Positions 1 through 37,887 of a stretch of DNA of 37,887 nt are shown piece by piece. How positions within the stretch are numbered: position 1 is the first letter of the stretch; each line of letters begins with the position of its first letter. The stretch is from Candidatus Shapirobacteria bacterium (GTDB lineage: Bacteria; Patescibacteriota; Microgenomatia; UM-FILTER-40-11): positions 66,414 through 104,300 of the forward strand of contig JAGVBK010000002.1 in NCBI GenBank assembly GCA_020059745.1, given 5' to 3'. Made by a program: the position numbers and the translations under genes. Under the pieces are notes generated by a model. The model had not been told where the DNA came from. It did not search any database and saw only the letters and a program-made list of their open reading frames with translations.

Positions 1-233
1 CCAGAAAATGAGTGAACAAGATAAAAAATTACTCCACTTCCCCAGTGATGGTTAGTAAACGGAAACTCAGGATAGGTGTAGGAATACAAATTTGTTTGAG
101 GAATCTTGCGAGTTTTTATAATTATCTCTCCATTTTTAAGATGTCTTCCAATGTCGGCACTTTGCAATAATATTTTAGCTGAAGAAACAACTATTCCAAT
201 TAGAAGCAAACAAATTATCAAGGATATTTCCAC
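1..233 (-). CDS. N-terminal part of a multi-spanning membrane protein (GT-C glycosyltransferase-like), truncated by window edge
   Basis: Reading leftwards from a GTG at 233 gives about 77 residues that run off the window. One hydrophobic segment (ISLIICLLLIGIVV) is followed by a segment with the pattern D-I-G-R-H-L-x-N-G-E-I, then IPQTNLYSYTY, then HHWGSGVIFYL. That series (DxxxHLxxGxxI, IPxTxxxSYT, HxWxSxxxxYL) is typical of the first periplasmic loop of GT-C-like polytopic membrane proteins; assignment to a subfamily is not possible. An ATG at 252 with a better N-terminus lies one frame away, because the frame is broken at a TTTTGGGG run (236-243). The true start is therefore uncertain, and a one-base sequencing or natural indel is possible. 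Confidence 0.5.
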   Translation of the reverse strand, partial: MEISLIICLLLIGIVVSSAKILLQSADIGRHLKNGEIIIKTRKIPQTNLYSYTYPEFPFTNHHWGSGVIFYLVHSFS

Positions 234-281
234 ACTTTTGGGTAGTCTCATGTAGTTAGTTTAGCAAAGAGAAGAAAAAGA

Positions 282-890
282 TTACACCCCTTTTAAAAGC
301 CCTAGACGGTTTTCAATTTCATACCAATTGACAATCTTCCAAAAACCTTCTATAAAATCCCCTCTCTTGTTTTGATAGTCAAGGTAGTATGCATGTTCCC
401 AAACATCCAAAACCATGATGATCGGCAAAACAGGATAAAGATTAACATTGTGCTTTTCAATTTGGGTTATCAAAAGCTTGCCAATATTAGGATCGTAAGA
501 CAAAGCCGACCAGCCGGAGCCTTGAACAGAAATGGCATTTTGGGAAAATATATCCTTGAATTTATGAAAGCTGCCAAAATCTTTTTTAACCAAGCTTGAA
601 AAGAGCTCTCCCGGCTCTCCTCCTTTTCCCGGAGGTGCCATAGTAGGCCAAAAAAGAGAATGAAGAATGTGGCCCCCAAGGTTAAAAGACAAATCTCTGG
701 CTGCATTTTTCTTCTCCTCTTCCCTCATTTCTCCCGAGAGCTTTTCAAGAATTGAGTTAGCGGCATTAATATAGGCCCGATGGTGCTTGTCATGATGAAC
801 TCTAAGCTGCTCTTCGGAAATTATTGGCTCAAGCTCGCTGTAGCCATATGGCAAATCTAAAAGAGTATAGACACTTTTCTTCTCGTTCAT
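282..890 (-). CDS. Superoxide dismutase, Fe/Mn family, archaeal-like
   Basis: A 202-residue protein with the complete Fe/Mn SOD architecture: N-terminal helical hairpin and C-terminal alpha/beta domain. It converts superoxide to oxygen and peroxide. The four metal ligands are visible: H32 (in VHHDKHH), H77 (in HSLFW), D162 and H166 (in DVWEHAYY). Gly73 sits where Fe-SODs have Gln. His147 (in EKHNVN) sits where bacterial Mn-SODs have the outer-sphere Gln; His there is the archaeal arrangement. The MAPPGKGG segment and the NKRGDF...WKIVNW tail also resemble crenarchaeal SODs. The metal (Fe, Mn or cambialistic) cannot be decided from sequence. No signal peptide, so cytoplasmic. It starts 6 nt after the stop of the upstream GerMN gene and is probably cotranscribed with it. 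Confidence 0.95.
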   Translation of the reverse strand: MNEKKSVYTLLDLPYGYSELEPIISEEQLRVHHDKHHRAYINAANSILEKLSGEMREEEKKNAARDLSFNLGGHILHSLFWPTMAPPGKGGEPGELFSSLVKKDFGSFHKFKDIFSQNAISVQGSGWSALSYDPNIGKLLITQIEKHNVNLYPVLPIIMVLDVWEHAYYLDYQNKRGDFIEGFWKIVNWYEIENRLGLLKGV

Positions 891-896
891 AAATTC

Positions 897-1526
897 TCAA
901 TATCTCTGTTTGTTTGTAAAGGGATCTTTGTCACAATAATCATTTTCAGAAGAACAACCAAGCTGCAACCATTCATAAAACGGTTCAGGGTCACCTTCTA
1001 TTGCAAAAATTATCCTTTTTACCGACGGGAATTGCCCTAAAGTATTTTCCATTTGTGAAAGAAGTTGGCTGCTACCGCAACTGGAACTTGCGTTGGGAAT
1101 AATCATTCTGATGTCGGTAAGGTTTACATAGGCAGTTTCGTCTTTAATCTCCACGCTTTTTAGAATTCCTTCTGTCTCTTTTGAGAAAAATGATGAATAC
1201 CCTTCATTTTTTTCGCTCTCAGTAGGGCCTTTAAAAAGCTCTTTTAAAGAAAGATAAGCAACGGATTCTGTTTTTTCAATTTCCCTGGCAAGAGGATGAA
1301 CAATATCACAGTCTCCGGTTTCGTTTAATTTTGAATTTGAATAATAAACTTTTATCTCCATTGTTTCCTTGTTGTTTTCAAAATTTTGTTCTGGTTGGTC
1401 TGGAGTCAATGAAAAATTGTATATTTTCTCTTTAAAAAATTTTCCGCCATCTGCCGAAAATACAAGAAAAGCCGTCAAGAAAAAAACCGCTAGCAGCACA
1501 AAGATGACCTTGTTTTTGCTATCCAT
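897..1526 (-). CDS. Membrane-anchored GerMN-domain protein
   Basis: A 209-residue protein. Residues about 7-25 form a single hydrophobic anchor, followed by a polar linker and a GerMN domain (about 55-195). Family-typical pieces are visible: KVYYSNS strand, LKELFKGPTESEK, AYVNLTD, and SVKRIIFAIEGDPEPFYEWLQLGC. GerMN domains occur in the spore germination protein GerM and in many non-spore-forming bacteria as extracytoplasmic modules, probably cell-wall related; no enzymatic residues are known. Cysteines near residues 53 and 149 and in the C-terminal tail could form disulfides outside the membrane. It lies directly upstream of the SOD gene (6 nt) in the same orientation. Confidence 0.85.
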   Translation of the reverse strand: MDSKNKVIFVLLAVFFLTAFLVFSADGGKFFKEKIYNFSLTPDQPEQNFENNKETMEIKVYYSNSKLNETGDCDIVHPLAREIEKTESVAYLSLKELFKGPTESEKNEGYSSFFSKETEGILKSVEIKDETAYVNLTDIRMIIPNASSSCGSSQLLSQMENTLGQFPSVKRIIFAIEGDPEPFYEWLQLGCSSENDYCDKDPFTNKQRY

Positions 1527-1584
1527 TTATAAAAAAATAAATTTTATCCACTTTAATTCTAAAATGCGTTGTTTTCAAGCAAAT

Positions 1585-2898
1585 TTATTTTTCCCTTTTT
1601 GTCTCCATGGAATAAAAAGAAACTCTGGAAGGCACAAAATGAAGCTTGATAACACCGGTGGGGCCGTTTCTGTGTTTGGCAATCTCCAGAGTTACATTTT
1701 CCAAAGATTCTTCATCTTCACGATAAAGAAACATAACTACATCAGCGTCCTGTTCAATTGAACCGCTTTCCCTTAAATCAGCCAATCTCGGCCTGGCTCC
1801 CCCTCTTACCTCAACCGCCCGCGACAGCTGGGATAAGGCAATAATAGGAATTTTTAATTCTCTGGCCAAGTTTTTAAGACCCATTGATATTTCTCCGACT
1901 TCCTGAACCCGATTTTCAAGATTACGGCCTTTAATAAGCTGGAGATAGTCAACAATCAAAAGCTGAAGTCCCCTTTCCACTTGAAGCCTTCGTGCTTTTG
2001 TCCTCATCTCCAAAATGGAAATGCCCGGGGTGTCGTCAATATAAAGAGGGGCATCGGCTAAGATTCCCATTGCCTCCGAAAAACGGGTAAAGTCTTCTTC
2101 TTCAAGCTTGCCGGTTTTAAGCTTCCAGGCATCAATTTCCGACTGCCTGACTAAAAGCCTGTCAGTTAACTCTTCCTTGCTCATTTCAATCGAAAAAACA
2201 CCAACCGGGATTTTGTAGTCTACGGTAATTGCCCGGGCAATGTTTAAGCCAAAAGCGGTTTTGCCAATGCCGGGCCTAGCTGCCAAAATCAGCATGTTTG
2301 AAGGCTGTAGACCTGCCAAAAGATTGTCAAGATCTCTAAAACCGGTAGGTATCCCCCTTAAACCTCCTGCTCTTTTATGAAGTTCATCCAGGCGGTCAAA
2401 GCTTTCCGAAAGCGCTTCCTTTATCGGGGCAAAGCTTTGTTTTAAGTGTTTTTGCGAGAGAGAAAAAACCTCCATTTCCGCTTTATCAAGTGCCTGATTT
2501 GCCTCAGTTCCTTCATCAAAACAAGCCTCGGCAATTTTCGAGGCCGCGCTTATCAGCCTTCTTTTAGTACAAAGGTCTTTAACAATCTGACCGTATTTTT
2601 CTACATTGGCAGCAGTAGGAACACGGTTTAAAAGCTCTGATAAATAAGCAGTTCCTCCAATTGTGGTAAGGTCACGGTTTTTTTTAAGCCTGTCGGTAAG
2701 AGTAACTATGTCAATCGGAGAACGCTCTTCGTAAAGGTCCAGTATTGCCTTGAATATCCGGCTGTTTGCTTCGCTGTAAAAATGTTCATCTCTTAAAAAA
2801 TCAGCCACGGCAATAACCGCATCCTTATCGATAAGAATGGCGCCTAATACAGAAGCTTCCGCTTCATCGGAATGAGGAGGCACTTTTAAGTCCTGCAT
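1585..2898 (-). CDS. dnaB: Replicative DNA helicase DnaB
   Basis: A 437-residue protein of normal length for the family. The N-terminal helical domain (about 1-110, PPHSDEAEASVLGAIL) binds primase. The C-terminal RecA-like motor (about 180-430) has Walker A ARPGIGKTAFG, the Walker B-like strand LLIVDYLQLI, the SQLSRAVE segment, and the arginine-finger/DnaB signature RESGSIEQDADVVMFLYR. It unwinds DNA at the replication fork as a hexamer. No intein is present; the motor motifs are uninterrupted. It follows the UPF0173 hydrolase gene by 44 nt and may share its transcript. Confidence 0.98.
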   Translation of the reverse strand: MQDLKVPPHSDEAEASVLGAILIDKDAVIAVADFLRDEHFYSEANSRIFKAILDLYEERSPIDIVTLTDRLKKNRDLTTIGGTAYLSELLNRVPTAANVEKYGQIVKDLCTKRRLISAASKIAEACFDEGTEANQALDKAEMEVFSLSQKHLKQSFAPIKEALSESFDRLDELHKRAGGLRGIPTGFRDLDNLLAGLQPSNMLILAARPGIGKTAFGLNIARAITVDYKIPVGVFSIEMSKEELTDRLLVRQSEIDAWKLKTGKLEEEDFTRFSEAMGILADAPLYIDDTPGISILEMRTKARRLQVERGLQLLIVDYLQLIKGRNLENRVQEVGEISMGLKNLARELKIPIIALSQLSRAVEVRGGARPRLADLRESGSIEQDADVVMFLYREDEESLENVTLEIAKHRNGPTGVIKLHFVPSRVSFYSMETKREK

Positions 2899-2942
2899 AA
2901 TGAAAATTTTCCAGGGCGGATTTAAAAGAAGTCTTACAAAAG

Positions 2943-3596
2943 TTAAGCTTTTCTTTGTAAAACAACGACCCTGGTTTCTTCGGGCAGCTTGTCTTTTGTA
3001 ACAGAAAGTTTGTCAAGCTTTTCGGCCTGTTCTGCGCCCATTTCAGAAAGAAACTTATCAACCGAGGCCAAATCTCCAAAAACTTTTTCATTAATCCCCT
3101 GTTCTTTATAGTGCATTGGCAAGACAATCAAAGGCTCAAGCTTGCTTATAACTTCGTCTGCCTCGGTAGGGCCAATCGTACTTACTCCTCCCACTGGAAT
3201 CATTAAGACATCAACACCAATAATTTCTTCAAGAACTTCCGAAGAAGGTAAAGCGCCTAAATCCCCAAGATGGCAAACCCTAAGACCTTCAGCCTCAATT
3301 AAGAAAATATTGTTTGTCCCTCTTTTTACTCCTTCTTCCCCGTCATGAAACGAGGCAAAGCCGAAAATAGAAACGCCTTTAACTTCATATTCCCCCGGCA
3401 GAGAAATAATAAAAGGCTCGCCGCTGACATTGCTTACTTTGTTATGGTCTTCGTGCTGATGGGAAACAGTAACAATATCTCCTTCTACTTTAGGATACCT
3501 TAAACCAACCATTTCGGAAGAGTAAGGATCGGTAATTATTGTGGCAGTTTTTGTTTTTATCCTGAACGAGGAATGTCCTAAATAAGTAATTTCCAT
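2943..3596 (-). CDS. UPF0173-type metallo-beta-lactamase-fold hydrolase
   Basis: A 217-residue metallo-beta-lactamase-fold protein. The metal-binding motif is HQHEDH (His46, His48, Asp50, His51), with further ligand candidates in CHLGDLG (about 108-114) and PMHY (about 160-163). The N-terminus METITYLGHSSF-like strand (here MEITYLGHSSFRI) and the ITDPY segment match the UPF0173/YtkL-like group of small Zn-dependent hydrolases. The substrate of this group is unknown; the family has RNase, lactonase and phosphodiesterase members, so no reaction is assigned. It is the first gene of a leftward unit leading into dnaB, with an AT-rich 160-nt region upstream shared with a divergent gene. Confidence 0.88.
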   Translation of the reverse strand: MEITYLGHSSFRIKTKTATIITDPYSSEMVGLRYPKVEGDIVTVSHQHEDHNKVSNVSGEPFIISLPGEYEVKGVSIFGFASFHDGEEGVKRGTNNIFLIEAEGLRVCHLGDLGALPSSEVLEEIIGVDVLMIPVGGVSTIGPTEADEVISKLEPLIVLPMHYKEQGINEKVFGDLASVDKFLSEMGAEQAEKLDKLSVTKDKLPEETRVVVLQRKA

Positions 3597-3707
3597 TGGA
3601 ACAAAGAAAGCTAAATTTTAAACTACAAAATGGATATTTTTCTATTTTTTATAATAACACCCTTTCTTTTAACTATGCAATCGCTAAAATGAGCTTATTT
3701 TCTTTTC

Positions 3708-3736
3708 TTGACAAGCCCCCGGTTTTTGCATAAGAT
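3708..3736 (+). promoter_or_regulatory. Sigma70-type promoter for the 3757 gene
   Basis: TTGACA at 3708-3713, 17-nt spacer, TAAGAT at 3731-3736. The expected transcription start is about 14 nt before the ATG at 3757. A weak AGGA lies at 3748-3751. Confidence 0.7.
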
Positions 3737-3756
3737 ATTGAGCAATTAGGACAGAT

Positions 3757-4182
3757 ATGAAAAAAGAGGTTATCCTCGCAATTATCATTGGTTTTGGAAT
3801 AGGTCTCGTTGCCACTTTTGGTCTTTACACCGCCAGAAATACAATTGGGAGGTCTTATCAGATTTATTCCCCTGTTCCCGAAGGAGACGGAAAAACTGTT
3901 TCCGTTCCCACCAATCTTTCTTTATCATTGTCCTCTCCAATTGACGAATCAATTTCAAACCAGTCAAAAATAAGTGTTTCCGGAAGCGCCTCCCCCGACA
4001 CATGGATTATGGTTATCACTGAAAAAGAAGAAAAACTAGTAAAATCAGACAATATAGGAAAATTTGAAATGGAGATAGGTTTGATTTCCGGGGAAAATGA
4101 AATTGAAGTCACCGCTATCTCCGACTCAGGAGATACTCTTAAAAAAGTAGTTACCGTTGTCTATAGCACGGTTGAAATATAA
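3757..4182 (+). CDS. Membrane-anchored protein with an Ig-like domain
   Basis: A 141-residue protein. MKKEVILAIIIGFGIGLVATFGLY is an N-terminal anchor. A Ser/Pro-rich linker (about 38-60) leads to one beta-sandwich-like domain (about 62-140) with the pattern ISVSGSASPDTWIMV ... GKFEMEIGLISGENEIEVTAIS ... KKVVTVVYS. This matches bacterial Ig-like or glucodextranase-B-like extracellular modules. Such domains usually mediate surface adhesion or stalk function; no ligand can be named. It has its own promoter and is followed after 17 nt by another secreted protein gene, so the two are probably cotranscribed. Confidence 0.8.
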   Translation: MKKEVILAIIIGFGIGLVATFGLYTARNTIGRSYQIYSPVPEGDGKTVSVPTNLSLSLSSPIDESISNQSKISVSGSASPDTWIMVITEKEEKLVKSDNIGKFEMEIGLISGENEIEVTAISDSGDTLKKVVTVVYSTVEI

Positions 4183-4199
4183 ATGCAAACTAAACAAAA

Positions 4200-4925
4200 A
4201 TGAAAAAGACAATAAATAACAAAAAATTTTTTTTAATCACTGCCGGACTGATTTTCTGCCTGGTTTTTCTAAAGACAAACTTTTTGGCAGTTTTGGCAGT
4301 TTCGCCTTCCCCGGCCCCTTTAGATACTGCCGAAGAAGCGACCTCTTCATCAACTGAAGACGAAAAAGTTAAAGAAATCAGGGACGCTATAAAAGAAAAG
4401 GTAAACGAGATTAAGGAAAAAATTGAGAAAAGAGCTTATGTCGGCACCATAAACCAAATAACCGATTCTACCCTAACGCTTGAAAATTTCCGGGGCAAAA
4501 AGCGGGTCAGGCTGACCGAAGAAACCACAATTATCGCCACCAATAAAAAAGAAATAAAACAAAATGAATTGGCTCTTGAAGATAAGGTCATTGCCATGGG
4601 CATAATGGGGGGTAATGAAATTCTCGAAGCAGTCAGGGTTGTGGTGGTGCCAAAACCAAGTGTTACTCCCCCGGAAAAAGTAATCAGCTTAGGAACAATT
4701 ACATCTGTCAACTCAAAAACTTCAAGGCTTACCCTAAGCTCTGCCAACAATCCGGACAATGAAATCGAGATTAAGGTTGAAAAAGAAACAAAAATTAAAG
4801 AACAATCGTCTTTGGAAAGTCTTAAGTTTTTGGAACTAAAACAAGATCAAAAAATCATTGTTATTTACCCCAAGCCCAAACAGGGAAGTCTCCCTTTGGC
4901 CAGTTCGATTTTTGTCCTTCAGTAA
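4200..4925 (+). CDS. Secreted DUF5666-like protein
   Basis: A 241-residue protein with an N-terminal hydrophobic segment (about 10-34, anchor or signal peptide). A Ser/Thr/Glu-rich stretch is followed by a short charged coiled coil (KVKEIRDAIKEKVNEI region, about 56-78). Two similar beta-rich repeats follow: YVGTINQITDSTLTLEN ... DKVIAMG, and SLGTITSVNSKTSRLTLSS ... QKIIVIY. The pattern G-x-I-x-x-(I/V)-x-x-x-T-L-x-(L/V) with a following KV/QKI strand is the DUF5666 type, of unknown function. No Shine-Dalgarno is seen. It follows the Ig-like protein gene by 17 nt and is probably extracytoplasmic. Confidence 0.78.
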   Translation: MKKTINNKKFFLITAGLIFCLVFLKTNFLAVLAVSPSPAPLDTAEEATSSSTEDEKVKEIRDAIKEKVNEIKEKIEKRAYVGTINQITDSTLTLENFRGKKRVRLTEETTIIATNKKEIKQNELALEDKVIAMGIMGGNEILEAVRVVVVPKPSVTPPEKVISLGTITSVNSKTSRLTLSSANNPDNEIEIKVEKETKIKEQSSLESLKFLELKQDQKIIVIYPKPKQGSLPLASSIFVLQ

Positions 4926-4955
4926 CTTATTTTTATTTCAAACAACGGCAATTCA

Positions 4956-4964
4956 TGGTATCAT
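4956..4964 (+). promoter_or_regulatory. Extended -10 promoter of hisS, leaderless arrangement
   Basis: TGGTATCAT (TGn plus TATCAT at 4959-4964) ends 7 nt before the hisS ATG at 4972, so transcription would begin at or next to the start codon. No convincing -35 is seen. Confidence 0.5.
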
Positions 4965-4971
4965 AAGTTCT

Positions 4972-6231
4972 ATGAGTATTATTGCTCCGGTTAAAGGCAC
5001 CAGAGACTTTTATCCAGAAGATTGGGCTTTTCAAATGTGGTTTTACGAGCAAGTTAAGAAAGCTTCCCAAAGCTTTGGCTTTGAGGAATACGAAGGCCCG
5101 ACAATTGAACCCCTGGATCTTTATGCCGCCAAATCAGGGGAAGAGTTGGTAAAAAAACAGGCCTTTACCTTTAAAGACCAGTCGGGAAAAACAGTAGCTT
5201 TAAGGCCGGAAATGACCCCCACTTTGGCAAGAATGATCGCCCAAAAATCAGGCGAGCTTACCTTCCCGGTTAAATGGTTTACTTTTGGCCGCCGTTTCCG
5301 CTATGAAAAACCTCAGAAAGGCAGGGGCCGGGAGTTTTTCCAATGGGACGCCGATATCTTAGGCTCTGAAAATCCCGAGGCTGATGCAGAGGCAATTGCT
5401 TTGGCAGCCACTCTTTACCAAAAATTGGGGTTAACCCCCAAAGAAGTGGTAATAAAAGTAAATGACCGGGTCTTACTCCAGGAAAGGCTTTCCTCCTTGG
5501 AAATTGCCGATGAAAAAATGGTGTCAGTTTTTAGATTAATTGATAAAAAAAGCAAAGTTTCTCCCGAAGATTTTTTGGCGATGGCAAAGGAAGAAGGTCT
5601 AAGTGAAGACCAAGCAAAAACAATAAACCAAATCTTAACGGAAAAAGAAGCCTATAAAGACTCTCCCTGGCTCACTAAAGTGTTTGACCTACTTAAAAAA
5701 CAAGGCTGTGCTGAATATGTTGAGTTTGATCCTGCTGTTGTCCGCGGCCTTGAATACTACACCCGTACTGTCTTCGAAGGCTGGGATATTAAAGGTGAGT
5801 TTAGGGCTATTTGGGGTGGTGGCAGATATGACAACCTAACTGCCGAAATTGGTTCCAGTCAAAAAATTCCCGGAGTGGGTTTTGCCATGGGAGACATGGT
5901 AATTGCTGAAGTGCTTAGGACAAACAACAAGTTTCCTTCACTTGATCCTAACAAAACCAAGGTTTTAGTAACGGTTTTTTCTGAAGAGCTTTACGAAAAG
6001 TCTCTTGAAATCGGCCAAAAACTCAGGACTGACAGCATTAATACTGAAGTTTTTCTCGATGCAAACGCCAAGCTTGACAAACAGCTTAAGTATGCTGACC
6101 GAAAAGGCATCCCCTACGCTCTTATTCTTGGTCCTGATGAAGTTAAAAACGACACCGTCACGGTCAAAAAATTAAAAGAAAAAGAGCAAAAAACATTTAC
6201 TATCGAAGAATTTCTTGAAACCCTAGAGTGA
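4972..6231 (+). CDS. hisS: Histidyl-tRNA synthetase
   Basis: A 419-residue class II aminoacyl-tRNA synthetase charging tRNA-His. Motif 1 region KGTRDFYPED is at the N-terminus. Motif 2 is FGRRFRYEKPQKGRGREFFQWD (about 102-123). The HisRS-specific RGLEYYTRTVFEG segment follows, and motif 3 is GVGFAMGDMVI after GGRYDNL. The C-terminal anticodon-binding domain (about 325-415) has KVLVTVFSEEL and the YALILGPDE strand. The open frame extends back to 4858, but the family N-terminus (MSIIAPVKGTRDF) sets the start at 4972; the longer form would overlap the upstream gene. The -10 box just before the ATG suggests a leaderless mRNA. The transporter gene follows after 7 nt. Confidence 0.97.
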   Translation: MSIIAPVKGTRDFYPEDWAFQMWFYEQVKKASQSFGFEEYEGPTIEPLDLYAAKSGEELVKKQAFTFKDQSGKTVALRPEMTPTLARMIAQKSGELTFPVKWFTFGRRFRYEKPQKGRGREFFQWDADILGSENPEADAEAIALAATLYQKLGLTPKEVVIKVNDRVLLQERLSSLEIADEKMVSVFRLIDKKSKVSPEDFLAMAKEEGLSEDQAKTINQILTEKEAYKDSPWLTKVFDLLKKQGCAEYVEFDPAVVRGLEYYTRTVFEGWDIKGEFRAIWGGGRYDNLTAEIGSSQKIPGVGFAMGDMVIAEVLRTNNKFPSLDPNKTKVLVTVFSEELYEKSLEIGQKLRTDSINTEVFLDANAKLDKQLKYADRKGIPYALILGPDEVKNDTVTVKKLKEKEQKTFTIEEFLETLE

Positions 6232-6238
6232 CTTCTTT

Positions 6239-7186
6239 ATGGATAATTCCAGGAAGAAAGCGTACCTGGCACTATTAACTACCTCGTTTATTTGGGGTTT
6301 GGCCCCACCGGTTATTAAATATACCCTTGATTTTATCTCCCCTTTTACCTTTCTTTTCTACCGCTTTCTCATTGCTTCTTTAATTTTAGCCATCCCTTTT
6401 GGCGTTAAGCTAATAAAAATTAAACCCTCTTTTAGCGATTTTATAAAATTAAGCTTACTTGGATTTTTGGGCACTCCCCTCACCCTTTATATTCTTTTTG
6501 AAGGCATAAAAAAAACCAGCGCCATTGACGCCTCAATTATTGCTGTCATTACCCCGATTCTGGTTATCTTGGGCGGGGTTGCTTTTTTAAAAGAAAAAGT
6601 CACTAAAACCGAAAAAACCGGTATTGCCCTTACTTTTCTAGGCACGCTAATTACAATCATTCAGCCGGTTTTTGAGTCTGGCTTAAACAACATGGTCCAA
6701 AACCTTTACGGCAACAGCTTAGTCTTTTTAGGCTCATTAACTTGGGCTGTTTTCACCTTACTCGCTAAAAAAGAAAAAAAGCTTGATTCTTTTATTCTCT
6801 CCTCTTTTTCTTTTATTGTCGGTATGTTTTTCTTTAGCCTTTTGGCTTTAGGGGGAAAACCCTTAAGTCCAGAATTTGAAATAACAAAACTAAACTTAAA
6901 CTCTTTTTTAGGCATTTTCTATATGGCAGTCTTAGGCTCGGTCGTTGCTTACTACACCTACATTTACGGGCTTTCTAAAATTGAGGCCTCAGAGGCAACA
7001 ATTTTTACCTATCTTCAGCCGGTTTTTGCGATTCCGGTTTCAATCATCTTTTTAAAGGAAAGGGTTAGTTTGGTTTTCTGCCTGGGTGCTTTTATTATTA
7101 TACTTGGAGTTTTTGTCTGTGAGTTTTATGATAAAAGATTTTTTAAAAAAGTGAAACCAAACCTTTCCAGACTTAGCTCTCGTTGA
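6239..7186 (+). CDS. EamA/DMT-family transporter
   Basis: A 315-residue inner-membrane protein with ten predicted transmembrane helices in two five-helix EamA repeats. Repeat 1 (about 8-145) starts AYLALLTTSFIWGLAPPVIKY and contains FLFYRFLIASLIL. Repeat 2 (about 160-300) starts LVFLGSLTWAVFTLLAKKEKK and ends with SEATIFTYLQPVFAIPVSIIFLKERVSL, a strong family signature. Members export or import small metabolites such as amino acids and nucleotides; the substrate cannot be told. It begins 7 nt after hisS and probably shares its transcript. Confidence 0.93.
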   Translation: MDNSRKKAYLALLTTSFIWGLAPPVIKYTLDFISPFTFLFYRFLIASLILAIPFGVKLIKIKPSFSDFIKLSLLGFLGTPLTLYILFEGIKKTSAIDASIIAVITPILVILGGVAFLKEKVTKTEKTGIALTFLGTLITIIQPVFESGLNNMVQNLYGNSLVFLGSLTWAVFTLLAKKEKKLDSFILSSFSFIVGMFFFSLLALGGKPLSPEFEITKLNLNSFLGIFYMAVLGSVVAYYTYIYGLSKIEASEATIFTYLQPVFAIPVSIIFLKERVSLVFCLGAFIIILGVFVCEFYDKRFFKKVKPNLSRLSSR

Positions 7187-7211
7187 AGAAAGCTTCAAAG
7201 TTTTGTATAAT
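7183..7211 (+). promoter_or_regulatory. Promoter of rpmE-prfA
   Basis: TTGAAG (7183-7188), 17-nt spacer, TATAAT (7206-7211). Only 8 nt separate the -10 from the ATG at 7220, so the leader is at most about 3 nt. Confidence 0.75.
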
Positions 7212-7219
7212 AGACAGGT

Positions 7220-7528
7220 ATGAAAAAAGATATTCATCCAAAATGGTTCAATGAGGCAAAAGTTGTCTGCGCATGCGGTAACAGCTTTACCGTAGGTTCA
7301 ACTCAAGAATTAATCAAGGTAGAAGTTTGCTCTGAGTGTCATCCTTTTTATACTGGCCAGCAAAAATTTGTTGATACTTTGGGACGAGTTGAGAAATTCC
7401 ATAAAAAACAAAAAGAAGCCTCAGAAAACATTGTCAGTAAAAGGAAAAAAAGGCTGCAGAAAAAGCTTTCTCAGGAAAAAGAGGACCAAAGACCAAAAAC
7501 CCTTAAGGAAATGCTTAAGCAGCAATAA
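7220..7528 (+). CDS. rpmE: Ribosomal protein bL31, zinc-binding, with C-terminal extension
   Basis: A 102-residue protein. The first 70 residues are bL31: MKKDIHP start, Cys17 and Cys19 in CACGNSF, Cys37 and Cys40 in [10 protein letters not shown]. This is the Cys-containing, zinc-binding form that sits on the central protuberance and bridges the subunits. Residues about 71-102 form a Lys/Arg/Glu-rich helical tail beyond the usual length of about 70. The gene has a near-leaderless promoter and is followed after 18 nt by the release factor gene, the common rpmE-prfA order. Confidence 0.96.
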
Positions 7529-7546
7529 CTTTTCCTTTAATCCCCT

Positions 7547-8239
7547 ATGAATCCTAATGTTGTCACTTTAGAAATTAGACCGGGACCTGGCGGAGAAGAA
7601 GCCAGGCTATGGGCTAATGATCTTTCGCGAATGTACGCCAAATTTGCCGGCTTTAAGGGCTGGAAAGTCACTCCCATTGATGAGGGTGTAATCAAAATAA
7701 GCGGAAAAGACGCTTATGAAGCTTTAAAAAATGAAGCCGGGGTTCATCGGGTACAAAGAATTCCGGTTACGGAAAAAAGAGGCAGGATTCACACTTCTAC
7801 AGCCTCAGTAGCCGTGCTAGCGGAAATTCCTGAAACAGCGGTACAGATAAACCCCAATGATTTAGCTTGGGAGTTTTTTAGGGCTTCTTCTCACGGCGGC
7901 CAAAATGTTCAAAAAGTTTCCACGGCCGTAAGATTAAGGCACCTTCCCACCGGACTGGTTGTGGCGGCTCAGTCAGAAAGATTCCAGGAACAAAACCGGG
8001 CTAATGCCCTTTCGATACTTAGGTCAAAGCTCTGGGAAATCGAAGAAGAAAAAAGACTAGCCAGCCTTGGCAACCAAAGGGCTGCCATAGGCAGAGGAAT
8101 GAGAAACGAGAAGATAAGGACTTATAATTTTCTTCAGGACAGGGTTACTGACCACAGAATCGGAAAATCTTTCCATAATGCCGAAGCTATTCTTGACGGC
8201 AAAATGGACAAAGTGATTGAGGAAGTAAAAAAGATTTAA
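7547..8239 (+). CDS. prfA: Class I peptide chain release factor 1, lacking N-terminal domain 1
   Basis: A 230-residue protein; RF1 is normally about 355-360. It begins directly at the domain 2 strand VTLEIRPGPGGEEARLWANDLSRMY. The codon-recognition domain is kept: GVHRVQRIPVTEKRGRIHTS, with PVT at the place of the RF1 PxT (UAA/UAG) motif. The catalytic GGQ loop is SSHGGQNVQK, and RTYNF..DRVTDHR is present. The N-terminal domain (about 110 residues, contacts with the L11 stalk and RF3) is absent. There is no room for it: rpmE ends 19 nt upstream. The frame is intact, so this looks functional rather than decayed. Its stop codon abuts that of the convergent degP gene. Confidence 0.92.
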   Translation: MNPNVVTLEIRPGPGGEEARLWANDLSRMYAKFAGFKGWKVTPIDEGVIKISGKDAYEALKNEAGVHRVQRIPVTEKRGRIHTSTASVAVLAEIPETAVQINPNDLAWEFFRASSHGGQNVQKVSTAVRLRHLPTGLVVAAQSERFQEQNRANALSILRSKLWEIEEEKRLASLGNQRAAIGRGMRNEKIRTYNFLQDRVTDHRIGKSFHNAEAILDGKMDKVIEEVKKI

Positions 8240-9406
8240 CTATTTTGCCTCTTCAAGCAAGACATTAATTGTCTGCTCTTTGTTTTCCCGCCAAACTGTT
8301 ACTTTTAACTGATCCCCCACTTTTTTCTTGGCAATGATTTTTGCCAAATCATTTTCGCTTGAAATCTTCTCGCCGTCAATCTTTGTAATAATGTCTCCGG
8401 GTAAGATGCCGTTTTTCTCAGCCGGCGATTGGGCAATCACCTCCACAATGCCTGCTCCTTGCACCCAGTCTTTCGCCACCGCCTCTTTTTGGTCAATCAT
8501 GCGAAAACGCACTCCAAGGTAGGGTCTTGAAAACTGGCCAGTAGCATTAAAATTATTAAGTGTTTCCTTAACTGTGTTTATGGGTAAAGCAAAGCCAATA
8601 TTCTGGGCACCCGAAGCAACTGCCACATTAACCCCAATTACCTGGCCCAAAGAGTTAAGGAGCGGCCCACCGGAATTGCCGGGGTTAATGGCGGCATCAG
8701 TCTGAATCACATCTTCAAGATTTTCAGTCCCCTGAAAAGGACTACCGGCCATAATCCCCCGTCCTAGCCCGGAAATTACCCCGGTAGTAACCGTGTTTCT
8801 GAATTCGCCCAAAGCCGTGCCAATAGCAATCACAAACTGCCCTACTTTAAGCCCGGAGGAGTCACCAAGCTCAACCGGCTGAAGTTTGTCATTGCCAACA
8901 TTTACTTTTAAAATAGCCAAATCATTGGTAGGGTCGCGATAGATTTTTTCTACCTCATAGAGTTTGTTGTCCTTAGTAAAAATCCTGTAACTGGCTGAGG
9001 TATCGGAAACAACATGTTTGTTGGTAACAATCATCCCATCTTCTGAAACCACAAAACCGCTGCCAATGTCCTGTTCAACCTCTCTTTCTTGGGCTTGTTG
9101 GCGAGGAATATCAAAAAATCCAAAAGGATCAAAAAAGCCTTCAAAGGGGTCTATCACCTTTTCTGTCTTTTTAATGCCAATGGTAACCACGGAAGGACCG
9201 TATTTCTCCACCACATCAACCACAACTGATTCTTCCGTCAGAATTTTTCTCGATATGATTGATTGGCCTATTCTCGCCTCAGGGGAAATAAAACGGTCTA
9301 AAAACTCGAAGTTGTAAATACGATCTGAAACAGCTCCGGCAAGAATTAAACTAAACACAAAAATACCAAAAAGAAAACCAATCAAAAACCTGGTTACGTT
9401 TTTCAT
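8240..9406 (-). CDS. HtrA/DegP-type serine protease with one PDZ domain
   Basis: A 388-residue membrane-anchored protease. Residues about 6-26 form the anchor. The trypsin-like domain (about 62-285) has the triad His131 (TNKHVV), Asp162 (NDLAIL) and Ser245 (NPGNSGGPL). One PDZ domain follows (about 295-385, with GIVEVIAQSPAEKNGILPGDII). It probably degrades or refolds damaged proteins outside the membrane. It is the last gene of the rpsF-ssb-rpsR-ctpA unit, 37 nt after a small ORF, and convergent with prfA with no intergenic base. Confidence 0.96.
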   Translation of the reverse strand: MKNVTRFLIGFLFGIFVFSLILAGAVSDRIYNFEFLDRFISPEARIGQSIISRKILTEESVVVDVVEKYGPSVVTIGIKKTEKVIDPFEGFFDPFGFFDIPRQQAQEREVEQDIGSGFVVSEDGMIVTNKHVVSDTSASYRIFTKDNKLYEVEKIYRDPTNDLAILKVNVGNDKLQPVELGDSSGLKVGQFVIAIGTALGEFRNTVTTGVISGLGRGIMAGSPFQGTENLEDVIQTDAAINPGNSGGPLLNSLGQVIGVNVAVASGAQNIGFALPINTVKETLNNFNATGQFSRPYLGVRFRMIDQKEAVAKDWVQGAGIVEVIAQSPAEKNGILPGDIITKIDGEKISSENDLAKIIAKKKVGDQLKVTVWRENKEQTINVLLEEAK

Positions 9407-9443
9407 AATTCGAATTTAAATATTTCCAGAGCTTTCTGTCAAG

Positions 9444-9584
9444 TTATTTATTAACTTTTGGCTTTATAGGGCCAGAGTAAGGACTCAGGCCTGACAACCG
9501 AGGGCTTTTCTTTCCCTCCAGCTTTTTTAAAACAGAAGCTATTTGTTGCAAATCGTAAGGATTTATTTTTTCGGGGACTTTCAT
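9444..9584 (-). CDS. Small 46-residue hypothetical protein between ctpA and degP
   Basis: The ATG overlaps the ctpA stop codon as TAATG (one shared base at 9584), an arrangement typical of translational coupling. The frame is open for 46 codons and ends TAA at 9444-9446. The product starts MKVPEKINPYDLQQIASVLK, a possible short amphipathic helix, and continues with a basic, Gly/Pro-rich tail (SPRLSGLSPYSGPIKPK). No signal peptide, no cysteines, no family recognised. It fills most of the space between two extracytoplasmic proteases. Reality rests on the coupled start only. Confidence 0.5.
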   Translation of the reverse strand: MKVPEKINPYDLQQIASVLKKLEGKKSPRLSGLSPYSGPIKPKVNK

Positions 9585-10852
9585 TATTGTTTGTTGAGCA
9601 AAATCTCGAAAGCTTTTTCAAGCTGAGGATCTTTAGTTTGGTCGGTTTCGTCCATTTTAACTTCATAATCTGGGCTTACTCCTTCTTTATCAATGGTTTT
9701 TCCTGAAGGAAGAAGCCAACGGGCAACCGTGATGTGAAGCCCTGCTCCGCCCGGAAGGTCTTCTGCTTCCTGAACCGTGCCTTTACCAAAACTCTTTTCT
9801 CCAATTAACTCGGCCCTGCCTCTTTCTTTTAAAGCACCGGCAACAATTTCAGAGGCAGAAGCAGATCCGGGATTAATAAGTACCACCAAAGGCTCTTTTA
9901 AAAGCTTTCCTTTTCTGTTGACGCTGTATGTCTCTTTGCCTAAATCTCCCCTATCTTGCTGGACGACAACACCACTTGAAAGAAATTCACTGGCAATAAA
10001 AATTGAGCCTTGTAGAAACCCGCCCGGATTGTTCCTTAAATCAAAAACTATTCCGCCAAAAGCATTACCGGCACTGGATTCTTCTTTCTTTATCCTGTTT
10101 ACCGCCTCTTCCCATTCTTCATAAGTTCTTTCTCCAAACCGGGAAAGTTTAAGTACGGCGATTTTTTTACCTTCTTTTTCTTCAAAATTAACCTCAACGC
10201 TTTTTACTACAATGGTATCTCTTTTTAAGGTAACCTCAAAAGGCTTTTCCAATCCTTCTCTATAAATCATAAGCTTTACAGTTGAACCCTTAGTGCCCCT
10301 GATAAGTTTAACTGCCTCCGGAAGAGACATGCCGGCAGTATCCTCGTCAACTCCGTTTTTTTCGTCAACAATCCTGGTAATTATGTCTCCTGCTTTAATT
10401 CCGGCCGCCTCAGCCGGAGTACCGGAAAGAGGAGCAACTACTGCAACCATTTGGTCTTGGTTATAACCGATTTGAATACCAACCCCTTCAAAATCTCCCC
10501 TTAAATCTGCTTTCGCATCCTCATTGTCCGAAGGCGGTAAAAAAACAGTATAAGGGTCCTCCAAAGAAGAAACCATTCCGGAAATGGCGCCGTGAATCAT
10601 TTTACTGTAGTTAATTTGACTTTTATCAAGGTAGGATTCTTCCAGCCTGTCCCAAACCAACCAAAAAAGGTCAAAATCTGCTTTTGCCTGTTTGTCTGGT
10701 GGAATAATTCTTTGGATTTGGATTTTTGGAATTGGAGTGCCAGGGATAACAGTTACTTCTCTTTTGCCAAAATAGTAGCCTACTCCTCCTGCTAAAACCA
10801 GGAAAATAAGTGCAAGAATAATCCTTCTTATTTGTCTTAAGGTGAGTTTCAT
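9584..10852 (-). CDS. C-terminal processing peptidase (S41 family)
   Basis: A 422-residue protein: N-terminal anchor (about 9-28), helical region (FDLFWLVWDRLEESYLDK), PDZ domain (about 110-205, with FEGVGIQIG and GTPAEAAGIKAGDII), then the S41 catalytic core (about 215-390). The catalytic Ser lies in NPGSASASEIVAGALK and the general-base Lys in GEKSFGKGTVQE. RNNPGGFL is also family-typical. It cleaves membrane or exported proteins near their C-termini. It follows rpsR by 18 nt, an unusual partner for ribosomal genes but compatible with a growth-linked operon. Its stop codon overlaps the start of the next small ORF. Confidence 0.96.
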   Translation of the reverse strand: MKLTLRQIRRIILALIFLVLAGGVGYYFGKREVTVIPGTPIPKIQIQRIIPPDKQAKADFDLFWLVWDRLEESYLDKSQINYSKMIHGAISGMVSSLEDPYTVFLPPSDNEDAKADLRGDFEGVGIQIGYNQDQMVAVVAPLSGTPAEAAGIKAGDIITRIVDEKNGVDEDTAGMSLPEAVKLIRGTKGSTVKLMIYREGLEKPFEVTLKRDTIVVKSVEVNFEEKEGKKIAVLKLSRFGERTYEEWEEAVNRIKKEESSAGNAFGGIVFDLRNNPGGFLQGSIFIASEFLSSGVVVQQDRGDLGKETYSVNRKGKLLKEPLVVLINPGSASASEIVAGALKERGRAELIGEKSFGKGTVQEAEDLPGGAGLHITVARWLLPSGKTIDKEGVSPDYEVKMDETDQTKDPQLEKAFEILLNKQ

Positions 10853-10870
10853 TTAAAACTAGGAACAATT

Positions 10871-11116
10871 TTACCTGACCTGGACCGTAAAGGGAAGAAG
10901 CCCTAGGAACCTTGCCCTTTTAATCTGGGTTGAAAGCTGCCTTTGGTGCTTTGAACATAGACCAGTCCTATCTTTGCCCAAAATTTTACCCCTTTCGGTA
11001 AGATAGTTTCTCAGCATCTCGACTTCTTTATAGTCGGGTAATTTTTTCTGCTTGCAAAAAGGACAGTTGGTTTCAACTGGCTTGAGTGGTCTTTGGAACG
11101 ATCTTCTTCTCATCAT
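10871..11116 (-). CDS. rpsR: Ribosomal protein bS18
   Basis: An 81-residue protein of normal length. The core pattern is Y-K-E-V-E-M-L-R-N-Y-L-T-E-R-G-K-I, then R-x-T-G-L-C-S-K-H-Q-R-Q-L and I-K-R-A-R-x-L-G-L-L-P. Cys18/Cys21 (NCPFCKQ) and Cys54/His57 could bind zinc, the Cys-containing form of S18. It pairs with S6 on the 30S platform. Gene order rpsF-ssb-rpsR is conserved, but rplI (L9), the usual next gene, is absent. Confidence 0.97.
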   Translation of the reverse strand: MMRRRSFQRPLKPVETNCPFCKQKKLPDYKEVEMLRNYLTERGKILGKDRTGLCSKHQRQLSTQIKRARFLGLLPFTVQVR

Positions 11117-11131
11117 GCTCTTTTATCCTCT

Positions 11132-11662
11132 TTAAAACGGAATATCTTTTGTTAAGTCGTCTTCGGAAGGAGTTTCCTCGGAAGCCTCTTCTGGAGACTC
11201 TTTTTCCGGTTTTTCTTCCTTATCTTTTTTTGCCGCCGGCTTGGCAGAAATCTCTTCTCCGGAAACAGGAACATCATCAACTCCCGCACTTACTTCCTGA
11301 ACAGCTTCTGTGTTTTCTCCAGCCTGCCTATTGTCTAAAATAATCATCTCTTCAATCACTACTTCCGTAGCCTGTCTTTGGCTACCGTCTTGTGCAGTCC
11401 AAGTTCTTGTCTGCAGTCTTCCCTCAACATAAACTTTTCTGCCTTTAAAAAGCAATTGAGAACAAAGCTCCGCCAATTTGTTCCAGGCAACAATCCGGTG
11501 AAATTCAGTCTCTTCTCTTTTTTCGCTGGTTTCAGTTGTCCAAGAACGGTTAGTGGCAAGGCCAAAAGTACAAACTGCGGTTCCTTGCGGGGTATATCTT
11601 AACTCAGGATCCCGGGTTAGATTTCCAATTAACTGAACTTTATTAAGCGATCTTGAAGACAT
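11132..11662 (-). CDS. ssb: Single-stranded DNA-binding protein
   Basis: A 176-residue SSB. The OB fold (about 1-110) starts MSSRSLNKVQLIGNLTRDPELRYTPQG and contains EFHRIVAWNKLAELCSQLLFKGRKVYVEGRL. A Glu/Pro/Ala-rich disordered linker (about 112-165) ends in the acidic partner-binding tip DDLTKDIPF. It coats single-stranded DNA and recruits replication and repair proteins through the tip. It lies between rpsF (9 nt) and rpsR (15 nt). Confidence 0.97.
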   Translation of the reverse strand: MSSRSLNKVQLIGNLTRDPELRYTPQGTAVCTFGLATNRSWTTETSEKREETEFHRIVAWNKLAELCSQLLFKGRKVYVEGRLQTRTWTAQDGSQRQATEVVIEEMIILDNRQAGENTEAVQEVSAGVDDVPVSGEEISAKPAAKKDKEEKPEKESPEEASEETPSEDDLTKDIPF

Positions 11663-11671
11663 CTTTCCTCC

Positions 11672-11956
11672 TTATTCGGATGCTATCATTAAATATCTTA
11701 ACACTTTATCCTCTAGTTCAATTCTCTGTCTTAATGAAGAGAGAGATGGTGAAGGAGCCGAAAAATTAAGTATGTGGAAAATACCGGCATTTCTCTTTTT
11801 GATTGGATAAGCCAGCTCTTTCTTCCCCCAATCTTTTTCTTTTGCTACTTTGCCTTCTGCGTCAGTGATGAATTTTTTAATTTTAGAAAGCAGTTTCTCT
11901 TGCTCCTCACCTTTTATCTCCGGATCCAAGATAACCACCATTTCGTAATTAGACAT
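11672..11956 (-). CDS. rpsF: Ribosomal protein bS6
   Basis: A 94-residue protein with the S6 ferredoxin-like fold: NYEMVVILDPEIKGEEQEKLLSKI, the WGKKELAYPIKKRNAGIFHILNF segment, and RIELEDKVLRYLMI at the end. It binds S18 and helix 22/23 of 16S rRNA. It is the first gene of the rpsF-ssb-rpsR unit, with a promoter just upstream. Confidence 0.97.
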   Translation of the reverse strand: MSNYEMVVILDPEIKGEEQEKLLSKIKKFITDAEGKVAKEKDWGKKELAYPIKKRNAGIFHILNFSAPSPSLSSLRQRIELEDKVLRYLMIASE

Positions 11957-11984
11957 ACTTTTTCTACTCTTTATTCAGGATAAC

Positions 11985-12014
11985 ATTTTAACATTTAAGC
12001 CAAATTAAAGTCAA
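11985..12014 (-). promoter_or_regulatory. Promoter of the rpsF-ssb-rpsR-ctpA operon
   Basis: On the minus strand TTGACT (12014-12009), 18-nt spacer, TAAAAT (11990-11985) preceded by TGT, an extended -10. The leader to the rpsF ATG at 11956 is about 22 nt. Confidence 0.65.
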
Positions 12015-12019
12015 TAACT

Positions 12020-12069
12020 CGAACTTAGTAGTTCCAGCTACTGATCACCGATAACGGTTAACTGATAAC
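12020..12069. repeat. Short degenerate repeats and hairpin between ychF and rpsF
   Basis: ACTGAT occurs at 12040-12045 and 12061-12066, and GATAAC at 12050-12055 and 12064-12069, in a run of CTGAT/GATAAC-like words that ends at the ychF stop codon. A small hairpin AGTAG-(6)-CTACT lies at 12027-12042. It looks like non-coding repeat filler rather than a gene. Confidence 0.45.
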
Positions 12070-13223
12070 TAGACATTAAATTTAAACTCAATAACATCAT
12101 TCTCATTAACAACATACTCTTTTCCTTCAAGCCTTACTTTACCTGCTTCAGCTGCTCCCTTCCAGCCACCATATTTAACAAAATCTTCAAAACCGACTAC
12201 CTGCGCTTTAATAAATCCTTTTTCAAAATCAGTATGAATAACCCCCGCTGCCTCCGGAGCCTTAGCTCCTTTTCTGACAGTCCAAGCTCTAACTTCTTTC
12301 TCTCCGGCTGTCAGAAAGGTTTGCATCCCCAAAATCTCAAACCCCTTTTTAATAAGCCTCTCAAGCCCGCTTTCTACAAGACCCAACTCTTTGAGATATT
12401 CTTTTCTCTCTTCAAAAGGCAACTCGGAAAGCTCCATTTCCACCTTGGCGCAAATTGGGATAAGGTTCTCATCCTCAACTAAACCAAACTTTTCCCCCAG
12501 CTCTTTATTGGTAAGCCCAATATCTTTTTCATCAATATTCAAAACAAAAAGCGCAGGTTTGGCAGTAAGAAGAAAGAGGGGTTTTATAATCTCCTTCTCT
12601 TCTTCGGTTAAATTAGTATTTCTAACTTCAATTCCCTCTTCTAAAGCTCTTCTTACTTTTAAAACGGCCTCCCAACGGAGCTTATCTTCTTTTGTGGCCA
12701 CTGAGAAATTTGGCTCATGTTGCTTTTCCAAAGTCTGCAAGTCTGCCAAACAAAGCTCGGTTTTAATAATTTCAAAGTCTCCTTGAGGATCGATATTTCC
12801 TTCCCTGACTACATTTGGGTCTTCAAAACCCCGCAAAACATGTAAAATCGCAGCAGATTCCCGAATGTGGGACAAGAATTTATTACCCAAGCCCTCTCCT
12901 TTGGCTGCTCCGGCAACCAGACCTGCAATATCTTTAAACTCAACAATCGCCGGAACAATTGGCGGCCAATTATCTTTATTGGGAAATTGGATATTAGAAT
13001 TTGGGGTTTGTTTGGAATTTAGAATTTGGGGTTTAGAATTTTGAGACGCAATGGTTTCTGCAAGAAACTCAAGGCGTCGATCAGGAACTTCGACTACCCC
13101 AATGTTGGGGTCAATAGTACAAAAAGGATAAGGAGCGCAGCTTGCAATCTGCCTTGAAAGCAAAGCATTAAACAAGGTGCTCTTCCCCGCATTAGGAAGC
13201 CCGACTATCCCGATAGTTAGCAT
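12069..13223 (-). CDS. ychF: YchF/Obg-family ATPase with an internal repeat-encoded insertion
   Basis: A 384-residue TRAFAC-class P-loop NTPase. G1 is GLPNAGKST (8-16), the G2 region YPFCTIDPN, G3 DIAGLVAGAAKGEGLG (98-113). The G4 slot is the NIDE type that gives YchF ATP preference. The C-terminal TGS domain covers about 300-384 (TAGEKEVRAWTVRKGAKAPEAAGVIHTDFEKGFIKA). It binds ribosomes and acts in translation or stress control. About 28 residues (60-87, Asn/Gln/Ser/Pro-rich) interrupt the normal link between RLEFLAE and PAIVEFKDIAGL; they are encoded by an AT-rich repeat (12963-13046). The frame stays open. Confidence 0.95.
   Translation of the reverse strand: MLTIGIVGLPNAGKSTLFNALLSRQIASCAPYPFCTIDPNIGVVEVPDRRLEFLAETIASQNSKPQILNSKQTPNSNIQFPNKDNWPPIVPAIVEFKDIAGLVAGAAKGEGLGNKFLSHIRESAAILHVLRGFEDPNVVREGNIDPQGDFEIIKTELCLADLQTLEKQHEPNFSVATKEDKLRWEAVLKVRRALEEGIEVRNTNLTEEEKEIIKPLFLLTAKPALFVLNIDEKDIGLTNKELGEKFGLVEDENLIPICAKVEMELSELPFEERKEYLKELGLVESGLERLIKKGFEILGMQTFLTAGEKEVRAWTVRKGAKAPEAAGVIHTDFEKGFIKAQVVGFEDFVKYGGWKGAAEAGKVRLEGKEYVVNENDVIEFKFNV
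12963..13046. repeat. In-frame AT-rich repeat insertion inside ychF
   Basis: A 15-base unit TAGAATTTGGGGTTT occurs identically at 12995-13009 and 13020-13034, and a third partial copy follows at 13034-13042. The tract encodes the Asn/Gln/Ser/Pro-rich insert at residues 60-87 of YchF without breaking the frame. Confidence 0.8.
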
Positions 13224-13445
13224 TTAATCTAATCTTTTCTATCTATATAAATTAAAATTATCCTTAATTTTACCATTTTTACCCTCAAAAATCATTGGTA
13301 GGAAAATAATATTAGCTATAGTGTGGTATATTGTAATTAGAGCTAAAATTTAAACAAATTATTTATTAGAACTTGACCCTGTCCCAAGTCCCCCTTCATT
13401 CGTTTAGGATATAAGTTATTATTAACATGTTTCCCAGGAGGCTTT

Positions 13446-13676
13446 ATGGCCATAGGTAATGTCTGTATTCGCTGCGGAAAACCTCGAATAGTTAGCAGAA
13501 CTTGGCGGGAACAATCGGGGAATGCCACCTTAACCTGCACAGAGTATGTTTGTCCAGACCCTGAATGCCAAAAAATTGTCGACAAACAGCTGGCGAAAAA
13601 AGTTGCCGACAAAGAAGCTAATGAAAAAGCCCGTGAAGAAAGAGCGCTAGCAAACAAGAGAAATCGAACTGTTTAA
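13446..13676 (+). CDS. Small Cys-rich (zinc-ribbon-like) hypothetical protein
   Basis: A 76-residue protein with a perfect AGGAGG at 13436-13441, 4 nt before the ATG. Cys7 and Cys10 (CIRCGK) form one knuckle; Cys31, Cys36 and Cys41 (LTCTEYVCPDPEC) form a second, so a zinc site is likely. The C-terminal half (about 43-76) is a highly charged Lys/Arg/Glu/Ala helix. No signal peptide, so cytoplasmic; nucleic acid or ribosome binding is possible but not shown. It ends at a strong bidirectional terminator. I do not recognise a named family. Confidence 0.75.
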   Translation: MAIGNVCIRCGKPRIVSRTWREQSGNATLTCTEYVCPDPECQKIVDKQLAKKVADKEANEKAREERALANKRNRTV

Positions 13677-13684
13677 AGAATCTA

Positions 13685-13710
13685 AAAGAGGACCGTTTCC
13701 GGTCCTCTTT
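13685..13710. terminator. Bidirectional intrinsic terminator
   Basis: AAAGAGGACCG (13685-13695) pairs with CGGTCCTCTTT (13700-13710), an 11-bp stem with a TTTC loop. The A-run on the left and T-run on the right let it stop both the 13446 gene (plus) and the RRM gene (minus), which converge here. Confidence 0.9.
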
Positions 13711-13728
13711 ATAAAGGTCGATCAAGGG

Positions 13729-14079
13729 TTAATATCTTCCTCTGCCTCCACCACTTCTGCCACCTCCGCCTCGATTACGATCTCCATAACCTCCGCCTCT
13801 TCTGTCATTGGAAAAACCCCTTGGTCTTTCTTCTTGAGGACGAGCTTCGTTTACAACCACTTTTCTTCCTTCGATTTCCTGGTTGTTAAACATGTTTATT
13901 GCCTTAGCAGCTTCCTCATCGTTTGACATTTCCACAAAACCAAAGCCCTTACTTCTGCCTGAATATTTATCCATAATAACAGTAGCAGAAACAACAGAAC
14001 CGGCTTGGGAAAATACCTCGCCTAGCTTGGCATCGGTAACATCATAAGAAAGTCCGCCAACGTATAGTTTTTTTGCCAT
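13729..14079 (-). CDS. RRM-domain RNA-binding protein with Gly/Arg-rich tail
   Basis: A 116-residue protein. One RRM (about 2-80) has RNP2 KLYVGGLS and RNP1 KGFGFVEM. The tail (about 82-116) is Arg/Gly-rich with GGGRSGGGRGRY, the same layout as cyanobacterial Rbp and eukaryotic glycine-rich RNA-binding proteins. It probably acts as an RNA chaperone, possibly in cold adaptation. The frame extends to a GTG at 14088, but the ATG at 14079 has GGGGGTGA 7 nt upstream and the family N-terminus MAKKLYVG. A leader of about 110 nt separates it from its promoter. Confidence 0.95.
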   Translation of the reverse strand: MAKKLYVGGLSYDVTDAKLGEVFSQAGSVVSATVIMDKYSGRSKGFGFVEMSNDEEAAKAINMFNNQEIEGRKVVVNEARPQEERPRGFSNDRRGGGYGDRNRGGGGRSGGGRGRY

Positions 14080-14124
14080 TTTTTTCACCCCCTTTTAAAT
14101 TTTCGAAACTGTTCTTTCTAGGTG

Positions 14125-14143
14125 AAAAAAGACGGACTTTTTT
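14125..14143 (-). promoter_or_regulatory. Hairpin plus U-run in the RRM gene leader
   Basis: AAAAAAG/CTTTTTT form a 7-bp stem with a 5-nt loop inside the leader, ending in a U-run on the mRNA. It could be a weak attenuator. The stem is mostly A-U, so this is tentative. Confidence 0.3.
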
Positions 14144-14198
14144 GAAGTATCTTTTAGTTTTACTAGCAGAAACAATTCAACTTAAAATTAACAATACT

Positions 14199-14207
14199 AT
14201 TATATCA
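14199..14207 (-). promoter_or_regulatory. Extended -10 promoter of the RRM gene
   Basis: Minus strand TGATATAAT (14207-14199), a perfect extended -10. No -35 at the expected place. The predicted leader to the ATG at 14079 is about 110 nt. Confidence 0.6.
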
Positions 14208-14260
14208 TGCCAAAGCGAATTATATACTTGACATTTATTTTGTCTTAACTTGTAAATTGG

Positions 14261-15310
14261 CTACTTTCTCCTTAAATTAGTTCCACATTTAGGACATTGA
14301 AGCTTAGAGCAAGGAATACCTCTTTGGTGCTCTTCTTCATAGCCACATTTTGGGCAAACGCAAGCTCCCCCAACCCCTTTGCCTTCCGCTTCTTTAATTT
14401 CTCCGGTAAACTTTCCCCTTCTCTGCCAGCCAAACCCCCTGCCCAAAGCAGGACGGTAAAAGCCGGTTTCAACCTCATGGCTTTTAATTTGAATCGAAAC
14501 ATAATTTAAATTTTCAACTTCTTCCATCAGCTTTTTTCTTAGGTTTTCGGAAACTTCAGCTGCTTTCTCAACATTTAAAGAACTTGGCAATTCCACAACT
14601 AAATCTGCTGTAATAATCGAACCCTTTCTCTGGGTCTTTAATGAAGAAAGCTTTATTCCCTCACCGCCTACAACAGACTTTATTTTTGATTCTGTTTCTT
14701 CTCCGGCAGAAATATCAAGAAGTGAGCCGGCTGCTTCTTTGCCTACTGAAAAAGCTTCTCTAACTATATAAATTCCCATTAAAAAAGCTAAAACGCTGTC
14801 TGCGTAAGACCAGAACCTTACTAAAACTAACCCCGCCAAGATTGCCAAGGAAGAATAGACATCAATCCTTGAATGAATTCCGTCTGAAAGCAAACTAAAA
14901 GAATTCTCCTTTTTGCCGTAACTAATTTTTAATCTTGACATTATTTCATTAACTAAAGCTGAAAAAACCATCACTCCGAAGGCAAGGAAGTTGAGGCTAA
15001 TTGTCTCAGGATTTATGAGGCTTTGGTAAGCTTCATAAATAATGCCAATTCCGGCAGAAAGAACAATAACCGTAATAATTACTCCCGCCAAAACTTCAAA
15101 TTTATAGTGGCCGTAGGGATGCTCTTGGTCCGCCGGTTTTCCGGCCAGCCTTATTCCGGCGTAACTTACAATTGAAGAAAAAATATCAACCAAAGAGTCA
15201 AGACCTGAAGCTAAAATTGCGGCAGAATTTGAAAAAAACCCCACCGCTATTTTGCTTCCGGCTAAAAACACATTGGCGACAACTGCGGCAACGGCAACTT
15301 TTTCTTTCAT
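14261..15310 (-). CDS. Cation diffusion facilitator (FieF-like) fused to a C-terminal Cys-rich zinc ribbon
   Basis: A 349-residue protein. Six transmembrane helices (about 5-195) carry the transport site Asp38/Asp42 (TM2, LDSLVD) and His146/Asp150 (TM5, IHSRID). That DxxxD + HxxxD set is the FieF/YiiP type for Zn, Fe or Cd rather than the CzcD type. A cytoplasmic CDF domain follows (about 200-275). Residues about 280-349 are an extra module: an aromatic/Gly-rich stretch (GRGFGWQRRG), then Cys317, 319, 322, 334, 339 and 342 in CVCPKCGY...PCSKLQCPKCG. It is the last gene of the five-gene operon, with ATGA overlap to the ATPase gene. Direction and metal are not proven. Confidence 0.92.
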   Translation of the reverse strand: MKEKVAVAAVVANVFLAGSKIAVGFFSNSAAILASGLDSLVDIFSSIVSYAGIRLAGKPADQEHPYGHYKFEVLAGVIITVIVLSAGIGIIYEAYQSLINPETISLNFLAFGVMVFSALVNEIMSRLKISYGKKENSFSLLSDGIHSRIDVYSSLAILAGLVLVRFWSYADSVLAFLMGIYIVREAFSVGKEAAGSLLDISAGEETESKIKSVVGGEGIKLSSLKTQRKGSIITADLVVELPSSLNVEKAAEVSENLRKKLMEEVENLNYVSIQIKSHEVETGFYRPALGRGFGWQRRGKFTGEIKEAEGKGVGGACVCPKCGYEEEHQRGIPCSKLQCPKCGTNLRRK

Positions 15311-16203
15311 AACCTGTCCACTTCTATTTTATCAATAATTTCGCAAAACAGTTTTTTATAGTTCGGGTTTATTTCCTTTATTGGCTTTTGTTTTATCGTT
15401 GATTCCAAGAAATCCTTTCGATATGGGATTTTTCCGATTATGGGGATTTTCTTCTCCTCTGCAAACACTTCAATTTCCTTCAAAAAGCTCTCAGCCAAAT
15501 CGCATTTATTAATTACAATTCCACGCTCAATCTTAAAGTGTTCTGCTAGATAAAGAACCCTTTTCAAATCAAAAAGCGCCGAAGGCGTCGGCTCTGTAAC
15601 TGCTACAATATAGTCGGTTCCCACTAAAGAAGCGATTACCGGGCAACCCACCCCAGGAGAAGAATCAATCACCATAACTTCTGCTCCCGCTTTTTTATTA
15701 AGCTCATCTGCCCGCTTTCTCACTTCGCTTACAACTTCACCTGAAGCTAGCTCTCCCAGTTTCAGCTCACCTGAAACCAGGTTAACGCCATAATTTTTAC
15801 CACTGTAAATAGTTCCGATTTCCTTTTTGTCGGCAGAAATCGCACCCCAGGGGCAAGCCACCTGGCAGGCCATACAGCCAAGACAGGATTCTTTTACAAA
15901 AGCAGGAAATCTGCCTTTAACAAAAACAATCGCTTCCTGCTTGCAAGCCAGGGCGCACCTTCCGCATTTTACGCATTTGCTGAAATCCCATTTAGGAATG
16001 GCCTGGTAAACATCTGATATTTTTTCCCTCTCAACCGAAAGAAGCAAGTGGTCATTAGGGCACTCGGCATCAGCATCTACCAACATGGTTTTTTTTCTTT
16101 CCGCCAATTCCACCGCCAATGAAGTAGCTACCATAGATTTGCCTACTCCACCCTTGCCGCCGGTAACCGCGATTTTTAAAGTCCTTTTTGTTTCAGTTTT
16201 CAT
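15307..16203 (-). CDS. MinD-superfamily ATPase with inserted 2x[4Fe-4S] ferredoxin domain
   Basis: A 298-residue P-loop ATPase. The deviant Walker A is GGKGGVGKS (15-23). A ferredoxin-like insert (about 70-125) holds two CxxCxxCxxxC motifs: Cys77, 80, 83, 87 and Cys107, 110, 113, 117. The ATPase core resumes with VMVIDSSPGVGCPV and ends with the INKCDL segment. Relatives accompany NifX/ORP-family proteins, for example in the Desulfovibrio orp locus, and are related to Mrp/NBP35 Fe-S carriers. It probably drives cluster or metal transfer or assembly of the complex. The start ATG overlaps the upstream stop as TAATG, and its own stop overlaps the CDF start (ATGA). Confidence 0.93.
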   Translation of the reverse strand: MKTETKRTLKIAVTGGKGGVGKSMVATSLAVELAERKKTMLVDADAECPNDHLLLSVEREKISDVYQAIPKWDFSKCVKCGRCALACKQEAIVFVKGRFPAFVKESCLGCMACQVACPWGAISADKKEIGTIYSGKNYGVNLVSGELKLGELASGEVVSEVRKRADELNKKAGAEVMVIDSSPGVGCPVIASLVGTDYIVAVTEPTPSALFDLKRVLYLAEHFKIERGIVINKCDLAESFLKEIEVFAEEKKIPIIGKIPYRKDFLESTIKQKPIKEINPNYKKLFCEIIDKIEVDRL

Positions 16204-16562
16204 TATTCATGCTCCTTACAGACATTGCCGGCACTTGCTTTCATAGCTTTTTTCTCCTTCCACTGGATAAAAAGCTCATCAACGGTTTCCGCTTTGCCCA
16301 AATAAACCTCAATCCCAAGCTTTTGACATAAATTAAGGGCACTGGGGCCAAGTTCAAGACATAACAAAATATCAGCTCCATGCTTTTTCATTAAATAAGG
16401 AGGAAGATCGGTTCCCCCTAAATGTTGGCTGGAGTTTTCAATTATTTCAAGAACTTTTCCGTCTTCGTTAAGGAAAGTATAAGTTAAACAGCGACCAAAA
16501 TGATCGGCTACTTTGCCTTTAAACCCGTTTTTGTCTAGGGTGGGAATGGCGATTTTTTTCAT
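16203..16562 (-). CDS. NifX/ORP-family metallocluster-binding protein (second copy)
   Basis: A 119-residue protein of the dinitrogenase iron-molybdenum cofactor family: MKKIAIPTLDKNG, KVADHFGRCLTYTFLNEDGKV, and PPYLMKKHGADILLCLELGPSALNLCQKLGIEVYLGKAETVDE. The family fold is an RNase H-like single domain that holds FeMo-co, its precursors, or a Mo-Cu cluster in orange protein. The C-terminus has a free CKEHE that could bind metal. A GTG at 16577 would overlap the previous stop (GTGA), but the family start MKKIAIP favours the ATG at 16562. It sits between a paralogue and the ferredoxin-ATPase. Confidence 0.88.
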   Translation of the reverse strand: MKKIAIPTLDKNGFKGKVADHFGRCLTYTFLNEDGKVLEIIENSSQHLGGTDLPPYLMKKHGADILLCLELGPSALNLCQKLGIEVYLGKAETVDELFIQWKEKKAMKASAGNVCKEHE

Positions 16563-16573
16563 TCTTCGACTAG

Positions 16574-16891
16574 TCACTCTATTACCTCGGAAATCGCTTT
16601 CTTTATTTTTCCCTTCTTAAGAAAAATTTTTACCCTAAACTGCTCAAGCACTCCCTCTGCTCTTGGACCCACTGCTCCGCTAATGACTGCTTCCGCTCCT
16701 TTGTCTACAACGGTCTTTGCCGCGGCAACTCCTGCTCCACCGGCTTGATCAACACTATCGTTTTCAACAACTTCAAACCCTTTAACTTCACCGTTTTCAG
16801 TCGTTACAATTAAAAAATAGGGGCTCCTTCCAAAGACTTCTGATATTTCTCCCTCTAAATCTTTTTCTGCTGAACTTATGGCTATCTTCAC
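16574..16891 (-). CDS. NifX/ORP-family metallocluster-binding protein (first copy)
   Basis: A 105-residue protein: MKIAISSAEKDLEGEISEVFGRSPYFLIV, then the signature AGGAGVAAAKTVVDKGAEAVISGAVGPRAEGVLEQFRVKIF. It is the same single-domain family as the following gene but clearly divergent, so two different subunits are likely. It has no His or Cys, unlike its paralogue, so any cluster would need other ligands or shared binding. Start is a GTG sharing its first G with the upstream TAG stop; GGAGGTGAT inside the end of the upstream gene serves as ribosome binding site. Confidence 0.88.
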   Translation of the reverse strand: MKIAISSAEKDLEGEISEVFGRSPYFLIVTTENGEVKGFEVVENDSVDQAGGAGVAAAKTVVDKGAEAVISGAVGPRAEGVLEQFRVKIFLKKGKIKKAISEVIE

Positions 16892-18045
16892 TACTTATCA
16901 CCTCCAATATCTTTCAATATCTCTTTCTTTATTTCTTCGTTAAACCCGCTGTAGGCTTTATTGTTTAGGAAAATTATCGGATAATAACCAAAGCTTTCGG
17001 AAACTCCCTGGCTCTTTGGGAATTTACTTTTATAGCTTTCAAGGGTCTCGTAAAATTTTTCCTCTGTATCCAGGTGTTGCTCAACCGGAAAGTCAAGAGT
17101 CTTCGCAAATTCAATAAACTCAAGACACATCGGCCCCTTGCCATTATGAAAAACAGTGATACTTTCTTTTGTCTTCAAATCAGGAATCAGCTCAAGCTCT
17201 TCAAGAGGTACCGCCGGTTTGGGTACCACATATTTAACTTCAGTGTTATAGGGAATTTCCGAGTACGGCATTTTTAATTCCTCAGCCCTGCCAACCCATG
17301 AGTCAAAATTCCTCCACTGCACTTTTTCCGAGACTAGCGCAGAAGCATAAGCATCCCACCAGCCTTTCCTTGTGCCACCGATATAGACATGGGAAACAAG
17401 AACTAAATCGCGCGGTTTTTCATTAAAGCTGTCGTCAAGAACCTTCTTAAAATCATCTGCCGTGGAACCTCTCTGGAATAAACTGGCATCACAAAGCGAA
17501 CCCGAACCCATATCTTCAAAAACAAGGTTCGAGACCGAAATAAGTTTGGTTTTATATTCTTCCGGAGAATAAATAGCCGCTTTTATACCCGACCCTCTTG
17601 CCAATATATAAGGAATACCCAAAGCGTCAGCTGCTTTAAGTGTGTTTTCGTCGTAAGCAAAATATTTTGAACTGAAAATCTTAATCGGCTTGCCGGTTAT
17701 TTTCTCTGCATATTCTTTATATTCTTTCATAATTTTATATTGCTCTTCATAAGGCATTTCCCAAAAAGGCGCTTCTCCATAGCCGGTAGCAATTTCATAT
17801 CCTTTATCCGCCAGCTTCTTAAAATAATCAGGGTACTTTTCTAAAACCGACCTTTCCGGCTTGATAATCGCTTTAAGCCCTTTGGCATCAAGCTCTTTCT
17901 CCCACACATAGTAACCGCTAATGTCGCCCGTATTTTCGGACAAAAGAATCACCCCGTTTGTTTTTTTTGTTACCCTTGAAGAATAAAAATATATCCCTAA
18001 AAAAGATAAGAGAAGCACAAATAAAATTAAAAGCCCCTTTTTCAT
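16891..18045 (-). CDS. Membrane-anchored degenerate NodB-like protein with C-terminal thioredoxin-like domain
   Basis: A 384-residue protein, first gene of the operon. Residues about 3-22 form an anchor. Residues about 30-250 resemble a polysaccharide deacetylase (NodB) barrel: KLADKGYEIATGYG, and KYFAYDENTLKAADALGIPYI, which matches the late NodB motif. The catalytic TFDD and HxxxH motifs are missing, so deacetylase activity is unlikely. The last 90 residues (ESITVFHNGKGPMCLEFIEFAKTL onward, with YYPIIFLNNKAYSG) look like a thioredoxin/glutaredoxin fold with one Cys instead of CxxC. The frame extends to a TTG at 18054; the ATG at 18045 is preferred. It probably works outside the membrane as the partner of the CDF transporter. 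Confidence 0.7.
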   Translation of the reverse strand: MKKGLLILFVLLLSFLGIYFYSSRVTKKTNGVILLSENTGDISGYYVWEKELDAKGLKAIIKPERSVLEKYPDYFKKLADKGYEIATGYGEAPFWEMPYEEQYKIMKEYKEYAEKITGKPIKIFSSKYFAYDENTLKAADALGIPYILARGSGIKAAIYSPEEYKTKLISVSNLVFEDMGSGSLCDASLFQRGSTADDFKKVLDDSFNEKPRDLVLVSHVYIGGTRKGWWDAYASALVSEKVQWRNFDSWVGRAEELKMPYSEIPYNTEVKYVVPKPAVPLEELELIPDLKTKESITVFHNGKGPMCLEFIEFAKTLDFPVEQHLDTEEKFYETLESYKSKFPKSQGVSESFGYYPIIFLNNKAYSGFNEEIKKEILKDIGGDK

Positions 18046-18072
18046 CTTAATCAACCATTAGAATATATATTC

Positions 18073-18100
18073 ATAATAGCTCGATGGAAAAAATTGTCAA
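18073..18100 (-). promoter_or_regulatory. Promoter of the five-gene NifX/ferredoxin-ATPase/CDF operon
   Basis: Minus strand TTGACA (18100-18095), 16-nt spacer, TATTAT (18078-18073). It is the only convincing promoter seen for the unit; the leader is about 20 nt. Confidence 0.7.
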
Positions 18101-18116
18101 GGAGTGTCTGCTTTGG

Positions 18117-19598
18117 TTAAATTTTAGAAACTCGATGGAGCAATTCATCTGACCAAAAAACCATCCGGCCCTCAGGCATTAAAAAAGCTTTATCGGGTTT
18201 TAGCTCAGAGATAAATTCTTCTGTATGACTTACAACAATCATTGTTCCTTTGTATTCTTTTAAGGCGTCTAATATTATTCTTTGCGACATGACATCAAGG
18301 TAAGTTGTCGGCTCATCCAAAATCAAAAGGTTGTAATCTTTGCTTGTCAGTAAAGCGATAGCAAGCCTTGTTTTTTCTCCTCCTGATAAAGTAGCCACTT
18401 TTTGAAAAACCTTTTCTCCTAAAAAGTTAAATCTGCCCAAAAAAGAACGGGCCTGGGTAGAAGGCAGACTGCTTTCGTCGATAAGACTATCTAAAAGAGT
18501 CTTTTTTAAATCAAAACTGACAAATTCCTGGGAATAATAACCGATTTTTAGATTTATGTCCCTTTTAACCTCGCCACTGTCCGGCTCCAGAATTCCGTTC
18601 AGTACTTTAATTAAAGTGCTTTTGCCGCTCCCGTTCGGACCCAAAAAAGCAATCCTCTCACCCCTAATAATGGAAAAATTTAAGTCTTTAAAAACCTTTA
18701 AGTGGTTGAAAGATTTGCTTATGGAAAATGCCTTAAGAGGAAGCTCTCCCACTTTTGAGGGTTCGGGCAAGGTAAACTTAATCTGTCTAATTTCAGAAGG
18801 AGTCTCGGGCAGCCCTTGCTTAAGCCTCTCCACTCTTCTTTGAAGAATAACCCGCTGGTGCACTCCTTTTTTTGATTTATTTTTAAAAAGCCTGATTACC
18901 CCCGCCTCCATTCTTTTAATTTGTTTCTGTTGTACCAATAAATGCCTTTGGGCTAAATCTTCTTTTTCTTTTTTTAATTTTAAAAATTTAGAGTAATTAC
19001 CTTTGTATTCTTCTATTTTTTTAGTGTTTTGGTTAATATAAAGAACCCTGTTTATTGCTTCATCCATTAAAGAAATGTCGTGGGAAATAAGTATCAGTGT
19101 TTTGTTGTAGCGGCTTAAAAAATCCATCACCCACCTTTTCCCTTCAATATCCATAAAATTGGTAGGTTCGTCCAAAAGCAACAAGTCCGGCTCGGTAAGT
19201 AGAGCCCGGCAAAGCGCCAGCTTTGTTTTCTGCCCACCGCTTAGAACCTTGGGATTATCGCTTAAGTCCAAGTCCCCCAATTCCAATCCCGAAAGCATTT
19301 TTTTAAGTTGAAAATCCTCGTTTTTATGTTTAGGGTCGAGATAGTTTCGGATAAAGTTTGCTTCCTCCATTTCCAAATCTCTTTTTATTTCTTGGGGAAC
19401 AAAGCCAATTTCGCCCAAAACTTCAATATCTCCGGTAATCGGCAGCTCTTTTTTCAAAAGCAAATTGAAAAGAGTGGTCTTGCCGACCCCGTTTGCACCC
19501 ACTAAAGCGACCTTCTGCCCTGAACCCACGCTAAATTCCGCTTCATCAAAAAGCGTTTTATCTGCAAAACCGAATGATAGGTTTCTGACTTTAATCAT
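18117..19598 (-). CDS. ABC-F family ATPase
   Basis: A 493-residue soluble protein with two ABC cassettes and no membrane segments. Cassette 1: Walker A GANGVGKTT (34-42), signature LSGGQKTKLALCRAL, Walker B LLLLDEPTNFMD. The charged linker (about 215-285, KKEKEDLAQRHLLVQQKQIKRM) corresponds to the P-site tRNA interaction motif. Cassette 2: GPNGSGKST, LSGGEKTRLAIALL, LLILDEPTTYLD. ABC-F proteins act on ribosomes, as translation factors (EttA-like) or in antibiotic protection; which applies here cannot be told. It is divergent from the DUF167 gene. Confidence 0.93.
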   Translation of the reverse strand: MIKVRNLSFGFADKTLFDEAEFSVGSGQKVALVGANGVGKTTLFNLLLKKELPITGDIEVLGEIGFVPQEIKRDLEMEEANFIRNYLDPKHKNEDFQLKKMLSGLELGDLDLSDNPKVLSGGQKTKLALCRALLTEPDLLLLDEPTNFMDIEGKRWVMDFLSRYNKTLILISHDISLMDEAINRVLYINQNTKKIEEYKGNYSKFLKLKKEKEDLAQRHLLVQQKQIKRMEAGVIRLFKNKSKKGVHQRVILQRRVERLKQGLPETPSEIRQIKFTLPEPSKVGELPLKAFSISKSFNHLKVFKDLNFSIIRGERIAFLGPNGSGKSTLIKVLNGILEPDSGEVKRDINLKIGYYSQEFVSFDLKKTLLDSLIDESSLPSTQARSFLGRFNFLGEKVFQKVATLSGGEKTRLAIALLTSKDYNLLILDEPTTYLDVMSQRIILDALKEYKGTMIVVSHTEEFISELKPDKAFLMPEGRMVFWSDELLHRVSKI

Positions 19599-19640
19599 TT
19601 GTAATCAAAAGGGGTCTTAAACTATATGAGTATATCATTT

Positions 19641-19649
19641 TGCTATAAT
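19641..19649 (+). promoter_or_regulatory. Extended -10 promoter of the DUF167 gene, leaderless
   Basis: TGCTATAAT (19641-19649), a perfect extended -10. It ends 6 nt before the GTG at 19656, where transcription should start. Confidence 0.7.
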
Positions 19650-19655
19650 TTCTTT

Positions 19656-19874
19656 GTGAAGGTAGCTATTATCACCCACCCAAATTCAAAAAAGCCCAGA
19701 ACAGAAAAAGACCTCTTGGGAAGCTTGCATGTTTATGTATCAGAACCCCCTCTTGAAGGAAAAGCCAACCAGGCAGTAATCAAATCTTTAGCCGAGTATT
19801 TTAAAGTCAAAAAAAATCAGGTAAGGTTGCTTTCCGGAGAAAAGTCAAAAAACAAAATTGTAGAAATCGAATAA
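19656..19874 (+). CDS. DUF167/YggU-family protein
   Basis: A 72-residue protein beginning VKVAIITHPNSKKPR (GTG start). The core LHVYVSEPPLEGKANQAVIKSLAEYFKVKKNQVRLLSGEKSKNKIVEI matches DUF167 well: the PPxxGKAN and LxSGxxSxxK motifs. Function is unknown; a small alpha/beta cytoplasmic protein. The frame also opens at an ATG at 19626, but that would place the TATAAT box inside the gene and add a non-family tail, so 19656 is chosen. The mRNA would be leaderless with GTG first. It converges with the antiporter gene 12 nt downstream. Confidence 0.88.
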   Translation: MKVAIITHPNSKKPRTEKDLLGSLHVYVSEPPLEGKANQAVIKSLAEYFKVKKNQVRLLSGEKSKNKIVEIE

Positions 19875-19886
19875 TTTATATTTTCT

Positions 19887-21575
19887 TTACACTAGCTCGT
19901 ATTTTCGACCCAAATATAAAAGATGCTTTTCCTTTTCCTCTTTAAAAGCAGAGGTGTCTGTTCCCAAACGGCCAATTAAGCTAGCGGCATATTGCGCCCC
20001 AAGGTAATGAGGCATAACAACATAAGAAGCACCTGCCCCATAAAGCTCTTCTGCTTCCTTAACATCATGGGAAATCACAATTACAATCGCCTTTGGATTA
20101 ACCTCTTTAATTTTCTTTGTTAAAAGCAGGTTTGTCTCAAAATCAGGAATAGTGGAAACACTTAGCTTTATCTGGCTTAAACCCAAATCCTCCAGAAACT
20201 CAACATCAGAAGCATCGCCAAAACGATAAGGAAGAGCTTCGTCTTCAAGCTTTTTAATTGAAGCGGGGTTAAAATCAACCACTAAAAACTTTTTTTCAAG
20301 TTTGTTAAAAACAGAGACAAAATCCCGCCCTACCCGATCATAGCCAAATAAAACTAGTTCAAAAAACTCATCCCCGGCTCCGGTTTTTTCCCTACTGTTC
20401 TTTTTAAGCTCTAAAATTTTTAAAGCTTTTTCCACTTTGGGATAAATTTTATCTGAATAAAGAATAAAGTAAGTGGAACCGGTAATTGTAATCAAACCAA
20501 CCAAAGTTACCAGGGAAAGCACTTCCCGAGAAAGATGGCCAACCGAAAAGCCTAAGGTGGCTAAAATTAAGGAAAACTCGCTTATCTGCGCTACTGTTAA
20601 ACCAGCCATAAAACCGGTTCTTCTTTTAAAGCCAAGTAAATTCATAAGCACTATCACAATTACCGGGTTACCCACCAAGACAAACAAAGAAAGCACCACT
20701 GCCGGTAAAAGTAGTTGTGAGAAATTTTGAAGCACCATTTGCGAACCTAAAAGGATAAAGAAAAGGACAATAAAAAAGTCGCGCAAGGGCTTCATTCTTG
20801 AGCCGATTTCCGGAGCAAAGGGTGTTAGAGAAAGGGCTACTCCAGCAATCAGAGCACCAATTTCTACAGAAAAGCCAAGGCGATGAAAAAGAGAGGAAAG
20901 CCCCAACCCCCAAGCTAGGGAAAAAAGAAACAAAAGTTCCTGGAAAGAGGCAAGCTTAACCGAAAGACGGGGCATAATATAGGTGCTTATAAGATACAAC
21001 AACAAAAATAATCCAATCCCCTTTAAAAGAAAAGTAAGAATCAAAACTAAAAGATCAGTACTGCTTCCTTTAGCAAAAGAGGAAATTAAAAGCAAAATAA
21101 TGGTGGCTACAATATCCTGAACCAGCAAAAAGCCAATTGAGATTTTGCCGTATAGCTTGTGTAAATCTCCCCTGTCGGAAAGAAGTTTAAGAATAATAAT
21201 GGTGCTGCTGAAAGTTAAAGCAATAGCCACATAAAGAGCGGCAATCCTGTCAATACCAAGAACTATGGCAATAACAAAACCGACAGCAGAAGTAAAAATT
21301 ACCTGGCCAAGCCCGGTAATTAAAGAAACCTTCCCTACCTCTCTTATTACTTTAGGGCTTAGGTTTAAGCCAACAATAAAAAGCAAAATTGTAATGCCGA
21401 TTTTAGAAAAAAGTTCAATGTGTTCCCGAGAATGGAGAATGTTTAGAAAATAAGGGCCGCTTAAAATTCCGGCCAGGATATAACCCACAATCAAAGGTTG
21501 CCTCAAAAGCCTCATTATAACGGCAAAAAGGGCAGCAACTAAAACAATAACTGTCAGTTCGATAAAAATATCCAT
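19887..21575 (-). CDS. Kef/CPA2-type cation:proton antiporter with TrkA-N domain
   Basis: A 562-residue protein. About twelve transmembrane helices (1-385) form a Na+/H+ exchanger-type domain: LRQPLIVGYILAGILSGP and GIDRIAALYVAIALTFSSTIIILKLL are characteristic of CPA2. The cytoplasmic RCK/TrkA-N Rossmann domain (about 410-530) has LVLFGYDRVGRDFV and VVDFNP and would bind NAD(H) or another nucleotide as a gate. It probably exchanges K+ or Na+ for protons. The longer reading to 21647 adds a non-hydrophobic stretch; the ATG at 21575 fits the family and the promoter, giving a leaderless mRNA. Confidence 0.94.
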   Translation of the reverse strand: MDIFIELTVIVLVAALFAVIMRLLRQPLIVGYILAGILSGPYFLNILHSREHIELFSKIGITILLFIVGLNLSPKVIREVGKVSLITGLGQVIFTSAVGFVIAIVLGIDRIAALYVAIALTFSSTIIILKLLSDRGDLHKLYGKISIGFLLVQDIVATIILLLISSFAKGSSTDLLVLILTFLLKGIGLFLLLYLISTYIMPRLSVKLASFQELLFLFSLAWGLGLSSLFHRLGFSVEIGALIAGVALSLTPFAPEIGSRMKPLRDFFIVLFFILLGSQMVLQNFSQLLLPAVVLSLFVLVGNPVIVIVLMNLLGFKRRTGFMAGLTVAQISEFSLILATLGFSVGHLSREVLSLVTLVGLITITGSTYFILYSDKIYPKVEKALKILELKKNSREKTGAGDEFFELVLFGYDRVGRDFVSVFNKLEKKFLVVDFNPASIKKLEDEALPYRFGDASDVEFLEDLGLSQIKLSVSTIPDFETNLLLTKKIKEVNPKAIVIVISHDVKEAEELYGAGASYVVMPHYLGAQYAASLIGRLGTDTSAFKEEKEKHLLYLGRKYELV

Positions 21576-21581
21576 ATCAAA

Positions 21582-21610
21582 ACAGTAGGGTTTTTCTTTT
21601 TTTCTGTCAA
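21582..21610 (-). promoter_or_regulatory. Promoter of the Kef-type antiporter gene, leaderless
   Basis: Minus strand TTGACA (21610-21605), exactly 17 nt, TACTGT (21587-21582). Only 6 nt remain to the ATG at 21575. Confidence 0.7.
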
Positions 21611-21692
21611 GAGGTTGGCAAGTTTTACCTGTCCAAACATTTACCAAAGTCTTACTTTTTATTAATCCTTTAATCCTAAAATCTCAATCATT

Positions 21693-22475
21693 ATGAAAGT
21701 TAAAATATTAGTTATCACTCTCTTTTTGACCTTGCTAACAACTTTTAGACCGGTTCTTCCCCACGCTACAATATCAAATCTTTCGGCAGTTACCCAGGAA
21801 GAGCAAATAATCATAAGCACTGTTGAACAAGTTAGACCTTCAGTTGTTACCATCAGAATTACTTTAAACGAAAGAAACTCTCCTGCTTCACTTTTTGAGA
21901 GGATAAAGGTAATACTAGGACTTACCCCAAGACAAGCTCAAACTGCGAGAAATATCGGTTCGGGAATTGTCGTTGATGAAAACGGCACCATTCTCACCAA
22001 CTATCATGTGGTAGAAAATAAGCAGGCCCAGTATTCAATTATCACTTTGGATAATCGGGAATTTCCAGTAAGAAGCGCTATCTATAACGAACCGGAAGAA
22101 CTGGCAATCCTGGCAACTGAGGCCGACAACCTTATTCCCGCCAGGCTGGGAAACTCAAGAAACCTTCGTGTCGGCCAAAAAACAATTGCTATAGGAACTG
22201 CTTTGGGGACTTTACCAAACACAGTGACAACAGGAGTTATCTCAGGATTAGGAAGAAACATTGATATAGGCGGTTCAAGAACGCGAGAAGACAATAGCCT
22301 TGAAAATCTTATCCAAACCAGTTCTGCTATAAATTTCGGTAATTCAGGTGGAGCGCTTTTCAACACTGACGGCGAAGTAATCGGCATTAATACCGCTGTC
22401 GCTGTTAATACAGAAAATATTGGTTTTGCCATTCCCATTAACCGAGCAAGAAGCTTTCTTTCTGATATTCAATAA
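21693..22475 (+). CDS. HtrA-like trypsin-fold protease without PDZ domain, Glu at the catalytic Asp position
   Basis: A 260-residue exported protein: hydrophobic N-terminus (about 3-25), then a trypsin-like domain to the end with no PDZ. His105 is in TNYHVV and Ser218 in NFGNSGGAL. The position of the catalytic Asp reads EPEELAIL (Glu136), where HtrA proteins have NDLAIL; the Asp of TDAAINPGNSGG is also Ser here (TSSAINFGNSGG). The paralogue at 8240-9406 has the intact triad. Activity may be reduced or altered, or the protein may bind rather than cut. The second half (GVISGLG, IGFAIPINRA) is strongly HtrA-like. Confidence 0.9.
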   Translation: MKVKILVITLFLTLLTTFRPVLPHATISNLSAVTQEEQIIISTVEQVRPSVVTIRITLNERNSPASLFERIKVILGLTPRQAQTARNIGSGIVVDENGTILTNYHVVENKQAQYSIITLDNREFPVRSAIYNEPEELAILATEADNLIPARLGNSRNLRVGQKTIAIGTALGTLPNTVTTGVISGLGRNIDIGGSRTREDNSLENLIQTSSAINFGNSGGALFNTDGEVIGINTAVAVNTENIGFAIPINRARSFLSDIQ

Positions 22476-22506
22476 ACATTCTCTCAAAAAATTGCCTCTC
22501 TTGAAG

Positions 22507-23493
22507 TTATTTAAGGTATTTATCAAAGAATTCAACTGAGCGCCGCATGGCTTTACCAAAATTTGCGCTTATATTATGGTTATCCTCTTCATAGGTATAG
22601 TATTCATAATCTTTACCTTCTTTTTTTAATTGATCTGCCAGCTTTTCTGAGAATTGGTAAGGTACTACTTTGTCCCCTGTGCCATGGTGAAGCTGAATAG
22701 GTCCGGACAAGTCTTTTAAGAAAGAATTTGGAGAAACGCTATCCCAAAGAGCGGAGTCTTTGCTTTTTTCCTTGATTTCTTCCCAGCTTATATTCTCACT
22801 GGCATAAACAGCCGAGGGTTTCTTTTTTAACCAGCCGCCAACAAGATCGGAATAAGGAGCAACTACCCCTGCCCAAACCACCCCTGCTTTGATGTCTTTG
22901 CTTGCCACCATGCATCTTAAAGTTAATTGGCCACCCATGGAATGGCCCCACATGCCAATTTTTTCCGAATTCACATCATTATAATTTTTAATTGAGGAAA
23001 TAGAGTTTAAAATATCGATGCTGTAGTCATTTGAGCCGTATCCTCCTCTTGCCTCGCCTTCAGAATTGCCGTGGCCGCGGTAGTCCGGCTTAAAAACAAC
23101 ATAGCCGTTTCTGGAAAAGCCGTCAGTATAAGCCAGATATTTTTCAGTTGTTTTGTATTCCCTGGGAGGAATGTAGCCGTGATTAAAAATAATTGCCGGC
23201 CAGCCGTTTTCCGGCTTTTTTCCAAAAGGAACAGTCAGCAAGGCATATATTTTAAGACCCTGGGACCTATAAGAAGCTAAAAAACGGTCATAATTTGACC
23301 CCGGTTCAAGCTTTTTTTCAATTATAATCTTACTTCCGGGAAAATCAGTTTTCCTTAAGGCTTCGATGGAAAGGGGGTGTTGGTAAAAACTTGGCTTAAG
23401 GCTCTTTTTGAAGTGGTTTTCTTTGTTTAAAGGCCAAAAAAGACCACCGCCTAGGCTTAAAACCGCAAACAACAAAAGAAAGCTTTTTGCCAT
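22507..23493 (-). CDS. Prolyl-oligopeptidase-like alpha/beta hydrolase, exported
   Basis: A 328-residue protein with an N-terminal hydrophobic segment (about 2-18). The alpha/beta hydrolase core has the oxyanion segment NHGYIPP, PDYRGHGNSEG, the nucleophile GHSMGG, the acid in HHGTGDKVVP and the base in EEDNHNIS. The substrate cannot be told: esterase or peptidase outside the membrane. The frame extends to a TTG at 23514; the ATG at 23493 is preferred because the promoter leaves only 8 nt before it. Confidence 0.9.
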   Translation of the reverse strand: MAKSFLLLFAVLSLGGGLFWPLNKENHFKKSLKPSFYQHPLSIEALRKTDFPGSKIIIEKKLEPGSNYDRFLASYRSQGLKIYALLTVPFGKKPENGWPAIIFNHGYIPPREYKTTEKYLAYTDGFSRNGYVVFKPDYRGHGNSEGEARGGYGSNDYSIDILNSISSIKNYNDVNSEKIGMWGHSMGGQLTLRCMVASKDIKAGVVWAGVVAPYSDLVGGWLKKKPSAVYASENISWEEIKEKSKDSALWDSVSPNSFLKDLSGPIQLHHGTGDKVVPYQFSEKLADQLKKEGKDYEYYTYEEDNHNISANFGKAMRRSVEFFDKYLK

Positions 23494-23501
23494 CGAGTGG
23501 C

Positions 23502-23530
23502 ATTTTAAAAGCAAGCACTCGCCTTGTCAA
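23502..23530 (-). promoter_or_regulatory. Promoter of the alpha/beta hydrolase gene, near leaderless
   Basis: Minus strand TTGACA (23530-23525), 17 nt, TAAAAT (23507-23502). The ATG at 23493 follows after 8 nt. Confidence 0.7.
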
Positions 23531-23567
23531 TGGCATTTTTGTAAGAATTCAAGACCAACTTTATAAT

Positions 23568-24110
23568 CTACTGTTGTTGCACAATTTCCACGGAATTAGC
23601 GATGATCACCGGTTCACCTTCCCTGTTTTCAAAGAGATTATCGTCAAGATCAACATTAAGATCGTTTTCCGTTTCAACAAGGTTAAATTCCCTGACCGTT
23701 CCCATTATCCTGACCAGGTCTCCTTCTTTAAAATTATTTATCTCAGCCTGACCTGGCACTGATGAGGTGATTACCAGCAAATCATCATCAAGTATTCCGG
23801 GCGAATCCAAAACAAGACCCCTGCTTCCGATTACTTCCTCAACTTCCGAGCTAACGGTAACTTCTCTTCCGTAGTAATTTGCCGGATTTTGGGTAATGTC
23901 ATCAATTAAATCTCTTTCTTCAGCCGGGCTGGGAGTCACCTCAACCTGAGGGGTTGGTTCTTCTTCTCCTAAACCCCCCGGGCCAAATAAATTAATCTGG
24001 TTACCTGTAAGCAAAGGTACTGCAACCACAATAATTAATAAGATTATGAGTAAACCAATAAGCCAGCCAACAATCGACTGCCCGGCTTGATTTTTACTGT
24101 ACTGTGTCAT
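23568..24110 (-). CDS. Membrane-anchored hypothetical protein with OB-fold-like extracellular domain
   Basis: A 180-residue protein. A short cytoplasmic part (MTQYSKNQAGQ) and one hydrophobic helix (about 13-36) lead through a Pro/Glu/Thr-rich linker to a beta-rich domain (about 65-175): NPANYYGREVTVSSEVEEVIGSRGLVLDS, then FKEGDLVRIMGTVREFN. The order of strands looks like a small OB-fold of the tOB or NfeD type, but no family is certain. Start chosen at ATG 24110, with GGAGGTGA five bases upstream, instead of the GTG at 24119. Confidence 0.75.
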   Translation of the reverse strand: MTQYSKNQAGQSIVGWLIGLLIILLIIVVAVPLLTGNQINLFGPGGLGEEEPTPQVEVTPSPAEERDLIDDITQNPANYYGREVTVSSEVEEVIGSRGLVLDSPGILDDDLLVITSSVPGQAEINNFKEGDLVRIMGTVREFNLVETENDLNVDLDDNLFENREGEPVIIANSVEIVQQQ

Positions 24111-24214
24111 ATTTCTCACCTCCTTCTATTAATCAGCTATCTATAATTTAACTGTCATTATTAAAAGAATCAGTAGATAAGCGTAAGAATTTGATAAGAT
24201 AGCTTAGGGCAACC

Positions 24215-24982
24215 ATGGAAAAAGAAAAGTTTGTTTCTCCGGAGACAATTCCAGGAAAGCCTTTTCTGCAGGCAGTAATAAGGCCAAGAATAGGCGGCGG
24301 CTTTCTAATTGAAGGGCTGGGAATACCAACAGGCTGGGAAAAAGGTAAAGACCTTTTTCCCGCTGATCCTTCTTTTTTTAATGAAAAATGCTTTCCGGAA
24401 ATACTTAAGTCTCTGCATTTCCCTTCAGAAGTTAAAGGAGAGGTTGGCATTGACAGAACAACAAATCTTCCTAAGTTTATTTCCATAGAAACCGCTCCCA
24501 TCTCATATCTTTTTCTGGAAAAAGAGCCTGAGTTTAAAGAAAGCCGCGGCAGTTATAGATCAAACGCCGCTTCTCTTGAAGCTGCCTTTGCTTTAATTCA
24601 CTGCGCCTCAACCTTCTTAAATGAAGCAAGGCACAAACTCGGAGATTCTAACCAGCTTGCCCACCTTGAGTGCGTAAACAACCAGTTTGAACCTAAGGAC
24701 TTGGGGCTCGATAGCACAAGGCTTCTTCCCCTAGGCCAGACAAAACAAGACAGCTTTCTAAAGAAAGCCAAAACACTGGCAGCGGGTTTTGGTGAAGAAA
24801 TTAAGTTTATTGAGTTTAAAAAAGGTTTTCTTTACTATGTTGAGCTTAAAAGCGGAAACCGTGCCTTTTACCAACTTAGCGAAGTATTCGGCCAGCTTCA
24901 ATACTTTGCCCATAATGTTGACACCCCCAAACAAGCTGCCAGCCTGCAATCAATTACCGCCTCTTTTATTAACTCTCTTTAG
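24215..24982 (+). CDS. Hypothetical protein, 255 residues, unrecognised
   Basis: A soluble, mixed alpha/beta protein with no membrane segment and no motif I recognise. The N-terminal half is beta-rich (AVIRPRIGGGFLIEGLGIPTGW). The middle is helical (AASLEAAFALIHCASTFLNEARHKLGD), with two Cys around residues 130 and 154. An extended -10 (TGATAAGAT) lies about 14 nt before the ATG. Its last 14 bases overlap the end of the convergent site-2 protease gene. A DNA or metabolite role cannot be inferred. Confidence 0.75.
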   Translation: MEKEKFVSPETIPGKPFLQAVIRPRIGGGFLIEGLGIPTGWEKGKDLFPADPSFFNEKCFPEILKSLHFPSEVKGEVGIDRTTNLPKFISIETAPISYLFLEKEPEFKESRGSYRSNAASLEAAFALIHCASTFLNEARHKLGDSNQLAHLECVNNQFEPKDLGLDSTRLLPLGQTKQDSFLKKAKTLAAGFGEEIKFIEFKKGFLYYVELKSGNRAFYQLSEVFGQLQYFAHNVDTPKQAASLQSITASFINSL

Positions 24983-26171
24983 AGAGATTAATCTCTCTTC
25001 CTTCATGATTAAATTGAAGCCATAAAAGAATATCTCTTCTGCTTATTAGGCCCACAATTTTTTTATCTCTCATTACCGGCAGCTGGCAAACATCTTTTTT
25101 GGCAATTTTTTCAAGGGCAAACGAGGCATTATCTTCAGGAGAAACCGTATCAAGTTTACTCACCTCAGTCATTATTTGCTCAACCTTTTTTGTTCTCCAA
25201 TCGTCCTTGGCCACTTTCCTGACATCATCCAAGCAAACAATTCCGGCAAGGCTATCGTTTTCCATTACCGGAAAAGCTCTTTTGTCTGTCCCCAAAACAC
25301 GGCCATACACCAAATCATAAACCGCTGTTTCCGGGCTAACCGGTTCGATATCGGTGCGCATCACTTCGGAAACCAAAACTCCTCCCAACACATCCCGAAA
25401 AACCACTTCTTGATATCCTCTTTCCGCCATGTTGTTTAAAAACCAGCCAATAAAAATAAGCCATAAGCCATTCCCAATCCCGGTTCCGAAAAAAGGAATG
25501 TTAATACCAAAAATCATGGAAATACCGGCAATAATAAAAAGCCAGGCAATACCCTGACCAAAGAGCGATGCAACCCTGGTTGATTTTTTTAAGTCACCGC
25601 TTATCTTCCAAATAATTGATCTCAGTATCCGGCCGCCGTCAAGAGGGAAACCGGGAATAAGGTTAAAAAAACCTAAAAGAATGTTAATCGGGCCAAGCCA
25701 TAAAAGCAACGTCGTTACAGGACCAAGCTGCGAAAAAAATGTGGCTGGGTTACCAAAAGCCATGGTTAAAGGCGCCCCTAAACTGGCTAAAAATAAAAAA
25801 ATTGCACCTAGAAGAATACTGGTTAAAGGTCCAACCACTGCCATCACAAACTCAGAACCCGGAGAATCAGGTTCTCTTTCCACATTGGAAACTCCGCCAA
25901 ATAAAAAAAGTGTGATTTTGTTAACTGGTATCCCCCTGCTTCTGGCTACCAAGGAATGAGCCAGCTCATGGGCTAAAACTGAAGAAAAAAATAGAAGCGA
26001 AGCAATTAGGCCAACAGTCAGATTAAGAAGAAAACCCCATTCAGGATGAATTCCAGGAAAGACGCCAAAAGCCAGATTAAAAGTAACCAGTAAAAAAATA
26101 AGAAGCCAGCTAAAATCAGCGTTAATCTCAATTCCGAAGATTTTTGCAATATGAAACCCGCCCTTAAACAT
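24969..26171 (-). CDS. Site-2-type zinc metalloprotease (M50) with two CBS domains
   Basis: A 400-residue membrane protein with about six transmembrane helices in the first 245 residues. The zinc motif HELAH is at 68-72 and the second ligand region is NLIPGFPLDGGRILRS (about 165-180). Two CBS domains (about 262-390) end the protein: VMRTDIEPVSPETAVYD and IMTEVSKLDTVSPEDNAS, which probably bind adenine nucleotides and gate the protease. It cleaves within membrane-spanning segments; the substrate is unknown. This is the short SpoIVFB-like layout. Confidence 0.95.
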   Translation of the reverse strand: MFKGGFHIAKIFGIEINADFSWLLIFLLVTFNLAFGVFPGIHPEWGFLLNLTVGLIASLLFFSSVLAHELAHSLVARSRGIPVNKITLFLFGGVSNVEREPDSPGSEFVMAVVGPLTSILLGAIFLFLASLGAPLTMAFGNPATFFSQLGPVTTLLLWLGPINILLGFFNLIPGFPLDGGRILRSIIWKISGDLKKSTRVASLFGQGIAWLFIIAGISMIFGINIPFFGTGIGNGLWLIFIGWFLNNMAERGYQEVVFRDVLGGVLVSEVMRTDIEPVSPETAVYDLVYGRVLGTDKRAFPVMENDSLAGIVCLDDVRKVAKDDWRTKKVEQIMTEVSKLDTVSPEDNASFALEKIAKKDVCQLPVMRDKKIVGLISRRDILLWLQFNHEGREINLSKES

Positions 26172-26241
26172 TACTTAATACTATTCTCCGGCAAAACAGT
26201 TCAAATAATAATCCGGTAATAAAACAGTAAGAAGTGCTTGG

Positions 26242-26694
26242 TTAATTATCTGAGGCAAAAGCCGAAAGCCTGGTTACCAAAACATAGGGTTCAGAGGTTT
26301 TATCCGTCAAAACCCCCTCTACCTTAACCCGAAGGCCGTTTGGTAGTTCTACAGCGCTGCACTTTAAATCTTCTTGGGATAAGCTGCAAACACTCTCAGG
26401 AGAAAAAGAAAGCTCCACCTTAAGAGCGGGTTTACCTTGTTCTTCGTAAACCAAAGCCCAAGAATCTCCTTTTTTTTCCTTTTTAGAATCAAAATTGGTT
26501 AAAACTCCGGTTTTTGAAAAATTTTCACCTAAAGGATCAGGGTAAGGAGTTGGGGTAAGTGCTGCCGTAGGTGTTAGTAAGGTACTTGGCTTTTCTTTTG
26601 TGTCAATAAAATTGGCTGCCATTTTGCTGAAATAAAAAGCGCCGAAAATCATAACAAGGAAGATAGTAAAAATAAATATTAAGTTTTTTTTCAT
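26242..26694 (-). CDS. Membrane-anchored hypothetical protein
   Basis: A 150-residue protein with an N-terminal anchor (about 4-24). A Thr/Pro-rich linker (LLTPTAALTPTPYPDP) is followed by a beta-rich domain (about 58-148) with two Cys (SVCSLSQEDLKCSAV) that could form a disulfide. The last part (GLRVKVEGVLTDK) resembles an OB-like or DUF5666-type strand pair. No family is recognised. It has its own strong promoter inside the end of the upstream AlkD-like gene. Confidence 0.72.
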   Translation of the reverse strand: MKKNLIFIFTIFLVMIFGAFYFSKMAANFIDTKEKPSTLLTPTAALTPTPYPDPLGENFSKTGVLTNFDSKKEKKGDSWALVYEEQGKPALKVELSFSPESVCSLSQEDLKCSAVELPNGLRVKVEGVLTDKTSEPYVLVTRLSAFASDN

Positions 26695-26724
26695 TTAAGG
26701 CTCTTTAAACTCTTTTGCAAAACA

Positions 26725-26753
26725 ATTATACGAATGCTTAACTTATTTGCCAA
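26725..26753 (-). promoter_or_regulatory. Promoter of the 26694 gene
   Basis: Minus strand TTGGCA (26753-26748), 17 nt, TATAAT (26730-26725). It overlaps the last codons of the upstream AlkD-like gene. The leader is about 24 nt. Confidence 0.75.
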
Positions 26754-27432
26754 GATAGTGTTTTCTTTTTTCTTCAGTAAACTTTTCTATTGCATATCTC
26801 AACATTGTTCTTGGCATTTTTTGGCTGTTTTTATCCAAAAAAGCCTCAAGCTTTTTTTGGTCTTTTTTGCCTGCTTCTCTAAGCATCCAGCCTACTGCCT
26901 TGTGAATAAGATCATGTTCGTCTTTCAAAAGAAGCTCGGCAACAGCAAAAGTGTCATCAAGGCTGTTTTCTTTAATAAACCTTAGGGTAGAAACTGCAGC
27001 AATTCTTCTTTCCCAAAAGTTTGCTGAAAAAGCAAGCTTATAAATAATGTCCTTATCTTTAAAAAGAAGCCACTCGCCGACAATGTTCGGGCTGGAAAGA
27101 TCAACCAAATCCCAATTGTTAATTCTGCCGGTGTGGTTTAAATAAAAATCAAATATTTCTTTTTTTTCTTCTTCTTTGGCTTTTTTAAATTTAAAAACTA
27201 GGATCATAAGCCCGGTCAGTCGATGTTCATGAATATTGCTTTCCAAAAGCTCTTTTATCTTTTTTAAGGGAAGGTCTTTATATCTGGCTGCTACTTTTCT
27301 TTGTTCAGGCACCGTAATTCCTAAAAAAATATCGCCTTCACCATACTCACCTTTACCGGTTTTGAAAAATCTTTGCAGAATTGCCGCTTTTGCCGGGTTT
27401 TTCAGGCTGTTTAGCTCTTTTTTAATTTCCAC
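26743..27432 (-). CDS. AlkD-like DNA alkylation repair protein
   Basis: A 229-residue all-helical HEAT-like protein of the DNA alkylation repair family (AlkD type): FFKTGKGEYGEGDIFLGITVPEQRKVA, then INNWDLVDLSSP, then FWERRIAAVSTLRFI, and the ending helix MPRTMLRYAIEKF. Trp in NNWD, Asp in LVD and Arg in FWERR correspond to the residues that hold alkylated bases in AlkD. It removes N3/N7-alkylated purines. Start is a GTG at 27432; an extended -10 ends 6 nt before, so the mRNA is probably leaderless. Confidence 0.93.
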   Translation of the reverse strand: MEIKKELNSLKNPAKAAILQRFFKTGKGEYGEGDIFLGITVPEQRKVAARYKDLPLKKIKELLESNIHEHRLTGLMILVFKFKKAKEEEKKEIFDFYLNHTGRINNWDLVDLSSPNIVGEWLLFKDKDIIYKLAFSANFWERRIAAVSTLRFIKENSLDDTFAVAELLLKDEHDLIHKAVGWMLREAGKKDQKKLEAFLDKNSQKMPRTMLRYAIEKFTEEKRKHYLGK

Positions 27433-27438
27433 AGGAGT

Positions 27439-27447
27439 ATTTTAACA
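27439..27447 (-). promoter_or_regulatory. Extended -10 promoter of the AlkD-like gene, leaderless
   Basis: Minus strand TGTTAAAAT (27447-27439); the GTG start at 27432 follows after 6 nt. No good -35. Confidence 0.55.
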
Positions 27448-27448
27448 G

Positions 27449-28204
27449 TTATGAAGGGGCTTTTCCGTAAATAATGACTTCCGTTCCCGGGTTTTCCTCA
27501 GTTGAGCGGATACTGCTTTTGCCGTTAAGATCAGGCTTGGCCCAATAGTAAAGCTTTTCCGCGTCCGAAGTTTTTAGATTAATACAGCCATGAGACATCG
27601 GGTGGCCGAAATTGTTGTGCCAATAAGTGCCATGTATCCCATACCCCTGATGCTGGGGATACTTGTCATTATAAAAATACATGACATAAGGTACATTGGG
27701 AAGATAATAATAAGTTCCCAGGGCCTTAGAGCCTCCTGACATTTTAGTGTACCTTAGCTTTATCCAAATCTTAAACCTCCCTGTCGGGGTGCGGTTAAAC
27801 TTGCCGGTTGATACCAGAAAATTATGGACTTGACTTTCCCCTTCATAGGCATAAAGCCTTTGGTTTGTTAAATCCACTTCAATCCTTTTATACGGTAGCT
27901 CAGAAGTTTCCACAGCCGCTACCTCCCCACTCTCGCTTTCTGCTTTTTGGAGGTTAGTGGTAGAGCTTGGCGTTAGAGTTGGTTCATGCTCTTTTTGGAC
28001 GGTGCTTTCCTGTTTCTCTGGAACAGGAACTATTTTGTTGTCACAAACCGCTTCTTTGCATAAAGGGTCAAATTCTTCTTTCAAAACTTCAGGGTTTATC
28101 CTGGCCTGGGAAGAAAGGAAAAAAAGAGCGGTGCTTCTTTCTTTAATAAGGACAGCAAAAACAATAATAAAAAAAGAGAGCAAAAACGCTTTCCAGGTTT
28201 TCAT
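27449..28204 (-). CDS. L,D-transpeptidase (YkuD domain)
   Basis: A 251-residue exported enzyme. An N-terminal hydrophobic segment (about 6-20) and a Glu/Ser/Thr-rich linker lead to the YkuD domain (about 105-245): RIEVDLTNQRLYAYEGE, TPTGRFKIW, GYGIHGTYWH, and the catalytic HPMSHGCINL, with Cys207 as nucleophile. It forms 3-3 cross-links in peptidoglycan or attaches proteins to it. A possible promoter (CTGACT, 17 nt, TAGACT at 28217-28212) leaves 7 nt to the ATG. Confidence 0.95.
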   Translation of the reverse strand: MKTWKAFLLSFFIIVFAVLIKERSTALFFLSSQARINPEVLKEEFDPLCKEAVCDNKIVPVPEKQESTVQKEHEPTLTPSSTTNLQKAESESGEVAAVETSELPYKRIEVDLTNQRLYAYEGESQVHNFLVSTGKFNRTPTGRFKIWIKLRYTKMSGGSKALGTYYYLPNVPYVMYFYNDKYPQHQGYGIHGTYWHNNFGHPMSHGCINLKTSDAEKLYYWAKPDLNGKSSIRSTEENPGTEVIIYGKAPS

Positions 28205-28244
28205 AAAACAAAGTCTAACACGAAAAAAACGGAAAGTCAGGCAA

Positions 28245-29483
28245 TTAGGCGGCTACCTGGCTTTTTACCTCTATGGGAAGGCAAATATTCCCAACACTCT
28301 CATTAAAAGCAGCCTGGATTGCATTCTTTTTTTCCTTCAAGTCAGGGTGGACATAAACCTGAACCATCCAGCGCTGTTTTAAGTCTCCTTTTTCTGAAAG
28401 CAAACTATCCGCCGACCAAAAACGGCCCTTGTCGTCTAAAAGCGGAATTTGGATTTTTTTGTATCCCCTGTCCCAGCCAAAATACACGCAAACATTTTCC
28501 GGTTTCACTCCTAAAATTGAACTCATTTCATCAGCAACCCGGAAACGCGGCTCAATTCCGGTAAAAAGATGGCGCCATCGGGGGTCTAAACCAGTTGCTT
28601 CCAAACTAACAATCTGTCGGTAGTGGTTCGCCCAGTTTTCCATGTTTTTAATTAATTCTCCAGTCCTTGGGTTACAATCATTTTTTAAATACACCCTTGC
28701 TTCTGCTTCGTCTTTCAAGAAAAAGTCATTATCAAGTTCTTCCTCTTTTTCTGCAAAATAAAGAGCTCTTGAGAGCATAGCGCCTGGCGAAAGGTTATCA
28801 GAGCTGTAAACAAATTTATAAGTTTCCCTTCTGCAATCAAGCCAGCCTTCAAGGTCTTCCGGAGAAATTCTTAAAACCAGTTTTCCTCCATAAATCTCAT
28901 AAGCTTTGGCCTGTTTTTCCGGAGAATAAAAAAACCTCCCTTGACCAAGACCCAAACCCCTAAGGTACCTTAAGGAGTTATCAAGGTTATCTAAATCAAT
29001 GGAGGAGCGGCCGTTTATTAAAGAGCCATAAGGCTCTCCCTCGCCATTAACCAGCCCAATAATTCTTGCCAAATCTCCACCTTGAGAGACAATCTCCTCG
29101 CCGAGTTCAGTGCCTAAAAGGTAACTTTCTACTGCTTGTTCGTGATTTTTCCTGGTTATCTTTTCCTGAAACGGTTCTGAAACATGGGAAAAAGGAGGTG
29201 TGGCAACATCGTGAACCAAGCCGGCAAAAAATAAATCTCTTTTTATCTCTTCTTTAAGTGAAAGCTTTTCCCCTGTTAACCTTGCCAGATGAGCTACCGC
29301 CCGGCTGTGTTCATACCGGGTTGGAGGAGTTAGGGTTGGCAGCGCCCAATCAGGGACCGCAGACAGAGAAATCCGCTTTAGTCTGGACATTTGCGGAGTT
29401 CTTAAAATCCTCTCCTCTGCTTCGGTAAACTGAATTTCTCCATAAAGCAAATCAGGATAGGAATGTAATTTTTCTGGTGTCAT
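28245..29483 (-). CDS. HD-domain phosphohydrolase (dGTPase/SAMHD1-like)
   Basis: A 412-residue protein. The HD domain has His59 (RYEHSRAVAHL), His91-Asp92 (LVHDVATPPFSH) and the last Asp in the SSIDLDNLDN segment (about 163-168). This set is the metal site of HD phosphohydrolases; the long helical C-terminal part and the PPTRYEHS motif resemble SAMHD1/dGTPase-type dNTP triphosphohydrolases, but the substrate is not certain. The frame goes back to a GTG at 29510; ATG 29483 is preferred. Confidence 0.88.
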   Translation of the reverse strand: MTPEKLHSYPDLLYGEIQFTEAEERILRTPQMSRLKRISLSAVPDWALPTLTPPTRYEHSRAVAHLARLTGEKLSLKEEIKRDLFFAGLVHDVATPPFSHVSEPFQEKITRKNHEQAVESYLLGTELGEEIVSQGGDLARIIGLVNGEGEPYGSLINGRSSIDLDNLDNSLRYLRGLGLGQGRFFYSPEKQAKAYEIYGGKLVLRISPEDLEGWLDCRRETYKFVYSSDNLSPGAMLSRALYFAEKEEELDNDFFLKDEAEARVYLKNDCNPRTGELIKNMENWANHYRQIVSLEATGLDPRWRHLFTGIEPRFRVADEMSSILGVKPENVCVYFGWDRGYKKIQIPLLDDKGRFWSADSLLSEKGDLKQRWMVQVYVHPDLKEKKNAIQAAFNESVGNICLPIEVKSQVAA

Positions 29484-29611
29484 ATTTTTTAATTTGAACA
29501 ATGATATCACAAACTTTCATTTTGCTGTCAAAGAAGCGGTTTAACTTTACTTCATTGTTACAATTCTCTAACAATTTAAATAACCGAAAAATTTACCCTA
29601 TGCTTATGCCC

Positions 29612-30241
29612 ATGGAATTTGAAAACCGAGACGACGCCGGAAATAAACTGGCAGAAAAGCTTAAGGGGTACAAAGATAAAAATGCCATTATTTACGCATT
29701 GCCTAGAGGTGGCGTTGTGGTCGGCTACCAAATAGCCCTTAAGCTCGGCAGCCCGCTTGATATTATTGGTGTTAGAAAAATCGGCCACCCAAAGCAGCCG
29801 GAATTTGCCATTGCCGCAGTCACTGAAAACGGCCTAATTCTTGAAAACGAAGAACTGACAAAAACCCTTGACCAAAAATGGTATGAAAATTATGCTAAAA
29901 ATCTGCAAAAAGAAGCCCGTACACAAAGAGAAAAGTTTTTAGGAAAAGAAATGCTTTCTCCTGAAGGCAAAACGGCCATTATTGTTGATGACGGCATTGC
30001 CACAGGCTTAACAATGCTGGCTGCAATCGAAGAAATTAAAGAAAACAATCCTCAAAAAATTGTTGTGGCTGTTCCTGTTTTGCCACCAAACCTTCTTGAA
30101 ACAATCAAGAGAGAGGTTGACGAGCTTATTGCTGTTGAAATTCCTGAATACTTTCTTGGCGCTGTCAGCGGCTACTATCGTTCATTTCCCGAAATAAGTG
30201 ATAAAGAAGTAATTGAACTTCTAAAAAAGTCCCCAAAATGA
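29612..30241 (+). CDS. Phosphoribosyltransferase-domain protein
   Basis: A 209-residue type I phosphoribosyltransferase-fold protein: ENRDDAGNKLAEKL, YALPRGGVVVGYQIALKL, and the PRPP-binding motif AIIVDDGIATGLTM. It is the Rv0571c-like group, in which this domain is often fused to a dienelactone hydrolase-like domain; here the partner is a separate gene overlapping by ATGA. The substrate is unknown. The frame extends to 29501; MEFENRDDAG at 29612 matches the family start, with ATGs at 29600 and 29606 as alternatives. Confidence 0.92.
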   Translation: MEFENRDDAGNKLAEKLKGYKDKNAIIYALPRGGVVVGYQIALKLGSPLDIIGVRKIGHPKQPEFAIAAVTENGLILENEELTKTLDQKWYENYAKNLQKEARTQREKFLGKEMLSPEGKTAIIVDDGIATGLTMLAAIEEIKENNPQKIVVAVPVLPPNLLETIKREVDELIAVEIPEYFLGAVSGYYRSFPEISDKEVIELLKKSPK

Positions 30242-30876
30242 ATCAGTTTGAAAAAGAAAAAATTATAAGTATTCCCATTAACAGCCAAAGTATTGAAGCC
30301 AACCTTTTTATTCCTTATGGCGCAAAAGGCATTGTGGTTTTTGCCCACGGAAGCGGTAGTAGCCGTTTCAGCCCGAGAAATAATTATGTTGCCAGAGTTA
30401 TTCAGGAAAAAAATATTGCCACTTTGCTTATTGACCTTCTGACCAAAGAAGAAGATCAATATTATGAAAACCGGTTTGACATTAAGCTCCTCACGGACCG
30501 GCTCATCAATATTGTTAACTGGCTTAGTAAAGACAGTGAGCTTAGTGGCCTAAGTATTGGCCTTTTCGGAGCCAGCACCGGCGCTGCCGCCGCTCTTGAC
30601 GCCGCTGCTTTGCTTAAACAGGATGTAAAAGCAGTGGTTTCAAGGGGCGGACGGCCTGATTTGTCCGCTCGCCTAAGAGAAGTTTCCGCTCCTGTTTTAT
30701 TTATTGTTGGTGGTGAGGACTATTTGGTTGCCGAGCTCAATAAAGATGCCTTTGAAAATGTAAACTCAACAAAATCATTAGAAATTATTCCCGGCGCTAC
30801 CCATCTTTTTGAGGAACCCGGAGCCTTAGAACAAGTGGCCGCCCTTGCGGCTGATTGGTTTTCGGGGCATTTTTAA
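30238..30876 (+). CDS. Dienelactone-hydrolase-like alpha/beta hydrolase
   Basis: A 212-residue cytoplasmic hydrolase: VVFAHGSGSSRFSPRNNYVA (oxyanion loop), the nucleophile GLFGASTGAAAAL, the acid in IVGGEDYLV and the base in PGATHLFEEPG. It is the family usually found fused or next to the phosphoribosyltransferase; the 4-bp ATGA overlap shows translational coupling. A shared substrate, perhaps a nucleotide- or sugar-ester intermediate, is likely but unknown. Confidence 0.9.
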   Translation: MNQFEKEKIISIPINSQSIEANLFIPYGAKGIVVFAHGSGSSRFSPRNNYVARVIQEKNIATLLIDLLTKEEDQYYENRFDIKLLTDRLINIVNWLSKDSELSGLSIGLFGASTGAAAALDAAALLKQDVKAVVSRGGRPDLSARLREVSAPVLFIVGGEDYLVAELNKDAFENVNSTKSLEIIPGATHLFEEPGALEQVAALAADWFSGHF

Positions 30877-30944
30877 CTTCTTTTCTTACTATTTTATTAC
30901 TTAATCATTACTTTTTTAATGTTTTTTGCCAATAACATAGATTT

Positions 30945-31181
30945 ATGGATGAATCAACGACTCCCTGGTGGCTTTGGCTGGTAATTGCCGCTGTTTTAAT
31001 TGCCTTAATTTTTGGTGTTTTATACTTTTTTGTTTTTGGCCGTGAGAGAATTGACTTGGGAGGGCTGCTTGATGAAACTACTCCTTCGCCAACGCCCGTC
31101 ATCATTGAACCAACTCCAACCCCGACATTTACCCCTACCCCCACGCTCTTTCTAAGGGAAATGCCGCAAACAGGAATTTAA
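30945..31181 (+). CDS. Small membrane protein with Pro/Thr-rich tail ending in MPQTGI
   Basis: A 78-residue protein: one transmembrane helix (about 9-31), a short basic segment, then a Thr/Pro repeat tail (TPSPTPVIIEPTPTPTFTP) ending REMPQTGI. The MPQTG is a sortase-like motif without the hydrophobic anchor that should follow. A TAACAT box ends 6 nt before the ATG, which would be a leaderless arrangement. A strong terminator follows. Function unknown. Confidence 0.7.
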   Translation: MDESTTPWWLWLVIAAVLIALIFGVLYFFVFGRERIDLGGLLDETTPSPTPVIIEPTPTPTFTPTPTLFLREMPQTGI

Positions 31182-31187
31182 AAATCT

Positions 31188-31214
31188 AAAACCCCGCCAA
31201 TCTGGCGGGGTTTT
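31188..31214. terminator. Bidirectional intrinsic terminator
   Basis: AAAACCCCGCCA (31188-31199) pairs with TGGCGGGGTTTT (31203-31214), a 12-bp stem with a 3-nt loop, flanked by A and T runs. It separates the convergent 30945 and 31247 genes. Confidence 0.93.
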
Positions 31215-31246
31215 GGTCGAAAGACAAAACTTAAGTCTTCCAAAGT

Positions 31247-31555
31247 TTAACCTTGAGGAGTTTGGTCCTGTGGTGGAACCTCTCCTGTTGGGTTGGGTTG
31301 GACAGGTGTCTCCGGTGTTACTACCGGCGGCGGGGTGGCAGCTGGTGCAACGGGATTTCCTTCCGGAGCCGGAGCAGCAGGAGTTTCAGGAACGGTTGTT
31401 GGTGCAGCTGGCTCTTCTGGAGAGCTTACGCTGGCCTCACCAACTTTAACCTCAGGAGAACCAATGTTCTGGGCTGCTTCACAGGAAGGGCAAACTGTTT
31501 TGTTCGGATCCTCGGTTTCAAATTGCCCTTGGCAACTAACGCAAGTTTTAACCAT
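31247..31555 (-). CDS. Zinc-ribbon protein with Pro/Ala-rich low-complexity tail
   Basis: A 102-residue protein. The N-terminus has Cys5, Cys8, Cys22 and Cys25 (CVSC...CPSC), a four-Cys zinc ribbon. The rest (about 40-102) is Pro/Ala/Glu/Thr-rich and disordered, without a membrane segment. GGAGGTGA upstream gives a strong ribosome binding site. Other strand frames are open here because of the biased composition; this frame is preferred for its SD and zinc ribbon. Function unknown. Confidence 0.75.
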   Translation of the reverse strand: MVKTCVSCQGQFETEDPNKTVCPSCEAAQNIGSPEVKVGEASVSSPEEPAAPTTVPETPAAPAPEGNPVAPAATPPPVVTPETPVQPNPTGEVPPQDQTPQG

Positions 31556-31636
31556 TCTTCTTCACCTCCTCCCTTTAAAAAAAATACTAAGGTTTTTATA
31601 GGTTAGCATAAAACTTTGGCTTGAATCAACCGGAAA

Positions 31637-31771
31637 TTAACGACCGCCTTGGGGAAGTTTTCTTTGTAAAGGCCTGAAACTCCCTCTGAATTTATTAAAA
31701 GAGGTTTTGGTGGTATTTCTTTGAAGGCCGGGAAACTGTGATTTATTTTTGTTACTAGGTAAATCTTTCAT
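31637..31771 (-). CDS. Small basic 44-residue hypothetical protein after cysS
   Basis: An ATG at 31771 lies 7 nt after the cysS stop codon; the frame is open for 44 codons. The product starts MKDLPSNKNKSQFPGLQRNT and is rich in Lys, Arg, Asn and Gln with no acidic stretch, like a nucleic acid-binding tail. No family recognised, and no SD beyond the A-rich gap. It explains most of the 31556-31778 interval, which otherwise has no visible feature. Confidence 0.4.
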   Translation of the reverse strand: MKDLPSNKNKSQFPGLQRNTTKTSFNKFRGSFRPLQRKLPQGGR

Positions 31772-31778
31772 ACTTTTT

Positions 31779-33209
31779 TTATTTTTTTACAATTTTATAT
31801 CCTTTTGGGGTATCTTCTATTAAGTATCCCATATTAAGAAGCCTTTTTCTAACTAAATCAGCCTCTTCAAACTTTCTTTTTTTTCTGAGTTCTTCCCTTT
31901 CTTTAGCAAGTTCAGTTACTTCTTCCGGAATTTCCGTTTTGGGAACTTGGGGCGGGTTTTTAAGATTAAGGCCAAACACTTGGTCCCAAGCTAAGACAAG
32001 AGAAAGTTTCTGATTATCGGCAATTTCGCTTTTAAGCATTTCCCAAAGTACGGCAACCGCCTGGGGCATATTAAGGTCATTGGCGATCGCGCTTTTGAAC
32101 TTTGCCTCCCATTTTGCGCTTGTTTCCGCCTTGTCGTTACTTTTTTCTATTAAGGAGGAAACCTGGCTGTAAAGCCTCTCTAAAGCGCTTTGGGCTGCAG
32201 CCAAACTTTCCCAGGTAAAATTAATTCTTTGGCGGTAATGGGCAGTGGCAAAAAGATACCTGACAGCAAGCGGGTTAAAACCTCTTCCTTCAATGTCTTT
32301 CATGGTGTAAAAGTTGCCTATTGATTTGCTCATTTTCTGGCCTTCAACCATTAAAAAACGGTTATGGAACCAAAAGCGGGCAAATTTTTTGCCGGTTGAG
32401 GCTTCTGTCTGGGCGATTTCATTGGGATGATGAACAGTCAAATGATCTTCACCGCCGGTATGGAGGTCTATTGTTTCAAACTTTTGAGGAGAATACTTGC
32501 CGCCCTCGAAAGCCGGAGTTAAAAACTTCATAGACATCGCCGAACACTCAATGTGCCAACCGGGAAAACTTTTTTCAGCCCAAGGGCTTTTCCATTCCAT
32601 GTCTCTTTTTTTGTCATGAGGCGAGAATTTCCACAAAGCAAAGTCAGCCGGGTTTTTTTTGCCCTCAACCACCTCTACTCTTGCTCCTGCTTTAAGTTCT
32701 TCCTGGTTAAGGTTTGCTAGCTTTCCATATTCAGGATATTTTGAGGTATCAAAATAAATGCCGTCTCCGGGAATTTCGTAAGTATAGCCTTTCTTCTCCA
32801 AATCCTTAACTAAAGCAATCATTTCTTCAATGTTTTCTGTAGCCCGGGTAACGACACTCGGCCTTAAAACATTAAGTTTGTCCATGGTTTCAAAAAACTC
32901 CTTTTCGTATTCTTTGGCAATTTCCCAGGCCGATTTTCTTTCTGCTTCCGCCTTTTTTTGAAGCTTGTCCTCGCCGGCATCAGCGTCTGAGGTAAGGTGA
33001 CCGACATCGGTTACATTTTCAACCATCTTTACCTTATAGCCCAAATATTCAAGGGTTCTTCTTAAAAAATCCGTGTTTATATAAGTCCTCATGTGACCAA
33101 CTGTCGTGTGCTCGTAAGCAGTAATGCCGCAGGTGTACATAGAGACAAAAGGCGGCTCCCCCGGCTCAAATTCTTCCACTTTTCTGGTTAAACTGTTATA
33201 AAGTTTCAT
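31779..33209 (-). CDS. cysS: Cysteinyl-tRNA synthetase
   Basis: A 476-residue class I aminoacyl-tRNA synthetase. The N-terminal zinc ligand is Cys27 in TCGITAYE; the HIGH-type motif is HTTVGH (34-39); GWHIECSAMSMK gives further zinc ligands. The HTGGEDHLTVHHPNEIAQTEA segment and KMSKS (in GQKMSKSIGNF) are typical CysRS. The C-terminal helical domain (about 365-476) has the EREELRKKRKFEEADLVRKRL ending. It charges tRNA-Cys. It is third in a unit with two unknown genes; the gap to the previous stop is 2 nt. Confidence 0.97.
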   Translation of the reverse strand: MKLYNSLTRKVEEFEPGEPPFVSMYTCGITAYEHTTVGHMRTYINTDFLRRTLEYLGYKVKMVENVTDVGHLTSDADAGEDKLQKKAEAERKSAWEIAKEYEKEFFETMDKLNVLRPSVVTRATENIEEMIALVKDLEKKGYTYEIPGDGIYFDTSKYPEYGKLANLNQEELKAGARVEVVEGKKNPADFALWKFSPHDKKRDMEWKSPWAEKSFPGWHIECSAMSMKFLTPAFEGGKYSPQKFETIDLHTGGEDHLTVHHPNEIAQTEASTGKKFARFWFHNRFLMVEGQKMSKSIGNFYTMKDIEGRGFNPLAVRYLFATAHYRQRINFTWESLAAAQSALERLYSQVSSLIEKSNDKAETSAKWEAKFKSAIANDLNMPQAVAVLWEMLKSEIADNQKLSLVLAWDQVFGLNLKNPPQVPKTEIPEEVTELAKEREELRKKRKFEEADLVRKRLLNMGYLIEDTPKGYKIVKK

Positions 33210-33211
33210 AA

Positions 33212-34126
33212 TTAATCCCCGCTTTTTTGAACAGACAACTGGATTGGCATTTTAAAAGCTTTAGATTGGGGAAATTCGCCGTTATATGATTCAGGTTGGT
33301 TAGAACGGAAACTTTCTCTTATTATTTGAGCCCTTTCAGGAGTGAATTTTGAAACGCGAATTGCCTTAAAATCAGGAATATCGGAAAGGAACTTAGCCAC
33401 AGCTCTCCTGTCGGAAAGGTTTCTTAACCCCCTAAGAGCGTCAGCCTGGCGCGCTGATTGGAGATAATCTTCCCCTACGTCAATTAAGAAAGCTCTCACG
33501 ACTGCCCTGGCAATAAATTCTGTCTCGGCCACACCCTCCTGCACCAACACGGCTGCAACCTTATCGTGAGCCGAACTTCTTTCAAGGTCCTTTTGCCTCA
33601 TCGCTTCAACATTGCTTCCTTTACCTATTTCTTCAAGCGAAGCTCTCACCCTAATTCGGTAATTAGCAAAGCTTTTATTAAAATCCTTTGACATTTTCTT
33701 GGGGTTATATTTAAGGTGTAATACATCCTGTTCAAAATCCCAAAAAAGACTTTTAAAGTCTGGGCTTTCTTCAAATACGGCTTTAACATCTTCCTCTGTT
33801 GGAGCCATTTCACCTGGGTATTGGCTTGCAATCGCCGCCCACCTGACCTGTGTCTCCTTCATCCTTGTTGAAATTTCTTCCCTATATTCATTGGTATTTC
33901 TTAAGGTTTGAAGGTAAATTTTAGGATCATCACAGCAAGGCAAAAACCTTTCTTCGGTTTCTCTGCTTTCTCGGCTTACCAAAGTTGGCAAGCTACCCAT
34001 TAACGAAGCCCTTATTGTTGCAAAGGCTTGATTATCAATGTCAGTACAACCATCAGGCATTATACCTCCTTCTCCTTTATCAGGCTTACTATTAATATTA
34101 CCTGGTTTCCTCCGTTCACTGCTCAT
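33212..34126 (-). CDS. Hypothetical protein, 304 residues, upstream of cysS
   Basis: A hydrophilic, mostly helical protein without membrane segments. Two helical blocks are visible: about 75-170 (KIYLQTLRNTNEYREEISTRMK onward) and about 190-275 (VEAMRQKDLERSSAHDKVAAVL, then VRAFLIDVGEDYLQSAR). Cys27 and CysCys near residue 64 are the only cysteines. I recognise no family. The start overlaps the previous stop as ATGA, and cysS follows 2 nt later, so the three genes are translationally linked. Confidence 0.78.
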   Translation of the reverse strand: MSSERRKPGNINSKPDKGEGGIMPDGCTDIDNQAFATIRASLMGSLPTLVSRESRETEERFLPCCDDPKIYLQTLRNTNEYREEISTRMKETQVRWAAIASQYPGEMAPTEEDVKAVFEESPDFKSLFWDFEQDVLHLKYNPKKMSKDFNKSFANYRIRVRASLEEIGKGSNVEAMRQKDLERSSAHDKVAAVLVQEGVAETEFIARAVVRAFLIDVGEDYLQSARQADALRGLRNLSDRRAVAKFLSDIPDFKAIRVSKFTPERAQIIRESFRSNQPESYNGEFPQSKAFKMPIQLSVQKSGD

Positions 34127-34533
34127 CCACTTGTACCTCTAAACATTTCTGTTTTCCTGGATGCTCTTTGTGCCGGAAGCGGAGGAAGATCGTCTTTTTT
34201 TTCTTCCAGTTGTTTAATTGCTTTTTCTTCAGGAGGCTCAGTGCTTGTTTCGTTTTGAGAGGTTTCCTTTTTCCTTTTATCCTGAAGCAGTTTTATTTCT
34301 TCCTGAATTTGCCGGTAACGGGCAGCGGTTCTTTTTTTACCTGCTTCATCAATTTTTTGGTATTGCTCTTCAGTGTGAGCCGGAGGGGTTTCTTCTTCAG
34401 GGGTAACTGCTTTTATACCCAAGCTTTCTGGAATGTCTTCAGCCGCTTTTTTAACATCCTGGGCAGCTTGTTTCCCGGTACCCTTAACAATACCGCCCAA
34501 TGTTTCAAAAGCATCGGCAATAGTATTTTTCAT
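34123..34533 (-). CDS. Hypothetical coiled-coil protein, 136 residues
   Basis: A soluble, strongly charged protein. The N-terminal helix (MKNTIADAFETLGGIVKGTGKQAAQDVKKA) is amphipathic; a Pro/Glu-rich segment follows, then a long helix (about 54-90, EEQYQKIDEAGKKRTAARYRQIQ onward) likely to form a coiled coil. The end is Pro/Arg-rich. The general layout recalls small uncharacterised proteins common in CPR genomes; no name is assigned. It lies 19 nt after recR and is coupled to the next gene by ATGA. Confidence 0.75.
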   Translation of the reverse strand: MKNTIADAFETLGGIVKGTGKQAAQDVKKAAEDIPESLGIKAVTPEEETPPAHTEEQYQKIDEAGKKRTAARYRQIQEEIKLLQDKRKKETSQNETSTEPPEEKAIKQLEEKKDDLPPLPAQRASRKTEMFRGTSG

Positions 34534-34552
34534 AAATATATTCTAGCAAATT

Positions 34553-35182
34553 TTAGGCTCCGTATTCTCTTCTGCCTTCCAAGGCCCTTTGCAGGGTCAT
34601 TTCGTCGGCATACTCAACATCCCCACCAATCGGCAGACCATGAGCCAGCCTTGAAACCCTAAGACCCCTTATCTTGGGATCTTTCATCAGCTCTTTTATT
34701 TCTTTAGCAATGTACATGGCCGTGGCTTCACCTTCCATGTTAGAGTTAGTAGCCAAAATTACTTCTTTTATTTTTTCCGGGCTTTGCTTTATTCTTCTTA
34801 AAAGCTCGGCAATTTTTATCTCGTCAGGGCCAATGTTGCTTAAGGGAGAAATGGCGCCATGAAGAACATGATAAACTCCCTGATAGCGGCCGCCTCTCTC
34901 AAAAGCCAAAATATCCAAAGGTTGCTCCACAACACAAATAAGGCCGTGATCCCGGTTTTGGCTGGAACAAATATGACAGGGGTCAGTCTCGGAAACATTG
35001 GCACAGATAGAACAAATAACTGTGCTTTTTTTGAGGTTCATCAAAGCTTTTGCAAATTCTTCAAGCATACCTTGAGGAACATGTAAAAGGTAAAAGGTTA
35101 ACCTCTGGGCAGTTTTTGGCCCTATACCGGGAAGTTTTTCAAAAGATTCAATCAGGTTCTTAACAGGCTTTGGTATCTGCAT
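34553..35182 (-). CDS. recR: Recombination mediator RecR
   Basis: A 209-residue protein of normal length. The N-terminal helix-hairpin-helix is KLPGIGPKTAQRLTFYLL, the C4 zinc finger is CSICANVSETDPCHIC (about 57-72), and the Toprim domain (about 80-175) contains ICVVEQPLDILAFER and LATNSNMEGEATAMYI. The final GGDVEYADEMTLQRALEGRRE is typical. It loads RecA at gaps with RecF/RecO. It normally follows ebfC directly; here a plus-strand gene sits between. Confidence 0.97.
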   Translation of the reverse strand: MQIPKPVKNLIESFEKLPGIGPKTAQRLTFYLLHVPQGMLEEFAKALMNLKKSTVICSICANVSETDPCHICSSQNRDHGLICVVEQPLDILAFERGGRYQGVYHVLHGAISPLSNIGPDEIKIAELLRRIKQSPEKIKEVILATNSNMEGEATAMYIAKEIKELMKDPKIRGLRVSRLAHGLPIGGDVEYADEMTLQRALEGRREYGA

Positions 35183-35249
35183 TATCCAATTTTACCCCAA
35201 ATTAGCCTTAAATTAAAGCACGGATTTTAATCCCCCTACATACTATAGG

Positions 35250-35278
35250 TTGAAATTTAAATAAAAAAGAGTTAGAAT
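35250..35278 (+). promoter_or_regulatory. Promoter of the inserted 35319 gene
   Basis: TTGAAA (35250-35255), 17 nt, TAGAAT (35273-35278). AGGAGG at 35308-35313 follows, 5 nt before the ATG. Confidence 0.7.
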
Positions 35279-35318
35279 ACAAGGCAGGTATCTCCCCGTT
35301 CCAGCCTAGGAGGCAAAC

Positions 35319-35588
35319 ATGAGGATTGGAATTGTTTCCACGGGCAATAGTGTCAATGAAGCGGCACAGAACGGCAGGATCGCGATTCGACTGATTGGAG
35401 AGGTCCTTGACAGAAACCATACAGTACACCCAACCCATGGCTTTTTTGCAAGCTATAAGAAAGGGGCAGAGTGCAAGGTTAGGGTTTTTGTAGAAGAAAT
35501 TGGCGAAGAGGAAAAAGAGATTGTCTATCAGATGAGCGATCATCTGAAAATACTGGGCCCTTCTTTCTCCTTCACTGCTAATTTCTAA
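35319..35588 (+). CDS. Small hypothetical protein inserted between ebfC and recR
   Basis: An 89-residue soluble protein with its own promoter and strong AGGAGG. The sequence begins MRIGIVSTGNSVNEAAQNGR, a beta-alpha start like a small Rossmann fold, followed by IAIRLIGEVLDRNH, a basic/aromatic middle (HGFFASYKKGAECKVRVFV) and an acidic helix (EEIGEEEKEIVYQM). No family recognised. It runs against both neighbours and uses codons (GCG, CTG, ATC, CGA) that look richer in G+C than the surrounding genes. It ends in a structured terminator. Confidence 0.75.
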   Translation: MRIGIVSTGNSVNEAAQNGRIAIRLIGEVLDRNHTVHPTHGFFASYKKGAECKVRVFVEEIGEEEKEIVYQMSDHLKILGPSFSFTANF

Positions 35589-35593
35589 ATTTG

Positions 35594-35667
35594 GGCGGCG
35601 CATCAAGCTCAGCTTGATCTTTCTAGCATTTTGCTGGATTGCCAAGCGCCGCCTCGTTTCTTTTTTT
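35594..35667 (+). terminator. Three-way-junction structure and terminator
   Basis: The outer stem GGCGGCGC (35594-35601) pairs with GCGCCGCC (35646-35653). Inside are two hairpins: ATCAAG/CTTGAT (35602-35607 with 35613-35618) and TCTAGCA/TGCTGGA (35622-35628 with 35632-35638, one G-T pair). A T-rich run follows (35657-35667). It ends the 35319 gene and lies 4 nt before the ebfC stop. Confidence 0.75.
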
Positions 35668-35670
35668 GAA

Positions 35671-35958
35671 TTATTGTCCTAGGTTTCCGAGCAGCCCCTG
35701 AAGCCCGCCTGACATCTGTTGAAGTTTTTTGGCAGCAATTTCTTGTGAGGTTTTGAGTGCTTTGTTCAATTTGTCTTTTAGCTTATCGTTTTTCTCACCG
35801 TCAATTTCAAGCTCCAAAATTTCTTGCTGGCCGTTCAAAACAATCTTTATACCGCCTTCGTCAAGTTCTATTCTTTCGTTTTTAAGGGTCCTTTGGATCT
35901 GCATTGCCTGATCCCTCATTTTTTTAAGTTCTCCGAGTTGCCTGAGTGGATTAGTCAT
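35671..35958 (-). CDS. ebfC: YbaB/EbfC nucleoid-associated protein
   Basis: A 95-residue protein: helix LGELKKMRDQAMQIQRTLKNERIE, central strands GGIKIVLNGQQEILELEID, and the C-terminal helix with KLKDKLNKALKTSQEIAAKKLQQMSGGL. It is a dimeric tweezer-like DNA-binding protein. AGGAGG stands before the ATG, 13 nt after dnaX, the standard dnaX-ebfC pair. Confidence 0.95.
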   Translation of the reverse strand: MTNPLRQLGELKKMRDQAMQIQRTLKNERIELDEGGIKIVLNGQQEILELEIDGEKNDKLKDKLNKALKTSQEIAAKKLQQMSGGLQGLLGNLGQ

Positions 35959-35971
35959 ATTCTCCTCCTTT

Positions 35972-37564
35972 TTAGCTAAATATTTCTTCGGCGAGTTTAA
36001 TTATATCACCGGTATCATTTTGATCAACCTTTTTAGCCGCTCTTGAAGGATAAGGAGTTTCTTTTGGTCTTGGCGGCGGCGGGATCGGATCCAATTTTTC
36101 TTCAATTACCGGCAGGGGTTTTGCCGGCCGGTCAACAGGCTTTAAGGTGCATTTCAGCTTAACGCTACAGTGCAAAACCTCACTGGCTGTTTTTTCAAAA
36201 ATCTGGCGACACTTTTCCGTTTCCAGCTGGTCTTTATGGAACTTGTAAAAAACCTCTAAAATTAAAAAATCACCTTCACAAGAAAGCGGCCGGCTGGCTT
36301 TGAGCAACGCCTGGACAGAATGGTTAAGAGGTTTTACCTTCTCAAGTATCTCCGGCCAACGGCTGACCACTTCCTCAAGTTTCATTGAAGAAGCTTGTTT
36401 GCCGTCTTTTGGAAAAGCATCTTTTTCTTCTTCAGCTTTAATTTCCTTTCCTTTGTCTTCTTTTTTATTTTCACTTTTTTCGTCTTTCTGGCTTTCTCCC
36501 CCATTTCCCTCCGGTCTTTTTGGACCTGAAGCTTCCGACCACTCAATTACCGCCATTTCCAAAGGTAGTACCGGAACTACACTATATTTAATCTCTTGGT
36601 AAGCCTTGAAAAAAAGTTCAATTAGGATTCTTATCTCAGAAGAATCAAAATTAACAGTTTCTTTATCACTTCCGCCGACTCCGTATTTTTCCAAAAGCAA
36701 GGCTCTTAATTTGCAAAGAAGCTCTTCTGTAAATGTTCTTAGGTTAACTCCGTTTTCCACTGCTCCGTCAAGAAAGATAAGTGCTTCTTTGGCCGCTTTT
36801 TTCTCAAGTAGACCTAAGAATTCGAAAACTTCACTGTCTCCCAAAACCCCGGCTGTTTTCTTAACTTCTTCCAAAGTCACTTTTCCGTCAATAGAAACCT
36901 GTCCTAAAATTTTGACTGCATCCCTAAATCCACCTTGGGCCAAACGGGCAATTTCTTTTAAAGCTTTTTCCTCACAATCAATTTTCTCCTGCTCACAGAT
37001 TTTCTTAAGCCTCAAAGTAATTTCTTTTTCGTCAGCGCTTTTAAAGTTAATTCTTTGACATCTTGAGATAACGGTTTTAGGCAGTTTTTCCGGATCAGTG
37101 GTGCAAAGAATAAAAATCGCATGTTCAGGAGGCTCTTCTAGGGTTTTTAAAAGGGCATTAAACGCCTCGGTGGTTAGCATGTGAACCTCATCAATAATGT
37201 AAACCTTGTATTTCAGCGATGAAGGAGCCAGCTTTATTTTCTCTCTTAATTCTTTAATGTCATCAATGCCGCGGTTGGAGGCGGCGTCAATCTCAAAAAC
37301 ATCAACATTAATTCCCTTGGTAATGGTAAGACAGTTCGTACATTTATTGCACGGCTCAAAACCGGCTTTGGGACTAAGACAGTTAACCGACTTTGCCACA
37401 ATGCGGGCCGCTGAAGTTTTGCCTATTCCTCTGGGGCCGGAGAATAAAAAAGCATGAGGGTATTTGCCTGACTTAAAGATTTTAATAAGCTCTTCCCTCG
37501 CCTGGGTGCTGTCAAGTTCCTGAAATGTCTGCGGCCGGTGTTTGAGATAAAAAGTTACTGTCAT
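35972..37564 (-). CDS. dnaX: DNA polymerase III subunits gamma/tau
   Basis: A 530-residue protein. The AAA+ domain (about 1-230) starts MTVTFYLKHRPQTFQEL, with Walker A SGPRGIGKTS (about 41-50), the four-Cys zinc module (NCLSPKAGFEPCNKCTNC), Walker B IIDEVHML and sensor 1 CTTDP. Domain III and a charged linker (about 365-405, Lys/Glu-rich) precede the tau-like C-terminal domain. It loads the sliding clamp. Start at 37564 matches the family N-terminus; the longer frame to 37651 overlaps ybeY entirely. The first 53 bases still overlap the end of ybeY. Confidence 0.96.
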   Translation of the reverse strand: MTVTFYLKHRPQTFQELDSTQAREELIKIFKSGKYPHAFLFSGPRGIGKTSAARIVAKSVNCLSPKAGFEPCNKCTNCLTITKGINVDVFEIDAASNRGIDDIKELREKIKLAPSSLKYKVYIIDEVHMLTTEAFNALLKTLEEPPEHAIFILCTTDPEKLPKTVISRCQRINFKSADEKEITLRLKKICEQEKIDCEEKALKEIARLAQGGFRDAVKILGQVSIDGKVTLEEVKKTAGVLGDSEVFEFLGLLEKKAAKEALIFLDGAVENGVNLRTFTEELLCKLRALLLEKYGVGGSDKETVNFDSSEIRILIELFFKAYQEIKYSVVPVLPLEMAVIEWSEASGPKRPEGNGGESQKDEKSENKKEDKGKEIKAEEEKDAFPKDGKQASSMKLEEVVSRWPEILEKVKPLNHSVQALLKASRPLSCEGDFLILEVFYKFHKDQLETEKCRQIFEKTASEVLHCSVKLKCTLKPVDRPAKPLPVIEEKLDPIPPPPRPKETPYPSRAAKKVDQNDTGDIIKLAEEIFS

Positions 37565-37887
37565 TTCTGTAGTTTCCCAACAAATTATTAAGCCCGTGAA
37601 CAAGGAGTTTGTCGACTGCTTCGTCCATTGAGAGATTGTCTTCCTGGGCAATCAGTCTGGCCTGCGGATAGCAAATAACAATGTCGCCAATCCTTAAAAC
37701 CCCTTTCTCATCCCTTGGTTCTTCCAGGGCAAAAGTCAAAACCGTAGTTGGCTCGTTTAGGTTACGCCACTTGCGGTTAAGCTCTTTTATCTTTCTCGAA
37801 CCTACAACTGCTATTGACAGCTCCGCGTCCTCAAGGCCTATTTTCTCAAGATAGCTGAAAACCGTCTCCTTTATCTTTTTCCGGTTA
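37512..37887 (-). CDS. ybeY: YbeY-like endoribonuclease with missing metal-binding histidines, N-terminus outside the window
   Basis: About 124 residues are visible, and the gene begins beyond the right edge. YbeY features: the helix ETVFSYLEKIGL, LSIAVVGSRKIKELNRKWRNLNEPTTVLTF, and LRIGDIVICYPQARL. The metal site should be HGxLHLLGYDH; here it reads HGLNNLLGNYR, so only the first His remains and the other two are Asn and Arg. The last 18 residues are read through the start region of dnaX and look unselected. YbeY matures 16S rRNA; this copy is probably altered or inactive. Confidence 0.8.
   Translation of the reverse strand, partial: NRKKIKETVFSYLEKIGLEDAELSIAVVGSRKIKELNRKWRNLNEPTTVLTFALEEPRDEKGVLRIGDIVICYPQARLIAQEDNLSMDEAVDKLLVHGLNNLLGNYRNDSNFLSQTPAADISGT

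Follow-up and report, generated by a model that had tools for sequence, protein, structure and literature searches.

In a rare family of bacterial proteins, a barrel of the "NodB" type, a fold that normally serves zinc deacetylases, is associated with two cysteines, one of them invariant within the barrel (Cys188) and the other supplied from the C-terminal side. The most telling single observation is that this second cysteine is kept where the fold surrounding it has been discarded. Both folds are known; the arrangement is new. The starting member is encoded in the window, the whole stretch of 37,887 nucleotides analysed here, which lies in an 857-kb Candidatus Shapirobacteria genome of five contigs. 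That the protein is an extracytoplasmic, anchored two-cysteine protein, in which pocket Cys188 and a mobile cysteine together perform thiol redox or soft-metal chemistry, appears to us only slightly short of an even prospect. The more specific proposal, which we advance tentatively, is that a deacetylase barrel may have been converted into an oxidoreductase or thiolate-metal enzyme that works outside the cytoplasm with two cysteines, the second of them carried on an exchangeable module: a degenerate glutaredoxin in the same chain, an anchored glutaredoxin encoded separately, or a Cys tail left after loss of the domain.

The window gene, its operon and its family

The main open reading frame spans positions 16891-18054 of the minus strand and encodes 387 residues from a TTG codon, or 384 from the in-frame ATG at 18045. 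It heads a tight row of five minus-strand genes, neighbouring members of which overlap or abut.

16891..18045, minus strand: main protein (anchor, NodB-like barrel and single-Cys glutaredoxin-like domain), from the ATG start
17974..18045, minus strand: N-terminal membrane anchor, about residues 4-27 (helix 2-27 in the AlphaFold model)
16574..16891, minus strand: NifX/ORP-like protein (PF02579, E 2e-18), abutting the main gene
16203..16577, minus strand: second NifX/ORP-like protein (PF02579, E 9.7e-14)
15307..16203, minus strand: Mrp/MinD-type ATPase with inserted 4Fe-4S ferredoxin domains (CbiA, ParA and Fer4 matches)
14261..15310, minus strand: CDF-family cation efflux transporter with a Cys-rich C-terminal tail (PF01545, E 8.8e-44; TIGR01297 over cut-off)
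18073..18100, minus strand: promoter-like site TTGACA-16-TATTAT, between an upstream ABC-F-like gene and the main gene

A preliminary description had proposed that the gene leads a metal operon. Its leading position is borne out by the gene order and by the promoter-like site at 18100-18073, which agrees with 11 of 12 consensus bases and is a consensus match only, the region having 14 such sites against 9.4 expected by chance. The designation of the upstream gene as ABC-F-like is our own, from motifs, and an Rfam search upstream of the main gene returned no match. The metal character of the operon is likewise supported by the two NifX-like proteins, the Mrp-type ATPase with 4Fe-4S domains and the CDF transporter, together with the ArsR-type metalloregulator that occurs in relatives. 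The neighbouring Mrp and NifX genes likely have an iron-sulfur role because MrpORP, according to the consulted part of PMC6345978, binds and transfers Fe-S clusters. The CDF transporter (14261-15310) ends in a zinc-ribbon-like, Cys-rich tail (CVCPKCG...CPKCG), and relatives (L036, L038, L091, L095, L099, L100 and L102) have, immediately ahead of DUF134 on its upstream side, open reading frames of 50-130 residues that match the CDF query; judged by their size, these small frames probably correspond to the CDF tail.

The Lys-rich start of the main protein suggests that the N end of the anchor is cytoplasmic. In one relative (L013) the anchor is replaced by a lipobox-like VAMAGC.

The family is rare. 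Among near relatives it was found in 6 of 137 genomes, and across the phylum and the class in 13 of 379 and 13 of 373, respectively (the own genome being counted in each of these figures); in one other class, 19 of 85 genomes have it. Outside the Patescibacteria, members come from contigs assigned to Syntrophorhabdus, Pseudorhodoplanes and one planctomycete, through either transfer or misbinning; a Planctomycetota-wide search found the family in 1 of 246 genomes, that one being the starting genome. Two members (L010 and L012) share their contigs with genes of syntrophic-bacterium and alphaproteobacterium type, reflecting either horizontal transfer or assembly error. Viral contigs searched with alignment A1 gave two stretches that matched a pattern, none encoding a relative, and a tblastn search of a plasmid collection gave no match to the family. 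Literature searches on the NodB-glutaredoxin pair, on the gene together with DUF134, and on Patescibacteria with CcdA/glutaredoxin turned up no description of this protein.

The barrel and its pocket cysteine

Comparisons among barrels refer to an alignment of 38 sequences, which omits two contig-end fragments (L109 and L096), the distant relative L108 and the separate or lone glutaredoxins, and in which the near-identical L041 and L101 are both counted.

17274..17967, minus strand: NodB-like barrel, about residues 30-260 (Pfam, AlphaFold model, PDB structure search)
17488..17502, minus strand: invariant GS[LF]CD motif, residues 185-189, with pocket Cys188 (C188 and D189 in 38/38)
17389..17391, minus strand: His222, the sole NodB catalytic His kept (motif 5), in 38/38 barrels
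16894..17172, minus strand: glutaredoxin-like domain, residues 295-387, with a single Cys310 in G-P-M-C (model and structure search)

That the N-terminal part is a NodB-like barrel, as first described from the DNA, is confirmed at several levels. PF01522 matches residues 58-149 of the main protein with an E-value of 2.7e-6, above the curated Pfam cut-off, and matches 19 of the 20 members of alignment A2. An AlphaFold model from seven sequences (mean pLDDT 75.9, pTM 0.65) finds its best PDB matches among polysaccharide deacetylases, ArnD and PuuE allantoinase (Foldseek best E 2.5e-8), and a VIA structure search of the barrel reached Z 20.8, with rmsd 2.4-2.7 over 220-229 residues; a sequence-only PDB search gave weak matches only. 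The loop just ahead of Cys188 (residues 181-186) is modelled with pLDDT below 50.

With the NodB motifs defined as in the consulted part of PMC10967932, the alignment also upholds the reported loss of TFDD and HxxxH and retention of the late motif. At motif 1, TFDD is replaced in all 38 barrels by [LM]38-[IST]39-E40, so that the Asp pair is gone and a single acidic residue, E40, is retained throughout; for motif 2, no column among 88-100 has His in more than one of the 38 sequences; and the RPP of motif 3 has become S129-[KR]130-Y131 in nearly all. An active classic deacetylase was rejected as a reading, as the metal ligands are absent in 38/38.

Cys188, absent from the preliminary description, is a second cysteine of the main protein and lies inside the barrel. 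Invariant in the 38 barrels are E40, G47, W98, Y102, Q105, Y131, T138, A142, Y149, R153, G154, Y167, N176, G185, C188, D189, S191, R195, H222, G226, G227, W232 and W247. The comparison of conserved residues among homologues that had been suggested at the outset places 19 of these 23 on the strand-C-terminal, active-site face of the barrel (hypergeometric p 8e-5, the face being our own definition and comprising 101 of 230 residues). The reading as a repurposed binding protein does not follow from these data: the pocket has been remodelled, is strictly conserved and contains an invariant cysteine, and a NodB fold that lacks the metal can be an enzyme, as the consulted part of PMC10967932 describes for PuuE. 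Catalysis is as likely as binding.

Other cysteines recur in the family. Those of columns 75 and 119 occur together in nine of nine sequences and never singly, and look structural, as a disulfide outside the cell; a juxtamembrane cysteine found in 15 sequences is in every case accompanied by the cysteine of an NPC motif after the barrel. As these other recurring cysteines pair off, Cys188 and the C-terminal cysteine are left as the common pair. A distant planctomycete relative (L108, 5351-6265) has D-x-E, one His and F-R-P at the motif places and already has L-C-D-x-S, so that, judging from this one sequence, the pocket cysteine may have arisen before the metal motifs were completely lost. The same relative may represent a wider NodB family that shares the LCD-x-S cysteine motif.

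The second cysteine

The C-terminal end had been described as a thioredoxin fold with one cysteine, and it is more precisely of the glutaredoxin type. Modelled alone from four sequences, the 93 C-terminal residues have pLDDT 93.2 and a β-α-β-α-β-β-α fold. Glutaredoxins are the best Foldseek matches (3ic4, probability 1.00, E 1.4e-3), and VIA places 3ic4 at Z 8.4 over 80 residues; its top rows, Spx (Z 9.2) and MglA (Z 8.9), are likewise thioredoxin-fold proteins. Even for so small a domain such Z values are modest, but glutaredoxin/thioredoxin folds dominate the list. In glutaredoxins, the second active-site cysteine is usually buried and non-nucleophilic. It is at this second position of CxxC that the single cysteine of the present domain sits: G-x-M-C is found in each of the 29 glutaredoxin domains that are joined to a barrel or lie next to one, the fragment L096 included, and neither CxxC nor a CxxS with the first cysteine occurs in any of the 30 domains examined. 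The thirtieth, a lone membrane-anchored glutaredoxin-like domain (L035:5843-6364), has no cysteine left (FHNGIGEKTK). A cytoplasmic Fe-S glutaredoxin was set aside given the membrane anchor or lipobox.

How the domain is provided varies across the family. It is fused to 24 of the 38 barrels, encoded by the adjacent gene for four (L013, L042, L091 and L093) and absent for ten. A frameshift artefact was rejected as the origin of the split genes, which occur at four separate loci and in L013, L042 and L093 give the separate glutaredoxin an N-terminal anchor or lipobox-like start of its own. Among the 11 members without the domain (the ten barrels and the fragment L109), nine have a cysteine as their last or next-to-last residue, the tails ending in MCL, MCL, MCF, MCQ, KCL, MCQ, LCQ, ICQ and LC; such endings are found in 6 of 302 other open reading frames of the same loci. 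The second cysteine thus outlives the glutaredoxin domain. Five of the tail sequences belong to one related set (f28), leaving about five lineages, so that a binomial figure for the tails overstates their independence.

Altogether, 36 of the 38 systems have a second cysteine (24 fused, 4 in the adjacent gene, 8 in a C-terminal tail). L010 and L034 have neither glutaredoxin nor tail cysteine, which indicates either that the second cysteine is not indispensable or that these copies have decayed. In the tree, the glutaredoxin-bearing L107 lies beside L034, and the glutaredoxin-bearing L103 and L104 lie beside the f28 tail clade; from these positions, the glutaredoxin domain was probably lost more than once. 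A search for a separate glutaredoxin of the same kind in the genomes of ten glutaredoxin-less members gave no match in nine, and in the tenth one borderline match (E 0.003) within a 727-residue frame.

How these features might work together can be outlined as follows. A NodB deacetylase barrel would have lost its metal triad and been rebuilt around a conserved pocket with Cys188, and a second, mobile cysteine would be supplied from the C-terminal side by a fused glutaredoxin that kept solely its second active-site cysteine, by an anchored glutaredoxin encoded next door, or by a bare Cys tail. The two cysteines would work as a pair, the mobile thiol reaching the barrel pocket either to resolve a disulfide that arises on Cys188 as a small substrate is turned over or to co-ligate a soft metal there. 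We infer an outside location for the protein, the pairing of its cysteines, their redox or metal chemistry and a source of electrons; the last might be envelope thiol-redox proteins that reset the pair. The gene would be switched on together with metal and iron-sulfur housekeeping genes. Several observations weigh against this scheme: the usual burial of the kept cysteine in glutaredoxins, the two members that have no second cysteine, the low model confidence just ahead of Cys188, the failure to find the relatives' candidate relay protein in the window's own genome, and the 21 loci in which no searched partner is present. If this is true, a NodB family that drops its metal site and installs a conserved cysteine adds thiol chemistry to the repertoire of the fold, and the series of fused, split and tail-only forms illustrates that a resolving cysteine can persist after its original domain is gone. 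The two-cysteine idea is testable with two point mutations and offers a lead on how the Patescibacteria, in which many genes are without assigned function, manage redox or metals in their envelope.

Neighbourhoods, alternatives and known systems

Gene neighbourhoods were compared over 41 loci that encode a complete or partial barrel and differ in length, in a search aimed at redox and metal genes. At least one searched partner is present in 20 loci and none in 21, several of these on short contigs. The partners include DUF134 (12 of 41 loci), an ArsR-type regulator beside the family gene (8), a thioredoxin-membrane protein (8), YibE/F (5), full-length CDF (4), Mrp (4), NifX (3) and thioredoxin reductase (2). 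The loci with a gene for a YibE/F-like membrane protein near the family gene are L037, L039, L088, L100 and L105. The neighbour in L036 is of the ArsR/SmtB type (HTH_metalloreg, 55.7 bits against a cut-off of 55). At the level of whole genomes, 15 of the 19 that have the gene also have DUF134, against 13 of the 66 that lack it (Fisher p 3.7e-6, kinship uncorrected), and for a membrane protein with a glutaredoxin/thioredoxin domain the corresponding figures are 13 of 19 and 22 of 66 (p 0.008, kinship uncorrected); neither these co-occurrence tests nor the neighbourhood counts take account of shared ancestry.

The conserved cysteines in the membrane segments of this membrane neighbour are laid out like those of CcdA/DsbD. 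Against DsbD, hhalign gave a probability of 2% and an E-value of 0.024 in an alignment that pairs the first membrane PC motif, and one member of the neighbour group matched the NCBIfam DsbD model with E 0.6. This candidate relay protein of the relatives was not found in the window's own genome, in which its thioredoxin part alone was matched, in a 190-residue anchored protein with SCPHC. The gene for an anchored SCPHC thioredoxin-like protein in that genome adjoins one for a Cys-rich, anchored FCPYG protein (L127:1357-2883).

The metal-related neighbours bear on an unlikely alternative, that of a soft-metal trap or metallochaperone with a new metal site made up of E40, C188, D189 and H222, to or from which the tail (G-x-M-C or M-C) would hand over Cu(I), Zn, Cd or a metalloid. 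The CDF, NifX and Mrp genes of the window and the ArsR-type regulator adjoining relatives at 55.7 bits (cut-off 55) are consistent with such a role, as are the Met that precedes Cys in five of nine tails and a structural match, one of the weaker ones, between the glutaredoxin part and the copper resistance protein CopG. However, this Met is not strict (AKCL, LLCQ, NICQ, FLC), there is no His cluster, a full-length CDF gene adjoins just 4 of the 41 loci, and Mrp/NifX-type proteins handle intracellular Fe-S clusters, according to the consulted part of PMC6345978, whereas the main protein is predicted to face outward.

A pseudo-deacetylase that binds cell-wall or surface sugars, with the glutaredoxin or Cys tail as a disulfide tether or stabiliser, is distinctly improbable in our judgment. 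It would accommodate the loss of the metal triad in all 38 barrels and the invariance of Trp98, Trp232 and Trp247; structures of the "pseudoenzyme" BA3943 are among the structural matches of the barrel, and inactive CE4 members with envelope roles, BA0330/BA0331, are known from the consulted part of PMC4505593. Yet the invariant cysteine, the kept H222 and the strictly conserved pocket exceed the needs of sugar binding, and the redox and metal neighbours also argue against it, weakly, as the search targeted redox and metal genes.

A metal-independent hydrolase of the PuuE kind, which would act on a small amide or ester through E40, D189 and H222 with merely regulatory cysteines, is very doubtful: PuuE structures (3cl6, 1z7a, 3s6o) are among the closest folds, H222 is kept in 38/38, and PuuE is an enzyme although it has neither Asp of motif 1 and not the second His of motif 2 (consulted part of PMC10967932), but the main protein has no match to TIGR03212 at E 0.1, the profile comparison aligned 106 columns only and did not settle residue equivalence, and the persistent second cysteine is left unexplained. 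As HHalign to PuuE/ArnD left these equivalences unsettled, Trp98 is not equated with the Trp of PuuE.

The two-cysteine reading can be placed beside several known systems. With the CE4/NodB deacetylases (PF01522) the family shares the barrel fold, the order of the motifs and the late His of motif 5, but it is without the Asp pair, HxxxH and RPP and has new invariant Cys, Trp, Gln and Arg positions together with a glutaredoxin or Cys tail. The closest solved folds are PuuE allantoinase and ArnD, which belong to the heterogeneous NodB folds outside classic CE4, and the Mycobacterium smegmatis and Helicobacter pylori HP0310 deacetylases, at Z about 19-21; by profile (TIGR03212) the main protein falls outside the PuuE family, and its C-terminal thiol module is a feature of which the consulted parts of the sources make no mention for PuuE or ArnD. 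The C-terminal domain has the same fold as glutaredoxin and methanoredoxin (3ic4, 5cax), but the first cysteine of CxxC is replaced by Gly in G-x-M-C, the domain is fused to or encoded beside a NodB barrel, and it is probably extracellular. In MsrA, high-Mr thioredoxin reductase and mercuric reductase, a cysteine at the extreme C terminus serves a buried active site; the folds differ from those described here, where the tail cysteine alternates with a whole glutaredoxin domain and the function is a proposed one. Finally, operons of the MrpORP/ORP type share the neighbouring NifX-like and Mrp-type ATPase genes, whereas here these are separate small genes, accompanied by a CDF pump and led by the NodB-glutaredoxin gene.
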